Assembly: GCF_003258945.1 (NCBI RefSeq)
Contig: NZ_QLIX01000001.1
Span: 558,001-622,000 of the forward strand
Direction: 5' to 3'
Length of the DNA: 64,000 nucleotides
Source: Roseicella frigidaeris
GTDB taxonomy: Bacteria > Pseudomonadota > Alphaproteobacteria > Acetobacterales > Acetobacteraceae
Numbering within the stretch: the stretch's first letter is position 1; the number at the start of each line of letters is the position of its first letter. The notes beneath the pieces were generated by a model, which had not been told where the DNA came from, did not search any database, and saw only the letters and a program-made list of their open reading frames with translations. Of the stretch, positions 1 to 64,000 are shown one piece after another. A program made the translations under genes and the position numbers.

Positions 1-80
1 GTGTCCTGCAGCGGCGGATCCTGCGCCGGGCCGGCCGCCACGAGCAGCAGGGCGGCGGCGAGCAGCGGCGCGCGCCTCAT
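1..80 (-). CDS. Partial secreted protein, N-terminus only
   Basis: Only the first 26 codons are inside the window; the gene runs off the left edge. The start is read as ATG at 78-80, which overlaps the TGA of the upstream cytochrome gene in an ATGA arrangement, so translation is probably coupled. The visible residues form a signal peptide: MRR, then an Ala/Leu/Val-rich core and a likely cleavage after AAGPA. It would be exported to the periplasm. Since it follows a quinoprotein and a diheme cytochrome c it may be another electron-transfer component, but nothing in the visible part proves that. Confidence 0.6.
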   Translation of the reverse strand, partial: MRRAPLLAAALLLVAAGPAQDPPLQD

Positions 81-661
81 TCCGGACTCTCCAGGTAGAG
101 GGCGATCGCGGTGATCTCGTCATCCGAGAGGCCGCCGGCAACCTCGTTCATCGCCGCGACGCCGACGCTCGGGCGGGCGTTCTTGCGGTAATCCTCGAGC
201 GCCTTCGCCGTGTACTCGCGCGTCTGGTGGGCGATCGCCGGCGCGGCCTGGCTGCCGGCGTAATTGTCCATGTGGCAGGAGGCGCAGCGGTGCCGCGCGG
301 CGGCCTGCTTGCCCATCTCGTGCAGCGCCGGCTCGGCCGGGCCGGGCGGCGGGCTGATGCGCGGGAGGGAGGCGAAGAAGGCGCCGAGGTTGCGCAGCTC
401 CTCGTCGGAGAGCTCGGCGGCCTGCGGCTGCATGATCTCGCTCTGCCGCCGGCCGGAGCGGAAGAAGACGAGCTGCCATTGCAGGTAGCGCTCCTTCTGC
501 CCCGCGAGGGAGGGAATGGATCGGTCGGCGGTGATGCCGTCCGTGCCGTGGCAGGCCATGCAAGGCTCGGCGCGGACGCGGCCGGCCTCGATATCGGCGG
601 CTTCGGCGGTGGGGAAGGCGAGGCAGGCGGCGGCCGCGAGGGCGGCGAAGAATGGGCGCAT
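77..661 (-). CDS. Periplasmic diheme cytochrome c (c4-like)
   Basis: A 194-residue exported c-type cytochrome. After a signal peptide ending near AEAA at residue 22 there are two haem-attachment motifs, CMACH at 34-38 and CASCH at 126-130, each heading one small cytochrome domain. The two-domain layout matches class I diheme cytochromes of the c4 type, which carry electrons in the periplasm. The start at 661 is preferred over upstream in-frame codons because it gives a clean signal peptide. The gene lies 64 bp downstream of the quinoprotein dehydrogenase on the same strand and overlaps the next gene by 4 bp, so it is a likely electron acceptor for that dehydrogenase (inference). Confidence 0.88.
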   Translation of the reverse strand: MRPFFAALAAAACLAFPTAEAADIEAGRVRAEPCMACHGTDGITADRSIPSLAGQKERYLQWQLVFFRSGRRQSEIMQPQAAELSDEELRNLGAFFASLPRISPPPGPAEPALHEMGKQAAARHRCASCHMDNYAGSQAAPAIAHQTREYTAKALEDYRKNARPSVGVAAMNEVAGGLSDDEITAIALYLESPE

Positions 662-725
662 GCGCGGCTCCGTCCAGGTGCGAGGGCGTGCCGCCCGGTC
701 GCCGTGACCGGGCGGCTGCCTCGCC

Positions 726-1985
726 TCAGCGGGAATAGCTGATGCGGTAGATGGCGCCTGCCCAGTCATCCGCGACCAGCAACGCGCCATCCTTGGCGAC
801 GACGACGTCGGCCGGGCGGCCGGAATACTCCTGCGCCCCGGTCAGCCAGCCCTCGGCGAAGATCTCCTGCTTGGCGTTCTTGCCGTCCGGATCGACGGTG
901 ACGTGCACGATCCGCCCGCCCTGGTACTTGTGCCGGTTCCAGGAGCCATGCTCGGCGATGAAGATGGTGTTGCGGTACTCCGCCGGGAACATGCTGCCGG
1001 TGTAGAATTTCATCCCAAGCGGCGCGACATGGGCGCCGAGGTTCAGCACCGGCGGGGTGAACTCGTCGCATTTGTGGCCCATGGCGAACTTCGGATCGGG
1101 CATGTCGCCCTGGTGGCAGTAGGGGTAACCGAAATGCTCGCCCAGCCGGCCGATGCGGTTCAGCTTGTCGCTCGGCATGTCGTCGCTGACCCAGTCCCGG
1201 GCATTCTCGGTGAACCAGTACTGCCCGGTGCGCGGATCGATGTCGCCGCCGACGCTGTTGCGCACGCCGAGCGCGACGAGCTCGGCGAGGCCGTTCGGGT
1301 GCACGCGGCGGATCTGCGAGAGGCTGGTCGGGGGGATGCCGATGTTGAAGGGCGGGCCGAAGGGCAGGTACATCGCGCCCTCCTTGTCCATGACGATGTA
1401 CTTCCAGCCATGCGCGACGAAGGGCGGCATGTCGTCGTAGACGACGGTCGGCTCGGGCATGGCGCCGAGCTTCGACTCCGCGCCGTCGTAGCGGAGCAGT
1501 TTGTCGATGGCGACCACGTAGAGCGCGCCGTCGCGGAAGGCGACGCCGGTGGGCATGTTCAGCCCCTTCAGGATCGTCTTGACCTCGCGCTTGCCGCCCG
1601 AATCGGTCACCGCATAGACGCTGCCGGCACCGAAGGAGCCGACGAAGAGCGTGCCGTTGTCGCCCCAGGCCATCTGCCGCGCCTCGGGAATGCCGGAGGC
1701 ATAGACCTCGATCTTGAAGCCGGGCGGCAGCTTGATCTTCTTCAGGTTGTCCTGCAGCTCGGCGAGCGGCGTCGGGGTGGCCGGGCCGACCGGTGGCGCC
1801 AGGCCCTTCTGCCCCTCGGTCTCGTCGCCCAGGAACCAGTCGGGCGGCGGGTTCTTCCAGAAGCTCGGCTTGCTGCTGTCGTAGCTCTTGAGCTGCGCGG
1901 CGGCCGGTCCGGCGCCGAGCGCCAGCCCCGCCGCGGCGAGCGCGGCGAGCGCGATCCCCCGCTTCCGCAATGATGTACCGGACAT
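726..1985 (-). CDS. PQQ-type sugar dehydrogenase, L-sorbosone dehydrogenase-like
   Basis: A 419-residue exported protein of the glucose/sorbosone dehydrogenase beta-propeller family. Residues 1-28 form a signal peptide (Arg/Lys n-region, Ala-rich core, AAAQ). The mature part starts with a family-typical LPPGFKIEVYA segment and has repeated propeller strands, including an EHGSWNRHKYQGGRIV segment and a C-terminal GALLVADDWAGAIYRI strand. Members use pyrroloquinoline quinone and Ca2+ to oxidise sugars or aldehydes in the periplasm. The start at 1985 follows a GGGGAA element. Linkage to a diheme cytochrome c supports a periplasmic respiratory role. The true substrate is unknown; 'sorbosone' is only the family name. 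Confidence 0.85.
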   Translation of the reverse strand: MSGTSLRKRGIALAALAAAGLALGAGPAAAQLKSYDSSKPSFWKNPPPDWFLGDETEGQKGLAPPVGPATPTPLAELQDNLKKIKLPPGFKIEVYASGIPEARQMAWGDNGTLFVGSFGAGSVYAVTDSGGKREVKTILKGLNMPTGVAFRDGALYVVAIDKLLRYDGAESKLGAMPEPTVVYDDMPPFVAHGWKYIVMDKEGAMYLPFGPPFNIGIPPTSLSQIRRVHPNGLAELVALGVRNSVGGDIDPRTGQYWFTENARDWVSDDMPSDKLNRIGRLGEHFGYPYCHQGDMPDPKFAMGHKCDEFTPPVLNLGAHVAPLGMKFYTGSMFPAEYRNTIFIAEHGSWNRHKYQGGRIVHVTVDPDGKNAKQEIFAEGWLTGAQEYSGRPADVVVAKDGALLVADDWAGAIYRISYSR

Positions 1986-2267
1986 GGACGGTTCCCCGTT
2001 GTTTCCACGACACCATAACGATGTCGCGTGCCGCACGAGACCATGCGGAGTTGCCGCATTGCAAGCGCCCCGCTCGGCCGGGAATGCGGAATCCGGGCGG
2101 CCGATCCGAGGCTGCATTCCCTGTCCGTCATGCAACGGCAAGCTCCGCGAAATCCGCTGATGGCATCTGGGCCAGGACCCGCTCACCCGGCTTCGCGGAC
2201 CATGGTCCAGCGTGTCATTCGAGCGCGCGATTCGCGCCTTCGGTGAGTCGGGCTCGGCGGTCACGCC
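1986..2267. other. Intergenic region upstream of the quinoprotein operon
   Basis: This 282-bp stretch separates the quinoprotein start from the end of the UdgX gene, both on the minus strand. It must hold the quinoprotein promoter. I see no convincing ORF, hairpin or operator. Confidence 0.4.
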
Positions 2268-3785
2268 CTAGGCGCCGGGGCGTTCCGCCATCTCCCGCGC
2301 CGCGGCGAGGTCGGCGACGAAGCGGGCATATTCGCGCTCCTTGCCGGCGGGGTCGGGCAGGCGCAGCAGGTAGGAGGGATGCACGGTCGGAAAGATGCGG
2401 AAGCCCTCCGGCGCCTCGATCACCTCGCCCCGCACCCGGGTGATGGCGAGAGGCTTGCCGGTCAGCGCCCGCAGCGCCGTCGCGCCGAGCGAGACCACGA
2501 GGCCCGGCGCGACCAGCTCGATCTCCCGCTTCAGGAAGGGCCGGTAGTAGGTGATGTCGCCGGCATCCGGGGATTGGTGCAGGCGGCGCCGGCCGGTCGG
2601 CTTGAATTTGAAATGCTTCACCGCGTTGGTGACGTAGGCGGCGCTGCGGTCGATCCCCGCCTCGGTGGCGGCGCGGTCGAACAGCCGCCCGGCCGGGCCG
2701 ACGAAGGGCCGGCCGGCAAGATCCTCCTCGTCGCCCGGCTGCTCGCCGATGAACATCAGCGCCGCGCCGAGGGGGCCTTCGCCGAAGACCGGCTGGGTGC
2801 TGGCCGCCGTCCAGGAGGGCAGGTCGTTGCGGCCCATGAGCTCGGCCCGCAGCGCGGTGAGCGCCGCGGCCGGGTCCTCGATGCGGGAGAAGAGATCGGC
2901 TGGCATGGTCTCCGCAACGTCCGGGAGGGGCATTGGCTGCACCGGCCTGGATGGCGGGCGCTGGCGCCGTGCGGCCGGCGGGGCCGCGCCGCGGGCCAGC
3001 ATCCCGGCCACGCGCTGCGGCGCCTCGGCGATCAGGCGGGGGATCTCGCGCGCTTCCGGCAGGTTGCGCCAGTACTTCACCGGCATCTCCGCCCGCATCG
3101 CCGCCGGCTTCAGGCGGGCGGGATTGAAGACGCTGCGGTAGTAGGCGCGCCAGAGCTCCTCATGGGCATCCTCGGCCGGCGCCTCACGCCGAGTCCCGCC
3201 GGGGCCCATGCGCAGCGTCTCGCCATCCCAGTGCGCACTGGCCTCCGGCGTCAGGATGGACCAGCGCAGCCCGGCGAAGCGCCGGATGAAGAAGCCCGTC
3301 TCGGCTTCGAGGATGTGGTGGTCGGGCTCGAACCAGGCGACGTAGTGCGCCGCCGGGCCAGCTTCGCCTGGCGCCTCGGTCCCGACGCAGCGGAAGCGGA
3401 GGAAGGCGTGCATCTTGTGGGCGTCGCGCCGCACCGCCCGCACCATGGCGGAGAGGCGGAGGATGTCCGGATCCGTCGCCACCTGCAGCAGCCCCGGCTC
3501 GCCCCGCGCCAGCCGCCAGAGCAGGCGGTAGAGCAGGGCGAAGCGGTCCGGGTCGCGGTGGCGGATGGCGGTTTCGGCGGCCTCGACGAAGCGGCGCGGC
3601 ACGCTGGCCGTCAGCGGCGCCGTCTCCGGCACCCGATCCCGGGCGAAGAGCGCCGGCGCCTCGCCGGCCACCCGCCAGGCCACCGCCGCGGGCGGCAGAT
3701 CCGCCGCCAGCAGGCACCGCGCCTGGGCGCGCCAGGCGGGAAAATCCGCCGGCCCGGGCAGCGGCGCGTCGATCCGGCCGGTCAG
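2268..3785 (-). CDS. udgX: DUF4130-UdgX fusion, uracil-DNA-glycosylase-superfamily repair protein
   Basis: About 505 residues if translation begins at CTG 3785, which overlaps the TGA of the upstream radical SAM gene (CTGA). GTG at 3683 is the first conventional start but would cut off 34 residues that look like the family's N-terminus (PGPADF then AWR). Numbering from CTG, residues 1-270 are the DUF4130 'DNA metabolism' domain and 300-505 are UdgX-like: GEQPGDEED at 347-355, the crosslinking loop RRRLHQ with His403, and TVHPSYLLR near 467-475. UdgX binds uracil DNA and becomes covalently attached through that His (family knowledge). Odd points: Arg replaces the usual Lys in KRRIH, and the UdgX half has no cysteine, so the usual 4Fe-4S ligands are missing. 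It is operonic with the radical SAM gene. Confidence 0.85.
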   Translation of the reverse strand: MTGRIDAPLPGPADFPAWRAQARCLLAADLPPAAVAWRVAGEAPALFARDRVPETAPLTASVPRRFVEAAETAIRHRDPDRFALLYRLLWRLARGEPGLLQVATDPDILRLSAMVRAVRRDAHKMHAFLRFRCVGTEAPGEAGPAAHYVAWFEPDHHILEAETGFFIRRFAGLRWSILTPEASAHWDGETLRMGPGGTRREAPAEDAHEELWRAYYRSVFNPARLKPAAMRAEMPVKYWRNLPEAREIPRLIAEAPQRVAGMLARGAAPPAARRQRPPSRPVQPMPLPDVAETMPADLFSRIEDPAAALTALRAELMGRNDLPSWTAASTQPVFGEGPLGAALMFIGEQPGDEEDLAGRPFVGPAGRLFDRAATEAGIDRSAAYVTNAVKHFKFKPTGRRRLHQSPDAGDITYYRPFLKREIELVAPGLVVSLGATALRALTGKPLAITRVRGEVIEAPEGFRIFPTVHPSYLLRLPDPAGKEREYARFVADLAAAREMAERPGA

Positions 3786-5038
3786 AGCAGCACCATCTGG
3801 CGCGGCCGCGCCGCCGCGGCCAGGCCGCCTCGCGGCGCCAGCAGCCGCCGCAGATCGGCGCGGTCGAGCAGGCCGGCGCGCGGCTGCCGGTCGGCGGTGA
3901 CGAGGAAGGGCAGCAGCTTCGCCAGCGGCAGGCGCAGCCGCGCCAGGTCGTCAGTGCGGATCGCCCGCTGCCGGCGCGTCGAGAGCAACTTCTCGACCGT
4001 GCGCGTGCCGAGGCCGGGGACGCGCAGCAGCATCTCCCGCGGCGCGCGGTTGACGTCGATGGGGAAGCGCCCGCGATGCTTCAGCGCCCAGGCCAGCTTC
4101 GGATCGAGGCCGAGATCGAGCATGCCGTCCTCGCCGCCCGCCAGGATCTCCTCCAACTCGAAGCCGTAGAAGCGGAGCAGCCAGTCGGCCTGGTAGAGGC
4201 GGTGCTCGCGCAGCAGCGGCGGCGCCTGCGGCGGCAGCGTCGCCGAGGCGTCGGGGATCGGCGAATAGGCGGAGTAGTAGACGCGGCGCAGCCCATAGGC
4301 CGCGTACAGCGTGGCGCTGGCGCCCAGCACGGCCCCGTCATCGGCGGCATCGGCGCCGACGATCATCTGGGTGCTCTGGCCGGCGGGGGCGAAGCGCGGC
4401 GGCGCGGCGCGGCCGGCCTCGCGGCCCGCCTCGCGCGCCTCATCGATCCTGAGCCGCAGGCCGGCCATGGCGCGGCGGATGCCGGCGGCGTCCTTCTCGG
4501 GCGCGAGCCGCCGCAGGCTGGCCTCCTGCGGCAGCTCGACATTGATGGAGAGCCGGTCGGCCCATCGCCCGGCGCGGGCGAGCAGCTCCGGCGCCGCATC
4601 CGGGATGGTCTTGAGGTGGATGTAGCCGCGGAAGCCGTGCTCCTCCCGCAATTGGCGGGCGACCTCGGTGATCTGCTCCATCGTGTAGTCCGGGGAGCGG
4701 ATGATGCCGGAGGAGAGGAACAGCCCCTCGATGTAGTTGCGGCGATAGAAGTGCAGCACCAGCGTCACCAACTCGCGCACCGTGAAGCGGGCGCGCGGCA
4801 CCTGCGAGGAGGCGCGGTTGATGCAATAGGCGCAGTCGAAGAGGCAGGCGTTGGTCAGCAGCACCTTGAGCAGGGAGATGCAGCGCCCGTCCGGGGCATA
4901 GGCGTGGCAGATGCCCATGCCCTCGGTGCTGCCGATCCCGCCCTCGCGGCTGTCGCGCGTCTCGGTGCCGGAGGAGGCGCAGGAGGCATCGTATTTCGCG
5001 GCGTCGGCGAGGATCTCGAGCTTGCGGCGCAATTCCAT
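3782..5038 (-). CDS. Putative DNA modification/repair radical SAM protein
   Basis: A 418-residue radical SAM protein. The CX3CX2C cluster motif is C65-C69-C72 (ACLFDCAYC). A C-terminal helix-hairpin-helix, around VPGLGTRTVEKLL, suggests DNA binding. This architecture fits the family often named 'putative DNA modification/repair radical SAM protein', which is usually encoded next to a DUF4130 protein. The reaction is not known. The start at 5038 gives the expected MELRRKLEILADAAKYDASC N-terminus. A LexA-type box 51 bp upstream implies SOS induction. The downstream udgX fusion overlaps its stop codon, so the two are translationally coupled. Confidence 0.87.
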   Translation of the reverse strand: MELRRKLEILADAAKYDASCASSGTETRDSREGGIGSTEGMGICHAYAPDGRCISLLKVLLTNACLFDCAYCINRASSQVPRARFTVRELVTLVLHFYRRNYIEGLFLSSGIIRSPDYTMEQITEVARQLREEHGFRGYIHLKTIPDAAPELLARAGRWADRLSINVELPQEASLRRLAPEKDAAGIRRAMAGLRLRIDEAREAGREAGRAAPPRFAPAGQSTQMIVGADAADDGAVLGASATLYAAYGLRRVYYSAYSPIPDASATLPPQAPPLLREHRLYQADWLLRFYGFELEEILAGGEDGMLDLGLDPKLAWALKHRGRFPIDVNRAPREMLLRVPGLGTRTVEKLLSTRRQRAIRTDDLARLRLPLAKLLPFLVTADRQPRAGLLDRADLRRLLAPRGGLAAAARPRQMVLL

Positions 5039-5088
5039 GGATCGTTCCGGCCTCGGGGCATCCGCGGGCGCTGCGAGGCCGGCGGATT

Positions 5089-5103
5089 GTTCACTATATG
5101 TTC
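5089..5103. promoter_or_regulatory. LexA (SOS) box of the alphaproteobacterial type
   Basis: The + strand reads GTTC at 5089-5092, seven bases (ACTATAT), then GTTC at 5100-5103. GTTC-N7-GTTC is the LexA site known from alphaproteobacteria. It lies 51 bp before the radical SAM start in an AT-richer patch of an otherwise very GC-rich divergent region, as expected for an operator overlapping a promoter. The divergent PanE-like gene begins 104 bp away and could also be affected. Confidence 0.8.
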
Positions 5104-5206
5104 TCAGATGCCCGCCTGGCAAGCCCCGCCCGCCGCCTCCGGCCCGCGGATTGCGGCACCTGCAACCCAGGGGCATCATCGCCCGGAATTCGGGAAGGAA
5201 TGCTCC

Positions 5207-6271
5207 ATGGGCAATCGCATCGCCATCATCGGCGCGGGGGCGGTCGGCGGCTATGCCGGCGCGCATATGGTTCAGGCGGGCGAGGACGTCACCTTCGTCG
5301 ACATGTGGCCGGAGCATGTCGAGGCGATGCGGCGGGACGGGCTGCGCATCACCCATATCCGCGACGTGCCCGAGTTCACCGTGCCGGTGCAGGCGCTGCA
5401 TCTGACGGAGCTGCAGCAGGTCTCCAAGCAGCGGCCCTTCGACATCGCGTTCATCTGCGTGAAGTCCTACGACACCGCCTGGGCCACCACGATGGTGAAG
5501 CAGTACCTGGCGCCGGGCGGCTTCTGCGTCTCCCTGCAGAACTGCATGAACGAGGAGACCATCGCCGGCATCGTCGGCTGGGGCCGCACCCTCGGCGCCA
5601 TTGCCTCCTCCATCACCGTCGAGCTCTGCGAGCCCGGGCATGTGCGGCGCGCCTCCGGCAAGGGCGGGGCGGCGCATACCGTCTTCCGCGTCGGCGAGGT
5701 GCATGGCCGCATCACCGACCGGGCGCAGGAGGTCGGCCGGCTCTGCGCCCTCTCCGACAGCTGCGTGGTCACCGCCAATCTCTGGGGGGAGCGCTGGTCG
5801 AAGCTGGTCACCAACGCCATGGCGAACGGCCTTTCCGCCTGCACCGGGCTGATCAGCCGCGAGATCCTGCTCGACGACACGCTGCGGCAATTCACGGCCC
5901 GGCTCGGCAGCGAGGCGATCCGCGTCGGCCAGGCGCTCGGCTATTCGCTGGAGGAGGTGCACCACCTCGACCCCGAGATCATCGCCCGGGCCGGCGAGGG
6001 CGATGCCGAGGCGCGCCGCGCCTATGACGAGCACCGCATCCGGGAGGCGAACAAGCCCGGCGGCGGCGCGCATCGCCCCTCCATGGGCCAGGACATGGTG
6101 AAGGGCCGCCGCACGGAGATCGAGTTCCTGAACGGCTTCATCACCGACCGGGCGCAGGAGATCGGCCTCGCCACGCCGGCCAACGCGGCGCTGACCGAGA
6201 TCGTGAAGCGGGTCGAGAAGGGCGAGTTGCAGCCCGACCCGCAGCACATCAAGGCGCTGCGGCTGAACTGA
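5207..6271 (+). CDS. Ketopantoate reductase-family (PanE/ApbA) dehydrogenase
   Basis: A 354-residue NAD(P)-dependent 2-dehydropantoate 2-reductase-family protein. The N-terminus has the Rossmann motif GAGAVGGYAG at residues 8-17. The second half has the ApbA C-terminal helical domain, including WSKLVTNAMANGLSACTG with the catalytic-type lysine. The start at 5207 follows GGGAAGGA at 5192-5199. It is divergent from the repair operon and 73 bp ahead of a Bug receptor gene. Length exceeds typical PanE (about 300 residues), and many alphaproteobacterial paralogues act on other 2-oxoacids, so the substrate is open. Confidence 0.82.
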   Translation: MGNRIAIIGAGAVGGYAGAHMVQAGEDVTFVDMWPEHVEAMRRDGLRITHIRDVPEFTVPVQALHLTELQQVSKQRPFDIAFICVKSYDTAWATTMVKQYLAPGGFCVSLQNCMNEETIAGIVGWGRTLGAIASSITVELCEPGHVRRASGKGGAAHTVFRVGEVHGRITDRAQEVGRLCALSDSCVVTANLWGERWSKLVTNAMANGLSACTGLISREILLDDTLRQFTARLGSEAIRVGQALGYSLEEVHHLDPEIIARAGEGDAEARRAYDEHRIREANKPGGGAHRPSMGQDMVKGRRTEIEFLNGFITDRAQEIGLATPANAALTEIVKRVEKGELQPDPQHIKALRLN

Positions 6272-6344
6272 GGCGTCCCTGTTCCATCGATCGGCCGCGC
6301 GATCCCTCGCCTCGTCGCGGGATCGCGCGCTGGGAGACTCCACG

Positions 6345-7316
6345 ATGCATCCGACGCGCCGCGGCCTGCTCGCCGCTCCGCTCATCCTGGCCGGCACCGC
6401 GCGGGCGCAGGAGGCGGATTACCCGACCCGCCCCGTCACCATCATCGCCGCCGGCGCCGCCGGCGGGCCGACCGACACCGTCACCCGCATCGTCGCCGAC
6501 AGCATGGGCCGGCATCTTGGCCAGCCGGTGGTGGTCGAGAGCATCGGCGGCTCGATCGTCGGGCCGCAGCGCATGGTGCAGTCGAAGCCCGATGGCTACA
6601 CGCTGCTGATCAACAATATCGGCATGGCGGCGAGCGCCACGCTCTACCGGTCCCTGCCCTATGACGTGCCGGGCAGCTTCGCCCCGCTCGGCCTAGTCTC
6701 CGACGCGGCGATGACCATCGTCACCCGCCCGGATTTCGCGGCGAAGGACCTCGCCGCGGTGATGGCGGCGTTGGCGCAGCGCGGCGATGCGCTGAACATG
6801 GCGACCGCCGGCCTCGGCTCGGCGGCCAATCTCTGCGCCCTGCTGGTGCAGCAGGCGGCCGGCAACCGGGCCACCGTCGTGGTGTTCCGCGGCACGGCGC
6901 CGGCGATCGCCGAGCTGATGGCCGGGCGGATCGACCTGCTCTGCGACCAGGCGACCAACACCATCCCCTATATCCGCGACAACCGCGTGCGGGCCTGGGG
7001 CGTCAGCAGCCCGCAGCGGCTGCCGGGCCTGCCGGCGGTGCCGACCACGGCGGAGGCCGGCTTCGGCGGCATCGCCATGAGCACCTGGCATGGGCTCTAC
7101 GCGCCGGCCGGCACGCCGGAGCCGATCCAGGAGAAGATCTCCGCCGCCATGCGCGCCGCGTTGCAGGAGCCGAAGCTGCGCCAGCGCTACGCCGAGCTGC
7201 TGACCGACATCCCGGCCCCGGAACGGCAGACCATCGCCTTCCACCGCCGCTTCCTGGCCGAGGAGGTGGCGCGCTGGCGGCCGATCATCCAGGCGGCCGG
7301 CGCCTATGCCGACTAG
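6345..7316 (+). CDS. Bug/TctC-family tricarboxylate-type solute receptor (orphan)
   Basis: A 323-residue periplasmic binding protein. A twin-arginine-like start (MHPTRRGLLAAPLILAG) leads to a signal peptide cleaved near ARA at residue 21. The Bug hallmarks are present: YPTRPVTII after the signal and an AAGGPTDTVTR segment. These receptors bind carboxylates for tripartite TctABC transporters or act as sensors. No tctA or tctB lies nearby, so it is an orphan, as is common in this family. Its TAG stop lies inside the CTAG end of the dispersed repeat that follows. Confidence 0.85.
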   Translation: MHPTRRGLLAAPLILAGTARAQEADYPTRPVTIIAAGAAGGPTDTVTRIVADSMGRHLGQPVVVESIGGSIVGPQRMVQSKPDGYTLLINNIGMAASATLYRSLPYDVPGSFAPLGLVSDAAMTIVTRPDFAAKDLAAVMAALAQRGDALNMATAGLGSAANLCALLVQQAAGNRATVVVFRGTAPAIAELMAGRIDLLCDQATNTIPYIRDNRVRAWGVSSPQRLPGLPAVPTTAEAGFGGIAMSTWHGLYAPAGTPEPIQEKISAAMRAALQEPKLRQRYAELLTDIPAPERQTIAFHRRFLAEEVARWRPIIQAAGAYAD

Positions 7317-7351
7317 GGCAGATCCCGATCAGGTGGCCTCACCTGATCGGG
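7312..7351. repeat. Dispersed 12-4-12 palindrome, copy 1
   Basis: Perfect 12-bp arms, CCCGATCAGGTG at 7324-7335 and CACCTGATCGGG at 7340-7351, surround the 4-nt loop GCCT. The element extends leftwards to CTAG at 7313-7316, whose TAG is the stop codon of the Bug receptor gene. The 20 bases 7316-7335 recur exactly at 54241-54260, and the same two arms recur at 39165-39192. It could act as a transcription terminator or mRNA-stabilising REP-like element. Confidence 0.8.
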
Positions 7352-7783
7352 TGGCGGCATCGGACCGCGTGAAGAGGCTCGCGCAACACCACGATGGAAT
7401 ATGATGCGGGGGCGAATCGCGCTTGAAGGGCGGGAATCGGCGGGGCCAGCCCGGCCGGCAAATCGCGCCGGCTCGTCGGCTCCTGGTGACGCGCATCGCG
7501 CGATGTTGCGCGATGATCCGGAAGGCTAATTCGCCTGTGCATACAGGGTCCGTCGCGCTAGGCGGGCCGTGGAACGGGATCGCCACGACGGCCTCGGACC
7601 GTGCGCAACGCGCGGTCGAATGCCGGTGCGGGGCAGGGGCCGTGAAGGCATGTGAACGGCGCCGGCGCGAAGGCGGTTCACGACCGGGCCGCCAGCGGCT
7701 AGCGTCTCGGCATGAACCTTCCCCAGCCGGCGCGGTTAGTCCGGCCATTCTGCCCGGGGACGGGCCATGTCGGAGTTTGCGCC
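7352..7783. other. Non-coding stretch before the PepSY-like gene
   Basis: About 430 bp without a convincing gene. The region is less coding-like than its surroundings and its open frames have no family features. A short GC-rich hairpin (ATCGCGC/GCGCGAT) lies around 7495-7515. The promoter of the downstream gene must lie near its 3' end. Confidence 0.4.
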
Positions 7784-8224
7784 ATGCCCGTGCGGCACTC
7801 GTTTGCCCCTATCCTGTGCCTTGTCCTGGCCTGTGCGGCGCCACTCCCGGCGCCGGCGCAGGACACACCGGCCCAGAAGACCGATCCCGCCTGGCTGACC
7901 GTCGACCAGGTGCGCACCGTGCTGCGGGCGCGGGGCTACAACGAGATCGGCGAGGTGGAGCGGCAGGGCGACACCTACAAGGTTTCGGACGCGACGCGCT
8001 ATGGCGAGAAGGTGCCGGAGCTGCGGATCGACGCGCTGACCGGCGCGCCGCGCGACGCCCCGATGCTCACTGAGGGTCAGGCACGCATCCTGCTGCAGGA
8101 GCGCGGCTACACCGATGTCGAGGAGGCAGGCCGGGAGGGGGAGGTGATCCATCTCCGTGCCCGCCAGAGCGACACGCCGGTCGAGCTGCGCGTCAATGCC
8201 CGCACCGGCACGGTGATACGCTGA
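7784..8224 (+). CDS. Exported PepSY-like tandem-repeat protein
   Basis: A 146-residue exported protein with signal peptide MPVRHSFAPILCLVLACAAP and cleavage near APAQ. The mature part holds two similar modules, each starting LT.DQ/GQAR..L..RGY and ending in a strand with R.NA.TG or RIDALTGAP, the pattern of PepSY domains. PepSY proteins sit in the periplasm and often modulate peptidases or other enzymes. The start at 7784 is chosen because it begins the signal peptide and has GGAG upstream; an ATG 72 bp earlier would add a non-signal extension. It is monocistronic. Confidence 0.7.
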   Translation: MPVRHSFAPILCLVLACAAPLPAPAQDTPAQKTDPAWLTVDQVRTVLRARGYNEIGEVERQGDTYKVSDATRYGEKVPELRIDALTGAPRDAPMLTEGQARILLQERGYTDVEEAGREGEVIHLRARQSDTPVELRVNARTGTVIR

Positions 8225-8329
8225 GCCTCGCCGGGACCGCCCTGGCGATGGCGCGCCCCGCCCCGGGCCCGGCCTGCCGGCGCCGCCGGACATGAGCGCC
8301 GGCCGGTCCGCGCTCGCCCGCCGGCCTGC

Positions 8330-9857
<1,528 letters not shown>

Positions 9858-9874
<17 letters not shown>

Positions 9875-10928
9875 GGCGCGGCCGGAGCCGTCGCGCGCCA
9901 TGCTCTGGCTCTCGCCGGTGCTGGCGGCGGTCCTGGCCGCGGCCGGCGGCGGCCTAGTCTTCGCCGCGCTCGGCTACGATCCGCTGCTGGCGCTGCGCAC
10001 CCTGTTCATCGATCCGCTTGCGACGCTGGACGGGTTGACCGAGCTCGGCCTGAAGGCGACGCCGCTGCTGCTCTGCGCCATCGGCATCGCCATCGCGGTG
10101 CAGGCCGGCCTCTGGAACATCGGCGCCGAGGGGCAGCTCACCATGGGGGCGATCGCCGGCGGCGGCATCGCGCTCGCCTTCGGCGGCGGGGGCCACTGGT
10201 GGATCCTGCCGGCGACGCTGCTGGCCGGCGCCGCGGGCGGCGCCGCCTGGGCCGCGATCCCGGCATTGCTGAAGACGCGCTTCCACGCGCATGAGATCCT
10301 GACCACCCTGATGCTCAGCTATGTCGCGGTGCAGATCCTCGGCTGGCTGGTGCATGGCCCCTGGATCGACCCCGAGGGGTTCAACTTCCCGCAGAGCCGG
10401 ATGTTCGAGCCGGATGCGCTGCTGCCGGTGCTGGTCGAGGGCTCGCGCCTGCATGCCGGCGCCCTGCTGGCGCTGCTGGCGGTGCCGCTCGCCTGGCTGC
10501 TGCTCGCCCGCACCGCGGCGGGCTTCCGGCTGCGCACCATCGGCCTGGCGCCGCGGGCCGCGCGCTATGCCGGCTTCCCGGAGCGGGGCAGCGTCTGGTT
10601 CGCCCTCTGCCTCTCCGGCGCCCTGGCCGGGCTGGCGGGCGTGGGCGAGGCGGCGGGGCCGGTCGGGCAGCTGCAGCCGGTGATGTCGCCCGGCTACGGC
10701 TTCGCCGGCATCATCGTGGCCTTCCTCGGCCGGTTGCAGCCCTTCGGCATCCTGGCCGCGGCGCTGCTGATGGCGCTGATCTACCTGGGCGGCGAGCAGC
10801 TGCAGGTCTCGATGCAGTTGCCGCTCGCCGCGACGGGCACGATCCAGGGCATGCTGCTCTTCTTCCTGCTGGCCAGCGACGTCTTCATCGACCATCGCCT
10901 GGTCTGGATGGCGCGCCGGCATGCCTGA
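9858..10928 (+). CDS. ABC importer permease 1 (NupP-like)
   Basis: A 356-residue BPD_transp_2 permease with about ten hydrophobic segments and the family's GIAIAVQAGLWNIGAEGQL stretch, where NIGAEGQ is the characteristic loop. It pairs with the next permease as the membrane channel of a BMP-dependent importer. The start overlaps the end of the ATPase gene and the stop overlaps the next start, so the operon is tightly coupled. Confidence 0.87.
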
Positions 10929-11850
10929 CGGCTTCGTCCTGCTCGCCCTGCTGGTGGCCACGCTGCGGGCCGCGGCGCCACTGCTGCTCGCCGGCTTCGG
11001 GGAGCTGGTCGCCGAGCGCTCCGGCGTGCTCAACCTCGGCGTCGAGGGGATGATGCTGGTCGGCGCCGCCGCCGGCTTCATCGCCACCGTCGCCACCGGC
11101 CAGGTGCTGCTCGGCCTGATGGTCGCGGCGCTGGCGGGGATGCTGATGGCGTTGCTCTTCGGCCTGCTGACCCTGACGCTGGGCGCCAACCAAGTGGCCT
11201 GCGGCCTGGCGCTGACCATCTTCGGCACCGGCCTCTCGGCGCTGATCGGGCTGCCCTGGCAGGGCACGCCGATCCCCGGCCTGGCCAGCGTGATCTGGCC
11301 GGGGCTCGATGCCGCCGGGCCGGTGGCGCAGCAGCTCATGCTGCTCGATCCTTTGCTCGGGCTGGCCCTGCTGCTGCCGGTGCTGGTCGGATTCTTCCTC
11401 TACCGCACCCGATCGGGCCTGATCCTGCGCGCGGTGGGCGAGAGCCATGAGGTGGCGCATGCGCTCGGCTACGGCGTGTTGCGCGTGCGCTATGCGGCGG
11501 TGCTGTTCGGCGGTGCCATGGCCGGGCTGGCCGGGGCCTATCTCTCCCTGGTCTACACGCCGATGTGGACGGAGAACATGGTGGCCGGCCGCGGCTGGAT
11601 CGCCCTCGCCCTGGTGGTCTTCTCGGCCTGGAAGCCGGTCTGGCTGGCCATCGGCGCGCTCTTCTTCGGCTTCGTCACCATCGCGCAATTCCAGGCCGGC
11701 GCCCTCGGCCTGGACGTGTCGCCGCATCTTCTCTCGATGCTGCCCTATCTCGCCACGGTGGTCGTGCTGGTGCTGATCTCCCGCGACGAGACGCGGCGGA
11801 AGCTGAACGCGCCGGCCGCCCTGGGCAAGCCTTTCACCGCCGCCGGATGA
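10921..11850 (+). CDS. ABC importer permease 2 (NupQ-like)
   Basis: A 309-residue BPD_transp_2 permease. Near residue 30-45 it has ERSGVLNLGVEGMM, the counterpart of the NIGAEGQ loop in the first permease, followed by hydrophobic helices. It starts 8 bp before the stop of the first permease. Together they form the heterodimeric channel of the importer. Confidence 0.87.
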   Translation: MPDGFVLLALLVATLRAAAPLLLAGFGELVAERSGVLNLGVEGMMLVGAAAGFIATVATGQVLLGLMVAALAGMLMALLFGLLTLTLGANQVACGLALTIFGTGLSALIGLPWQGTPIPGLASVIWPGLDAAGPVAQQLMLLDPLLGLALLLPVLVGFFLYRTRSGLILRAVGESHEVAHALGYGVLRVRYAAVLFGGAMAGLAGAYLSLVYTPMWTENMVAGRGWIALALVVFSAWKPVWLAIGALFFGFVTIAQFQAGALGLDVSPHLLSMLPYLATVVVLVLISRDETRRKLNAPAALGKPFTAAG

Positions 11851-11882
11851 TACCGCCGCTCCACCATGGGACACCGCGCCGC

Positions 11883-12956
11883 ATGAGCCTGCACCGCCGC
11901 CCGCTTCTCGCCCTGCCCGCGCTGCTCGGCGCCGCCGCGCTGCGCCCGGCCCGCGCCGCCGATCCCTTCCGGGTCGGCTTCGTCTATGTCTCGCCGATCG
12001 GCGATGCCGGCTGGACCTTCCAGCACGAGCTCGGCCGGCGCGCGGTGGAGGCGGCGCTCGGCCCGGCGGTGAAGACCGCCTATGTGGAGAACGTGCCGGA
12101 GGGCGCCGATGCCGAGCGCGTCATCCGCCGCCTGGCGCAGGACGGCAACCAGATGGTCTTCGCCACCTCCTTCGGCTACATGAACCCGGTGGAGAAGGTG
12201 GCGCGCGCCTTCCCCAAGGCGAAGTTCGAGCACGCAACGGGCTACAAGCGCGCCGCCAATCTCGCCACCTATTCCGGCCGCTACTACGAGCCGCGCTACC
12301 TCACTGGCATCATCGCCGGCCGGCTCTCGAAATCGGGCACCATCGGCTATGTCGCCGCCTTTCCGATCCCGGAGGTGATCCAGGGCATCAACGCCATGCT
12401 GCTCGGTGCCCGCAGCGTCAATCCGAAGGCCGTGATCAAGGTGGTCTTCACCAGCTCCTGGTTCGACCCGGGCAAGGAGCGCGCCGCGGCGGACACGCTG
12501 GTGGCGCAGGGCGCCGACTACCTGACGCAGCACACGGACAGCACCGCCGTGGTGCAGGCGGCCGAGGAGAAGGGCGTCTGGTGCAGCGGCTATGACAGCG
12601 ACATGCTGAAATACGCGCCCAAGACCCATACCACCGCGGTCGAGATGCATTGGGACGACTACTACATCGACCGGGTGCGCAAGGCGATCGACGGCGGCTG
12701 GACCAGCGGCGATGTCTGGGGCGGGCTGGCGAGCGGCATGGTGAAGCTCTCCCGCTTCAACCCGGCCCTGCCGGCGCCGCTGCTCGCGGAGGTCGCGGCG
12801 CAGACCGAGGCGATCAAGTCCGGCCGGCTGGTGGTGTTCTCCGGCCCGCTCCGGGACCAGTCCGGCGCGGTGAAGCTGCCGGAGGGCAAGGCGCTGACGG
12901 ATCCCGAGATCTTATCGATGAACTGGTTCCTGGAGGGCGTGCAGGGCAAGCTGTGA
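11883..12956 (+). CDS. BMP-family substrate-binding protein of the ABC importer
   Basis: A 357-residue periplasmic receptor. The signal peptide MSLHRRPLLALPALLGAAAL ends near ARAA at residue 25. The mature domain has the BMP/PnrA features VGFVYVSPIGDAGWTFQH near its start and YGYMN/FATSFGYMNPVE in the hinge area. PnrA-like BMP proteins bind purine nucleosides. The start at 11883 gives the best signal peptide; an ATG at 11847 overlaps the permease stop as ATGA and could be used instead, adding 12 residues. It is the last gene of the importer operon. Confidence 0.87.
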   Translation: MSLHRRPLLALPALLGAAALRPARAADPFRVGFVYVSPIGDAGWTFQHELGRRAVEAALGPAVKTAYVENVPEGADAERVIRRLAQDGNQMVFATSFGYMNPVEKVARAFPKAKFEHATGYKRAANLATYSGRYYEPRYLTGIIAGRLSKSGTIGYVAAFPIPEVIQGINAMLLGARSVNPKAVIKVVFTSSWFDPGKERAAADTLVAQGADYLTQHTDSTAVVQAAEEKGVWCSGYDSDMLKYAPKTHTTAVEMHWDDYYIDRVRKAIDGGWTSGDVWGGLASGMVKLSRFNPALPAPLLAEVAAQTEAIKSGRLVVFSGPLRDQSGAVKLPEGKALTDPEILSMNWFLEGVQGKL

Positions 12957-12974
12957 ACCTGCGCGCCGCGTGAC

Positions 12975-13397
12975 TCACTCGGCATCCGGCCGCCCGCGCA
13001 GCCGCTTGACGTCGCCCCGCTTCGCCTTGCCCTCCAGCCGCCGGGTCTTGGCGCCGAGCGTCGGCCTGGTCGGTCGGCGTGGCGGCGGGGGCGGCGTCGC
13101 CGCCTCGCGGATCAGGGCCAGCAGCCGCTCCCGCGCATCCTCGCGGTTGCGGAGCTGGGTGCGGTGCCGCTGCGCGGTGATGACCAGCACGCCCTCCCCG
13201 GTGACGCGCCGCCCGCCGAGGCGCAGCAGCCGCTGCCGCACCGGCTCGGGCAGGGAGGGGCTGCGGAGGATGTCGAAGCGGAGCTGCACCGCCGTCTCCA
13301 CCTTCTGGATGTTCTGGCCGCCGGCGCCGGAGGCGCGCAGGAACTCCTCCTGCAACTCCGACTCGTCCAGGCTGATGCGGTTGGTGACGCGGATCAT
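12975..13397 (-). CDS. arfB: Peptidyl-tRNA hydrolase ArfB-type ribosome rescue factor
   Basis: A 140-residue release-factor-like protein with the catalytic GGQ at residues 26-28 (SGAGGQNIQK) and a basic Arg/Lys-rich C-terminal tail, which in ArfB/YaeJ enters the mRNA channel of stalled ribosomes. It lacks codon-recognition domains, so it is a rescue factor and not RF1/RF2. Its ATG overlaps the eutC stop (ATGA), which makes it the third gene of the eutB-eutC operon. That placement is functionally unexpected. Confidence 0.88.
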   Translation of the reverse strand: MIRVTNRISLDESELQEEFLRASGAGGQNIQKVETAVQLRFDILRSPSLPEPVRQRLLRLGGRRVTGEGVLVITAQRHRTQLRNREDARERLLALIREAATPPPPPRRPTRPTLGAKTRRLEGKAKRGDVKRLRGRPDAE

Positions 13398-14170
13398 GGC
13401 GGCAGCAGGTCCTGGCGCGGCTGCTCGTCCTTGAGCGCGACGCCGGTCATCCCCTGGCCGAGCGCCGCCCGCGCCAGCCAGACCAGCTTGCCGGCGCCCT
13501 GCGCGGGGGAGAGCCCGCCGGGGCGGATGTTGGAGATGCAGTTCCGCTCGGCATCGCTGCGCCCCGGCCGCGGCGCATGGGTGAGGTAGAGGCCGAGGGA
13601 ATCGAGTGCCATCAGCCCTGGCCGCTCGCCGATCAGCATGGCGACCAGACGCACCCCCATGGCGCCGCCGATTTCGTCGCCGAGCGCGACCCGGGCCTGC
13701 TCGGCCAGCACGATGGGCGCCAGCGGGATGCCGGCCTGGCGAAGCAGCGGCAGGGCATGGCCGATCACCGCCGGGGCCTGCGCCTGCACGCCGGTGGCGC
13801 AGAGGCCATCGGCGATGACGAAGAGCAGGCTGCCCGGCGCCGGCGGCAGCAGGGCGCGGTGCTCCTCCCGCAGCCTCCGGCCGAGATCGGGGCGCAGCAG
13901 ATAGGCCCGGCGGTTCGGCGCCTGGCTGGCGACGCGCAGCACCGGCAGGCCGAGCGGCGCCAGCGCCGCCTCCAGCGCCGCCGGGTCGAGGGCGGACTGC
14001 ACCGCGTCGCGGGCCCGAGCATGCGCCTCCTGGAAATCGAGATGCGCCGCGGTGGGCAAGCCGTTGCCGGCGCGGCCGAGGGCGACGCGCGCCGCGGTGA
14101 AGCGGCGCAGCTCGCTCCATCGTGCCGATGGCGCGTCCGGGGGGGCGGCCGGCGGATCGGCGGCGCTCAT
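13394..14170 (-). CDS. eutC: Ethanolamine ammonia-lyase small subunit
   Basis: A 258-residue EutC. Family features are visible: ARVALGRAGNGLPT near the N-terminus, the FVIADGLCATGVQ motif and the C-terminal ERNCISNIRPGGLS. With EutB it forms the adenosylcobalamin-dependent enzyme that converts ethanolamine to acetaldehyde and ammonia. It overlaps eutB upstream and arfB downstream by 4 bp each. Confidence 0.93.
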   Translation of the reverse strand: MSAADPPAAPPDAPSARWSELRRFTAARVALGRAGNGLPTAAHLDFQEAHARARDAVQSALDPAALEAALAPLGLPVLRVASQAPNRRAYLLRPDLGRRLREEHRALLPPAPGSLLFVIADGLCATGVQAQAPAVIGHALPLLRQAGIPLAPIVLAEQARVALGDEIGGAMGVRLVAMLIGERPGLMALDSLGLYLTHAPRPGRSDAERNCISNIRPGGLSPAQGAGKLVWLARAALGQGMTGVALKDEQPRQDLLPP

Positions 14171-15543
14171 GCCAGCCCCGCCAGCGACGGGGCAAGGCGC
14201 GGCGGCAGCTCGCCGGCGCTGCTTGCCGCCTCCAGCCCCATCCGCTCCATCCAGGCGGCGAATTCCGGCGCCGGCCGCTTGCCGAGCGCGGCGCGGAGAT
14301 AGCGGCCATCGTGGAAGGAGCTGGACTGGTAGGCGAGCATCACGTCATCCGCCCCGGGCACGCCCATGATGTAGGTGACGCCGGCGACGCCGAGCAGGGT
14401 GAGCAGCGCGTCCATGTCGTCCTGATCGGCCTCGGCATGGTTGGTGTAGCAGACATCCACCCCCATCGGCAGGCCGAGCAGCTTGCCGCAGCAATGATCC
14501 TCCAGCCCGGCGCGGGTGATCTGCTTGCCGTCGAACAGGTATTCCGGGCCGATGAAGCCGACCACCGAGTTCACCAGCAGGGGCGGGAATTCCCGCGCCA
14601 CCGCATAGGCCCGCGCCTCGATGGTCTGCTGGTCGCAGCCGTGATGCGCCTCGGCCGAGAGGGCGCTGCCCTGGCCGGTCTCGAAATACATCAGGTCCTG
14701 GCCGAGGCTGCCGCGGCCGAGGCCGAGCGCCGCCTCCCGCGCCTCGCGCAGCAGGGCGAGGCTGACGCCGAAGCTGCGGTTGGTCGCCTCCGTCCCGCCG
14801 ATCGACTGGAAGACGAGATCGACCGGCGCGCCCTGCTCGATGGCGAGCAGGGTGGTGGTGACATGCGCCAGCACGCAGCTCTGGGTCGGGATGGCGTAGC
14901 GGTCCCGCACCGCATCCAGCAGCTCGAGCAGGCGGAGGGTGTTGTCCAGGCTGTCGGTCGCCGGGTTGACGCCGATGACGGCATCGCCGGCGCCGAGCAG
15001 CAACCCGTCCAGGATGGCGGCGGCGACGCCGCGCGGGTCGTCCACCGGGTCGTTCGGCTGCAGCCGGATGGAGAGGCGGCCCGGCAGCCCGAGGGTGTTG
15101 CGGAAACGGGTGGTGACCTGGCATTTCGCGGCGATCGCCACCAGGTCCTGCAACCGGCAGATCTTGCTGACACCGGCGACCATCTCGGGCGTCAGGCCGG
15201 GGCGCAGCGCGGCCAGCATGGCGGGCGAGGCTGCCTCGGAGAGCAGCCAGTCGCGGAAGCCGCCCACCGTCAGATGCGCGACCGGGGCGAAGGCGGCCAC
15301 ATCGTGCCGGTCGAGGATGAGGCGGGTGACCTCGTCCTCCTCATAGGGGATGACTGCCTCGGTAAGGAAATGCCGCAGCGGCAGGTCGGCCAGCTCCCGC
15401 TGCGCCGCCACCCGTTCCTGCGCGCTGCCGGCGGCGAGGCCGGCCAGCACGTCGCCGGAGCGGAGCGGCGTCGCCCGCGCCAGCAGGGTGCGCAGATCGG
15501 GGAAGAGGTAGCGCGTGCCGCCGACCGCCTGCGCGAAGCCCAT
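14167..15543 (-). CDS. eutB: Ethanolamine ammonia-lyase large subunit
   Basis: A 458-residue EutB, normal length for the catalytic TIM-barrel subunit. Family segments include LPGRLSIRLQPNDPVDDPRG and FQSIGGTEATN. The start at 15543 follows AGGAGGG. No EutA reactivase, microcompartment gene or ethanolamine regulator is visible nearby, so this is the minimal non-microcompartment form seen in many soil alphaproteobacteria. Confidence 0.93.
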   Translation of the reverse strand: MGFAQAVGGTRYLFPDLRTLLARATPLRSGDVLAGLAAGSAQERVAAQRELADLPLRHFLTEAVIPYEEDEVTRLILDRHDVAAFAPVAHLTVGGFRDWLLSEAASPAMLAALRPGLTPEMVAGVSKICRLQDLVAIAAKCQVTTRFRNTLGLPGRLSIRLQPNDPVDDPRGVAAAILDGLLLGAGDAVIGVNPATDSLDNTLRLLELLDAVRDRYAIPTQSCVLAHVTTTLLAIEQGAPVDLVFQSIGGTEATNRSFGVSLALLREAREAALGLGRGSLGQDLMYFETGQGSALSAEAHHGCDQQTIEARAYAVAREFPPLLVNSVVGFIGPEYLFDGKQITRAGLEDHCCGKLLGLPMGVDVCYTNHAEADQDDMDALLTLLGVAGVTYIMGVPGADDVMLAYQSSSFHDGRYLRAALGKRPAPEFAAWMERMGLEAASSAGELPPRLAPSLAGLA

Positions 15544-15591
15544 GGGACCCTCCTGGCCCTCTCCTTTACGCGGAATCCCCTGCTGCGGGGA

Positions 15592-15685
15592 GGGCGCCCC
15601 GGGGACGCCGAGGAGGGCGGCGGGCCCCGTGGCTTGACGCTGCGGGGCGCCCGGGACCAGCCTTGCCGGGAAGGGCCCGGCAAGG
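15592..15685 (+). promoter_or_regulatory. Structured leader of the LLM oxidoreductase operon
   Basis: Two inverted repeats lie between the divergent eutB start and the LLM gene. The first pairs GGGCGCCCCG (15592-15601) with CGGGGCGCCC (15643-15652). The second is a compact hairpin, CCTTGCCGGG (15661-15670) with CCCGGCAAGG (15676-15685) and a 5-nt loop, ending about 12 bp before the ribosome binding site. If transcribed it would form a structured 5' leader. Function is inferred only from position. Confidence 0.45.
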
Positions 15686-15710
15686 GCTGTCCGTCGCGGA
15701 GGGAACGCGC

Positions 15711-16904
15711 ATGAAATTCGGCGTCTTCTACGAGCTGCAACTGCCCAAGCCCTGGGGGCCGCGCAGCGAGCGCGACCTGTACCATGATGCGCTGTCGCAG
15801 CTCGAGCTGGCGGACCGGCTCGGCTACGACTATGCCTGGGAGGTGGAGCACCACTTCCTCGAGGAGTATTCGCACTCCCCGGCGCCGGAGGTCTTCCTCG
15901 GCGCCGCCAGCCAGCGGACCAAGCGGATCCGCCTCGGCCATGGCATCATCCAGCTCACCACCAACCATCCCGCCCGGGTCGCCGAGCGCGTCGCCTGCCT
16001 CGACCTGCTGAGCGACGGGCGGGTCGAGCTCGGTATCGGCGAGGGCGCCAGCATCACCGAGCTCGGCCCCTTCGAGCGCAGCATGGAGGAGAAGCGCGCG
16101 GTCTGGGAGGATGCGGTGCGCTGCGTCCTGCCGATGTTCACGCAGGAGGGCTGGGAATACGACGGCCCCTATTTCAAATTCCCGCTGCGCAACGTGCTGC
16201 CCAAGCCGCTGCAGCGGCCGCACCCGCCGCTCTGGGTCGCCTGCTCGCAGCTCGAGACCATCGAGATGGCCGGCCGCCGCGGCATGGGGGCGCTCGGCTT
16301 CCAATTCCTCTCGGCCGATGCGGCGCATGCCTGGGTGCACGCCTACTACAACAGCTTCGTCAAGCGGCAGGAGAAGCTGGCCGAATACGAGACCAACCCG
16401 AACATCGCCATCGTCAGCTACTTCATGTGCGCCGAGACGGACGAGGAGGCGCGGCGCCGTGCCGATGGCGTCACCTTCTTCCAGTTCGCGCTGCGCTACT
16501 ACAACGCCGCCAAGGGGCGGGAGCGGGCGAAGCCCGGCACGGTCAGCCTCTGGGACGAGTACGAGGCCTGGAAGCGCGCCAATCCCGAGGCGCTGCAACG
16601 CGCCCTCTCGGGCGGGCTGATCGGCTCGCCGGAGACGCTGCGGCGCAAGCTCAGGAAATTCGAGGCCTCGAACATCGACCAGGTCATCCTGCTCAACCAG
16701 GCCGGCAAGAACACGCATGAGCATATCAGCGAAAGCCTGGAGCTCTTCGCCCGCGAGGTGATGCCGGAATTCCATGCCCGCGAGCCGGCGCATCAGGACT
16801 GGAAGCGCAAGGTGCTTGCGGGCGAGATCGCGTTGGAAGAGATCGACACCGAGCCCTTCCGCGAGCGCTTCGGGCCGAATGCGGTGCGGGCGGCGGCGGA
16901 ATGA
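15711..16904 (+). CDS. LLM-class flavin-dependent oxidoreductase
   Basis: A 397-residue luciferase-like monooxygenase-fold protein. It starts MKFGVFYELQLPKPWG, has the barrel segment HGIIQLTTNHPARVAERVA, and ends with a GSPETLRRKL...QVILLNQAG region typical of F420/FMN-dependent members. The start at 15711 follows GGAGGGA. Its TGA overlaps the ATG of the downstream serine hydrolase. The substrate is not apparent. Confidence 0.85.
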   Translation: MKFGVFYELQLPKPWGPRSERDLYHDALSQLELADRLGYDYAWEVEHHFLEEYSHSPAPEVFLGAASQRTKRIRLGHGIIQLTTNHPARVAERVACLDLLSDGRVELGIGEGASITELGPFERSMEEKRAVWEDAVRCVLPMFTQEGWEYDGPYFKFPLRNVLPKPLQRPHPPLWVACSQLETIEMAGRRGMGALGFQFLSADAAHAWVHAYYNSFVKRQEKLAEYETNPNIAIVSYFMCAETDEEARRRADGVTFFQFALRYYNAAKGRERAKPGTVSLWDEYEAWKRANPEALQRALSGGLIGSPETLRRKLRKFEASNIDQVILLNQAGKNTHEHISESLELFAREVMPEFHAREPAHQDWKRKVLAGEIALEEIDTEPFRERFGPNAVRAAAE

Positions 16905-18073
16905 GCCCGCTGCCGCTGGCGCGGCCGGAGGAGGTCGGCCTCTCGACGGCCCGGCTGGAGCGGCTGGGCGCGGTGCTGGAGGAGCGCATCGCCGCCGGCC
17001 ACCTGCCTGGCGCGGTGGTGCTGGTCGGGCGGCAGGGCCGGATCGCCTGGCACCGGGCCCATGGCCGGCGCGACCCTGCCGCGGCGGACCCGATGCGCAC
17101 GGATGCGATCTTCCGCATCTACTCCATGACCAAGCCGCTGGTCTCGGTCGGCATCATGCTGCTGATGGAGGAGGGGCGGCTGCAGCTCGGCGAGCCGGTC
17201 GGCCGCTACCTGCCCGATCTCGCCGGGCTGCGCGTGGCGGCGCCGGGCGGCGGCACGGTGCCGGCCGCGGCGCCGGTCACCATCCAGGACCTGCTGCGCC
17301 ATACCTCCGGCCTCACCTACGAATTCCTTGGTACCGGGCCCGTCCACCAGGCCTATGCGGCGGCGCGGATCGCCCGCCGGGCGCAGACCAATGCCGACCA
17401 GGTGGCGACGCTCGCCACCCTGCCGCTGCTGCACCAGCCGGGCACGCGCTGGGAGTACAGCCGCTCGACCGATGTGCTCGGGCGGCTGATCGAGGTGGTG
17501 GCCGGGCAATCCCTCGGCGCCTTCCTGGCCGAGCGCATCTGCGCGCCGCTCGGCATGGTCGATACCGGCTTCCATGTGCCGACGGGCCAGCAGCATCGCC
17601 TCGCCGGTGGCTTCGCGCGCGACCCGGAGAGCGGCGCCGAGGTCGCCCTGCTGGATGTGCGCGAGGCGCCGCAATTCCAATCCGGCGGCGGCGGCATGGT
17701 CTCGACCAGCGCCGACTATGCCCGCTTCCTGCAGATGCTCGCCGCGAATGGCGCGACGGAAGGTGGCCGGATCCTCTCGCGCAAGACGGTCGAGCTGATG
17801 ACCGCCGACCATCTCGGCGCTATTCCGGGCAGCCCCGACCTGCTGCCGCCCGGCTTCGGCTTCGGGCTCGGCTTCGCCGTGCGGCGGGACCGCGGCCTGG
17901 CGGTGACGCCCGGCTCGGTCGGCCTGTACTACTGGAGCGGGCTGGCCGGCACGACCTTCTGGGTCGATCCGGCCGAGCGACTCTTCGCCGTCTTCATGAT
18001 GCAGGGGCCAGGGCAGCGGGAATACTATCGCGGCCTGATGCGCGACATGGTCTATGCGGCGATCGTGGATTGA
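16901..18073 (+). CDS. Serine hydrolase, class C beta-lactamase/esterase fold
   Basis: A 390-residue cytoplasmic beta-lactamase-related hydrolase; no signal peptide is seen. The nucleophile motif SMTK is at residues 75-78 and the second catalytic tyrosine is Y186 in WEYSRS. HTSGLTYEF around 134-142 is also typical of the family. Y186 is followed by S-R where penicillin-binding enzymes have x-N, which favours an esterase or amidase over an antibiotic-degrading enzyme. It overlaps the LLM gene by 4 bp and precedes a metallo-hydrolase. Confidence 0.85.
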   Translation: MSPLPLARPEEVGLSTARLERLGAVLEERIAAGHLPGAVVLVGRQGRIAWHRAHGRRDPAAADPMRTDAIFRIYSMTKPLVSVGIMLLMEEGRLQLGEPVGRYLPDLAGLRVAAPGGGTVPAAAPVTIQDLLRHTSGLTYEFLGTGPVHQAYAAARIARRAQTNADQVATLATLPLLHQPGTRWEYSRSTDVLGRLIEVVAGQSLGAFLAERICAPLGMVDTGFHVPTGQQHRLAGGFARDPESGAEVALLDVREAPQFQSGGGGMVSTSADYARFLQMLAANGATEGGRILSRKTVELMTADHLGAIPGSPDLLPPGFGFGLGFAVRRDRGLAVTPGSVGLYYWSGLAGTTFWVDPAERLFAVFMMQGPGQREYYRGLMRDMVYAAIVD

Positions 18074-18078
18074 GCGGC

Positions 18079-18942
18079 ATGCGCTGGACGATTGGCGAGG
18101 TCACGATCAACAAGGTGGTGGAGCTGGAAATGGCCGGCGGCAGCCGCTTCCTGCTGCCGCAGGCGACGCCGGAGGAGGTGCGCGGCATCCCCTGGCTGGC
18201 GCCGCATTTCGCCGACGAGGCAGGGCGGCTCCGCCTCAGCATCCATGCGTTGATCATCGAGACGCCGGCGGGCCGGCGCATCCTGGTCGATACCTGCCTC
18301 GGCAACGACAAGCAGGGGCGCAGGATTCCGCACTGGAACGGCCGCCAGGGACGCTTCCTCGAGGATCTGGCCGAGGCCGGCTATCCGGCGGAGAGCATCG
18401 ACACCGTGCTCTGCACCCATCTGCATGTGGACCATGTGGGCTGGAACACGCGGCTGCTGGACGGGCGCTGGGTGCCGAGCTTCCCACGGGCGCGCTACGT
18501 CTTCGGCCGGCGGGAATTCGCGCACTGGTCGCGGCCGGAGGCGGGGGATGACAGCCAGCGCGCGGTCTTCGCCGATTCTGTGCAGCCGATCCTCGATGCC
18601 GGCCTCGCCGAGTTGGTGGAGGCGGATCACCGGCTTTGCGAGGAGGTGCAACTGGTGCCGAGCTTCGGCCACACGCCGGGGCATGTCAGCGTGCTGATCC
18701 GATCCGCCGGGGAGGAGGCGCTGATCACCGGCGACATCGCGCACCACCCCTGCCAGCTCGCCCGGCCGGACTGGAGCTCGACCGCCGATAGCGACCCGCG
18801 CCAGGCCGAGGCGACGCGGCATGCCATCTTCGGCGGGCTGGCGGGGCGGCCGGTGCTGGTGGTCGGCACGCATTTCGCGGGACCGAGCGCCGGCCGCGTG
18901 GTGCGGGACGGGGCCGGCTACCGGCTGCTGGTCTGCTGGTAG
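18079..18942 (+). CDS. MBL-fold metallohydrolase
   Basis: A 287-residue metallo-beta-lactamase-fold hydrolase. The zinc motif is HLHVDH at residues 114-119 (H114, H116, D118, H119), followed by GHTPGH and TGDIAHHP. This arrangement matches AHL-lactonase and related lactonase-like subfamilies. It starts 5 bp after the serine hydrolase stop. With the two preceding genes it suggests a small catabolic unit of oxidation followed by ester or lactone hydrolysis (inference). Confidence 0.85.
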   Translation: MRWTIGEVTINKVVELEMAGGSRFLLPQATPEEVRGIPWLAPHFADEAGRLRLSIHALIIETPAGRRILVDTCLGNDKQGRRIPHWNGRQGRFLEDLAEAGYPAESIDTVLCTHLHVDHVGWNTRLLDGRWVPSFPRARYVFGRREFAHWSRPEAGDDSQRAVFADSVQPILDAGLAELVEADHRLCEEVQLVPSFGHTPGHVSVLIRSAGEEALITGDIAHHPCQLARPDWSSTADSDPRQAEATRHAIFGGLAGRPVLVVGTHFAGPSAGRVVRDGAGYRLLVCW

Positions 18943-18955
18943 GCGCGCGGGTGAT

Positions 18956-18979
18956 CCGCCAGGTCAGAAAACCTGGCGG
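18956..18979. terminator. Bidirectional terminator between convergent genes
   Basis: CCGCCAGGT (18956-18964) pairs with ACCTGGCGG (18971-18979) around a 6-nt loop. It lies where the MBL-fold gene and pit converge, and the pit stop codon is inside it. A strong GC hairpin in this position can end transcription from both sides. Confidence 0.65.
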
Positions 18980-20601
18980 AAGATCACGTAGAGCGAGCCG
19001 GCGATGACGATCGCCGCCGGCAGGGTGAGCACCCAGGCCATCGCCAGGTTGCGGACGGTCGCCCATTGCAGGCCCGAGCCGTTCGCCGTCATCGTGCCGG
19101 CGACGCCGCTCGAGAGCACATGGGTGGTCGAGACCGGCAGGCCGTAGACATCGGCCATGCCGATGGTCGCCATGGCGACGATCTCGGCCGAGGCGCCCTG
19201 CGCATAGGTCAGGTGCGTCTTGCCGATCTTCTCGCCCACCGTCACGACGATGCGCTTCCAGCCCACCATGGTGCCGAGGCCGAGGGCCAGCGCCACCGAG
19301 ACCTTCACCCAGGTGGGGATGAATTTGGTGCTGTGGTCGAGGGCCGCGCGCAGCGACTTGAGCGAGGCCAGCTCCGCCTCGCTGAAGCCCGGCGGGTGCT
19401 GGCCCATGACGCGCACCGCGTCGGAGGTGAGATACATGTCGTTGCGCACATTGGCCGTGACGCTGGCCGGCACCGCCCGGATGGCGCCGTAGCTCTGCAC
19501 CTGCCGGCTGATATCGGCGGTGAGCGTCGCAAGGGCCGCGAACACTTCGGGGCTGCCCACTTGGCGCGTCTTCAGCGCGTCGCCGATGACGCCGCGCGCG
19601 GCCGCCGCGCTGGCGGGCGGGCTGGCGCCACCGGCATGCGCCTCGAACACCGACTGCGCCTGGCGCGTGGTCTCAAGGAAGGCCGGCGTCGCGCTTTCCG
19701 GCATCGAGCGGTTCAGCGCATAGGCGGTGGGCACGGCACCGATCAGGATGAGCATGATCAGCCCCATGCCCTTCTGGCCGTCATTGCTGCCGTGGAAGAA
19801 GGACACCCCGGTGCAGGTCAGCACGAGCAGGGCGCGGATCGGCGCCGGCGGCGGCTTGTTGCCCTCGGGCGCCCGATACAGCGCTGGGTTGCGCACCACG
19901 AATTTCATGGCGAGAAGCAGCAGCGCGGCCAGCACGAAGCCGATCATCGGGCTGATCAGCAGCGACTCCAGCACGCCGACCGCCTGCGCCCAATCGACGC
20001 CGGAGGTGTTCTGGCCTTCAGGCGCCAGCAGCTGGTTGGCGATGCCTACCCCCATGATGGAGCCGATCAGCGCGTGCGAGGAGCTGTTCGGCAGGCCCAT
20101 CGCCCAGGTGCCGAGATTCCAGATCACCGCCGCGATCAGCAGGGCGAAGATCATGGCATAGCCGGCGCCGCTGCCGACCTGCAGGATGAGCTCGACCGGC
20201 AGCAGGGTGACCACGGTGAAGGCGACCGCGCCGCTCGAGGTCAGCACGCCGAGGAAGTTCCAGAAGCCCGACCACACCACGGCGGTGAGGGGCGGCAGGC
20301 TGTGGGTGTAGATCACGGTCGCCACCGCATTGGCGGTGTCGTGGAAGCCGTTGACGAACTCGAAGCCGAGGGCGGTCAGCAGAGCGATGCCGAGCAGCAC
20401 CAGCGCCGCCGTGGCGATCTCGTGCTGGCCCGCCGCGCCCACATCGCCGGCGATGCTGAAGGCGGCATAGGCAAGGCCCCCCGCCAGCACCAGGATGAAG
20501 GCGATGGCGCCGAACGAGTGCGGCCTGCGGTCGAGGTCCGGCCTGGGTGAATGCGCAGGCGCGAGGCCCCGGTCCAACGCAGCGTCCGACATCATCCCCA
20601 T
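18964..20601 (-). CDS. pit: Inorganic phosphate transporter, Pit family
   Basis: A 545-residue PHO4/Pit permease with many hydrophobic helices. The family signature occurs as FVNGFHDTANAVAT near the N-terminus and again as SFFHGSNDGQKGMG in the second half. A hydrophilic insertion of roughly 150 residues lies between the helical halves, which is common in larger bacterial Pit proteins. It imports metal-phosphate with protons across the inner membrane. ATG codons at 20601, 20595 and 20592 all lie near AAGGA, so the exact start is uncertain. No phoU-like gene is adjacent. Confidence 0.88.
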   Translation of the reverse strand: MGMMSDAALDRGLAPAHSPRPDLDRRPHSFGAIAFILVLAGGLAYAAFSIAGDVGAAGQHEIATAALVLLGIALLTALGFEFVNGFHDTANAVATVIYTHSLPPLTAVVWSGFWNFLGVLTSSGAVAFTVVTLLPVELILQVGSGAGYAMIFALLIAAVIWNLGTWAMGLPNSSSHALIGSIMGVGIANQLLAPEGQNTSGVDWAQAVGVLESLLISPMIGFVLAALLLLAMKFVVRNPALYRAPEGNKPPPAPIRALLVLTCTGVSFFHGSNDGQKGMGLIMLILIGAVPTAYALNRSMPESATPAFLETTRQAQSVFEAHAGGASPPASAAAARGVIGDALKTRQVGSPEVFAALATLTADISRQVQSYGAIRAVPASVTANVRNDMYLTSDAVRVMGQHPPGFSEAELASLKSLRAALDHSTKFIPTWVKVSVALALGLGTMVGWKRIVVTVGEKIGKTHLTYAQGASAEIVAMATIGMADVYGLPVSTTHVLSSGVAGTMTANGSGLQWATVRNLAMAWVLTLPAAIVIAGSLYVIFRQVF

Positions 20602-20941
20602 CCCGATCCTTGTTCGGGGAGGCTAGGCGGCGCCTGCGCCGGGTTCGATGTCGGGACCATGACAGATGGCGCCGCGTCAACGAGCAGCGGGGCCGGCCAG
20701 GGGCGCGGGGCCCAGCAAAGGCTTGATGCTACTCGGCTTGGCTGGTTCCCGTTTGATATCGAATAAACAATCCCTCACCTTGCGTACGGCCGCTGGTAAG
20801 GCTTGCGTGCTGGTTCAGAATGCAAATCCGCCCGTCCCGTCGCCGGTCGGCATGTGGCGCGAGGCGGGGCGCGGAGCGCCGCAACCCGGGAGCCTGCCGC
20901 AGTCCCAGGCTTCCGCGCGGCATGCTCCATCCGATCACGCC
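20602..20941. other. Intergenic region upstream of pit
   Basis: About 340 bp with no supported gene. An AT-richer patch at 20745-20790 is the most promoter-like part for pit on the minus strand. No Pho box was found. Next to the livF stop, 20926-20945 ends in GATCACGCCCTAG, faintly resembling the CTAG end of the dispersed repeat. Confidence 0.35.
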
Positions 20942-21707
<766 letters not shown>

Positions 21708-21727
<20 letters not shown>

Positions 21728-23516
21728 TGACCACCTCCTTGTGGCTGCGGATTTCCTCCGGCGTGCCGGCGGCCAGCACCTTGCCCAGGTTGAGCACGGT
21801 GATGCGGTCGCAGATCTCGAAGATCAGGTCGGCATGGTGCTCGACCAGCAGCACGCCGATGCCCTGGCGGCTGACGCCGCGGATGAGCTGGTCCAACCGC
21901 TTGATCTCGTCGGTCGAGAGGCCGGCGGCCGGCTCGTCCAGCATCAAGAAGGCCGGGCGCAGCATCAGGGCGCGGGCGATCTCCATGAAGCGCAGCTCGC
22001 TGTGCTGCAGCCGGTCGGCGCGGATATCCGCCAACGCCCCGAGGCCGACGGCCTGCAAGGCCTGCCGGGCGCGGTCCTCGAGCATCCGCTCCTCCCGCCG
22101 CTGCCGCGGCAGGGAGAGCAGCGCCTCGAGGAAGCCAGCGCGGCCCTCAATGGTGGCGCCGACCATGACGTTCTCGAGCACCGAGGCTTCGCCGACCACC
22201 CGCGGCGTCTGGAAGGTGCGGGCGATGCCGCGCGCGGCGCGCCCGACCGCGTCGCCGGCGGGCAGGGGGCTGCCGTCGCAGGTCATGCCGCCCGTCTCCG
22301 GCCGGTAATAGCCGGAGATGACGTTGAGCGTCGTCGTCTTGCCGCTGCCATTCGGCCCGATCAGCCCGTGCACCTCGCCGGGGCGGAGATCGAGGTCGAG
22401 ACCGTCGATGGCGCGGACGCCGCCGAAGGCCAGCACGATGTCGCGCAGCGTGAGGCCGGCATGCCGCGGCTGCTGCCCGAGCAGGGCCGGTAGCAGCTCC
22501 GGGCGGGGGATCACCGCCCGGTTCTCCGGCAGCTTGCGGCGGTTGCGCGGGTCGATGAGCGAGGCGATGCCGCCCGGGATGGCCAGCACGATCACCAGCA
22601 GCAGGGCGGCGTAGAGGAAGGTGGACCAGGCGGCGAGCGGCGCCGCCACCTCCGGCAGCAGGGTCAGCAGCAGGGTGCCGAGCAGCGGCCCGAGGATGGA
22701 GCCGCGGCCGCCGATCAGCACCGCGATGAAGAAGAGCAGCGAGAGGTCGAAGGTGAAGGCGTCGGGGGTGATGTAGGTCTGCAGCGTGGCGAAGAGCCCG
22801 CCGGCGAAGCCCGCCAGCGCCCCGGCCAGCAGGAAGACCAGCACCAGCAGCCATGGCTTGGCGATGCCGCTCGCCTCCGCCGCCACCTCGGCGTCGCGCA
22901 GGGTGACCAGGGCGCGGCCGAAGCGGCTGCGGGCGATGTTGCCGGTGATCCAGGTGCAGAGCGCGGCGAGCGCCAAGCACAGGTAGTAGAAGCCCCAGGC
23001 GGTGTCGAAGGGCGCGGGCAGGCTGGGGCCGGTGATGCCGATGCCGCCGCCGGTCACGTCCTGCCAGGCCAGCGCCACCTGGGTGACGATGGTGGCGAAG
23101 CCGAGCGTCGTCATGGCGAAGTAGAAGGTGCGCAGCCGCAGCGCCGGCAGGCCGACCACCACGCCGAAGACGGCGCCGAGTAGCGCGGCGGCGGCCAGGG
23201 CGAGCGCCGGGTGCAGCGGCTCCAGCAGGTTGCCGGCCGCCAGCACGCTGGCGGTGTAGGCGCCCACCGTCAGCAGCGAGACATAGCCGATGGCGAGCTG
23301 CCCGGCGAAGCCGACGATGAGGTTGAGGCCGGAGACCAGCACCCAGTAGATGCAGGCCCGGGTGGCGATCAGCGCCCAGTATTCGTTGCCGGTCAGCGGC
23401 AGCAGCAGGGCGAGGGCGAGCAGCGCGGCGAAGGGCCAGAGCAGGGCGAGCAGCCGCGGCCGGGAGGGCGCGGCGCCGGCGGCAACCGGCATGGCGTCGT
23501 CGATGGCGGCCATCAC
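21708..23516 (-). CDS. LivM-LivG fusion: ABC permease joined to ATPase
   Basis: A 602-residue fusion. Residues 1 to about 330 are a LivM-type permease with about ten hydrophobic segments and NLIVGFAGQLAIGYV. Residues from about 350 are a LivG-type ATPase with Walker A GPNGSGKTT and Walker B FLMLDEPAAGL. The LivG half shows a degenerate ABC signature: LQHSELRFMEIARAL replaces the usual LSGGQ- or LxYGQQ-type core, so the conserved glycine is missing. Fusion guarantees equal amounts of permease and ATPase. Its start overlaps the livH stop by 4 bp. Confidence 0.88.
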
Positions 23517-24370
23517 ACCCTCCGCGCCGCCGGGGCGCCGAACATGCCTTGCGGCACGGCGAGGAGGACGATGATGAAGAGGGCGAAGACCGCGACCGAG
23601 GAGAAGATGCCGCCCACCAGGAAATTCGCCGCCTGCTGGAACAGGCCGAGCAGCAGCCCGCCGATGACGGCGCCGCGGTTGTTGCCGAGGCCGCCGAGGG
23701 CGACCGGCACGAAGCCGTAGAAGTTCAGCAGCGGCCCGTTGGCGAAGAAGGCGAGCAGGAGCTGGCCGCCGGCGAAGCCGGCGAGCGCCCCGATGGCCCC
23801 GGCCAGGGCGTAGCTGGCGATGCGCAGGTTCCGCTCCGGCAGGCCGAGGGCGCGGGCGGCGAAATTATCCTCGGCGACGGCGAGGAAGGCGCGCCCGACC
23901 AGGGTGCGGCGATAGAGGTATTCCAGGCCGATGATGGTGGCGGCGCAGGCCAGCACCGGCAGCCAGTATTTCTCGTCCCATATCCCCTCGCCGATCCCGA
24001 GCAGGCGCGGGAAGGGCTGCGGCTCGGTGCTCCAGGTGAGCGCCGTCACCTGCTGGATCATCAGCGCCAGCGCCAGGGTCGAGAGCACATAGAGATGCTG
24101 GTCGAGGCTTTTCAGCACCGGCCGCACCGCGACATATTCCGTGACCACGCCGACCAGGGCGCAGGCGGCGAGCGTCAGCGGCAGGGCCAGCAGGATGGGC
24201 AGGCCGAGGCGCAGCGCGAAGAGCGAGCCCAGCACGCCGCCGAGCATGCCGAGCTGCCCGGCGGTGAAGCTCATGACGCGGGAGGTCGCGAACATCGTGT
24301 TGTAGGTGATGCCGATCAGCGCGTAGATCGCGCCGACGGCCAGGCCCGAGGCCAGGATGGAAGCGAGCAT
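23513..24370 (-). CDS. livH: Branched-chain amino acid-type ABC permease LivH
   Basis: A 285-residue BPD_transp_2 permease of the LivH group, starting MLASILASGLAVGAIYALIG, with about eight hydrophobic segments. It forms the channel with the LivM half of the downstream fusion. It lies 24 bp after the receptor gene and overlaps the fusion gene by 4 bp. Confidence 0.88.
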   Translation of the reverse strand: MLASILASGLAVGAIYALIGITYNTMFATSRVMSFTAGQLGMLGGVLGSLFALRLGLPILLALPLTLAACALVGVVTEYVAVRPVLKSLDQHLYVLSTLALALMIQQVTALTWSTEPQPFPRLLGIGEGIWDEKYWLPVLACAATIIGLEYLYRRTLVGRAFLAVAEDNFAARALGLPERNLRIASYALAGAIGALAGFAGGQLLLAFFANGPLLNFYGFVPVALGGLGNNRGAVIGGLLLGLFQQAANFLVGGIFSSVAVFALFIIVLLAVPQGMFGAPAARRV

Positions 24371-24394
24371 CGACGGTCCTCCCGCGCGCCCGGA

Positions 24395-25594
24395 TCAGCC
24401 GTAGCCCGGGGCGAGGGCGAAGGTGCCGTTGCGGCCGGAGCTGGCATCCGACATCACCACGTCCTGGCCGGGATAGCCGTTGTGCTGCTCGGCCGTGTAG
24501 CTGTAGTCGCCATAGTAACCGGGCCAGGCCTGCAGCCCGTTCCAATGCTTGATGATGGCCTCGTTCGAGGTGCTGCCCGTCGCCTTCACCGCATCGGCGA
24601 CGAGGTTCACCGCGTCGATCGCGCAGGCGATCCACCAGAACAGCGTGTCCTGCAGGGCCACCTTGCCCTGGAGCTTCTGCACCAGCTCCTCGCTGCGCGG
24701 CGGCAGCTTGCCGTCGGCGCCGTAGCTGCAGCTCCGGTAGCCGATGGCATAGACCTTCTTCCAGTTCTCCGGCTTGTCGATGAGCTGCCCGATCTCGCCG
24801 GAGGAGAGCGAGGGATGGCCGATGAAGGGCACGTCCCAGCCCATCTTGGCGCGGGTGTTGAGCAGCCGCGCGATCATGCCGGTGGAGACCGACCAGATGA
24901 TGATCGCCTCCGCCCCGGCGTTGCGGGCCCGCAGCATGTCGGGCGTCATGTCCGGCTGGGTGGCGTCGATATTGGCCTTGTAGACCACCTCGGCGCCGTC
25001 CTTCTGGAAGCCGGCGGCGCTGTCGTTCGCCGCGGTGACGCCATAGCCCGTGGTGTCGCCGATGACCGCGACCTTCTTCGCCTTGGCGACCTTGGTGGCG
25101 TAGTTGCGCACCGCATCGTCCCATTGCGTGTTGCTCGGCGCGATGCGGAAGGCGTTCGGGTACTTCTTCGGGTCGATCAGGCTGTTGACCACGCAGGGAT
25201 GGATGTTCGGCATCTTGCCGCGGGCCATGATGGCCGTGGTCGCCAGGCTCTCGCCGGAGTTGGTCGGCCCCCAGATGGCGTGCACCTTGAGCTGGCTGAT
25301 CATCTCCTGCGTCGCGTTCACCGCCTTGGTCGGGTCGCCCTGGGTGTCGCGGGTGACGATCTCCACCTTGCGCCCGCCGATGCCGCCGGCGCCGTTGATC
25401 GCCTCCGCCGCCCAGACGACGCCGCGGTTGAAGCCGATGGCCGGGGCCGAGCTGGGCCCGGTCAGGGCGGCGAGCCAGCCGATGCGGATCGGCTCGGACT
25501 GGGCGAGGGCGGGCGCGGCGAGGCCGAGGCCCGATGCGGCGGCCAGCCCGGTGCCGCCAAGGGCGAAGCCCCGGCGCGTGATCATCCTGGACAT
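24395..25594 (-). CDS. ABC substrate-binding protein, LivK/amide-binding type
   Basis: A 399-residue periplasmic receptor (Peripla_BP_6). It starts MSRMITRRGFALGGTGLAAA, a twin-arginine-like signal, with cleavage near ALAQ, then PIRIGWLAALTGP. The start at 25594 has a strong AGGAGG site. It is the first gene of a receptor-permease-permease/ATPase-ATPase operon. The ligand is unknown; the family covers branched-chain amino acids, amides and aromatic acids. Confidence 0.86.
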   Translation of the reverse strand: MSRMITRRGFALGGTGLAAASGLGLAAPALAQSEPIRIGWLAALTGPSSAPAIGFNRGVVWAAEAINGAGGIGGRKVEIVTRDTQGDPTKAVNATQEMISQLKVHAIWGPTNSGESLATTAIMARGKMPNIHPCVVNSLIDPKKYPNAFRIAPSNTQWDDAVRNYATKVAKAKKVAVIGDTTGYGVTAANDSAAGFQKDGAEVVYKANIDATQPDMTPDMLRARNAGAEAIIIWSVSTGMIARLLNTRAKMGWDVPFIGHPSLSSGEIGQLIDKPENWKKVYAIGYRSCSYGADGKLPPRSEELVQKLQGKVALQDTLFWWIACAIDAVNLVADAVKATGSTSNEAIIKHWNGLQAWPGYYGDYSYTAEQHNGYPGQDVVMSDASSGRNGTFALAPGYG

Positions 25595-25951
25595 CTCGTT
25601 CCTCCTGGCGCGGGCCCCGCCTTCGGACGAGTCCGCCATAGTCTTCGGGCACGGCGCCGGGGCGCTCCCTCGGGCCGCCGGCCGCGGCCTCGGGGCATCG
25701 CTCTCGCTGGGGCGGGGACCGGCCATCGCACCTGGCCTGGCCGAGACCGGACCGGGCAGGCCCTTCAGGCCGCGGCTCCTGCGGCGCCGTGCCCGCCTAT
25801 CCTGCGGGGAAGGCCCGGGTTGTCAACGCTGCCCCAGGCGGCGCGTGGGCGGGGCGGGGCCCCGGATTGCCCGCGCGCCCGCGCCTCGGCAGAGTGGGGC
25901 GGAGGGGCGGCGCCCCCAAGAATGATCGACTTCCAGGGACCGCAGACGCCC
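25595..25951. other. Divergent intergenic region
   Basis: About 357 bp between the ABC receptor (minus) and the aminotransferase (plus). It must contain both promoters. I see no strong hairpin or recognisable operator. An in-frame ATG at 25922 could extend the aminotransferase by ten residues. Confidence 0.35.
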
Positions 25952-27187
25952 ATGTCCACGACAGCGACCGACTTCACCCCGCTCTTCCGCAAGGACGTGC
26001 CCGCGGCGGCGCCGCGCTTCACCGGCCTGCCGAAGTACAATTTCATCGGCGGCCACAACGACCCGACGCACATCCCCGCCGAGACGCTGGCGGACTGCGC
26101 CGCCGCCCTGCTGCGGCGCGACGGGGCGAAGCTCGCCCTCTACAATCTCGGCCAGGGGCCGCTCGGCCATCGCGGGCTGCGCGAGCTGGTCGTGGACAAG
26201 CTGAAGCGCCATCGCGGCGTCTCGGTGACGCCGGAGGAGGTGCTGCTCACCTCCGGCTCGCTGCAGGGGCTCGACCTGGTGAACAGCCTGCTGCTCGAGC
26301 GCGGCGACACGGTGCTGGTCGAGGAGCTCTCCTATGGCGGCGCGATCACCCGCCTGCGGGCCCTCGGCGTCACCGTGGTGCCGATGCCGCTGGATGCCGA
26401 CGGCATCCGCATCGACGCACTCGGCACCACGCTCGACGGGCTGAAGGCCAAGGGCGTCCGGCCGAAATACCTCTACACCATCCCGACGGTGCAGAACCCG
26501 ACCGGCTCCATCATGCCGCTGGAGCGCCGGGAGGCGCTGCTGCGCCTGGCCCGGGCGCATGGCGTGCCGGTCTTCGAGGACGAGTGCTATGCCGACCTGG
26601 TCTGGGCCGGCACGCAGTCGCCGCCGGCGCTCTACGGGCTCGACCCGGACCAGGTGATCCATATCGGCAGCTTCTCGAAGACCCTCGCGCCGGCGCTGCG
26701 CTCGGCCTATGCCGTCGCGCCCTGGCCGATCCTGTCGCGGCTGGTGGCGCTGAAGACGGATGCCGGCAGCGCCTCGCTCGAGCAGATGCTGGTGGCCGAG
26801 TATTTCTCGAAGCATTTCGACAGCCATGTCGAGGCGCTCTCCGGCGTGCTGAAGGAGAAGCTCGACGTCATGCTGGAGGCGGTGGAGCGGGAGTTCGGCA
26901 GCGCCGCGGAATGCTTCGTGCCGAAGGGCGGCATCTTCCTCTGGCTGCGCCTGCCGGCGGAGGTCGATGTCCGCAAGCTGGTGAAGCCGGCGGCCGATGC
27001 GGGGATCGCCTTCAACCCCGGGCCGGAATGGGCGGTGGTGCCGGATGCGGCGGCCTCGCAGCTGCGGCTCTGCTTCGCCCTGCCATCCAAGGAGCAGATC
27101 CGCGAGGGCGTCGCCGCCTTCGCCCGGGTCTGCTTCGAGCAGACCGGCATCCCGGCGCAGAGCGGCAACATCCGCCACGGCGGGTAG
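25952..27187 (+). CDS. PLP-dependent aminotransferase, class I/II (MocR/2-aminoadipate type)
   Basis: A 411-residue fold-type I aminotransferase. The cofactor lysine lies in HIGSFSKTLAPALRSAY. Other family marks are TSGSLQGLDL, VQNPTG and the C-terminal LRLCFALPS. It resembles 2-aminoadipate/valine-type aminotransferases. Placement beside a branched-chain-type importer on the opposite strand suggests amino-acid use (inference). ATG 25952 was preferred; ATG 25922 is in frame and possible. Confidence 0.85.
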   Translation: MSTTATDFTPLFRKDVPAAAPRFTGLPKYNFIGGHNDPTHIPAETLADCAAALLRRDGAKLALYNLGQGPLGHRGLRELVVDKLKRHRGVSVTPEEVLLTSGSLQGLDLVNSLLLERGDTVLVEELSYGGAITRLRALGVTVVPMPLDADGIRIDALGTTLDGLKAKGVRPKYLYTIPTVQNPTGSIMPLERREALLRLARAHGVPVFEDECYADLVWAGTQSPPALYGLDPDQVIHIGSFSKTLAPALRSAYAVAPWPILSRLVALKTDAGSASLEQMLVAEYFSKHFDSHVEALSGVLKEKLDVMLEAVEREFGSAAECFVPKGGIFLWLRLPAEVDVRKLVKPAADAGIAFNPGPEWAVVPDAAASQLRLCFALPSKEQIREGVAAFARVCFEQTGIPAQSGNIRHGG

Positions 27188-27213
27188 GTTCCGGGCGGCG
27201 GGGGGGGGCCGCC

Positions 27214-27663
27214 TCAGCCGCCGGCGGCGCGCGCGGCCGGCCGCGGCGGCAGGGCGAGCGGGATCAGCCCCATCTCCAGGCTGCGGGCGATGCGCCGCGC
27301 CCGTTCCAGCATATGCGCCGCCCCGGCCGGGCTCAGCCGTTCCCGCGCCACCTGCTCGAACAGGGCCAGCCAGCGGGCGAAATGCGCCGGGGTCAGGCGG
27401 AGCGGCGCATGCGCCTGCATGGGCTGCCCGTGATAGCCGCCCTGCATCAGGGCCACCGAGCCCCAGAAGCGGGCGAGGGTGGCGATATGCGCCTCCCAAT
27501 CCGCGACGCCGGCGAAGGCCGGGCCGAGCAGCGGGTCCTCCCGCGCGGCGCCATAGAAGGCGCGCAGGAATGCCTCGATCGCCGCGGGGTCCAGGCCGGT
27601 CTCGTCGGTGATGGCCCGGCTGAGGGCGGCGCGGCGTTCGGCGGTTTCGGGGATGGGTGACAT
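27214..27663 (-). CDS. Group III truncated haemoglobin
   Basis: A 149-residue globin-like protein of the trHbIII group. ARFWGSVALMQGGYHGQPMQ followed by AHAPL holds the proximal haem histidine, and the helices around it match group III proteins. Group III globins bind O2 and NO, and roles in nitrosative or microaerobic stress have been proposed. It is divergent from nrdJ and ends 26 bp from the convergent aminotransferase gene. Confidence 0.85.
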   Translation of the reverse strand: MSPIPETAERRAALSRAITDETGLDPAAIEAFLRAFYGAAREDPLLGPAFAGVADWEAHIATLARFWGSVALMQGGYHGQPMQAHAPLRLTPAHFARWLALFEQVARERLSPAGAAHMLERARRIARSLEMGLIPLALPPRPAARAAGG

Positions 27664-27695
27664 GGCGGGCTCTCCGGCGGCGTGGTCGCGCCGAT

Positions 27696-27718
27696 AAGTG
27701 GTATTGTCAATGCATTTT
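27696..27718. promoter_or_regulatory. Imperfect dyad upstream of the truncated haemoglobin
   Basis: An AT-rich imperfect dyad (AAGTGGTATT, three bases, AATGCATTTT) lies 33 bp before the globin start. The right half resembles Rrf2/NsrR-type operator half-sites (ATGCATTT). Only about six of ten arm positions match, so this is a weak call. A TTGACA hexamer on the minus strand falls inside it. Confidence 0.25.
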
Positions 27719-27782
27719 TACGGTCGGAGGCCCGGGCTCGCTCGGTGAATTTTCTGCATCTGGTGGTCCAAGGCCCCATTGA

Positions 27783-27798
27783 TCGCTATATATGGTGT
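27783..27798. promoter_or_regulatory. NrdR box upstream of nrdJ
   Basis: Read on the minus strand this is ACACCATATATAGCGA, matching about 13 of 16 positions of the NrdR consensus ACACTATATATAGTGT. It lies 43 bp before the nrdJ start in the only TATATA stretch of the region. NrdR is the ATP/dATP-responsive repressor of ribonucleotide reductase genes. I did not find the usual second box about 31 bp away. Confidence 0.65.
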
Positions 27799-27840
27799 GT
27801 ACCGACCGGAGTCGCAGCCGGTCCCATGGAAGGCGATAGA

Positions 27841-30261
27841 ATGGATGGCTCCCTGCCCGGACCCTTTCGGGCCCGCTCCGCTCCGGCCCCCGGCGCCAGC
27901 TTCGGCACCGCGCCCCGGCCGGCGCGCGCGCTCGATCCGGGCATGGGCCTGGCCGTGGCGCGCCGCACCGTCTTCCGCCCGGAGGACCGCGAGGATTTCG
28001 GCCGCGTCGCCGACCGGGTGGCCGCCGGCAACATGGCGCTGCTCGGCGAGGCGGCCGATCCGGTCGAGCAGGCGCGGCTGCGCAACGCCATCGCCACCGG
28101 CGCCCTGCTGACCTCCGGCCGGCACCTGCAGCACGGCGATGCCGCGCAGCCGGGGCGGAACATGGAGGTCTTCACCAATTGCGCCACCGCGCATGCCTCC
28201 TTCACGCTGTTCTACCTGCTGCTGAACGGCAGCGGCGTCGGCCGTGCCTATGACGACGAGCTGATGGCGGTCGATTGGGGCCGGGCGCCGCGGCTGCTGC
28301 TGCATCTCGACCCCGCGCATCCCGACTGGCCACGGGACCGCGCCGCGCTGCACCGCTTCGGCCTGGAATTCGCGCTGCTGCCCTGGGGCAGCCGGCCGGA
28401 GGACGTCACCGCGGCGCAGGAGGCGGATATCCGCGCCTGGATCGCCCGCGAGCTGCATCCCGTCGCCGCGCCCCTGCCGCCGGACGTGATCCGCCACCGC
28501 ATCGAGGACAGCCGCGAGGGCTGGGGCAAGGCGGTGGAGCTGCTGGAGAGCCTTGCCTTCGCCGGGGCCGAGGACCGCACCCTGCTGCTCGATTTCAGCG
28601 CCATCCGGCCGCGCGGCGCGCCGATCGGCGGCATGCAGGGCCGCCCGGCCTCGGGGCCCCTCTCGCTCATCCGCGGCTTCGTCAACCTGCGCCGGCACGT
28701 GATCGCGCCGTCGCGGCCCGATGCCGCCGGGGGGACGCCGCTGCCGCCCTGGGAGCAGGCGCTGCTGGCCGATCATCACCTCTCGGTCGAGGTGCAGGTG
28801 GGGGGCGCCCGGCGGGCGGCGCGCATGGCGACGAAATCCTGGCGCGACCCGGGCATCCTCCGCTTCATCCGCGCCAAGGCCGAGGGCGGGCTCTGGACGG
28901 CGAACAACTCCGTCATGGTCGATGCCGAATTCTGGGCGGGCGTGCGCGCCGCCCGCGCCGGCAGCGCGGCGCCGCTGCACCGCCAGGCGCTGGCGGTCTT
29001 CGAGGAGGCGACGCGCTGCGCCTTCATCAATGGCGAGCCCGGCTTCATCAATGGCGACCGGCTGGAGGACCACCGCACCGGCGCCGCCTGGGCCAAGCCG
29101 GTGCATGCGGATGGGCGCGACGTCCGCTCCGCCCGCTACCAGGCCGACCAGGCCGTGCCGCTGCTGGCCGAGCTCGCCCGCCGGGCGCAGCAGGCGCGCT
29201 TCCCGGCCACCACCAACCCCTGCGGCGAGATCACCCTGCACGTCACCGGCGGCTATTGCGTCATCGCCGATTTCGCGCCGCTGCTCGCCTGCCCGGTCGA
29301 TCTGGCCGAGGTCGCGCCCGGCGCGGTGCCGGCGGACCTCGCCGCCGCCTGGGATGCGCGGGTCGAGGACAGCGTGCGGCTCGGCATCCGCTTCCTGATG
29401 CGGGCCAACCTGATGGACGCGCTCTATGCCGAGGAGGTGCGGCGCACCAACCGCATGGGGATCGGCCCGACCGGCCTGCACGAATGGGCCTGGATGCGCT
29501 GGGGCCTCGGTTTCGCCGACCTGCTGGACGAGGACCGCTCCGCCCCCTTCTGGGCCATGCTGGCGCGGCTCTCGGCGGCGGCGAAGGCCGAGGCGCTCGA
29601 CTATGCCGAGGAGCTCGGCCTGGCCGCGCCGGTCACCGTCACCACGGTCAAGCCGGCCGGCACCACCAGCAAGCTCTTCGGCCTGACCGAGGGCGCGCAT
29701 CTGCCGGCGCGGCGGCAATATCTCCGCTGGGTGCAGTTCAAGGGCAGCCAGGAGGGGGAGGGCTGGAGCGCCGACAGCGACCCGCTGCTGCCGGATTACG
29801 CGGCGCGCGGCTATCCGGTGCGCGGGCTGCAGAGCTTCCCTGGCATGGCGGTGGTCGGCTTCCCGACCCTGCCGCTGATCCAGCGCCTCGGCATCGGCGA
29901 GCGGCTGGTGACGGCGCCCGAGGCGGGGCCGGAGGAGCAGTATCGCTGGCTGGCGCTGCTGGAGCGGCACTGGATCGGCGCGGAGCGGGGCAACCAGGTC
30001 TCCTACACCCTGAAGCTCTACACCGACCGGCACGACCTCGAGGCCTTCCGCGCCATGCTGCTGGAGCACCAGCCGCGCATCCGCTGCTGCGCCATCCTGC
30101 CGAGCCGGCCGGACCATGCGCTCGGCTATGAGTACCTGCCGGAGGAGGAGGTGTCGCCCGGCCGCTTCGCCGCGCTGGTCGAAAGCGTGCGCGATCCGGC
30201 GTTGCACGAGGCGATCGACCTCGCGCATCTGCAATGCGCCGCGGGGGTCTGCCCGATCTGA
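27841..30261 (+). CDS. nrdJ: Adenosylcobalamin-dependent (class II) ribonucleotide reductase
   Basis: An 806-residue class II reductase of the compact RtpR-like kind. The active-site motif NPCGE places Cys461 with Asn459 and Glu463. Cys114 in FTNCATAH is the partner cysteine, and the C-terminus ends C799-x4-C804, the thioredoxin-reducible pair. It makes deoxyribonucleotides using B12 and needs no oxygen. The start at 27841 is set by GGAAGG about 7 bp upstream; an earlier in-frame codon near 27682 would swallow the NrdR box. The box and B12 dependence agree with the other B12 enzyme here, EutBC. No B12 riboswitch was seen. Confidence 0.9.
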   Translation: MDGSLPGPFRARSAPAPGASFGTAPRPARALDPGMGLAVARRTVFRPEDREDFGRVADRVAAGNMALLGEAADPVEQARLRNAIATGALLTSGRHLQHGDAAQPGRNMEVFTNCATAHASFTLFYLLLNGSGVGRAYDDELMAVDWGRAPRLLLHLDPAHPDWPRDRAALHRFGLEFALLPWGSRPEDVTAAQEADIRAWIARELHPVAAPLPPDVIRHRIEDSREGWGKAVELLESLAFAGAEDRTLLLDFSAIRPRGAPIGGMQGRPASGPLSLIRGFVNLRRHVIAPSRPDAAGGTPLPPWEQALLADHHLSVEVQVGGARRAARMATKSWRDPGILRFIRAKAEGGLWTANNSVMVDAEFWAGVRAARAGSAAPLHRQALAVFEEATRCAFINGEPGFINGDRLEDHRTGAAWAKPVHADGRDVRSARYQADQAVPLLAELARRAQQARFPATTNPCGEITLHVTGGYCVIADFAPLLACPVDLAEVAPGAVPADLAAAWDARVEDSVRLGIRFLMRANLMDALYAEEVRRTNRMGIGPTGLHEWAWMRWGLGFADLLDEDRSAPFWAMLARLSAAAKAEALDYAEELGLAAPVTVTTVKPAGTTSKLFGLTEGAHLPARRQYLRWVQFKGSQEGEGWSADSDPLLPDYAARGYPVRGLQSFPGMAVVGFPTLPLIQRLGIGERLVTAPEAGPEEQYRWLALLERHWIGAERGNQVSYTLKLYTDRHDLEAFRAMLLEHQPRIRCCAILPSRPDHALGYEYLPEEEVSPGRFAALVESVRDPALHEAIDLAHLQCAAGVCPI

Positions 30262-30334
30262 GCCGGCGCGCCGCCTCTTGCGCCGTGCCCGATCCGGCGG
30301 ATGCTGCGACCGGGCGGGGCGCAGGGGGCTGAGC

Positions 30335-31798
30335 ATGCCGGACCAGGCCGAGGGGCTCGCGGCGCAGGCCGCCCGGGTGGCGCGCGATCTCGATCTGCTG
30401 GGGCTGCCGCCGGCGAACTGGCCGGCCACGCCCGCGGGCCCGGATGGCGCGCCGGTGCTCGACGTGCTGGTCGTCGGCGCCGGCATGTATGGCATCGCCG
30501 CCACCGCCGCCCTCGCCTTCAAGGGCGTGCGCGCCATCCGCATGCTGGACCGCGCCCCGGAAGGGCTGGAAGGGCCCTGGGTGACCACGGCGCGCATGCA
30601 GACGCTGCGCTCGCCCAAGCACCTGCCGGGCGTAGCACTCGGCATCCCCTCGCTCACCTTCCGCGCCTGGTACGAGGCACGCTTCGGCGCCGCGGCCTGG
30701 GAGCGGCTGTACAAGATCCCGAATGCCGACTGGCAGGCGTATCTGCTCTGGGTCCGCCGGGTGCTTCGCCTGCCGGCGGCGAATGGCGTGGCGCTGCGGC
30801 GCGTGGAGCCGCACGGGGGGATGCTGGCGGCGGTGCTGGAGGAGGGCGGCGCCGAGCGGGTGCAGCTCTGCCGGCATCTGGTGCTGGCGACCGGCCGCGC
30901 CGGCACCGGCGGCCCGGCGCGGCCGGAGGGGATCGATCCGGCCCTCTGGCCCGATCTCGCCGCCGATGGCGGTGCCGCCATCGATTTCGCGGCGCTGCGC
31001 GGCAAGCGCGTCGCGGTGATCGGCGGCGGCCCGATCGCCTGGGACAATGCCGCGACGGCGCTGGAGCAGGGGGCGGCGCGGGCCGAGATGTATGTCCGCC
31101 GCCAGGTGCTGCCGCAGGTGAACAAGGGCCGCGGCGCGGCGCATCCCGGCTTCTTCGAGGGCTGGGCGACGCTGCCGCCGGCGGAGAAGTGGCGCATCCT
31201 GGCCTATACCCAGGACCTGCAGGCGCCGCCGCCGCATGAATCGGTGCATCGCGCCCTGCGCCTGCCGGGCTTCGCCCTGCATCTCGGCACGCCGGTGCGG
31301 GGCGCGCGGCGGTGCGGCGATGCGGTCTGCCTCGATCTCGGCGAGGGCCGGGAGGCGATGGCGGATTTCCTCATCCTCGGCACCGGCTATGCGGTCGATC
31401 CCGCCGCCATGCCGGAGATCGCGGCGCTGGCGCCGCGCATCGCCCGCTGGGGCGATCGCTACACGCCGCCGCCGGGGCTGGAGCGGCCGGAGCTCGCCGC
31501 CTTCCCCTGGCTGGGGGAGGGGTTCGAACTGGTGCCGCGCGACCCGGCGGATGCGGCCCCGCTCACGCGCATCCATCTCTTCAACCACGCCGCCTTCGCC
31601 AGCCTCGGCGCCATCGCCTCCGACATCCCCGGCGTCTCGGTGGGGGCGGAGCGGCTGGCGCACCGCATCGCGGCGCGGCTCTTCGCCGAGGACATCGCGG
31701 CGATGCGGGCGCGGCTGGAGGCCTTCGCCGAGCCGGAGCTGCAGGGCACGCCCTTCTTCGCGGCCGATCTGCTGGCGGGCGGGCCGCCGGCGCGGTGA
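30335..31798 (+). CDS. FAD-dependent oxidoreductase, flavin-monooxygenase-like
   Basis: A 487-residue flavoprotein with two dinucleotide-binding motifs: VVGAGMYGIAA near residue 46 and VIGGGPIAWDNAA near 230. Between them WVTTARMQTLRSPK matches NAD(P)/FAD proteins related to flavin monooxygenases and amine N-hydroxylases. No signal peptide is seen. It follows nrdJ by 73 bp on the same strand, but a functional link is not evident. Confidence 0.78.
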   Translation: MPDQAEGLAAQAARVARDLDLLGLPPANWPATPAGPDGAPVLDVLVVGAGMYGIAATAALAFKGVRAIRMLDRAPEGLEGPWVTTARMQTLRSPKHLPGVALGIPSLTFRAWYEARFGAAAWERLYKIPNADWQAYLLWVRRVLRLPAANGVALRRVEPHGGMLAAVLEEGGAERVQLCRHLVLATGRAGTGGPARPEGIDPALWPDLAADGGAAIDFAALRGKRVAVIGGGPIAWDNAATALEQGAARAEMYVRRQVLPQVNKGRGAAHPGFFEGWATLPPAEKWRILAYTQDLQAPPPHESVHRALRLPGFALHLGTPVRGARRCGDAVCLDLGEGREAMADFLILGTGYAVDPAAMPEIAALAPRIARWGDRYTPPPGLERPELAAFPWLGEGFELVPRDPADAAPLTRIHLFNHAAFASLGAIASDIPGVSVGAERLAHRIAARLFAEDIAAMRARLEAFAEPELQGTPFFAADLLAGGPPAR

Positions 31799-31830
31799 GC
31801 GCGCCGCGCCGGCCGCCCCCTTGCCGCCCG

Positions 31831-32262
31831 TCAGGCCACCGTCAGGCGGACATCGAGGTTGTCGCGGGTGGCGTTGGAATAGGGACAGACCTGATGCGCC
31901 CGCTCCACCAGCGCCTCGGCCTGCTCCCGCGGCACCCCCGGCAGGCTCACCGCCAGCGCCACCTCGAGCCCGAAGCCGCCCTCGCTGCGCGGGCCGATGC
32001 CGACCGTCGCCGTCACCGTCGCGTCGTTCGGCACCTTCGCCGTGCCGCCCTGCGCCGCGACAAACTTCATCGCCCCGATGAAGCAGGCGGCATAGCCGGC
32101 GGCGAAGAGCTGCTCCGGGTTGTTGCCCGGGCCGCCCGCGCCGCCGAGCGCCTTCGGCGTCGAGAGCCGCAGCTCCAGCCCGCCCTCCTCGATCCGCGCC
32201 ACCCCGTCGCGGCCGCCGGTCGCGGTCGCGCTGGTCCGGTATTTCACGTCAACGGGCATCAT
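31831..32262 (-). CDS. ohr: Organic hydroperoxide reductase Ohr (OsmC family)
   Basis: A 143-residue Ohr with the two redox cysteines at C60 (YAACF) and C126 (HQVCPYSN), the expected spacing. Ohr reduces organic and fatty-acid hydroperoxides using lipoylated proteins. It overlaps hemH by 4 bp and is the last gene of a small ORF-hemC-hemH-ohr unit. No OhrR regulator is adjacent, but oxyR lies at the operon's other end. Confidence 0.92.
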
Positions 32263-33440
32263 GCTTCTCCTTGCTGCATCGAGCGCCGGGCCGTCCCGGC
32301 GCGGGGGTCAGGGGTGGCGGTCCGCGCCGGCGCCAGCCATCCCGCGAGCTCCTGCCGCAGGATCGCATCGAGAAGCCCGGTCATCTCCGGGCCGTCGTTC
32401 AGGCAGGGCACCAGGCAGAACCGTTCGCCGCCGGCGCGCAGGAAGCTGCTGCGCAACGCCAGGCCCAGCTCCTCCAGCGTCTCCACGCAATCGGCCAGGA
32501 AGCCGGGCGCCACCACCGCCAGCCGCCGGACGCCGCGGGCCGCCAGCGCGGCGACATGCTGCGCCGTGCAGGGCTGGAGCCAGGGCTCCCGCCCGAAGCG
32601 CGACTGAAAGCCGATCGGCATGTCCTCGACGGTGCGGTCCAGGGCGCGGCGCAGCGCCGCCATGGTGCGGGCGCACTCCGCCGGATAGGGGTCGCCGGCC
32701 CTGGCGTAGCGCTGCGGCAGGCCGTGGAAGGAGCCGAGCAGCAGCTCGGGCGTCCAGGTCAGGCCGTCGAGCGTGTCGCGGATGCGCCGCGCCTGCGCCT
32801 CGATATAGGCCGGGTGGTCGGCGAAGGGCGCGGCGATGCGCAGCGCCGGCTGCCGCCGCATGCCTTGCAGCGCCCGGAAGGCGGCATCGTTCACCGATGC
32901 CGTGGTGGTGGCGCTGTATTGCGGATAGAGCGGCACGAGCAGCACCCGGTCGCAGCCCCGCGTGACCAGCGCCTGCAGCCGCTCGGCGATCGAGGGCTTG
33001 CCGTAGCGCATCGCCCAATCGATCATCACGCCCGTGCCCTCCTGCGGCCAGGCGGCGGCGAGGCGCGCGGCCTGGCCGCGGGTGATGTGGCGGAGCGGCG
33101 ATTCATTCCTGTCCTCACGCCAGATGGCGCGATAGGCGGCGCCGGTGCGGAAGGGCCGCGTGGTCAGGATCACGCCCTGCAGCAGCGGCTGCCACCAGAG
33201 CGGGTTCGCCTCGATCACCCGCCGGTCGGACAGGAATTCCGAGAGGTAGCGGCGGATGGCCCAGTAGCCGGTGCCGTCCGGCGTGCCGAGATTGACCAGC
33301 AGCACGCCGATGCGGCCGCCGCGCGCCGGGGGTGCCTCCGGTGCCGGGCGCGACGCGCCGGCTTGCATGGCGTCGTCGCGCGCCGGGATCGCCGTCGCGG
33401 ACCGGTCGAGGGCCCGGCCCTCCGCCAGGATGGTGCTCAT
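32259..33440 (-). CDS. hemH: Ferrochelatase
   Basis: A 393-residue ferrochelatase that inserts Fe2+ into protoporphyrin IX, the last step of protohaem synthesis. Catalytic residues are seen at H239 (GSFHGLP) and E320 (DCVETLEEL), and [13 protein letters not shown] lies near residue 43. It has a roughly 40-residue N-terminal extension, and an internal ATG at codon 25 could be the true start. It overlaps hemC and ohr by 4 bp each. Confidence 0.92.
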
Positions 33441-34429
33441 GCCAGGATGTCCGCCGGCGCGTCGGCCCGCAGCGCGGCGCCGAGCGCCTGACCGAGGCGC
33501 GCGGCGTCGGCGGCGCTGCCGCGCAGGGTGCGGCGCAGCAGGAAGGACCCGTCGAGGCGGGCGACCATCGCGCTCGCCAGCACCTCGCCGCCCGGCAGCA
33601 GGCGGGCGAAGGCACCGATCGGGGCGCGGCAGGACCCCTCCAGTGTCCGCACCACCGCACGCTCGACCGTCGCCGAGATGCGGGCCGGCCGGTCATCGAG
33701 CGAGGCCAGCGCTGCGAGGGTGGGGTGGTCGGAGGCCCGCGCCGTGACGGCGATGATGCCCTGGCCGGCCGCCGGGAGCATCAGCTCGGGATCGAGGATC
33801 GCCGCGGCGCGCTCCGCCAGGCCGAGCCGCTTCAGCCCGGCCAGCGCCAGCAGGGTCGCCGCGTAGTCGCCGCTGCGCAGCCGCTCCAGCCGCGTGCCGA
33901 CATTGCCGCGGATCAGCCCGACCCGCAGATCCGGCCGCGCGTGCAGGAGTTGCGCCTGCCGCCGGGCCGAGGCGGTGCCGATCCGCGCCCCCTCGGGCAG
34001 CATGGGGAAGGGCAGGGCGCGCTCGACCGGCGGGCAGGAGGGGGCGAGGACCAGGGCGTCGCGCGGGTCCTCGCGCGGCAGCACGCAGGCGATGACGATG
34101 CCGCGCGGCAGCTCGGTCTCCAGGTCCTTCAGGCTGTGGACGGCGAGATCCAGCCGGCGGTCCAGCAGCGCCTCGTGGATCTCCTTGGCGAAGAGGCCCT
34201 TGCCGCCGATATCGGCCAGCCGCCGGGCCGGCTGGCGGTCGCCGCTGGTGGCGATGACGGCCTCGGCCAGGGGCAGGCCGGGGCGCGCCGCGCCGAGGCC
34301 GGCCGCGACCAGCCGCGCCTGGACGCGGGCGAGCGCCGAGCCGCGGCTGCCGATGCGCAGCGCCTCGGGGAGCGATGCCGGGAAGGCGGGCGGGGCGGGG
34401 CGGGAGAGTAGGGACAGGGCGGCCGACAT
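33437..34429 (-). CDS. hemC: Hydroxymethylbilane synthase (porphobilinogen deaminase)
   Basis: A 330-residue HemC that polymerises four porphobilinogens. The dipyrromethane cofactor cysteine is C267 in EGSCRAPIGAFA. RIGSRGSALA near the N-terminus and AVHSLKDL at 96-103 are the family substrate-binding segments. The start at 34429 follows GGGAG. It overlaps hemH by 4 bp. The linkage joins an early and the final haem step with a peroxidase. Confidence 0.93.
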   Translation of the reverse strand: MSAALSLLSRPAPPAFPASLPEALRIGSRGSALARVQARLVAAGLGAARPGLPLAEAVIATSGDRQPARRLADIGGKGLFAKEIHEALLDRRLDLAVHSLKDLETELPRGIVIACVLPREDPRDALVLAPSCPPVERALPFPMLPEGARIGTASARRQAQLLHARPDLRVGLIRGNVGTRLERLRSGDYAATLLALAGLKRLGLAERAAAILDPELMLPAAGQGIIAVTARASDHPTLAALASLDDRPARISATVERAVVRTLEGSCRAPIGAFARLLPGGEVLASAMVARLDGSFLLRRTLRGSAADAARLGQALGAALRADAPADILA

Positions 34430-34504
34430 GCCGGAGGTCTCCCTATGCGGGCGGGACGGGGCGGGGAGGGGAGGGAAGCCGGGCCGGCGGCGGCCCGGCG
34501 CGGA

Positions 34505-34717
34505 TCATGCGGCCGCGGCAAGCGGGGCGGGCGTGCTGGCCGGCGCCGTCTGCATCCCGGCAAGCCTTCGCCGCGGCTCGCTGGCCCGGCCCGCCTGCCG
34601 GCCGATGCCGTGGGCGATGGTCCGCGCGCCATGGTCGGCCGAACCCTTGGCGTGCACCTTGTCCGGGACCGGCGCGCCGGCCGTGATGGGGAGGATCGGG
34701 AGGGTCGGGTCAGCCAT
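34505..34717 (-). CDS. Small unknown protein divergent from oxyR
   Basis: A 70-residue ORF with ATG start and a weak GAGG element upstream. About 90 percent of codons end in G or C, like real genes of this window. The protein has no cysteine, signal peptide or membrane helix and is rich in Ala, Pro, Gly and Arg. It lies 75 bp ahead of hemC on the same strand and 113 bp from the divergent oxyR start, so it may be the first gene of the hemC-hemH-ohr unit. I do not recognise a family, and it may be spurious. Confidence 0.45.
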   Translation of the reverse strand: MADPTLPILPITAGAPVPDKVHAKGSADHGARTIAHGIGRQAGRASEPRRRLAGMQTAPASTPAPLAAAA

Positions 34718-34830
34718 CGTCTCTGCCTCGTTCCAGCGCCCGGCTGGGTCGCGGCGGCAGATTGCCGTCGGCGCTTGATCAGGAGAAATCGATCTTTCCA
34801 GTCCCAGCGTTCGGCTTTATCTATCAGTCG

Positions 34831-35874
34831 ATGTCCCGCCAGAGCCTCGCCGGCCTGTCCCTGCGCGATCTCGACTATGCCGTCGCGGTGGCGGAGCTCG
34901 GGCATTTCGGCCAGGCGGCGGAGCGCTGCGGCGTCAGCCAGGCCGGTCTCTCCGAGCAGGTGCGCAAGCTGGAAGGGCTGCTCGGCGTCACGCTCTTCGA
35001 GCGGACCACGCGGCGCGTCAGCGTGACGCCGGAAGGCGAGGCCCTGCTGGCCCAGGCGCGCCTGGTCCTCGGCGCCGCCCGGGCCTTGCTGGAGCGGGCG
35101 CGGAGCCGGGGGGAGCCGCTGGCTGGTCCGCACCGGCTCGGCGTGATCGAGACGCTCGGTCCCTACTACCTGCCCGGCCTGCTGTGGGAGGTGCGGCGGC
35201 GCTTCCCGCGCCTCGAGCTCCGGCTGCAGGAGGGGCGCACCACGGCGCTGGTGCAGTCGCTGCAGGATGGCGAGCTGGACCTGCTGCTGCTGGCGCTGCC
35301 GGCGCCGGCGCCGGGCCTCACCGGCGAGGCGCTCTTCTTCGAGCCCTTCCGGGCCATCCTGCCGGCCGACCACCCCCTCGCCGAGGCGCCACGGCTCGGC
35401 GTCGCCGATCTCGCCGGCGAGGGGCTGCTGTTGCTGGAGGAGGGGCATTGCCTGCGGGACCAGGCGATCGCGCTCTGCGGCCTCGCCCGGCCGAGCCAGG
35501 ATGCCCGCTTCGCCAGCAGCCTCGAGATGCTGCGGCACATGGTCGCGGCAGGCGAGGGACACTCCCTGCTGCCGCTGCTCGCCTTGCAGGAGCGGGCCGA
35601 GCTGGGCGGCCTGGTGCGGATCCGCGACCTCGAGGGCGAGGCGGCGGGCCGGACCATTGGCCTGGCCTGGCGCGGCACCGATCCCCGCGCCGGCGCCTTC
35701 CGCGACCTCGCGGCCTTCCTGCGGGACGTGGCGCCCGCCGGCACCTCCGCCGTGCCGGCGCCCAGACAGGAGGCGCCAAGACAGGAGGCGCCGGGGCGGG
35801 AGGCGTCGCGGCGCGCCGGTCGTGCCCCCGATCCGCCGCCGCCGGCGACGCGAAGGCCCGGCCGGACGCGGTAG
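34831..35874 (+). CDS. oxyR: Peroxide-sensing LysR-type regulator OxyR
   Basis: A 347-residue LysR-type regulator with an N-terminal winged helix-turn-helix. The sensing segment EEGHCLRDQAIALC places C207 and C216 nine residues apart, exactly as the C199-C208 pair of E. coli OxyR that forms a disulfide on H2O2. The following SLEMLRHMVAAGEG and GRTIGLAWR also match OxyR. ATG 34831 starts the conserved part. The C-terminus carries a disordered tail encoded partly by 15-bp repeats. It is divergent from the hemC-hemH-ohr unit; OxyR control of hemH is known in E. coli. Confidence 0.9.
   Translation: MSRQSLAGLSLRDLDYAVAVAELGHFGQAAERCGVSQAGLSEQVRKLEGLLGVTLFERTTRRVSVTPEGEALLAQARLVLGAARALLERARSRGEPLAGPHRLGVIETLGPYYLPGLLWEVRRRFPRLELRLQEGRTTALVQSLQDGELDLLLLALPAPAPGLTGEALFFEPFRAILPADHPLAEAPRLGVADLAGEGLLLLEEGHCLRDQAIALCGLARPSQDARFASSLEMLRHMVAAGEGHSLLPLLALQERAELGGLVRIRDLEGEAAGRTIGLAWRGTDPRAGAFRDLAAFLRDVAPAGTSAVPAPRQEAPRQEAPGREASRRAGRAPDPPPPATRRPGRTR
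35764..35808. repeat. Three 15-bp tandem repeats in the oxyR tail
   Basis: AGACAGGAGGCGCCA-type units at 35764-35778, 35779-35793 and 35794-35808 (the last diverged) encode repeated RQEAP pentapeptides beyond the conserved OxyR core. The period keeps the frame, so copy number could vary without damaging the gene. Confidence 0.7.
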
Positions 35875-35987
35875 CGCGGCAGGCCCGGCGTGCATTCCCC
35901 GCGGCGATCCGCTGTACTCGCCAGCACTGCCGCCTCCTCTCCGGCCCACGGCGGAGCGCGGCAGCCCAGGGAGAGGAGCGTCAGGTC

Positions 35988-36407
35988 ATGAAGGTCAGGC
36001 TGCACCACGTGAATTTCTGCTCGAATCGCGTCGCCGAGATGGATGCCTTCTACCGCACGGTCCTCAACCTGGAGCCCGAGCCCAGCCTGCAATCCGCGCG
36101 GGTGACGCAGGATGGCTATGCCGGCAAGGTGGCCTTCGTCACCGACGGCACGACGCAGCTGCATCTCGCCGAGCGCGACCTCGATGTCGGCTTCCGCACC
36201 GGCCATGTCATCAACCCGCTCGAGCGCGGCCACATCGCCTTCCGCACCGATGACATCGAGGCCTTCAAGGCGCATCTGCGGCACCGGGGCATCCCGTTCT
36301 CGGATTACGGCGCCTGGGCGATGAATGGCTGGGCGCAGATCTTCTTCCACGATCCGGAGGGCAATGTCGTGGAGGTGCATGAGGACCGCTCCGGCAAGGC
36401 CGAGTGA
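35988..36407 (+). CDS. VOC/glyoxalase-fold protein
   Basis: A 139-residue single-module vicinal-oxygen-chelate protein. It begins MKVRLHHVNFCSNRVAEMDA, with a metal-binding-type His in HHVNF, has GHIAFRTDDIEAF in the middle and ends FFHDPEGNVVEVHE, where DPEGN.VE is the family signature. The start follows GAGAGGA. The reaction (lyase, dioxygenase or resistance protein) is not determined. It appears monocistronic. Confidence 0.82.
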   Translation: MKVRLHHVNFCSNRVAEMDAFYRTVLNLEPEPSLQSARVTQDGYAGKVAFVTDGTTQLHLAERDLDVGFRTGHVINPLERGHIAFRTDDIEAFKAHLRHRGIPFSDYGAWAMNGWAQIFFHDPEGNVVEVHEDRSGKAE

Positions 36408-36425
36408 CGGCCCGGGCCGGTGGCC

Positions 36426-36454
36426 GGCGCGCCCGGGGGCGTCCCGGGCGCGCC
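36426..36454. terminator. Bidirectional terminator
   Basis: GGCGCGCCCGGG (36426-36437) pairs perfectly with CCCGGGCGCGCC (36443-36454) around a 5-nt loop, directly between the convergent VOC gene and the TonB receptor gene. Confidence 0.65.
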
Positions 36455-36458
36455 GCCT

Positions 36459-38888
36459 TCACCAGCGGTAGCTCAGCGTGCCGATGATCGTCCGGCCGAG
36501 GCCGACGAAGCACTGCCCTTCGGTGTAGCAGCCCCGGATGAACTGCTTGTCGGCCAGGTTGGTGGCGTTCACCACCGCCATCAGCCCCTTCAGGTCCGGC
36601 CGCAGCGCGCCGAGGTCGTAGGAGATCCGGGCGTCGAACAGCGTGGCCGAGGGCACGCGCAGGGTGTTCTCGGTATCGCCCCAGCTCGAGCCCAGATAGC
36701 GCATGCCGGCGCCGAGCCGCAGCCCCTCCGCCGGGCCTTCGAGGAAGCCGTAATCCAGCCAGAGCGAGGCCCGGTGCGCCGCCTGCAGGACCGGATGCTT
36801 GCCCTCCGTCCCGTCATTGGCGCGGGTGACGGTGTTGTCCAGGTAGCTGTAGGAGGCAAGGACGTTGATGTTGCGGTTCAGGCTGGCCCGGGCCTCCAGG
36901 TCGACGCCGCGGGAGCGGATCTCGCCGGTCTGCACGTTGAACAGCGTGTTGTTGGGATCCGGCGTCAGGACATTCTGCTGCCGCAGGTCATAGACGGCGG
37001 CGGTGAGCAGCATGTTCCAGCCCGGCGGCTGATACTTCACGCCGAGCTCGTATTGCCGGCCGGTCGTCGGCTTGAACGGGCTGCCGCCGGCATCGGTGCC
37101 GCTCTGCGGGTTGAAGGATTCCGCGTAGCTGACATAGGGCGAGATGCCGCTGTCGAAGGCATAGAGCAGGCCGACGCGGCCGGTGAAGGCGCTGTCGTCC
37201 ATCTTGGTCGTGGTGTTGTTCAGCAGGTTGCGCGTCGTCGAATCGGCCCAGTCCTGCCGGCCGCCGAGCAGCAGCCGCCAGCCGCCCCAGGCGATCTGGT
37301 CCTGCAGGTAGAGGCCGTAGCGGTTCAGCGACTGGGTGTTGCGCACCACCGGGTTGCCGTAGCGCGGCCCGCCGGTCGGCGGGCAGGGGTTGTAGGTGAA
37401 GACGTCGCAGGAATAGAGGGTCCGGTCGTAATACCAGGTGTTCTCGCCATTGGCGCCTTGGTAGTCGAAGCCGCCCACCACCGTGTGGTTGATCGGTCCG
37501 GTGCGGAAGCGGGCCTGGGCATGCGTGTCCGCCGTATAGGCGTCATACTCCATGCCGCGGCGCGTGTAGACGCCGAGCAGGTTGCGCTCGTTGGCGGCGA
37601 AGAATTGCGGGTAGTAGCCGTCCAGCACGCTGCGCGTGTGGAAGTACCGGAAATTCTGCCGGACCGTCCAGGTGTCGTCGAACTGGTGCTCGAACAGCGA
37701 GGTGATGCCGTATTGCCGGCGGGTGTTGTTGTAATGGTCCTTGTCGCCGTAGTTGCGGCGCATGTCGAGCGTGCCGTTCGGGTTCGGCAGGATGGTGCCG
37801 CTGGCCGGGATGTAGCTGTAGAGGCCGCCTTCCGGGTCGTAGGCATACTGGCCGATGATGGTCCAGCTCGTCCGGTTGTCCGGCCGCCAGGTGAGGGCCG
37901 GCGAGATCGAGAGGCGCTGCTGCCGGGACCCCTCCACCTGCGTCCCGCCCTGGGAGCCGAGGCCGGTGATGCGGTAGAGCAGCGTCTTGTCGGCGTTCAG
38001 CGGACCCGTCGAGGTGAAGCTGCCGAGCAGCCGGCCATAGCTGCCGGCCTGCAGCCGCACCTCGCCGCCCTCCTGGTCGGACGGCCGCCGGCTCACCAGG
38101 TTGATGACGCCGGCCGGGGAGCCGGCGCCGTAGAGCACCGAGGACGGCCCCCGCAGCACCTCGATGCGCTCGAGGTTGAAGGACTCGATCTGGGTGCCCG
38201 CGCCCGGCCCGGCATTGTGCAGCACGCGCATGCCGTCCAGGTAGTAGTCCATGGCGAAGCCGCGGCTATAGGCCTCGTCGTTGTTGCCATAGGCGCCGAG
38301 ATACTCGCCTTCGAGGCCCGCGGTGTAGCGCAGCGCCTGGCCGACATTCAGCGCCTGCTGGTCGTCCATCTGGTCGCGCGTGACGACGGAGATGGATTGC
38401 GGCGTCTCCAGGATGGGCGTGTCGGTCTTGGTGGCGGTGGCGGCGACCTCCGCCACATAGCCGCGCACCGGCTGCCAGGCGCGCGGTTGCAGCCCCGCCG
38501 TGACATTGACCTCCGGCAGCACGACGGACCCGTCCGCCGCGGCGCCTGGCTGCGGCGCCGGCCGCAGCAGCACGGTCTGCGGCGAGGTGAACTGCGCCTC
38601 CAGCCCCGATCCCGCGAGGAGGCGCTGCAGGGCCTCCCGCGCCGACATGGTGCCCGAGACGCCGGCCGTCCGCCGGTCGCGGGTCAGGCGGCTGTCATAG
38701 AGAAGCTGGATGCCGCTGGCCGCGGCGAAGCTGGCCAGCCCCTGATCCAGCGGCCCGGCCGGGATGCCGACCTGCAGCGGCGCGCCCCGTTCGGCGGCCG
38801 GGGCGGCGGGTTGCGCGAAGGCGCCTCCCGGGGCGACCCATGCCATGCCGCCCAGCACCGCCGCGACCAGGCGGCCACTTCCCCGCAT
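36459..38888 (-). CDS. TonB-dependent siderophore receptor with signalling domain
   Basis: An 809-residue outer-membrane receptor. A signal peptide ends near AFAQ at residue 26. Residues 35-110 form a secretin/TonB N-terminal signalling domain, followed by a plug (SISVVTRDQMDDQ, IEVLRGPSSVLYGAGSPAGV) and a 22-strand-type barrel ending in aromatic Trp (GTLSYRW). CYTEGQC near the end is the Cys pair common in ferrichrome/hydroxamate-type receptors. The signalling domain and upstream fecR-fecI indicate surface signalling as in FecA. ATG 38888 was chosen; a GTG 15 bp earlier is possible. Confidence 0.9.
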   Translation of the reverse strand: MRGSGRLVAAVLGGMAWVAPGGAFAQPAAPAAERGAPLQVGIPAGPLDQGLASFAAASGIQLLYDSRLTRDRRTAGVSGTMSAREALQRLLAGSGLEAQFTSPQTVLLRPAPQPGAAADGSVVLPEVNVTAGLQPRAWQPVRGYVAEVAATATKTDTPILETPQSISVVTRDQMDDQQALNVGQALRYTAGLEGEYLGAYGNNDEAYSRGFAMDYYLDGMRVLHNAGPGAGTQIESFNLERIEVLRGPSSVLYGAGSPAGVINLVSRRPSDQEGGEVRLQAGSYGRLLGSFTSTGPLNADKTLLYRITGLGSQGGTQVEGSRQQRLSISPALTWRPDNRTSWTIIGQYAYDPEGGLYSYIPASGTILPNPNGTLDMRRNYGDKDHYNNTRRQYGITSLFEHQFDDTWTVRQNFRYFHTRSVLDGYYPQFFAANERNLLGVYTRRGMEYDAYTADTHAQARFRTGPINHTVVGGFDYQGANGENTWYYDRTLYSCDVFTYNPCPPTGGPRYGNPVVRNTQSLNRYGLYLQDQIAWGGWRLLLGGRQDWADSTTRNLLNNTTTKMDDSAFTGRVGLLYAFDSGISPYVSYAESFNPQSGTDAGGSPFKPTTGRQYELGVKYQPPGWNMLLTAAVYDLRQQNVLTPDPNNTLFNVQTGEIRSRGVDLEARASLNRNINVLASYSYLDNTVTRANDGTEGKHPVLQAAHRASLWLDYGFLEGPAEGLRLGAGMRYLGSSWGDTENTLRVPSATLFDARISYDLGALRPDLKGLMAVVNATNLADKQFIRGCYTEGQCFVGLGRTIIGTLSYRW

Positions 38889-39164
38889 TCGTCTTGCTGA
38901 CACGACAATCCAGTCCTCGATCCGTCCCGACTTGCTGCCCGGAAGCGTTGCGCTTCCATGGGGGGGACGTTTCCCGACCGAGCGGACTGCAAGCGGCCGT
39001 GCCATTTTTTTGCGGCTTGCGTCAGGAATGGCACGCGGCCCATCGGCAGGGCGGGGCCTCGCGCCCGCAGGCCCATGCGCTGCCGCGGCAGCAACGGCCC
39101 GGAGCGCCGGTTGCAAGCCGGTGCGGACGGCATTCTGGAGCATTTTGGTTTCGGAGCATCTTCA
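38889..39164. other. Intergenic region between fecR and the TonB receptor
   Basis: About 276 bp that, with the adjoining repeat, separates the fecR stop from the receptor start. It should contain the promoter read by the FecI-type sigma factor. There is a poly-T run near 39005 and a GGAGCAT direct repeat near 39137-39159, but no ORF I would support. Confidence 0.4.
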
Positions 39165-39203
39165 CCCGATCAGGTGAGTCCACCTGATCGGGCTCTGCTC
39201 TAG
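39165..39203. repeat. Dispersed 12-4-12 palindrome, copy 2
   Basis: The arms CCCGATCAGGTG (39165-39176) and CACCTGATCGGG (39181-39192) are identical to those at 7324-7351; only the 4-nt loop differs (AGTC). The unit again ends in CTAG (39200-39203), which supplies the TAG stop of the adjacent gene, here fecR on the minus strand. Confidence 0.8.
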
Positions 39204-40150
39204 CGCAGGATCAGCAGGCCCCCCGGCAGGGCGCGCTCCTGCAGCCCGGCGACCTCGCGGAGATGCGCGACCACCTGATCGAGCCGATCGAGATGGAACA
39301 CGCCGCTCACCTGGCGCTGGGCCGCGGCCTCGTTCAGCAGCAGGATATGGCCGGGCCGGTAGCGGTTGATCTCCGCCACCACCGTCCGGATGCTGCGGTC
39401 GCGGAAGACGAGCAGGCCCTGCCGCCAGCCCGCCACCAGCGCCAGGTCGACGCGGCGCCGGGCGCCGAGCCCGGCCGGGCCGTAGCTCACCTGCTCGCCG
39501 GGGCCGAGCTGCACGTCGCCCGCGGCCTGCACCGCGACCCGGCCTTCCAGATCCGTCACCGAGACGGCATCCGCCTCCATGAGGATGTTGAAGACCGTGC
39601 CGAGAACCCGGGTCTCGCCGCCGCCGGAGGCGACGACGAAGGGCCGTTCGGCGTCGCGAACCACGGTGAAGCTCGCCTCGCCGCCGAGGAGTAGGACCCG
39701 GCGCTCGCCGGCCGTGAAGCGCAGCGACAGGCTGGTGCGGGTGTTCATCTCGACCAGGCTGCCATCCGGCAGCGCCAGCCGCCGTCGCTCCCCGGTGCCG
39801 GTCCGATAGGCGGCGCCGAGTTCGGCGAAGCTCGGCACCCAGCCCCCTCGCTGGCCGAGCAGCAGCGCGCCGCCCGCCGAGGCGGCGAGGGCGGTGCCGC
39901 CGGCGAGGAGGCCGCGCCGGCCATGCCCGGCCGGTGGCAGTGCCAGGGCGCCCTCCCGCGGCATCGCCGGCACCAGCCGGGACCAGAGCCGCGCCGCATC
40001 CCGCAGGGCGGCCTCATGCGCCGGGCTGCGCCGGCGCCAGAGGGCGAGCCGCCAGGCATCGGCATCGGTGGCATCGCCGGAGGTGAGGCGGGCGACCCAG
40101 GCCTGGGCTTCGCGGCGAAGCTCGTCCTGCGATGCAGGCGGGTCAGTCAT
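39200..40150 (-). CDS. fecR: FecR-type sigma factor regulator
   Basis: A 316-residue FecR-family protein. Residues 1-50 form the DUF4880 anti-sigma-like cytoplasmic part (WVARLTSGDATDADAWRLAL, then RRSPAHEAAL). A hydrophobic stretch around 78-100 is the membrane segment. The FecR domain follows (GERRRLALPDGSLVEMNTRT, TVVRDAERPFVV). The C-terminus resembles the part that contacts the receptor signalling domain. It relays receptor occupancy to the sigma factor, lies 89 bp after fecI and shares its TAG with the repeat. Confidence 0.9.
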   Translation of the reverse strand: MTDPPASQDELRREAQAWVARLTSGDATDADAWRLALWRRRSPAHEAALRDAARLWSRLVPAMPREGALALPPAGHGRRGLLAGGTALAASAGGALLLGQRGGWVPSFAELGAAYRTGTGERRRLALPDGSLVEMNTRTSLSLRFTAGERRVLLLGGEASFTVVRDAERPFVVASGGGETRVLGTVFNILMEADAVSVTDLEGRVAVQAAGDVQLGPGEQVSYGPAGLGARRRVDLALVAGWRQGLLVFRDRSIRTVVAEINRYRPGHILLLNEAAAQRQVSGVFHLDRLDQVVAHLREVAGLQERALPGGLLILR

Positions 40151-40239
40151 GGGATGACCGGATACTGCAGCCCGAAGGCGATTGTGATGCGAGCCGCCTC
40201 ATACCGGGAAGACGATCCGGCGCGAAGCCGGCTGCAAAT

Positions 40240-40755
40240 TCAGGGGCGCTTTCTCTCCAGCCACACGGAACAGTGATCCAGCGCCCGCTCGATCTCATAG
40301 GCCACGGTGCGGACCGAGATGCCCAGGCGCGCGGCGATCTCCGCATGCGTCAGGCCCTCCAGGCGGGCCGCCGCAAGGATGGCCCGGCGCCGGGCCGGCA
40401 GGGCGGCGAGCGCGGCCTGCAGCCGCGCCATCTCGGCCCGGCCCTCCAGCACCGCATCCGGCGCCGGGGCCTCGTCCGGGATGGCGAGCAGGGCGTCGAT
40501 CTCCAGCGGCTCCAGCTTCCGGCGCGTCTCCCGCCGCGCCTGGTCGGCCGCGACATTGGCCGCGACCTGCAGCAGGAAGGCCTCCGGATCGCGCACATCC
40601 GGCAGGGTGGCGACCTGGCCGACGCGCAGCCAGGTGTCCTGCAGGGCCTCCGCGGCACGGGCGGCCGAGCCGAGGCGGCGGCTGAGCCGGGTCAGCAGCG
40701 ACGCATGGCGCTGGGCCAGGTGCTGGAGGAGCGACAGCCTGTTCTTCTCCTCCAA
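40240..40755 (-). CDS. fecI: FecI-type ECF sigma factor
   Basis: A 171-residue ECF sigma factor. Region 2 is around DTWLRVGQ and DPEAFLLQVAANVAADQAR; region 4 is ALPARRRAILAAARLEGLTHAEIAARLGIS, a clear helix-turn-helix. It should direct transcription of the TonB receptor gene downstream of fecR. A perfect Fur-like palindrome overlaps its putative promoter, so low iron should relieve repression. Confidence 0.9.
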   Translation of the reverse strand: MEEKNRLSLLQHLAQRHASLLTRLSRRLGSAARAAEALQDTWLRVGQVATLPDVRDPEAFLLQVAANVAADQARRETRRKLEPLEIDALLAIPDEAPAPDAVLEGRAEMARLQAALAALPARRRAILAAARLEGLTHAEIAARLGISVRTVAYEIERALDHCSVWLERKRP

Positions 40756-40838
40756 GCTCCGTCCTCCCGGACCCGATCACCGGCCTGCGCCCGCGCCTGG
40801 GCCTGGCCTGGGCCTCGCCCGGCACCACCCTAGCGTTA

Positions 40839-40855
40839 TTGCGAATGATTCGCAA
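40839..40855. promoter_or_regulatory. Fur-like palindrome upstream of fecI
   Basis: TTGCGAATGATTCGCAA is a perfect 8-1-8 palindrome 84 bp before the fecI start, in an AT-rich patch. Core and length resemble Fur boxes (…AATGATT…) and alphaproteobacterial variants with TGC/GCA ends. It overlaps a possible minus-strand -35 (TTGCGA). Other Fur-family regulators such as Irr or Mur cannot be excluded. Confidence 0.7.
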
Positions 40856-40929
40856 ATAGGGCGCAGGGCATCCAGGAGGGGGTGAGAGCAGCCGGCCGCA
40901 ACCTTCCCCGGACCGGGCGGCGCCGCGGA

Positions 40930-42318
40930 TCAGACGCCGTGCGGCGCCTGGCCCAGCGCCCGCAGCGCCGCCTCCTGCAAGGCCTCGCCGCGGGTCGGAT
41001 GCGCGTGCACGGTGGCGGCGACATCCTCCAGCCGGGCCCCCATCTCGAGCGCCAGGGCGAAGCCGGCCGCGAGTTCCGAGACGCCCGCCCCGACCGCCTG
41101 GATGCCGAGCAGGAGATGCGTGTCGGCGCGCGCCACCACCCGCACGAACCCCTCCTCCTCCGCCTCCGTCAGCGCCCGGCCATTGGCGGAGAAGGGATAC
41201 TGCCCCACCCGGACCTCCCGCACCGCCCGCCGCGCCTCCGCCGGGGCGAGGCCGACCGAGACGATCTCCGGGCTGGTGAAGCAGATGGCCGGGATCGCCA
41301 CCGCGTCGAAGGCGCGGCGCTCGCCGGCGACGATCTCGGCGACCATCTGCCCCTGCGCCATGGCGCGATGCGCCAGCATGGGCCCGGGCGTGATGTCGCC
41401 CACCGCCCAGACATTGCGCATCGAGGTGGCGCAGCGGGCATCGATGCGGAGGAAGGCGCCGTCCATCGTCAGGTCGAGCCCCTCCAGCCCGAAGCCCTGC
41501 GTCCGGGGACGGCGCCCGACCGCGACGAGCACCCGGTCGGCGGGCACCGCCTGCTCGCCGCCATCCCCGGTGGCGACGCGCAGCGCCGTGCCGTCCGGGG
41601 TGAGGCCGCGCGCCTCGGCGCCGGTCAGCAGCGCCATGCCGAGCCGGTCCATGGCGCGCTGCACCGGCCGGGTGAGCTCGGCATCCCAGCCGGGCAGGAT
41701 GCGCTCGCCCGCCTCCACCATCGTCACGCGCACGCCGAGCCGGGCGAAGGCCATGCCGAGCTCGAGGCCGATATAGCCGGCGCCGACCACGACCAGCCGC
41801 TCCGGCAGCGCGGCCAGGGAGAGCGCCTCGGTCGAGGAGAGGACGCGGCCGCCGAAGGGCAGGGCGGGCAGCTCCACCGGCGCCGAGCCGGTGGCCAGCA
41901 GCACGTGCTCGGCGCGGATGGTCTGCGGCCCGGTATCGGTCTCGACCCGGCAGGTCTTGCCGTCGAGCATGCGGCCGCGCCCCTGCAGGCTGCGCACGCC
42001 GGCGCCCTTCAGCAGGGTGGCGACGCCGGCATTCAGCCGGCCGACGATGCCGTCCTTCCAGGCCATGGTCTCGGCCAGGTCGAGGCTCGGCGCGCCGAGG
42101 CGCAGGCCGAAGGGCGAGGGCTTCGTTGCCGCGGCGTATTCCGCCGCGACATGGATCAGCGCCTTCGACGGGATGCAGCCGATGTTGAGGCAGGTGCCGC
42201 CGAGGCTGCCCTGCTCCACCAGGATGGTGTCCAGGCCGAGCTGGCCGGCGCGCACGGCCGCGGTGTAGCCGCCCGGGCCGCCGCCAAGGACGAGGAGCTT
42301 CGCGGTCAGGTCGCCCAT
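40930..42318 (-). CDS. lpdV: Dihydrolipoyl dehydrogenase (E3 of branched-chain complex)
   Basis: A 462-residue flavoprotein disulfide reductase. Redox cysteines C43 and C48 lie in [15 protein letters not shown]; the FAD motif GGGPGGYTA and NAD motif [10 protein letters not shown] are present, and [11 protein letters not shown] near the end has the His-Glu pair of the E3 active site. It reoxidises the lipoyl group of E2. It starts 1 bp after the E2 stop. Confidence 0.92.
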
Positions 42319-42319
42319 C

Positions 42320-43648
42320 TCAGCCCCCGATGAAGATGCGCGCGGGCATCTCGAGCAGCCCCTTGATGCGCTGGATGAAGACCGCCGCGTCATAGCCGTC
42401 GACGACGCGGTGATCGAAGGAGGAGGAGAGGTTCATCATCCGGCGCGGCACCACGGCGCCGTCGATCCACATCGGCCGCACCGCCATGCGGTTGACGCCG
42501 ATGATCGCCACCTCCGGCCGGTTCACCACCGGGGTGCTGACGATGCCGCCCAGCGCGCCGAGGCTGGTGATGGTGATGGTCGAGCCGCTCAGCTCCTCGC
42601 GCCCGGCGAGGCCGGTGCGCGCCGCATCGGCCAGGCGCTTCACCTCCGCCGCGCAGTCCCAGAGGTCGCGCGCCTCGGCATGCCGCAGCACCGGCACGAC
42701 CAGGCCGCCCGGCGTCTGGGTGGCGATGCCGACATGCACGCCGCCATGCCGCCGGATCACCTCCGCCTCGTCGTCGTAATGCGCGTTCATCTGCGGGAAT
42801 TCGGCGAGGGCGCGGACCAGGGCCTGGATCAGGAAGGGCAGCAGGGTGAGCTTCGGCCGCTCCCCGGCCTCGGCATTGAGCGCCGCCCGCAGCGCCTCCA
42901 GCGCCGTCAGGTCGATCTCCTCGACATAGGAGAAATGCGCGACGCGGCGCTTCGCCTCGGCCATCCGCTCGGCGATGCGGCGGCGCAGGCCGGTGACGCG
43001 GATCTCCTCGATGCGGGTATCGGCGGCGCGGCCGGCGGGCGCCGGGCCAGGGCCGCCCTCGCGAAGCCAGGCCTCGATATCCTCGTGCAGGATGCGCCCG
43101 GCCGGGCCACTGCCGCGGAGCTGGCGCAGGTCGATGCCGGCCTCCCGCGCCCGCTGCCGCACGGCCGGCGAGGCGATGGGCCGCTCGCCCGGTTGCCGCG
43201 GCGGGCCGGCGGGGCGCGCCGCGGGGGCCGGCCGGCGCGGCAGCGCCGCGGCGGGGCGTGGCTCGGGCGCGGCGGGGCGCGGCGGTGCGGGATCCAGTGG
43301 TGCGGGATTGGCCGGCGCGCCCTCGGGCGGTGTCGCGGCGGGCGCCGCCTTGGGCTGCGGCTCGGCTGGCGCCTTGCGCGGCGCCGGGGCGGCGCTGTCC
43401 GGCGCGCCCGGCACCTCGATCCGCAGCAGCTCGCCGCCGACCGCGAGCCGGCTGCCGACCTCGCCGCCGAGGGCGATGACGGTGCCGCCGACCGGCGAGG
43501 GGATCTCGACCGTCGCCTTGTCGGTCATCACCTCGGCGAGCGGCTGCTCCTCCCGCACCACGTCGCCGACCTTGACGTGCCAGCCGACCAGCTCGGCCTC
43601 GGCCACGCCCTCGCCGATATCCGGCATCTTGACCACGCGCGTGCCCAT
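42320..43648 (-). CDS. bkdB: Dihydrolipoyl acyltransferase E2 of branched-chain 2-oxoacid dehydrogenase
   Basis: A 442-residue E2. One N-terminal lipoyl domain carries K44 ([10 protein letters not shown]). A Pro/Ala-rich linker (about 80-155) leads to the E3/E1-binding domain around residue 157-195 and a C-terminal catalytic domain with H413 in FDHRVVDG. A single lipoyl domain and operon context favour the branched-chain form. It starts 1 bp after the E1 beta stop. Confidence 0.92.
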
Positions 43649-43649
43649 C

Positions 43650-44663
43650 TCAGTCCTCCAGCACGGCGCGGAGCGCCCGGCCGACGCGGTCCGGGCCCGG
43701 GAAGTAGTCCCATTCCTGGGCGTGCGGATAGGGCGTGTCCCAGCCGGTGACGCGCAGGATCGGCGCCTCCAGGTGGTGGAAGCAGCGCTCCTGCACCTGC
43801 GCCGAGAGCTCGGCGCCGAAGCCGGAGGTGCGCGTCGCCTCGTGCAGGATGACGCAGCGGCCGGTCTTCATCACCGAGCGCTCGATTGCCTCGACATCGA
43901 GCGGCACCAGGCTGCGCAGGTCGATGATCTCGGCATCCACGCCCGTCTCCTCCGCCGCCGCCTCGGCCACATGCACCATGGTGCCGTAGGCGAGCACCGT
44001 CACCGCCGCGCCCTCCCGCCGCACCGCCGCCTGGCCGAGCGGGATGCTGTAGTGCCCGTCCGGCGTCTCGCCGAGCGGGTGGCGCGCCCAGGGCACGATG
44101 GGCTGGTCGTGATGGCCGTTGAAGGGGCCGTTGTAGACCCGCTTCGGCTCGAGGAAGATGACCGGGTCGTCATCCTCGATCGCCGCGATCAGCAGACCCT
44201 TGGCGTCGTGCGGGTTGGAGGGGATGACGGTCTTCAGCCCGGCGACATGGGTGAAGAGCGCCTCCGGGCTCTGGCTGTGGGTCTGGCCGCCGAAGATGCC
44301 GCCGCCGCAGGGCATGCGCACCACCATCGGCGCGGTGAACTCGCCGGCCGAGCGGTAGCGCAGCCGCGCCGCCTCGGAGACGATCTGGTCGTAGCCGGGA
44401 TACATGTAGTCGGCGAACTGGATCTCGGCGACCGGGCGCAGCCCGTAGGCGCCCATGCCGACGGCGACGCCGATGATCCCGGTCTCCGAGATCGGCGCGT
44501 CGAAGCAGCGCGAGGCGCCGTATTTCCGCTGCAGCCCCTCGGTGCAGCGGAAGACGCCGCCGAAATAGCCGACATCCTCGCCGAAGACGACGACGCGGGG
44601 ATCGCGCGCCATCATCACGTCGAGCGCGTCGCGGATGGCCTCCACCATGGTGCGGCGCGGCAT
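43650..44663 (-). CDS. bkdA2: Branched-chain 2-oxoacid dehydrogenase E1 beta
   Basis: A 337-residue transketolase-like E1 beta subunit, with FGEDVGYFGGVFRCTEGL near the N-terminus, PISETGIIGVAVGMG and QTHSQSPEALFTHVAGLK, all typical of branched-chain E1 beta. With E1 alpha it binds thiamine diphosphate and decarboxylates 2-oxoisovalerate and relatives. The start at 44663 is 1 bp after the E1 alpha stop. Confidence 0.92.
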   Translation of the reverse strand: MPRRTMVEAIRDALDVMMARDPRVVVFGEDVGYFGGVFRCTEGLQRKYGASRCFDAPISETGIIGVAVGMGAYGLRPVAEIQFADYMYPGYDQIVSEAARLRYRSAGEFTAPMVVRMPCGGGIFGGQTHSQSPEALFTHVAGLKTVIPSNPHDAKGLLIAAIEDDDPVIFLEPKRVYNGPFNGHHDQPIVPWARHPLGETPDGHYSIPLGQAAVRREGAAVTVLAYGTMVHVAEAAAEETGVDAEIIDLRSLVPLDVEAIERSVMKTGRCVILHEATRTSGFGAELSAQVQERCFHHLEAPILRVTGWDTPYPHAQEWDYFPGPDRVGRALRAVLED

Positions 44664-44664
44664 C

Positions 44665-46092
<1,428 letters not shown>

Positions 46093-46169
46093 TTACGATC
46101 CCTGGTCCCGCCCGGCGCCGCGCTGCGCCGCGGGCGTGGGACGCCATGGAAACGATCACGGAAGCAGGC

Positions 46170-47039
46170 ATGACGGACATACGATACCTGGCGCCAGGCA
46201 CGCTGGACGAGGCGGTCGGCGCCTATGCCGCCGCGGCGGGGGCAGCCCGCATCCTGGCCGGCGGCACCGACCTTCTCGTGCAGATGCGCGCCGGCGTCGT
46301 ACGGCCCGGCCTCATCGTCGACATCAAGAAGATCGCCGAGATGACCACGATCGAGGAGACGCCGGAGGGCGGCTTCCGGATCGGCGCCGCGGTCTCCGGC
46401 GCCCGGCTCGCCGAGCATCCCCGCTTCGGCAAGGTCTGGCCCGGCGTGCTGGAGGGCATCAACCTCATCGGCTCGAAGCAGGTGCAGGGCCGCGCCTCGC
46501 CGGGCGGCAACCTCTGCAACGCCTCCCCGGCCGGGGACAGCGTGCCGGCGATGATCGCCGCCGGCGCGGTGGTGACCATCCAGGGCCCGAACGGGCGGCG
46601 GCAGATGCCGGTCGAGGCGGTGCCGGCCGGGCCGGGGCGGACCAACCTGGCCCCGGGCGAGATCCTCGTCAGCTTCACCCTGCCGCCGCAGCCGGCGGGC
46701 ACGGGCGATGCCTATCTGCGCATGATCCCGCGCACCGAGATGGACATCGCCGTGGTCGGCTGCGGCGCCTGCATCACCCTGGAGGACGGCGTGGTGACGC
46801 AAGCCCGGATCGGCCTCGGCGCCGTCGCGCCGACGCCGCTGCTGGTCGGGCCCGCCGCGGCCGCGCTGATCGGCAGCCGGCTGGAGGAGGCGGCGCTGGC
46901 GGCGGCGGCGGCGGCCTGCAGCGCCGCCTGCCGTCCCATCGACGACAAGCGCGGCACCATCGCCTATCGCACCAAGGTGGCGGGCGTGCTGCTCCGGCGC
47001 TGCGTCGCCATCGCCGCCGACCGCGCCGGGAGGGCCTGA
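46170..47039 (+). CDS. Molybdenum hydroxylase FAD subunit (CoxM-like)
   Basis: A 289-residue FAD-binding subunit of the xanthine dehydrogenase/CO dehydrogenase family. The FAD motifs are ILAGGTDLLVQ and QGRASPGGNLCNASPAGDS. ATG 46170 gives the usual MTDIRYLAPGTLDEAV start and follows AGCAGG; ATG 46146 is in frame. It passes electrons from the 2Fe-2S subunit to an acceptor and is divergent from bkdA1. Confidence 0.88.
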   Translation: MTDIRYLAPGTLDEAVGAYAAAAGAARILAGGTDLLVQMRAGVVRPGLIVDIKKIAEMTTIEETPEGGFRIGAAVSGARLAEHPRFGKVWPGVLEGINLIGSKQVQGRASPGGNLCNASPAGDSVPAMIAAGAVVTIQGPNGRRQMPVEAVPAGPGRTNLAPGEILVSFTLPPQPAGTGDAYLRMIPRTEMDIAVVGCGACITLEDGVVTQARIGLGAVAPTPLLVGPAAAALIGSRLEEAALAAAAAACSAACRPIDDKRGTIAYRTKVAGVLLRRCVAIAADRAGRA

Positions 47040-47042
47040 GCC

Positions 47043-47546
47043 ATGGCGAAGATCCACGTCACCACCACCGTCAACGGCGAGCCGGTCGAGTTCCTCTGCG
47101 AGCCGCAGCAGAGCATGCTCGACGTGCTGCGCGGCCCGCTCGGCCTCACCGGCAGCAAGGAGGGCTGCGGCTCCGGCGATTGCGGCGCCTGCAGCATCAC
47201 GCTGGATGGCCGCCTCATCTGCTCCTGCCTGATGCTGGCGGTGGAGGCCGAGGGGCATGAGATCGGCACCATCGAGGGCATGGCGAGCGGCGACGGGCTG
47301 CACCCGCTGCAGCAGAAATTCCTCGAGATGGCGGCGCTGCAATGCGGCATCTGCACGCCCGGCGTGCTGATCGCCGCCCGGGCGCTGCTCGAGAAGAATC
47401 CCGACCCGACCGAGACCGAGGTGCGCTTCGGCCTCGCCGGCAACCTCTGCCGCTGCACCGGCTACGACAAGATCGTCCGCGCGGTGCTGGAGACGGCGGC
47501 GGAGATGCGCGGGGCGAAAGCGGAGATGCCGGAGGCCGTGCGATGA
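47043..47546 (+). CDS. Molybdenum hydroxylase 2Fe-2S subunit (CoxS-like)
   Basis: A 167-residue iron-sulfur subunit. The plant-ferredoxin-type cluster is ligated by GCGSGDCGACSI plus a later CSC, and the second cluster by CGICTPG and CRCTGYDKI. It starts 3 bp after the FAD subunit and its stop overlaps the large-subunit start (ATGA). Confidence 0.92.
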   Translation: MAKIHVTTTVNGEPVEFLCEPQQSMLDVLRGPLGLTGSKEGCGSGDCGACSITLDGRLICSCLMLAVEAEGHEIGTIEGMASGDGLHPLQQKFLEMAALQCGICTPGVLIAARALLEKNPDPTETEVRFGLAGNLCRCTGYDKIVRAVLETAAEMRGAKAEMPEAVR

Positions 47547-49792
47547 ACGACATGACCAACAAGTGGATCGGCCAGCGCACGATCCGCCCCGACGGCGCCG
47601 AGAAGGTCACCGGCCGCGCCGCCTATGCCGCCGACACCACCATGCCCGGCATGATCTGGGGCAAGGTGCTGCGCAGTCCGCACGCGCATGCCGTCATCCG
47701 CTCGATCGACACCGCGAAGGCCGAGGCGCTGCCGGGCGTGAAGGCGGTGGTGACGCGGGCCGACATCGTCGACTTCCCGCTCGACAAGCCGGTCATGCTC
47801 GGCATCCAGGACATGCGCTGGATGAGCCGCAACGTCATGGCGCGGGAGAAGGCGCTGTTCCACGGCCACCCGGTGGCGGCCGTCGCCGCGACCAGCGAGA
47901 GCATCGCCGCCGAGGCGCTGCGGCTGATCGAGGTGGAGTACGAGGTGCTGCCGCATGTCATCGAGATCGATGACGCGCTGCGGCCGGACGCGCCGATCCT
48001 GCACGACTTCCTCCGCTTCGAGGGCAAGCCCTCGAACATCGCCGGCAAGCTGGAGCATAAGCTGGGCAACATCGAGGCCGGCTTCGCCGAGGCCGATGTC
48101 GTCATCGAGCGCAGCTTCACCACCCGCCCGGTGCATCAGGGCTATATCGAGCCGCATGCCTGCCTGGTCAGCGTCGCGGCCGACGGCAAGACCACCATCT
48201 GGTCCTCCTCCCAGGGCCAGTTCATGGTCCGCGCCATGACCGCGCTGCTGACGGGCCTCCCGCAGAGCGACATCCGGGCCATCCCGGCCGAGATCGGCGG
48301 CGGCTTCGGCGGCAAGACCATCATCTATCTCGAGCCGCTGGCGACGCTCCTCTCGAAGAAGTCCGGCCGGCCGGTGAAGATGGTGATGTCGCGCGAGGAG
48401 GTGATGCGCGCCTCCGGCCCGACCTCCGGCTCGAAGAGCACGGTGAAGATCGGCGCGACCAGGGATGGCCGCCTGGTCGCGGCGCAGGGCACCTTCTGGC
48501 TGCAGGCGGGCGCGCTGCCCGGCTCGCCGATCCGCGGCGCCGCCGGCTGCGGCTTCGCGCCCTACACCATCCCGAACGTGGTGGCGACCGGCTTCGACGT
48601 GGTCAGCAACCGCTCCAAGGTCGCGGCCTACCGCGCCCCCGGCGCGCCGATCGGCGCCTATGCGGTGGAATGCGTGATCGACGAGGTCGCCGAGGCGCTG
48701 GGCATGGACCCGCTGGAGCTGCGGCTGAAGAACGCCGCGCGCCAGGGCACCAAGGCGGCGCATGGCCCGGTCTATCCCCGCATCGGCTTCATGGAGACGA
48801 TCGAGGCGGCGCAGGCGCATCCGCATTACAACACGCCGCTCGGCGAGGCGCCGGCGGGCCGGCTGCGCGGCCGCGGCGTCGCCAGCGGCTTCTGGTTCAA
48901 TGCCGGCGGCGAGAGCAGCGCCCAGGTCAACATCACCGAGGACGGCAACGTCGTCGTCACCACCGGCCATCCGGATATCGGCGGCTCCCGCGCCTCCATC
49001 GCCAACATCACCGCCGAGCTGCTCGGCATCGACTACAAGCGCGTCTCGGTGCTGATCGGAGACACGGCGACGATCGGCTACAGCAACCTGACCGGCGGCA
49101 GCCGCGTGCTCTTCGCCTCGGCCATGGTGGTGACGCAGTCGGCCGAGAAGGTCATCACCAGCCTGAAGGAGCGGGCGGCGAAGATCTGGAAGATCGACCC
49201 CGAGGCGGTGGCCTGGGAGAATGGCGAGGCGCGGCCGGTCAGCGAGAATGCCGGCCGCTTCCCGCCGCTGAGCCTGGCCGAGCTCGCCGCGCGGGCGACC
49301 GAGACGGGCGGGCCGATCGGCGCCGGCGTGCAGCTCAACACCACCGGCGCGGAGGGCGGCTTCGCCACCCATCTCTGCGATGTCGAGGTGGATGTCGATC
49401 TCGGGATCGTCCGGGTGCTGCGCTACACCTCCTTCCAGGATGTCGGCCGCGCCGTGCATCCGAGCTACGTGGAAGGCCAGATGCAGGGCGGCGCGGCGCA
49501 GGGCATCGGCTGGGCGCTGAACGAGGAGTACATCTACGACCGGCAGGGCCGGGTGGAGAATGCCGGCTTCCTCGACTACCGCATGCCGGTCTGCTCGGAC
49601 CTGCCGATGCTGGATGCGGTGATGATCGAGGTGCCCAACCCGAAGCATCCGCAGGGCGTGCGCGGCGTCGGCGAGGTGCCGCTGGTGCCGCCCCTCGCCG
49701 CGGTGGCGAACGCCGTCCACGACGCGCTCGGCAAGCGCTTCTACGCCCTGCCGATGTCGCCGCCGCGGGTGCTGGAGCGCCTGGAAGGCTGA
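47543..49792 (+). CDS. Molybdenum hydroxylase catalytic subunit (CoxL/XdhB-like)
   Basis: A 749-residue molybdopterin-binding subunit. PAEIGGGFGGKT and AAYRAPGAPIGAYAVE are cofactor-binding loops, and GVRGVGEVPLVPP carries the catalytic glutamate. The active-site loop has AYRAPG and not the AYRCSFR of true CO dehydrogenase, so CO is not the substrate; an N-heterocycle, aldehyde or aromatic thioester is likelier. No maturation gene (coxD/xdhC-like) is visible here. Confidence 0.9.
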   Translation: MNDMTNKWIGQRTIRPDGAEKVTGRAAYAADTTMPGMIWGKVLRSPHAHAVIRSIDTAKAEALPGVKAVVTRADIVDFPLDKPVMLGIQDMRWMSRNVMAREKALFHGHPVAAVAATSESIAAEALRLIEVEYEVLPHVIEIDDALRPDAPILHDFLRFEGKPSNIAGKLEHKLGNIEAGFAEADVVIERSFTTRPVHQGYIEPHACLVSVAADGKTTIWSSSQGQFMVRAMTALLTGLPQSDIRAIPAEIGGGFGGKTIIYLEPLATLLSKKSGRPVKMVMSREEVMRASGPTSGSKSTVKIGATRDGRLVAAQGTFWLQAGALPGSPIRGAAGCGFAPYTIPNVVATGFDVVSNRSKVAAYRAPGAPIGAYAVECVIDEVAEALGMDPLELRLKNAARQGTKAAHGPVYPRIGFMETIEAAQAHPHYNTPLGEAPAGRLRGRGVASGFWFNAGGESSAQVNITEDGNVVVTTGHPDIGGSRASIANITAELLGIDYKRVSVLIGDTATIGYSNLTGGSRVLFASAMVVTQSAEKVITSLKERAAKIWKIDPEAVAWENGEARPVSENAGRFPPLSLAELAARATETGGPIGAGVQLNTTGAEGGFATHLCDVEVDVDLGIVRVLRYTSFQDVGRAVHPSYVEGQMQGGAAQGIGWALNEEYIYDRQGRVENAGFLDYRMPVCSDLPMLDAVMIEVPNPKHPQGVRGVGEVPLVPPLAAVANAVHDALGKRFYALPMSPPRVLERLEG

Positions 49793-49798
49793 CCCGTC

Positions 49799-49829
49799 CC
49801 CCAGGACGCCCGATTGCGGCGTCCTGGGG
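49799..49829. terminator. Bidirectional terminator
   Basis: CCCCAGGACGCC (49799-49810) pairs with GGCGTCCTGGGG (49818-49829) around a 7-nt loop, directly between the convergent molybdenum hydroxylase gene and the Lrp-type regulator. Confidence 0.7.
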
Positions 49830-49860
49830 AGGCCGCGACGCGGTTTCGTGGGGAGTTCTC

Positions 49861-50295
49861 CTAGCCCTTCTGGGTCGAGAGCAGGATGCTGGTCTCGGTG
49901 TTGGCCACGCCCTCCAGCATCCGGATGCGGTTGAGCGCCCCGTCCAGCGCCTCCAGCCCCTCCGCGCCGAGCTCGGCGATCACGTCCCAGCGGCCATTCG
50001 TCATGTGCAGCGCCCGCACCTCCGGGAAGCCGCGCATCGCCCGCAGCACGCCCGCCGTGCTGCGGCCGCGGATCTCGATGGCGGTGATGGCCCGCACCCC
50101 GGCGCCCGCCCGCTCCGCCTCGGCGCCGAGCCGCAGCGTGAAGCCCTGGATCGCGCCGCCCCGCAGCAGCCGGGCGATGCGGTTCTGCACCGTGCCGCGG
50201 GAGACGCCGAGCATCGCCGCCAGGCTGGAGGCCGGGCGCCGCGCGTCGTCGCGCAGCAGGGCGATCAACCGTCGGTCGGTGTCGTCGAGCTCCAT
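49861..50295 (-). CDS. Lrp/AsnC-family transcriptional regulator
   Basis: A 144-residue Lrp-type protein. It starts MELDDTDRRLIALLRDDAR, with a helix-turn-helix at SLAAMLGVSRGTVQNRIARL, followed by an effector-binding domain ending VANTETSILL. It is divergent from an arginine-type hydrolase and rocD and is probably their amino-acid-responsive regulator (inference). ATG 50295 is the family start; earlier in-frame codons lie in the divergent promoter. Confidence 0.9.
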   Translation of the reverse strand: MELDDTDRRLIALLRDDARRPASSLAAMLGVSRGTVQNRIARLLRGGAIQGFTLRLGAEAERAGAGVRAITAIEIRGRSTAGVLRAMRGFPEVRALHMTNGRWDVIAELGAEGLEALDGALNRIRMLEGVANTETSILLSTQKG

Positions 50296-50319
50296 GCGCC
50301 CCCTTGGCGATCTGTCCGT

Positions 50320-50360
50320 CCGGATTGGCAGTTTGCCCGATTCGAGGCGCCGGATTGCCA
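50320..50360. promoter_or_regulatory. Paired candidate Lrp sites
   Basis: CCGGATTGGCA at 50320-50330 and CCGGATTGCCA at 50350-50360 are near-identical and exactly 30 bp apart, about three helical turns, in the divergent region between the Lrp-type gene and its probable targets. Lrp-type octamers bind phased sites like these. Confidence 0.45.
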
Positions 50361-50455
50361 ATTGTCGAGCGGAAGGCTGGCGCTCCCGCTTGCCAGGATA
50401 GGCGCGAAACGGCCCGCCTCGGACCCCGCTTCCGACCCCTGGGCCAGGAGAGCGC

Positions 50456-51346
50456 ATGGCCCCGACGATCCTCATGACCGACCCAGCGCATTTCGAGGTC
50501 GATTATGTCATCAACCCCTGGATGCGGCCGGAGGATTGGCACCGCGATGTGGAGGCGAACCGCGCCGCCGCCCGCGCCGCCTGGTCCGGGCTGGCCGAGG
50601 CGCTGCGCGCCGCCGGCGCCAGGCTCGAGGTGCTGCCGGGCGCCCCCGACCTGCCGGACATGGTCTTCCCCGCCAATGCCGCCGTGGTGCTCGACCGCCG
50701 GGCGCTGCTGGCCCGCTTCGCCTGCGTGGAGCGCCGGCCGGAGGAGGCGCGGTTCCGCGCCGGCTTCCGTGGCCTGCAGGCGCGCGGCCTGATCGACGAG
50801 GTCGCCGAGCTGCCGGAGGGGCTGTACCAGGAGGGCGCCGGCGACTGCCTCTGGGATGCCGGGCGCGGGCAGTTCTGGGCCGGTCACGGCCAGCGCTCGC
50901 TGCGGGGCGCCATCCCGCATCTCGCGGATTTCTTCGGCCAGCCCATCGTGCCGCTCGAGCTGGTCTCGCCGCGCTTCTACCACCTCGATGTCTGCTTCTG
51001 CCCGCTGCCGGGCGGCGAGGTGCTGCATTACCCCGGCGCCTTCGCCCCCGCCTCCCTGGCCGAGATCCACGACCGCATCCCGGTGGCGCAGCGCATCGAG
51101 GCAACGGCGGAGGAAGCCGGCCTGCTCTGCCTCAACGCCGTCGCGCTCGGCCGCACGGTGGTGATGGCGCGCACCTCGCCGCGGCTGCGGGCGATCCTCG
51201 CCGAGCGCGGCTACCGGGTGGTCGAGCTCGACCTCGCCCCCTTCATCCTCTCGGGCGGCGCCGCCTTCTGCATGACGCTGCGGCTCGACCGCAGCACGGC
51301 CGCGGCGGTGGCGCCGCAGGCGCTCGCCGCCGTTCCGGCGGGCTGA
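50456..51346 (+). CDS. Amidinotransferase-fold arginine-type hydrolase (DDAH/arginine dihydrolase-like)
   Basis: A 296-residue guanidine-modifying enzyme. FPANA at 71-75, E126 and D130 in QEGAGDC, H176 in FYHLDVC and nucleophile C272 in [12 protein letters not shown] form the superfamily catalytic set. The N-terminal [19 protein letters not shown] resembles dimethylarginine hydrolases and the arginine-to-ornithine domain of cyanobacterial ArgZ/AgrE. Next to rocD it probably gives ornithine, citrulline or a related product. Confidence 0.82.
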
Positions 51347-51404
51347 TCTTCCCGCCCCGCCGCCTCGCGGCAGGGCAGCCGGCTGCAAGCACAGGACACG
51401 CACC

Positions 51405-52661
<1,257 letters not shown>

Positions 52662-52680
52662 GCCGGGCCGCCGGGGGAGA

Positions 52681-52702
52681 GGGGGAGCGGCGCCGCTCCC
52701 CC
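52681..52702. terminator. Bidirectional terminator
   Basis: GGGGGAGCG (52681-52689) pairs with CGCTCCCCC (52694-52702) around GCGC, between the convergent rocD and siderophore-interacting protein genes. Confidence 0.65.
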
Positions 52703-52708
52703 ATCCGG

Positions 52709-53455
52709 TCAGGCCTCCAGCTTCTCGCTGGCATCCGCCTGGCCCTGCACCCAGTAGCCGGCCGCCTTCAGCCAGGGGGCGGGATGGCGCATCACCTCCA
52801 GCACGTGCCGCCGCAGGGCGCGGGCCACGCCGGCCTCGGCCGCGATCCAGATGAAGCCCTCGCCCGCGGGCGGGACGAAGGTTTCCAGCGCCGCCAGCAG
52901 CGGCGCCGGATCGGCCGCCTGCGCCGGCGGGCGGTGCACCCAGACCGCCTGGTGCGCCGCCGCCGTCTCGAAGCGCTGCTCCTCCTCCGGCCCGGTCACC
53001 GCGACGAGGCTGGTGACCGGGGTGCCCGCCGGCAATTCCTCGATCCGCCGGCCGATCGCGGGCAGGGCGGTCTCGTCGCCGACGAGCAGCCACCAGTCGA
53101 AATCATGCGGCACCACCGCCGAGCCGCGCGGGCCGCCGATCTGCGCCGCGTCGCCGGGCTTGGCGCCGCGCGCCCAGGCGGTCACCGGGCCGGCCTCGTG
53201 CAGGGCGAAATCCACCACCAGCTCGCCCGCCGCGGCATCGAAGCGGCGCGGCGTGTAGTCGCGCCGCTCGGTCTGGCCGGCCTCGCCCGGCGCGAAGACC
53301 TTGATGTGGTCATCGGGGGAGAGGCTGGTGAAGCCGGCGAGCGCCTCGCCCGCGAGGGTCAGCCGCAGCATGCGCGGCGTGACGTGTTCGGTGCGGCGGA
53401 CGGTGAGGTCGCGCCAGTGCAGCGCGTGCCGGATGCGGGTGATGGCGTGTTTCAT
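52709..53455 (-). CDS. Siderophore-interacting protein (FAD-dependent ferric reductase)
   Basis: A 248-residue SIP/ViuB-family flavoprotein. RDYTPRRFD is the FAD-binding motif (family RxYTxR), and the C-terminal half is the NAD(P)H-binding domain. These enzymes reduce ferric siderophores in the cytoplasm to free the iron. It is divergent from a TetR regulator across tandem operators, so it is likely regulated by that protein; no Fur-like box was seen. Confidence 0.9.
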   Translation of the reverse strand: MKHAITRIRHALHWRDLTVRRTEHVTPRMLRLTLAGEALAGFTSLSPDDHIKVFAPGEAGQTERRDYTPRRFDAAAGELVVDFALHEAGPVTAWARGAKPGDAAQIGGPRGSAVVPHDFDWWLLVGDETALPAIGRRIEELPAGTPVTSLVAVTGPEEEQRFETAAAHQAVWVHRPPAQAADPAPLLAALETFVPPAGEGFIWIAAEAGVARALRRHVLEVMRHPAPWLKAAGYWVQGQADASEKLEA

Positions 53456-53552
53456 GGCAGCTCCTTGCGGCGGCGTCCGGGCCAGGGCGTTCCGGCTGGC
53501 TTGGGCGCGGCGCGAGGCCTCCCGGCTGGCAGGTTCGGCATCGGCAGCATGG

Positions 53553-53584
53553 ATACCGATTGGTATTTAGATACCGTATGGTAT
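53553..53584. promoter_or_regulatory. Two tandem palindromic operators for the TetR regulator
   Basis: ATACCGATTGGTAT (53553-53566) and ATACCGTATGGTAT (53571-53584) are two copies of the same 14-bp palindrome with a 4-bp spacer (period 18 bp). They lie in the 187-bp divergent region between the SIP and TetR genes, 59 bp from the TetR start. Paired palindromes next to a divergent TetR gene are the standard sign of autoregulation and control of the neighbour. Confidence 0.82.
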
Positions 53585-53642
53585 GTGGAAATGCAAGGGC
53601 GCGGGCGGTGCCGGCCGCGCGGAAGGGGATGCGGACAGGACC

Positions 53643-54212
53643 ATGGCACGCTTGAGCAGGGCGAAGAGCCAGGCGCTGACGCGCGAGCGGCTGCTCGCCG
53701 CCGCATCCGAGCTCTTCGCCAGGGAGGGCTACGCGACCACCTCGGTCGACCGCATCGCCGCCGCGGCGGGCTACAGCAAGGGAGCGGTCTACTCGAATTT
53801 CGAGGGCAAGGAGGCGATCTTCCTCGCGGTCCTCGAGAGGCAGGGGCAGGAGGCGCTGGATGCCCTGCTGGCCGGCATCGCCGCCGCGCCGGATGCGGCC
53901 GGCGCCATCGAGCTGCTGGCGGCCTGGGCCGATGCGCGCTCCGGCAGCGGCACCTGGTCCCTCACCATCCTCGAGCATGCGCGCCTCGCCGCCCCCGGCG
54001 CGCCCTCGCTCCGCCGGCAGGAGGCGATCATCCGCGACCACTGGCGGCAACTCGGCGAGGGGTTGCGGCGCCGCTTTCCCGGTCTGGCCGGGGAGGGCGA
54101 GACGCTCGGCGCCCTGCTGCACGAGATTGCCTATGCGCCGGCCCTGACCTTCATCGCCCGGCCGCGGCCCGGCGATCTCGTGCGCCTGGCGATGGCGCGG
54201 CTGCTGGCCTGA
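53643..54212 (+). CDS. TetR-family regulator
   Basis: A 189-residue TetR-type protein. The N-terminal helix-turn-helix is RIAAAAGYSKGAVYSNFEGKE; the remainder is a helical ligand domain without clear relatives. ATG 53643 is chosen because the earlier in-frame codon at 53583 lies inside the operator. It probably represses itself and the divergent siderophore-interacting protein. The ligand is unknown. Confidence 0.88.
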   Translation: MARLSRAKSQALTRERLLAAASELFAREGYATTSVDRIAAAAGYSKGAVYSNFEGKEAIFLAVLERQGQEALDALLAGIAAAPDAAGAIELLAAWADARSGSGTWSLTILEHARLAAPGAPSLRRQEAIIRDHWRQLGEGLRRRFPGLAGEGETLGALLHEIAYAPALTFIARPRPGDLVRLAMARLLA

Positions 54213-54240
54213 CCGGCGGGCCCAGAGCATCGCGTTTCCA

Positions 54241-54296
54241 GGGCAGATCCCGATCAGGTGATACGAACGGTCGTTGATGGTGACCCATCAACGACC
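54241..54296. repeat. Half copy of the dispersed repeat plus a second 12-4-12 hairpin
   Basis: The 20 bases at 54241-54260 equal 7316-7335, but the second arm is missing. Just after, GGTCGTTGATGG (54269-54280) and CCATCAACGACC (54285-54296) form another perfect 12-bp stem with the 4-nt loop TGAC. The second hairpin differs in sequence but has the same geometry. It lies between the TetR gene and the convergent FMN reductase gene. Confidence 0.75.
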
Positions 54297-54379
54297 CCTC
54301 AAACGCCGGGCGCCGCGCGCTCGGCATGGATGAAGCATGCATGCCGTTGGTTATGGGTCTGCCCGATCGGGCGCCGCGC

Positions 54380-54946
54380 TCAGCGGCGCAGCCGCAGGGT
54401 CCAGTCCCGCAGCGCCACCAGCAGCGACTGCACGAACTCGCGCGTCTTCTCGTCGGTCAGCCGTCCCTCGGCATCGAAGCGGCTCGTCGCCTGGCCGATC
54501 ATCACCTCCGGCCGGTTCAGCACCAGGGCGTTGAGGAAGACGAAGCTCTGGCGCAGGTGGTACTGCGCCCGCGCCGTGCCGATCGCACCCGGGCTCGCCC
54601 CCATGATGCCGACCGGCTTGCCCTCGAAGGGCTGTTCGGGGGGGCGGGAGGCCCAGTCGATGGCGTTCTTCAGCACGCCGGGGACCGAGTAGTTGTATTC
54701 CGGCGTGGCGATCAGCACCGCATCCGCGGCCCGGATGCCGTCGCGCAGCGCCTGCACCGGTGGCGGATAGCCGTCATGGCGCAGATCGTCGTCATAGGGC
54801 GGGATCTCGCGCAGGCCCTCGAAGATCGTGAGCTCCAGGCCGGGCGGCGCCAGCTCGCGGGCCGCGCGCAGGGCGGCGGCGTTCAGCGAGCCGCGCCGCA
54901 GGCTGCCGCAGAGGCCGAGGACCTTCACGGGGGACGGGGATGCCAT
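54380..54946 (-). CDS. NADPH-dependent FMN reductase (flavodoxin fold)
   Basis: A 188-residue flavoprotein. GSLRRGSLNAAAL near residue 14 binds FMN phosphate, and PEYNYSVPGVLKNAIDW is the family signature. These proteins reduce FMN, azo dyes, quinones or chromate. It lies 50 bp after the downstream end of the SDR gene on the same strand. Confidence 0.88.
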   Translation of the reverse strand: MASPSPVKVLGLCGSLRRGSLNAAALRAARELAPPGLELTIFEGLREIPPYDDDLRHDGYPPPVQALRDGIRAADAVLIATPEYNYSVPGVLKNAIDWASRPPEQPFEGKPVGIMGASPGAIGTARAQYHLRQSFVFLNALVLNRPEVMIGQATSRFDAEGRLTDEKTREFVQSLLVALRDWTLRLRR

Positions 54947-54996
54947 CGCGTATTCCCTTCTCTGGCTACGGGTGGGGGAGGGGCAGGCCGCCCGGG

Positions 54997-56037
54997 TCAG
55001 CGCGCCGGCGGCCCGTGCCGCTGCTGGCCGGGCGTGGTGAGGCCCTGCCAGGCCAGGGGCAGCAACAGGCCGAGCGCCAGCCCGGCCGCGGCGCGCAGCC
55101 AGTCCGGATCGACCGCCATGGCCCGGTCGCGCGCCCTGGCGTCGAAGCGCCCATGCGCGCCCTGGTCGCCCGGCCAGGGCGTCATCAGGTTGTCCGGCCG
55201 GCCGGGCGGCTCGGGCTCCTGCGTCATCTGGCCGTCATAGCCCTGGCGGGCGAGGAGGCGGTCCACCAACCCCGGCGCCAGCATGGTGCCGAGGATGGCC
55301 TTCACCGTCGCGCCGCCGACCCAGAGCTCGCGCGGCGCCGTCAGCGCGGCCTGGACGATCCGCTCCGCCACCGGCTCCGGCTGGTGGATCGGCGGCACCG
55401 GCTGCGCCCGGCGCGGCATGTGGCTGCGCGCCCAGTCGAATTGCGGCGTGTTCACCGCCGGTAGCTGCACCATGGTGAGGCGGATCCGGCTGCCCTCGTG
55501 CTGCAACTCGGACCGCAGGGAATCGGTGAAGCCGCGGATGGCGAATTTCGCCGCGCAATAGGCGGATTGCAGCGGAATCGCCCGGTAGGCGAGGGCGGAG
55601 CCGACCTGGACGATGGTGCCGGCGTTGCGCGGGCGCATGTGCCGCAGCGCCGCCAGCGTGCCGTGCACATAGCCGAGATAGGTCACCTCCGTGACCCGGC
55701 GGTACTCCTCCGGCCTGGTGTCGTGCACCGGCGCGAAGGTGGTCGCCATGGCCGCGTTCACCCAGGTGCCGATGCCGCCGAAGACCTCCGCGGCGCGATC
55801 CGCGGCGGCGAGGATGCCGGCGGCGTCGGCGGTGTCGGCGGGCAGGGCGATGGCCCGCACGCCGGCGGCCTCGGCCTCGCGCCGCGCCGCCTCCAGCCCC
55901 TCGGTGCCGCGGGCGATCAGGGCGAGGTCGAAGCCGCGCCGCGCGAAGGCGCGCGCCGTCGCGCGCCCGACCCCGGCCGAGGCGCCGGTGATGACGACCG
56001 CACCGGGGGCGGCGCGCCTGGGGGTGATGGATGCCAT
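54997..56037 (-). CDS. SDR-family oxidoreductase with C-terminal membrane helix
   Basis: A 346-residue classical-type short-chain dehydrogenase. The cofactor motif is TGASAGVGRA, the catalytic set is S in VGSALAY and YCAAK, and NAA replaces the usual NNAG. A hydrophobic segment near the C-terminus (AAAGLALGLLLPLAW) suggests membrane attachment. The start at 56037 follows AGAGG. The substrate is unknown. Confidence 0.85.
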   Translation of the reverse strand: MASITPRRAAPGAVVITGASAGVGRATARAFARRGFDLALIARGTEGLEAARREAEAAGVRAIALPADTADAAGILAAADRAAEVFGGIGTWVNAAMATTFAPVHDTRPEEYRRVTEVTYLGYVHGTLAALRHMRPRNAGTIVQVGSALAYRAIPLQSAYCAAKFAIRGFTDSLRSELQHEGSRIRLTMVQLPAVNTPQFDWARSHMPRRAQPVPPIHQPEPVAERIVQAALTAPRELWVGGATVKAILGTMLAPGLVDRLLARQGYDGQMTQEPEPPGRPDNLMTPWPGDQGAHGRFDARARDRAMAVDPDWLRAAAGLALGLLLPLAWQGLTTPGQQRHGPPAR

Positions 56038-56090
56038 GGCCGGGACCTCTGCCTCATCGGGCGCGAACACCCGGCGCGACCCTGTGGTTG

Positions 56091-56110
56091 CCCCGGGTGG
56101 ATGCCCGGGG
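56091..56110 (-). terminator. GC hairpin after the flavoprotein gene
   Basis: CCCCGGG (56091-56097) pairs with CCCGGGG (56104-56110) around a 6-nt loop, 30 bp after the stop of the minus-strand flavoprotein. It sits in a short run of TGCCCGGGGTGG-like repeats. Confidence 0.45.
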
Positions 56111-56139
56111 TGGTTGCCGGGTGGGCGCTGGCGGGCCGG

Positions 56140-57285
56140 CTATCCGGCCCGGCGGGCCGGCGGCGCCGCGAGGCGCGCCATCCAGCGTCCGTCCAGCCAT
56201 TGCTTCAGCCGCCAGAGCCAGCGCCCCTCGAGGGCGAGGCGGCCGCGCAGCGCGATCGCGGCGCCGTCCGCCGTGCCGATCAGCGCCAGGGCCCGGCGTT
56301 GCGGGCGGATGGCGCGCGGCGCCGCGCCGCTCGCCACCCGCCGGAGATTGGCCAGCAGCGGCGCGCCCTGGCGGACCGCGAAGACGCCGGCCTTCGGCCG
56401 CGGATGCGGCAGCACCGCCGCGACGTCGCCCGCCGCGAACACCTCCGGATGCGAGATCGAGCGCAGCGTCGCGTCCACCGCGACGAAGCCCGCCGGATCG
56501 AGGGCGAGGCCGCTGCCGGCGAGCCAGGCGGGCGCCGCCGCGCCGGTCGCCCAGAGCGCCAGGTCGATGCGCAGGCTCCGCCCATCGGCGAGGCGCAGCC
56601 CCTCCGGCCCGCTGCCGACGACCTTGGCCCCGTCGATCACCGCGATGCCGCGCGCCGCCAGCGCCCGGGCGACCAGCCGGCGCCCCCAGGGGCCGGTGGC
56701 GGGCAGCAGCGCCGGCCCGGGCAGCAGCCAGAGTGCCGCCGCGCGACCCTCCTGCGCGAGGCGGCGGCGCAACGCGAAGGCCAGCTCGACGCCCGCCGCG
56801 CCGCCGCCGATGACGGCGATCCGCGCCGGGCCCGGCGGCAGGCCGTCCAGCGCCGCCGCCAGGCGGGCCGGGACGTCGCCGATCGGCCGCACCGGCAGCA
56901 GCCGGCCCTCGCCCGGCGGCAAGGGGCGCGCGACCGAGCCGGTATCGAGGGAGAGCAGGTCGTAGGGGAACCGCGCGCCGCTGGCGCAGAGGAGGTGCCG
57001 CGCCGCCGCGTCGAGCGCCGTGGCCCGGTCGTGCCGCAGCGCGACGCCGGCCGCATCGGCGAGGCGGCCGAGATCGATGCGGCAGGCGGCGGGCGGGCAG
57101 AGGCCGGCGAGGAGGGCCGGCAGCCGGCCGGAATAGAGCGGCGCCGTCTCGGCCGCGACCAGGGTGATGCGCAGCCGCGGCTCGGGCCGGCGGGCGAGGC
57201 CGTGCAGCAGGCCGAGATGCGCATGCCCGCCGCCGACCAGCAGCAGGCGTCGCCCCGCCGCGGCCGCGGGGGCGGCCGAGCTCAT
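56140..57285 (-). CDS. SelD-N-like pyridine nucleotide-disulfide oxidoreductase
   Basis: A 381-residue FAD/NAD(P) protein. LLLVGGGHAHLGLL at the N-terminus and VIGGGAAGVELA mid-protein are the two dinucleotide motifs, and VFAAGDVAAV is the C-terminal FAD motif. LVGGGHAH with PLYSGRLPALLAG matches the family that in some bacteria is fused to selenophosphate synthetase SelD. No selD is here. Its ATG overlaps the stop of the adjacent MFS gene. Confidence 0.8.
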   Translation of the reverse strand: MSSAAPAAAAGRRLLLVGGGHAHLGLLHGLARRPEPRLRITLVAAETAPLYSGRLPALLAGLCPPAACRIDLGRLADAAGVALRHDRATALDAAARHLLCASGARFPYDLLSLDTGSVARPLPPGEGRLLPVRPIGDVPARLAAALDGLPPGPARIAVIGGGAAGVELAFALRRRLAQEGRAAALWLLPGPALLPATGPWGRRLVARALAARGIAVIDGAKVVGSGPEGLRLADGRSLRIDLALWATGAAAPAWLAGSGLALDPAGFVAVDATLRSISHPEVFAAGDVAAVLPHPRPKAGVFAVRQGAPLLANLRRVASGAAPRAIRPQRRALALIGTADGAAIALRGRLALEGRWLWRLKQWLDGRWMARLAAPPARRAG

Positions 57286-58520
57286 CGCGCCCGGTCCGCG
57301 CCGCCGAGGCCGCGGCAGAGCGGCATGGCGAGGGCACAGAGCGCCGCCATCGCCCAGAAGCCGCCGATCCCAAGCCAATCATGCAGCGGGCCGGAGGCGA
57401 ACAGCAGCAGCGTGGTGGCGAGGCCGCTGCCGAGCGAGGCGAGCAGCGACTGCGCGGTCGCCGCCAGCCGGTCCGGCACCGTCTGCGCCAGGATCGCCAT
57501 GGCCGCCAGGTGCTGCGCCGCGAAGGTCAGCCCGTGCAGCAGCTGGGCGAGCGCGATTGCCGGCACCGGCCCGTCGAGCGCCATGACCGACCAGCGCAGC
57601 ACCCCCGCCAGGGCGGTGAGGGCGCAGAGCCCGCCGGGGCCGAGCCGGGCGAGGAGCGGCCGGCCGAACAGGAAGAACACCGCCACCTCGGCGACGACGG
57701 AGAGCGACCACAGGCCGCTGACCGCGACGGGGCCGAGGCCGGCCGCCTGCCACTCGAGCACCGCATAGCCGGCATAGAAGGCATGGCTGCCCTGGATGAG
57801 GCCGGAGACCAGCAGCAGGCGCCGGAAGGAGGGCAGCCGCAGCGTCGCGGCGATGGCCTGGCGGCCCGGCCCGGCGAGGCCCAGCCGGGCGGGGGGCGGG
57901 CCGGCCTCGGCGGGCGTCTCGGCCGGGCGCGGCAGGCGCAGCGCGGCGAGGCCGGCGAGGCCGAAGAGCAGGGCATTCAGCCAGAGCACGACCACCGGCG
58001 TGCCGGCCACCTCGGCCGCCTTGCCGGCGCCGAGGCTGGCGAGGATGAAGGCGGCGGCGCCGGCGCCCCGCACCGGGCCGTAGTGCAGGCGCGGCCGCCC
58101 CGCCTCGTGGCGGGCCGCTTCCCGCACCGCCAGCGCGTCGGGCAGCGGCCCCACCGGCGCCGTCGTCAGCGCATGCGCGATGCCGACGACCAGCAGGGGC
58201 ACGAAGCCCCAGGCGAAGGCATAGCCGAGCACGCTGAGCGCGGCGCCGAGCAGCGCCGCGGCGAGCAAGGCCCGCGGCGCGCCGAGCCGGTCGGCCAGCG
58301 CGCCGGCGAGCGGCATGGTGACCAGCCGCAGCCCGGCCCCGATCGCGAGCAGCAGCGCCACCTCGGAGGGGGCGGCGCCACGGGCGACGAGCACCGCCGG
58401 CAGCAGCGGGCTGAGGACGCCCCAGCCGAGGAACAGCAGGACGAAGAGCCACAGGTAGCGCGGCAGCGCCGCGATCGGCCGGGCGGCGGCCTGGCCGCGC
58501 AGCGGGCGCAGGCGCGTCAT
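57282..58520 (-). CDS. MFS transporter, HcaT/LacY-like
   Basis: A 412-residue transporter with about twelve hydrophobic helices. LFLGWGVLSPLLPAVL near the N-terminus, the ADRLG loop motif between helices 2 and 3, and the overall layout match the MFS_1-like/3-phenylpropionate group. It overlaps its neighbours by 4 bp on each side. The substrate is unknown. Confidence 0.82.
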   Translation of the reverse strand: MTRLRPLRGQAAARPIAALPRYLWLFVLLFLGWGVLSPLLPAVLVARGAAPSEVALLLAIGAGLRLVTMPLAGALADRLGAPRALLAAALLGAALSVLGYAFAWGFVPLLVVGIAHALTTAPVGPLPDALAVREAARHEAGRPRLHYGPVRGAGAAAFILASLGAGKAAEVAGTPVVVLWLNALLFGLAGLAALRLPRPAETPAEAGPPPARLGLAGPGRQAIAATLRLPSFRRLLLVSGLIQGSHAFYAGYAVLEWQAAGLGPVAVSGLWSLSVVAEVAVFFLFGRPLLARLGPGGLCALTALAGVLRWSVMALDGPVPAIALAQLLHGLTFAAQHLAAMAILAQTVPDRLAATAQSLLASLGSGLATTLLLFASGPLHDWLGIGGFWAMAALCALAMPLCRGLGGADRAR

Positions 58521-59911
58521 GCCTCGCCGCCCGGACCCCGTCCCCCGCCCGGCCCCGGATCAGGACCTGAATCGGGACCCGGTTGGGCCGCCTCGCCGGG
58601 CCGGGATGCGGCCTCCGGCATGCGGCGCGGGCGCGCGGGCGAGGCGCTCGCCACCGGGGCGGGATCGGGCCCGGCGGCTGCCGTGCCGGCGCGCGGCGTC
58701 GCCGCTTCCGGCGCCTCCTCCTCCTCGGTGGGGCGCGTCTCCGGCATGGCGAACAGGGCCAGCGCGAAGGCGAGCAGCCCCGCCCCGGCCAGGGCGCCGA
58801 AGGCGAGGCCGGTGCCGTATTGCGCCGCCAGCGCCCCGGCGATGGTGGTGCTCGCCGTGGCGCCGATGCCGCTGGCCAGGCCGAACAGCCCCATGCCGGT
58901 GTTGAACAGCCGGGTGCCCCGCGTCAGGTCGGCGGCGAGCAGCGGCAGCAGGATGCCGAAGGCCGTCGCGCTGATGCCGTCCAGCGCCTGCACCAGCACC
59001 AGGGCGAAGGGGTGTTCGATCAGCGCCAGCAGCAGCCCGCGCAGCGGCAGGGCGCCGAGGCCGAGCAGCAGCAGCAGGCGGCGGCCGCGTCGTGCCGCCA
59101 GCCGGCCGAACCAGGGCGAGATCAGCGCCACCACGAGCTGCGGCACGACGATGCAGGCGGCGATGATGAGGTTGGCCATCCTGCCGGCCCGGGCCGTCGC
59201 CTCGGTGCCGGCCAGCGGCAGCATGGCGGCGTTGGAGAGGGCGAAGAGGGCGCAGCAGGCCGAGAAGATCAGCACGCCGCGATTGGTCAGCAGGCCGCGC
59301 AGCCCCTGCCAGCCGGATTGGCTGGCGGCGTGCCGCATCGCCGTCTCCCGCGGCGCCAGATCGGCGGCGCGGATGCGGCTGAGCGCCAGCATCGCCGGCA
59401 GGGTGAAGAGGGCGGTGAGCCAGAACACCGCGGCGCCGGAGACATAGGTGCCGACCAGCCCCATCAGCCCGGCGGTGATGCCGTTGCCGATGGCGCGGTA
59501 GCGCGAATTGCGGCCCAGCCGCTCGCCGAGCGCGGCCTGGCCGACCAGCGCCAGGCTGATGGCGGCGACGGCCGGGTTGAGCAGGCAGCTGGCGAAGCCG
59601 TGCAGCACCTCGGCGCCGAGCACGGGCAGGGTCTCGGGCCAGGCGGCGAAGGTCAGGGCGCTGAGGGCGAGGGAGAGCAGCGCGGCGAAGGCGACGAGGC
59701 GCTTGCGCGGCGTGGCGTCGACCAGGGCCCCGGCCGGCACCTGGCTCAGCATGGCGGTCAGGGTGCCGACGCTGAGCGCGAGGCCGATCTCGAACTCGGT
59801 CCATTCCTGGGAGGTGAGATAGACCGCGACGAAGGGGCCGAAGCCCGTCTGGACCTCGGCGAGGAAGAAATTCAGCCAGTCCAGCGCGCGGGCGCTGCGC
59901 CTGCCCTGCAT
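58517..59911 (-). CDS. MFS transporter with disordered C-terminal tail
   Basis: A 464-residue major facilitator protein with about twelve helices, then a roughly 60-residue Pro/Ala/Gly-rich cytoplasmic tail. It differs from the next MFS and looks like a drug/metabolite effluxer. It is the first gene of an overlapping three-gene unit (MFS-MFS-flavoprotein). Confidence 0.82.
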   Translation of the reverse strand: MQGRRSARALDWLNFFLAEVQTGFGPFVAVYLTSQEWTEFEIGLALSVGTLTAMLSQVPAGALVDATPRKRLVAFAALLSLALSALTFAAWPETLPVLGAEVLHGFASCLLNPAVAAISLALVGQAALGERLGRNSRYRAIGNGITAGLMGLVGTYVSGAAVFWLTALFTLPAMLALSRIRAADLAPRETAMRHAASQSGWQGLRGLLTNRGVLIFSACCALFALSNAAMLPLAGTEATARAGRMANLIIAACIVVPQLVVALISPWFGRLAARRGRRLLLLLGLGALPLRGLLLALIEHPFALVLVQALDGISATAFGILLPLLAADLTRGTRLFNTGMGLFGLASGIGATASTTIAGALAAQYGTGLAFGALAGAGLLAFALALFAMPETRPTEEEEAPEAATPRAGTAAAGPDPAPVASASPARPRRMPEAASRPGEAAQPGPDSGPDPGPGGGRGPGGEA

Positions 59912-59919
59912 GCGCGCGC

Positions 59920-60810
59920 CTATTTCGGCGCGGCGGGAGCGGGTGGCGCCCCAGACGCTGGATCGGGGGGCGCTGGATTGGGGGGCGCTGGATCCGGGGG
60001 CGCCGGATTGGGGGGCGTCGGCGCGGAGGGCGCCGGCGCGGCCGGGGGCGCGCCAGGCGGCGAAGCCGGGGGGGACGCCGTGGGCGCCACCGGCGGTGGC
60101 TCACTGGTCGGCGCCGCGGCGCCTGGCGTGGCTGGCGGCGCGGCCGGCGCGGCCTGCGGGTCGGCGGGCGCGGCGGGGCCGGCCGGCGGCGGCTCGGAGG
60201 CGGCGGGCGGCGCGCCCGGGGCGGGGTGGGGCGCGGGATCGGCCGGCTGCGGCGCGGCGGAGGAGGCGGGGGCGGCGCCGGCGGGCTGGCCGACCGCGTC
60301 CTGCGGCGGCGTGGCGACGATCACCGGGCCATCCGGCTTGTAATCGGGGAAGTTCTTGAGCTGGTCGCGGTCGAGGGTGAGGGTGATCGTGTTCTGGCCA
60401 TTCGCGGTGGAGAAGGTCAGCGCCCGCCAGGCCACGGCGATGCGCCGCTTGCCGACGCCGAGGAAGCCGCCGAAGTCGAGGATGACGGCGCGCGGCTCGC
60501 CCGACGGATCGATCACGACATTGACGATCTGCGCGACGGTCTCGCCATCGGTGCCCTTCACCTCCCGCCCGAGCAGCCGCAGCACCGAGCCCTTCTCGAT
60601 CCGCTCCGGCTGGGCGGGCGGCGGCGCGGGCTTCTCGGCGGCCGGCTTGTCCTGCGCCTGGGCGGTGGTGGCCCAGCCCAGCAGACAGCCCAGCAGGCAG
60701 CACAGGACGAGGCGATGGCTCGTCTCGGCATGGCCTGGCCGGGTTGGGCGGGGGCGCGGCAGGGCCGTGTGCCATGGCCATGGCGGCAGCCCTGTCTCTG
60801 CGGCGTGCAT
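59920..60810 (-). CDS. Exported PRC-barrel protein with Pro-rich tail
   Basis: A 296-residue exported protein. A long Arg/Pro-rich n-region precedes a hydrophobic signal core (LVLCCLLGCLLGWA) cleaved near AQAQ at residue 52. Residues about 70-150 form a PRC-barrel (GSVLRLLGREVKGTDGETVA, AVILDFGGFLGVGKRRIAVAW). The remaining 130 residues are Ala/Pro repeats encoded partly by 15-bp units. A strong GGAGGA site fixes the start. It probably lies in the periplasm. Confidence 0.82.
   Translation of the reverse strand: MHAAETGLPPWPWHTALPRPRPTRPGHAETSHRLVLCCLLGCLLGWATTAQAQDKPAAEKPAPPPAQPERIEKGSVLRLLGREVKGTDGETVAQIVNVVIDPSGEPRAVILDFGGFLGVGKRRIAVAWRALTFSTANGQNTITLTLDRDQLKNFPDYKPDGPVIVATPPQDAVGQPAGAAPASSAAPQPADPAPHPAPGAPPAASEPPPAGPAAPADPQAAPAAPPATPGAAAPTSEPPPVAPTASPPASPPGAPPAAPAPSAPTPPNPAPPDPAPPNPAPPDPASGAPPAPAAPK
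59958..60017. repeat. Four 15-bp tandem repeats in the PRC-barrel tail
   Basis: CTGGATCGGGGGGCG-like units at 59958, 59973, 59988 and 60003 encode the Pro/Ala-rich pentapeptides NPAPP and DPAPP on the minus strand. The period keeps the frame, so copy number could vary between strains. Confidence 0.8.
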
Positions 60811-60948
60811 CTGGTCCTCCGGGACGGGTGGCGAAGATCCGGCCTCGCCAGCATGGCAGGCGATGCCCCATCCTGCCAAAGCCCGAGGCGCGGCCTGCCG
60901 TCGCGCCGGCGCGAATCGGGGCGCCGGGCCGGCGGCGCGGAGGGGGGC

Positions 60949-61383
60949 ATGGAGCAGCGGCTGCACCGGATCGTCGTCGCCACCGGCGGCCGCGGCCTCG
61001 TCGACATCAGCCGCGAGGTCTGCGGCTGGTGCGCGGCCCAGGGCATCGATACCGGGCTGCTGACCCTCTGGTGCCGGCATACCTCGGCCTCCCTGCTGGT
61101 GCAGGAGAACGCCTCGCCCGAGATGCGGATCGATCTCGAGGCCTTCCTGGCCCGGCTCGTGCCGGATGGCGACGCGGCGCGCTACCGGCATGCCGATGAG
61201 GGGCCGGACGACATGCCGGCGCATATCCGGGCGGCGCTGACCCAGACCCAGCTCTCCATCCCGGTGCAGGAGGGGCGGCCGGTGCTGGGCACCTGGCAGG
61301 GGATCTATCTCTACGAGCACCGCACGCGCCCGCACCGGCGCGAGCTGGTGCTGCACCTGCTCGGCAGCGCCCGGGCAGGGTGA
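60949..61383 (+). CDS. yjbQ: YjbQ-family protein (UPF0047)
   Basis: A 144-residue single-domain protein. LWCRHTSASLLVQENASPEM and PDDMPAHIRAAL are the conserved stretches, with the metal-binding-type histidines. E. coli YjbQ has weak thiamin phosphate synthase activity; the true role is unsettled. The start follows GGAGGGGGG. It lies 26 bp before the PRISE-type gene on the same strand. Confidence 0.88.
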   Translation: MEQRLHRIVVATGGRGLVDISREVCGWCAAQGIDTGLLTLWCRHTSASLLVQENASPEMRIDLEAFLARLVPDGDAARYRHADEGPDDMPAHIRAALTQTQLSIPVQEGRPVLGTWQGIYLYEHRTRPHRRELVLHLLGSARAG

Positions 61384-61409
61384 CGGCTGCAACGCGGGGA
61401 GGAGGCGGC

Positions 61410-62477
61410 ATGGACAACACGCAGGGGCTGCTGGTCGTCGGCGCGACCGGCGCGGCGGCGACGCGGCTGCTGGAGCGGGCGCGGGCGCGGCCCGGCTTCG
61501 CCGTGACCGGCCTGTCGCGGCGCCGGCCGGCGGGGGCGGAGGATTGGCTCGCGGCCGACCTGACCGATGCCGCGGCGCTGCGCCAGGCCCTCTCCGGCCG
61601 GCCGGAGATCACCGCGATCGTCTATGCCTCGCGCGCGCCGCATGCCGAGACCGGGGTGGAGGACGTGCCAGCGAACCTCGCCATGCTGCGCAACCTGCTG
61701 GATGCGGCCGAGGCGGCGCTGCCGCGCTTCCGGCACATCCACCTCATCCAGGGCGGCAAGTGGTACGGGATGCATCTCGGGCCGTTCCGCACCCCGGCGC
61801 GCGAGGACGACCCGCGGCACATGCCGCCGAATTTCTACTACGACCAGCAGGACCTGGTGGCGGCGCGCCAAGCGGCGCAGCCCGCCGGCCGCGGCTGGAG
61901 CTGGAGCGCGAGCCGGCCGAATTTCGTGCTCGATGTCGCGCCCGGCCGGGCCCGCAACATGGTCTCGACCCTCGGCGCCTATGCCGCGATCTGCCGCGAA
62001 CTGGGCGTGCCCTTCGATTTCCCCGGCCGGCCCGGTGCCTGGACCGCGCTGCTCGAGGTGACGGACGCGACGCTGCTGGCCGAAGGCGTGCTGTGGATGC
62101 TCGGCGAGCCGCGCACCGCCAACCGCGCCTTCAACCTGGTGAACGGCGACAGCTTCCGCTGGTGCGATGTCTGGCCGGCCCTGGCCGCGTGGTTCGGCGT
62201 GCCGGCCGGCCGGCCGCGGCCGCTGCCGATGGCCCGCTGGATGGCCGACAAAACCCCCGTCTGGGAGCGGATCCGGGCGCGGCACGACCTGGCGCTGCCG
62301 CTGGACGCGGTGGCGAGCTGGGACTTCGCCGATTTCTTCCTCGGCCTCGACCACGACGTGATGCTGTCGATGACCGCGGCGCGCGAGGCGGGCTTCACGG
62401 GGTTCGTCGATAGCTGGCGCATGTTCGCCACGCAGATCGAGGGCTACCGCGCCGCGCGCATCCTGCCGCCGCGCTGA
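61410..62477 (+). CDS. PRISE-family atypical SDR reductase
   Basis: A 355-residue extended SDR. VVGATGAAATRLL is the cofactor motif, and the block with QGGKWYGMHLGPF and NFYYDQQD is the PRISE signature (progesterone 5-beta-reductase/iridoid synthase-like) holding the Lys-Tyr active site. These enzymes reduce enones; bacterial substrates are poorly known. ATG 61410 follows GGAGG. Confidence 0.85.
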   Translation: MDNTQGLLVVGATGAAATRLLERARARPGFAVTGLSRRRPAGAEDWLAADLTDAAALRQALSGRPEITAIVYASRAPHAETGVEDVPANLAMLRNLLDAAEAALPRFRHIHLIQGGKWYGMHLGPFRTPAREDDPRHMPPNFYYDQQDLVAARQAAQPAGRGWSWSASRPNFVLDVAPGRARNMVSTLGAYAAICRELGVPFDFPGRPGAWTALLEVTDATLLAEGVLWMLGEPRTANRAFNLVNGDSFRWCDVWPALAAWFGVPAGRPRPLPMARWMADKTPVWERIRARHDLALPLDAVASWDFADFFLGLDHDVMLSMTAAREAGFTGFVDSWRMFATQIEGYRAARILPPR

Positions 62478-62494
62478 GCCGGGCCGCCCTGCCT

Positions 62495-62518
62495 GGCTGT
62501 GGTCCCGGGGCCACAGCC
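62495..62518. terminator. Bidirectional terminator
   Basis: GGCTGTGG (62495-62502) pairs with CCACAGCC (62511-62518) around an 8-nt loop, between the convergent PRISE-type and KTSC-like genes. Confidence 0.6.
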
Positions 62519-62672
62519 GGCGCGCCATCCGGGCCCAGGTGAACAAAGGCAGAAGGTTCCTGCCATCCCAGCCCAGGCCACCGCTGGGCCCGGTTGTCCG
62601 CCAGATATCCACCGGGATGTCCACGATGCTGGGGATAACTCCGCGCTTGACGCCGGGGCGCCCCGGCCGGGC

Positions 62673-62993
62673 TCAGCCGGGCGGGGCGGCCTGTCCCCGC
62701 GGCGCCGCCGGCGCGGCGAAGCGCGGCTGGATCTCCGTCCGCACATACCGGTCCACATGCGGCGCGCGGACGACCTCGCGGAAGATGCTCAGCGGAACCG
62801 AGGCGTAGTCGAGCTGCCGGCCATCGCGCCGGCCGAGCCGGAGCGTTCCCTCGGCCGGCGGCTCGCCGCACCAGCGGGCGAAGGCATAGGTCGGCGAGAC
62901 CAGGGTGGAGGTGCTGCAGGTCTCGGCCAGGGCCGAGGCCAGGGGGGCGATCAGGAGGGCGAGGGCAAGGGGAAGTGGGCGCATGCGAGGCAT
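62673..62993 (-). CDS. Exported KTSC-like small protein
   Basis: A 106-residue exported protein. The signal peptide (MPRMRPLPLALALLIAPLAS) is cleaved near ALAE, followed by a Cys pair (TCSTST, RWCGEP). The C-terminal LDYASVPLSIFREVV…YVRTEIQPRF resembles the KTSC fold of short uncharacterised domains. ATG codons at 62993 and 62984 are both possible starts. Confidence 0.65.
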   Translation of the reverse strand: MPRMRPLPLALALLIAPLASALAETCSTSTLVSPTYAFARWCGEPPAEGTLRLGRRDGRQLDYASVPLSIFREVVRAPHVDRYVRTEIQPRFAAPAAPRGQAAPPG

Positions 62994-63094
62994 CCGATGG
63001 GGTTGGCGGCGGGAGGGAGCGACGCCCGCCCGGGCGGGCGCCGAGGCGCCGACGCGGATCGCGGCAGGGTGCGCCCGGGAACTCGGATCGGGAC

Positions 63095-63517
63095 TCAGAA
63101 GGTGAGGCGTTGGGTCTTCAGGTCGCGCGACAGCGCCTGCAGCGCCTCGTGCACCTCGAGCAGCGAGCGGCGCAGGATCGCCGCCTCGCGCTGCGCCGCC
63201 TCCGCCGCCAGTTGCGGCGGCGCGACGGTGAGCCGCTGGATGGAGACCGAACCGGCTTCCAGCGGCACCCAGAGATGCCAATAGGGGCGCCCGTCGCCGG
63301 TGCCGTGCGGCGCCCAGAGGGCCGGGTCCTCGAGGCCGGCGAGCATGCCGGCCAGGCTGTCCGGCGAGAGATCGGCCCGTCCCGCGAGCACGAGCGGGAT
63401 CAGCGCCTCCCGCACCCCGTCGAGGCCGGCGACGACGCTGGCCATGGCCTGGGTGCCGTTGGCGATCACCACGAACCAGGCCGCGCCCTCCGCGCTGCTG
63501 TCGGTCGCCTCGCCCAA
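63095..63517 (-). CDS. Conserved-looking protein of unknown function
   Basis: A 140-residue soluble protein, probably started by TTG at 63517 because AGGAGAG lies about 8 bp upstream and no ATG fits. It begins LGEATDSSAEGAAWFVVIAN (first residue read as Met) and ends in a helix-rich LEVHEALQALSRDLKTQRL. No signal peptide, catalytic motif or recognisable family is seen. Confidence 0.6.
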   Translation of the reverse strand: MGEATDSSAEGAAWFVVIANGTQAMASVVAGLDGVREALIPLVLAGRADLSPDSLAGMLAGLEDPALWAPHGTGDGRPYWHLWVPLEAGSVSIQRLTVAPPQLAAEAAQREAAILRRSLLEVHEALQALSRDLKTQRLTF

Positions 63518-64000
63518 AGCCGCTCTCCTGCTCCACCGGATTGCTTCGATGGCGCAGGCGGCCGGGCCGGCAAAGAGGTGATGCGGCTTCGATCCGATCG
63601 CCCGCGGCAAGAGGGGGACACCGGGAGGAAGGCCATCGCTGTCCGGGCGCCGCGCCGCCTGACGGCGCAGGGAATGTGCCGGAAGAGAACGAGATGATGT
63701 CGATCTAAAAACGGTCCTGTGAACTGCGGGATGGATGGAGCGGGTTTCGTCGCGCGCGGCCTTCTTCCTAGGATGGATATTCGCTGACCCGGCAAGCGGC
63801 CTTCGCCGCATTGCCCGTGGTCCCGGCGGAAGGGTTCGGAGGGCGGCGCGGCTGGAACCGCGCCGGCGAGGCCGGGTCCTCGGGGAAGGCAACACGGTTC
63901 CACGGCGGCGCGGAGCGTCGCTGCGGAAGGCCCGGTGCGTCCGGGTCGGGCAGGGCGAGCCGCGCGGCAAACGGGCGCGCGGAGTTGCTTGGCCGTATGG
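63518..64000. other. Non-coding right end with hairpins
   Basis: About 480 bp without a supported gene. An AT-richer patch near 63690-63725 could be a promoter. A compact hairpin CGGCGCGG/CCGCGCCG lies near 63844-63865, within a G-rich stretch that may be the leader of a gene beyond the window. I checked for a B12 riboswitch and RNase P RNA and saw neither core. Confidence 0.35.

Follow-up and report, generated by a model that had tools for sequence, protein, structure and literature searches.

The locus at positions 2268-5103 of the window (the whole 64,000-nucleotide stretch of Roseicella frigidaeris DNA that was analyzed) is best read as a LexA-controlled two-gene repair operon, in which a radical SAM (rSAM) protein and DUF4130 would act as one DNA-lesion enzyme and UdgX would be an accessory. 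We give this explanation as a whole a probability of about 0.6. Both genes lie on the minus strand, and the original prediction of an rSAM gene followed by a DUF4130-UdgX fusion held in its coordinates and gene content, with the families scoring over cut-off. The rSAM gene (3782-5038) encodes a protein of 418 residues that matched TIGR03916 (rSAM_link_UDG) of NCBIfam at 547.6 bits, the curated cut-off being 343.5. The fusion gene (2268-3785, 505 residues) was matched by TIGR03915 (SAM_7_link_chp; 202.8 bits, cut-off 112.25) over the DUF4130 domain at 3051-3749 and by TIGR03914 (UDG_fam_dom; 270.1 bits, cut-off 189.95) over the UdgX domain at 2301-3044; all three curated cut-offs were passed, and the Pfam matches in the fusion protein were DUF4130 and UDG. 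Its translation most likely starts at CTG 3785, overlapping the rSAM stop codon TGA (3782-3784), since the domain match begins before codon 3683, ATG, GTG and TTG are absent before that codon, and a locus of the same genus (L066) has GTG at the position of this CTG. The probable CTG start distinguishes the window protein from its TIGR03915 and TIGR03914 relatives.

The perfect alphaproteobacterial LexA box claimed upstream of the rSAM gene is present. This predicted operator, a GAAC-N7-GAAC direct repeat at 5089-5103, reads GAACATATAGTGAAC on the minus strand (5103-5089), with 50 bases between the box and the rSAM ATG at 5038. A perfect site is little evidence by itself, since 55 were found genome-wide compared with 40 for the reversed control. 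A spacer matrix was built from nine further sites that precede SOS-type genes in the window genome, and it placed the window site fourth among the 55. A predicted sigma-70-like promoter on the same strand (TTGCCA-18-TATAGT, 5093-5122) has its -10 element (5098-5093) within the box; nothing else between 2150 and 5300 resembled a promoter, and shuffled sequences gave a mean of 0.1 matches. The genome also encodes LexA (TIGR00498, 167.5 bits versus a cut-off of 110.95), with a GAACCTATCTAGAAC site upstream of its gene. Other genes preceded by GAAC-N7-GAAC in this genome are imuA (ImuA-like), uvrA/ssb, uvrC, a second radical-SAM gene and a ribonucleotide reductase gene; four further good sites were inspected by eye, and no SOS gene was assigned to them.

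Absence of the box from orthologous operons had been named as one finding that would speak against the prediction, and most orthologs were found to carry it. Among 58 family loci over the cut-off, our own included, 43 show a perfect box in the 100 bp upstream. The remaining 230,294 bases contain 2 boxes, and shuffling gave such a box at a mean of 0.145 loci. Eight of the 15 loci without a perfect box show one-mismatch sites at -15 to -48, as a raw count. Of 35 other alphaproteobacterial loci, 34 (all but L079) have the perfect box within 200 bp upstream. Over the same distance, 8 of the 11 loci that belong to other classes of this phylum carry CTGT-N8-ACAG in place of GAAC-N7-GAAC. Both counts exclude tblastn matches below 150 bits and the window's own locus (L088). 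In a separate scan, of which the best 80 loci were kept, 66 of the 69 that are alphaproteobacterial or unassigned to a class have the box within 200 bp (misses, L140, L143 and L183), with two loci whose titles give no class (L156 and L191) placed with the alphaproteobacteria. These locus sets overlap (L053 and L136, for example, lie on equally long contigs), and their counts are not additive. LexA control of the operon, and with it the predicted tie to DNA damage, is strongly supported at the sequence level by this conservation of the box.

Further operators were seen in other lineages. TGTTC-N4-GAACA preceded 3 of 8 loci in a verrucomicrobial scan, and this box is only modestly specific, since one verrucomicrobial genome (L200) had 12 matches versus 5 for the reversed control; the remaining five loci of the scan, as well as L101, had none of the operator patterns examined. 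In xanthomonads, GTCTCA-N5-TGAGAC was exact in 11 of 18 loci after removal of a duplicate (L338), and among the matches listed, of which 76 palindromes were classified, it also occurred upstream of recA, uvrA, rmuC and cas3 genes. A literature search gave no published description of this xanthomonad operator. Control by DNA damage thus appears genuine and to have been rewired repeatedly across lineages, and the placement of rSAM-DUF4130, with or without UdgX, behind differing damage-type operators in several of them is a firmer tie to DNA damage than a single box.

A DUF4130 match accompanied the rSAM gene in 177 of 186 loci, and seven of the nine loci without one have fewer than 800 bases after the rSAM gene. 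In 143 of the 177, at most 30 bp lie between the rSAM stop and the DUF4130 start, or the two overlap; in 142, DUF4130 and UdgX form one polypeptide (123 closed and 19 open frames). A closed DUF4130 frame had no UDG match in the flanking DNA examined at 29 of the 177 loci, and an exact operator of the damage type is retained at 23 of them. Flanking DNA alone was covered here, and only eight of the 29 have at least 2 kb after the DUF4130 stop (among them L170, L175, L176, L207 and L209, all with boxes). Because of these 29 loci, rSAM and DUF4130 seem to be the core, with UdgX fused to it in most, not all, of the relatives examined. That UdgX is optional argues against an obligatory hand-over from lesion to uracil, and the original suggestion of a lesion first acted on by the rSAM enzyme and then bound or trapped by UdgX is weakened by the loci without a UDG match and by the operators that 23 of them retain.

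An optional UdgX would also fit a possible, if rather unlikely, alternative in which UdgX shields the uracil and abasic sites that SOS polymerases or an imbalanced nucleotide pool produce, and rSAM-DUF4130 deals with a different, unconnected lesion, regulation being all that the two have in common. The ImuA-like genes and the ribonucleotide reductase gene behind GAAC-N7-GAAC sites in the window genome are in line with it, as is the suggestion, in passages of PMC8565304, that SOS-controlled UDGs address misincorporation by SOS-induced polymerases. However, the union of DUF4130 and UdgX in one polypeptide at 142 of 177 loci favors a shared site of action.

The rSAM protein contains the CxxxCxxC cluster motif (C65, C69 and C72; codons at 4823-4846), the presumed ligands of the radical-SAM 4Fe-4S cluster, which were invariant in 104 of 104 relatives. 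Three further cysteines, C20, C44 and C53 (4880-4981), were likewise invariant in 104 of 104, a conservation that tentatively suggests a second Fe-S cluster. C44 and C53 were missing in all 22 diverged homologs, which retain C20 and, lacking C44 and C53, have another cysteine at position 22. One locus, L245, retains C44 and C53, yet it had no DUF4130 match in the flanking DNA examined. The diverged homologs (L251 to L272) had no DUF4130 match in the flanking DNA examined and were treated as a different subfamily. A UDG match was present in the DNA examined around one of them (L259).

Residues 325 to 357 of the rSAM protein (3968-4066) resemble a helix-hairpin-helix and would be a likely DNA contact, with matches to PF12836 (15.3 bits) and PF14520 (15.6 bits) that fall below the Pfam cut-off of 27. 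The general Radical_SAM model was the sole Pfam model over its cut-off. A PDB sequence search gave weak RuvA/ComE-type matches (E values of 0.02 to 0.41) and also weak matches to HydG/HydE-type maturases. The latter could speak for an rSAM protein that modifies protein or RNA, through maturation of DUF4130 or on tRNA, and is linked to repair via UdgX only; we regard this as quite unlikely, since an exact damage-type operator is also found at 23 of the 29 rSAM-DUF4130 loci without a UdgX match.

UdgX carries an Fe-S cluster. The three cysteine columns of the fused UdgX domains are kept in 97 of the 123 closed fused proteins, partial in 1 and all lost in 25, including the window protein, which has R319, L322 and Y414 in these positions and thus lacks the cysteines expected of an Fe-S UdgX. 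Motif A (GEQPG) and the R-loop (RRRLH, residues 399 to 403, 2577-2591) are both present in it. GEQPG occurs in 117 of the 123 closed fused proteins, and the UdgX chemistry itself probably persists in them, since R401 is kept in 123 and the presumed covalent R-loop histidine, H403, in 122 of the 123. The best PDB relative of the UdgX domain had an E value of 7.9e-45, and the sequence search of the PDB with DUF4130 gave one match (E value of 0.2) and none that was convincing. The structurally solved UdgX is presumably that of M. smegmatis. Passages of the report on it (PMC10359453) describe the covalent role of the R-loop histidine as well as GEQPG and motif B (HPS); the window UdgX shares GEQPG, an R-loop ending in His and HPS with the solved protein but is fused behind DUF4130 and lacks the cysteine columns. 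In a very unlikely alternative, UdgX would itself make the lesion by becoming cross-linked to abasic DNA, and rSAM-DUF4130 would use radical chemistry at the sugar to free or process this protein-DNA complex. The retained R-loop Arg and covalent His, the tight gene coupling with fusion, and the proposal in PMC10359453 that RecA-dependent pathways or proteases may resolve UdgX-DNA complexes would fit it. Against it stand the 29 of 177 rSAM-DUF4130 loci without a UdgX match in the flanking DNA examined, since 23 of these have an exact operator and eight of the 29 have at least 2 kb after the DUF4130 stop.

In the preferred reading of a LexA-controlled operon with an rSAM-DUF4130 core, LexA bound to the box would cover the promoter -10 and be expected to leave upon DNA damage, releasing the operon together with imuA, uvrA/ssb, uvrC and the second radical-SAM gene of the genome. 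The helix-hairpin-helix segment may keep the rSAM protein on DNA, and C20, C44 and C53 may bind a second Fe-S cluster; together with DUF4130, the protein would form a single enzyme whose radical chemistry alters a damaged DNA base or dimer. The accessory UdgX would take out uracil remaining at the site and cap the abasic sugar via His403, and this cap would stay until replication or recombination repair clears the site. This would suit, for instance, a pyrimidine dimer in which deamination of a cytosine came before the reversal, so that uracil is left. The likely core (rSAM and DUF4130), the likely accessory (UdgX) and residues for mutation are now named.

As a class, SOS control of a UDG operon is already known: PMC8565304 describes a COG1573-COG4277 operon in Bacteroidetes and, in the passages available, refers to previous work that had reported such control for a UDG-based repair system in Verrucomicrobia and Alphaproteobacteria. 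That system, including the Verrucomicrobia and Caulobacter work cited there, is likewise a two-gene arrangement with a UDG-superfamily member and evidence of LexA-type regulation. A text search of PMC8565304 found no mention of DUF4130, and its passages assign no reaction to COG4277. Our search for the family matched Caulobacter vibrioides among the control genomes. COG4277 is a family that we take to be the same as TIGR03916. Spore photoproduct lyase (SplB) and PA0069-family proteins are, like the window rSAM protein, radical SAM proteins linked to SOS, and a PA0069-family gene lies behind two GAAC-N7-GAAC sites in the window genome. TIGR03916 is nevertheless a different NCBIfam family, set apart by its three additional invariant cysteines and by the DUF4130 match present at 177 of 186 loci, and an NCBIfam search for SplB membership at an E value of 0.001 gave TIGR03916 alone. 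PMC3765255 connects DUF4130 both to SplB-like proteins and to uracil DNA glycosylases. Rather tentatively, and as an unlikely extension, rSAM-DUF4130 might constitute an undescribed class of radical DNA repair with a second Fe-S cluster and direct dimer reversal, its fused UdgX capturing the uracil that remains where the reversed dimer held a deaminated cytosine, and the unit standing under local damage operators, the xanthomonad one included, in more than one phylum. If so, uracil capture would keep dimer reversal from fixing a C-to-T mutation.

PADLOC defense families gave no match to the rSAM or DUF4130-UdgX proteins at an E value of 0.001. Selenocysteine had been suspected in verrucomicrobial relatives from in-frame TGA codons and was rejected, as the stops occurred only at the ends of matched stretches or just before the start; an internal TAG in one relative (L255) was left as it stood. 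Three other UDG-superfamily matches were found in the window genome, so that UdgX is not its sole gene of this kind. A search of viral contigs returned two relatives of the family, probably in host DNA.

The operon lies on the minus strand and opens with a gene for a radical SAM protein (3782-5038; TIGR03916 match), followed by a gene (2268-3785) in which DUF4130 (TIGR03915) is fused to UdgX (TIGR03914). No ATG, GTG or TTG was found early enough to begin the second gene, and its start is likely the CTG at 3785, overlapping the radical SAM stop; this position reads GTG in a same-genus locus (L066) and also in L136 and L014. A candidate LexA box, GAACATATAGTGAAC, is located on the minus strand at 5103-5089, 50 bases before the radical SAM ATG. 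Scanning 2150-5300 for promoters gave a single sigma-70-like match, TTGCCA-18-TATAGT (0.1 in shuffles), and its predicted -10 element, TATAGT, falls within the box. The same intergenic region also adjoins a divergent candidate ketopantoate reductase gene (5207-6271), named from a look at its sequence.

A perfect GAAC-N7-GAAC site is by itself not rare, with 55 occurrences in this genome (5.82 Mb, 87 contigs) versus 40 for the reversed pattern. In 20 stretches around such sites, the adjoining genes included lexA, two ImuA-like genes, uvrA/ssb, uvrC, a ligase-associated DEXH helicase, a PA0069-family radical SAM gene (two sites), ribonucleotide reductase and parE, the ImuA-like matches being below the NCBIfam cut-off, as were several others that are fragments cut by stretch ends; the other sites in these stretches adjoined no obvious SOS gene. 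The window site ranked 4th of 55 by a spacer matrix built from nine SOS-gene-type sites, its own left out, and no SOS gene could be assigned to the sites ranked 1 and 3. From the box and its setting, we infer that LexA would repress the operon and DNA damage induce it.

The original prediction, an SOS-boxed operon of these two genes, implied that the box should recur in orthologs, and it did. TIGR03916 was matched in 61 of 150 genomes of the family sample, 58 of them over the cut-off (own genome included), and all 58 loci were examined. The perfect box was present within 100 bp upstream in 43 of these, in gene orientation in 37 and opposite in 6; the remaining 230,294 bases held 2 boxes, and shuffling gave a mean of 0.145 loci (maximum, 1). 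The ortholog comparison thus does not refute the box. Among the 15 loci lacking it, eight have a one-mismatch site at -48 to -15. The class sample yielded matches in 22 of 240 genomes, 12 of them over the cut-off, and the phylum sample in 46 of 249, with 39 over it; both over-cut-off counts include the own genome, three genomes are common to both, and all 46 distinct other loci were examined. A perfect box lay within 200 bp in 34 of their 35 alphaproteobacterial loci (the exception is L079) and, among the best 80 loci of a named scan, in 66 of the 69 that were alphaproteobacterial or of unassigned class (exceptions, L140, L143 and L183), the three locus sets overlapping so that counts are not additive. 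Among the same best 80, Siccirubricoccus deserti had the closest named radical SAM relative (82 percent), followed by an uncultured Acetobacteraceae bacterium (80 percent) and a Belnapia (79 percent), which makes Acetobacteraceae the likely family of the window's genome.

Other lineages carry other operators. The E. coli-type LexA box, CTGT-N8-ACAG, preceded 8 of the 11 class and phylum sample loci from other classes; of the three misses, L135 has its one-mismatch form, L115 has the palindrome GTCTCA-N5-TGAGAC, and L101 has none of the tested boxes. Seven Burkholderiales loci among the best 80 of the named scan comprised four with exact CTGT-N8-ACAG and three in which a form with one mismatch reaches up to the start codon. 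A LexA-type box ending directly at the start codon was seen in the Burkholderiales loci L155, L173, L184, L190, L199 and L209, several of these boxes containing a TATATT-like -10 that hints at a leaderless transcript. In a verrucomicrobial scan, 56 of 145 genomes matched TIGR03916 and 8 exceeded the cut-off; TGTTC-N4-GAACA was near the start in three of these eight, and the other five had none of the tested boxes. The genome of L200 contains 12 TGTTC-N4-GAACA matches versus 5 for the reversed control.

Four xanthomonad orthologs without the tested LexA boxes (L115, L144, L151 and L166) all have a perfect GTCTCA-N5-TGAGAC at -39, a sequence that occurs twice in the whole genome of L144, three times in that of L151 and once in that of L166. 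It was present in 41 of 60 genomes of L151's family (reversed control, 0 of 60), and before the radical SAM gene it was exact in 11 of the 18 TIGR03916-containing genomes, with one mismatch in five and more in two; the 11 exact sites fall among L343-L360. When 76 palindromes among the matches listed were classified, 25 preceded a DEAD/DEAH helicase gene, 13 the radical SAM gene and 9 mraZ, and single or paired palindromes preceded recA, uvrA, rmuC, dnaB, cas3, cas9 and DUF763 genes, with one protein of each kind checked in Pfam and the dnaB and mraZ sites up to about 220 bp away; other palindromes preceded further genes. Loci with the palindrome before genes other than radical SAM include L219, L221, L222, L280, L305, L310, L312 and L341. 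The palindrome is a candidate damage and defence operator. Xanthomonads have a different LexA site, TTAG-N6-TACTA, which had no match in the named loci, the set scanned for it. Neither half-site of the palindrome was found in print when searched as a word, a search that cannot prove absence from the literature.

PMC8565304 reports evidence of regulation for COG1573-COG4277 in Bacteroidetes. For Verrucomicrobia and Alphaproteobacteria it cites earlier reports of SOS control of a UDG-based system, namely, a study of LexA in Verrucomicrobia and one of the SOS regulon in Caulobacter. In PMC3765255, DUF4130 is linked both to SplB-like radical SAM proteins and to uracil DNA glycosylases. The operon type is thus already known. 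A literature search for papers combining UdgX, radical SAM and DUF4130, in pairs or all together, found nothing beyond PMC3765255, and neither operator switching of this breadth nor the palindrome of xanthomonads was found in print by our literature search.

Six cysteines are invariant in 104 of 104 radical SAM sequences: C65, C69 and C72 of the SAM cluster, together with C20, C44 and C53. This protein may carry a second cluster, and a helix-hairpin-helix segment is likely (profile match below the cut-off); its substrate would be DNA. The verrucomicrobial scan also returned a diverged TIGR03916-like subfamily (L251-L272; 260-296 bits), in which C20 is kept, a Cys occupies position 22, and C44 and C53 are missing in 22 of 22. 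Since no DUF4130 match was found in the stretches fetched for these homologs, C44 and C53 may belong to DUF4130-linked chemistry. Their co-occurrence with DUF4130 may reflect one evolutionary event; L245 keeps both cysteines with no DUF4130 match in the locus DNA examined.

Across 20 DUF4130 sequences, invariant residues are dense and include H123, R130, E153, W175, W212 and N221; the domain has no convincing relative in the PDB. Among 186 loci, we counted 123 closed and 19 open DUF4130-UdgX fusions, 29 closed and 4 open DUF4130 genes without UDG, 2 with a UDG match outside the DUF4130 frame and 9 with no DUF4130 match. The DNA following the DUF4130 stop extended at least 700 bp in 13 of the 29 closed loci without UDG and at least 2 kb in 8, and 23 of the 29 have an exact operator. 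Because UdgX is optional, the radical SAM protein and DUF4130 should have a lesion of their own, on which they would act with UdgX as a helper. As the case in which trapping uracil would help most, we propose the reversal of dimers with deaminated cytosine. The architecture, operator sequence and operator conservation are direct observations, next to which uracil capture by UdgX is predicted. The closed fusions kept R401 in 123 of 123, the presumed covalent His, H403, in 122 and GEQPG in 117. All three usual UdgX cysteine columns were present in 97, partial in 1 and lost in 25, these being the window's domain (2301-3044) and 24 other fused proteins. Including the operon's own, four UDG-superfamily matches were found in the window genome.

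A hemerythrin-like gene sits between the radical SAM and DUF4130-UdgX genes in 7 of the 186 loci (L083, L156, L158, L162, L186, L201 and L214; PF01814 confirmed for L158), perhaps guarding oxygen-sensitive clusters. Two IMG/VR contigs (L216 and L217), probably host DNA within the viral set, also carry the radical SAM gene; one of them has a LexA-type box as well as a hemerythrin-like gene.
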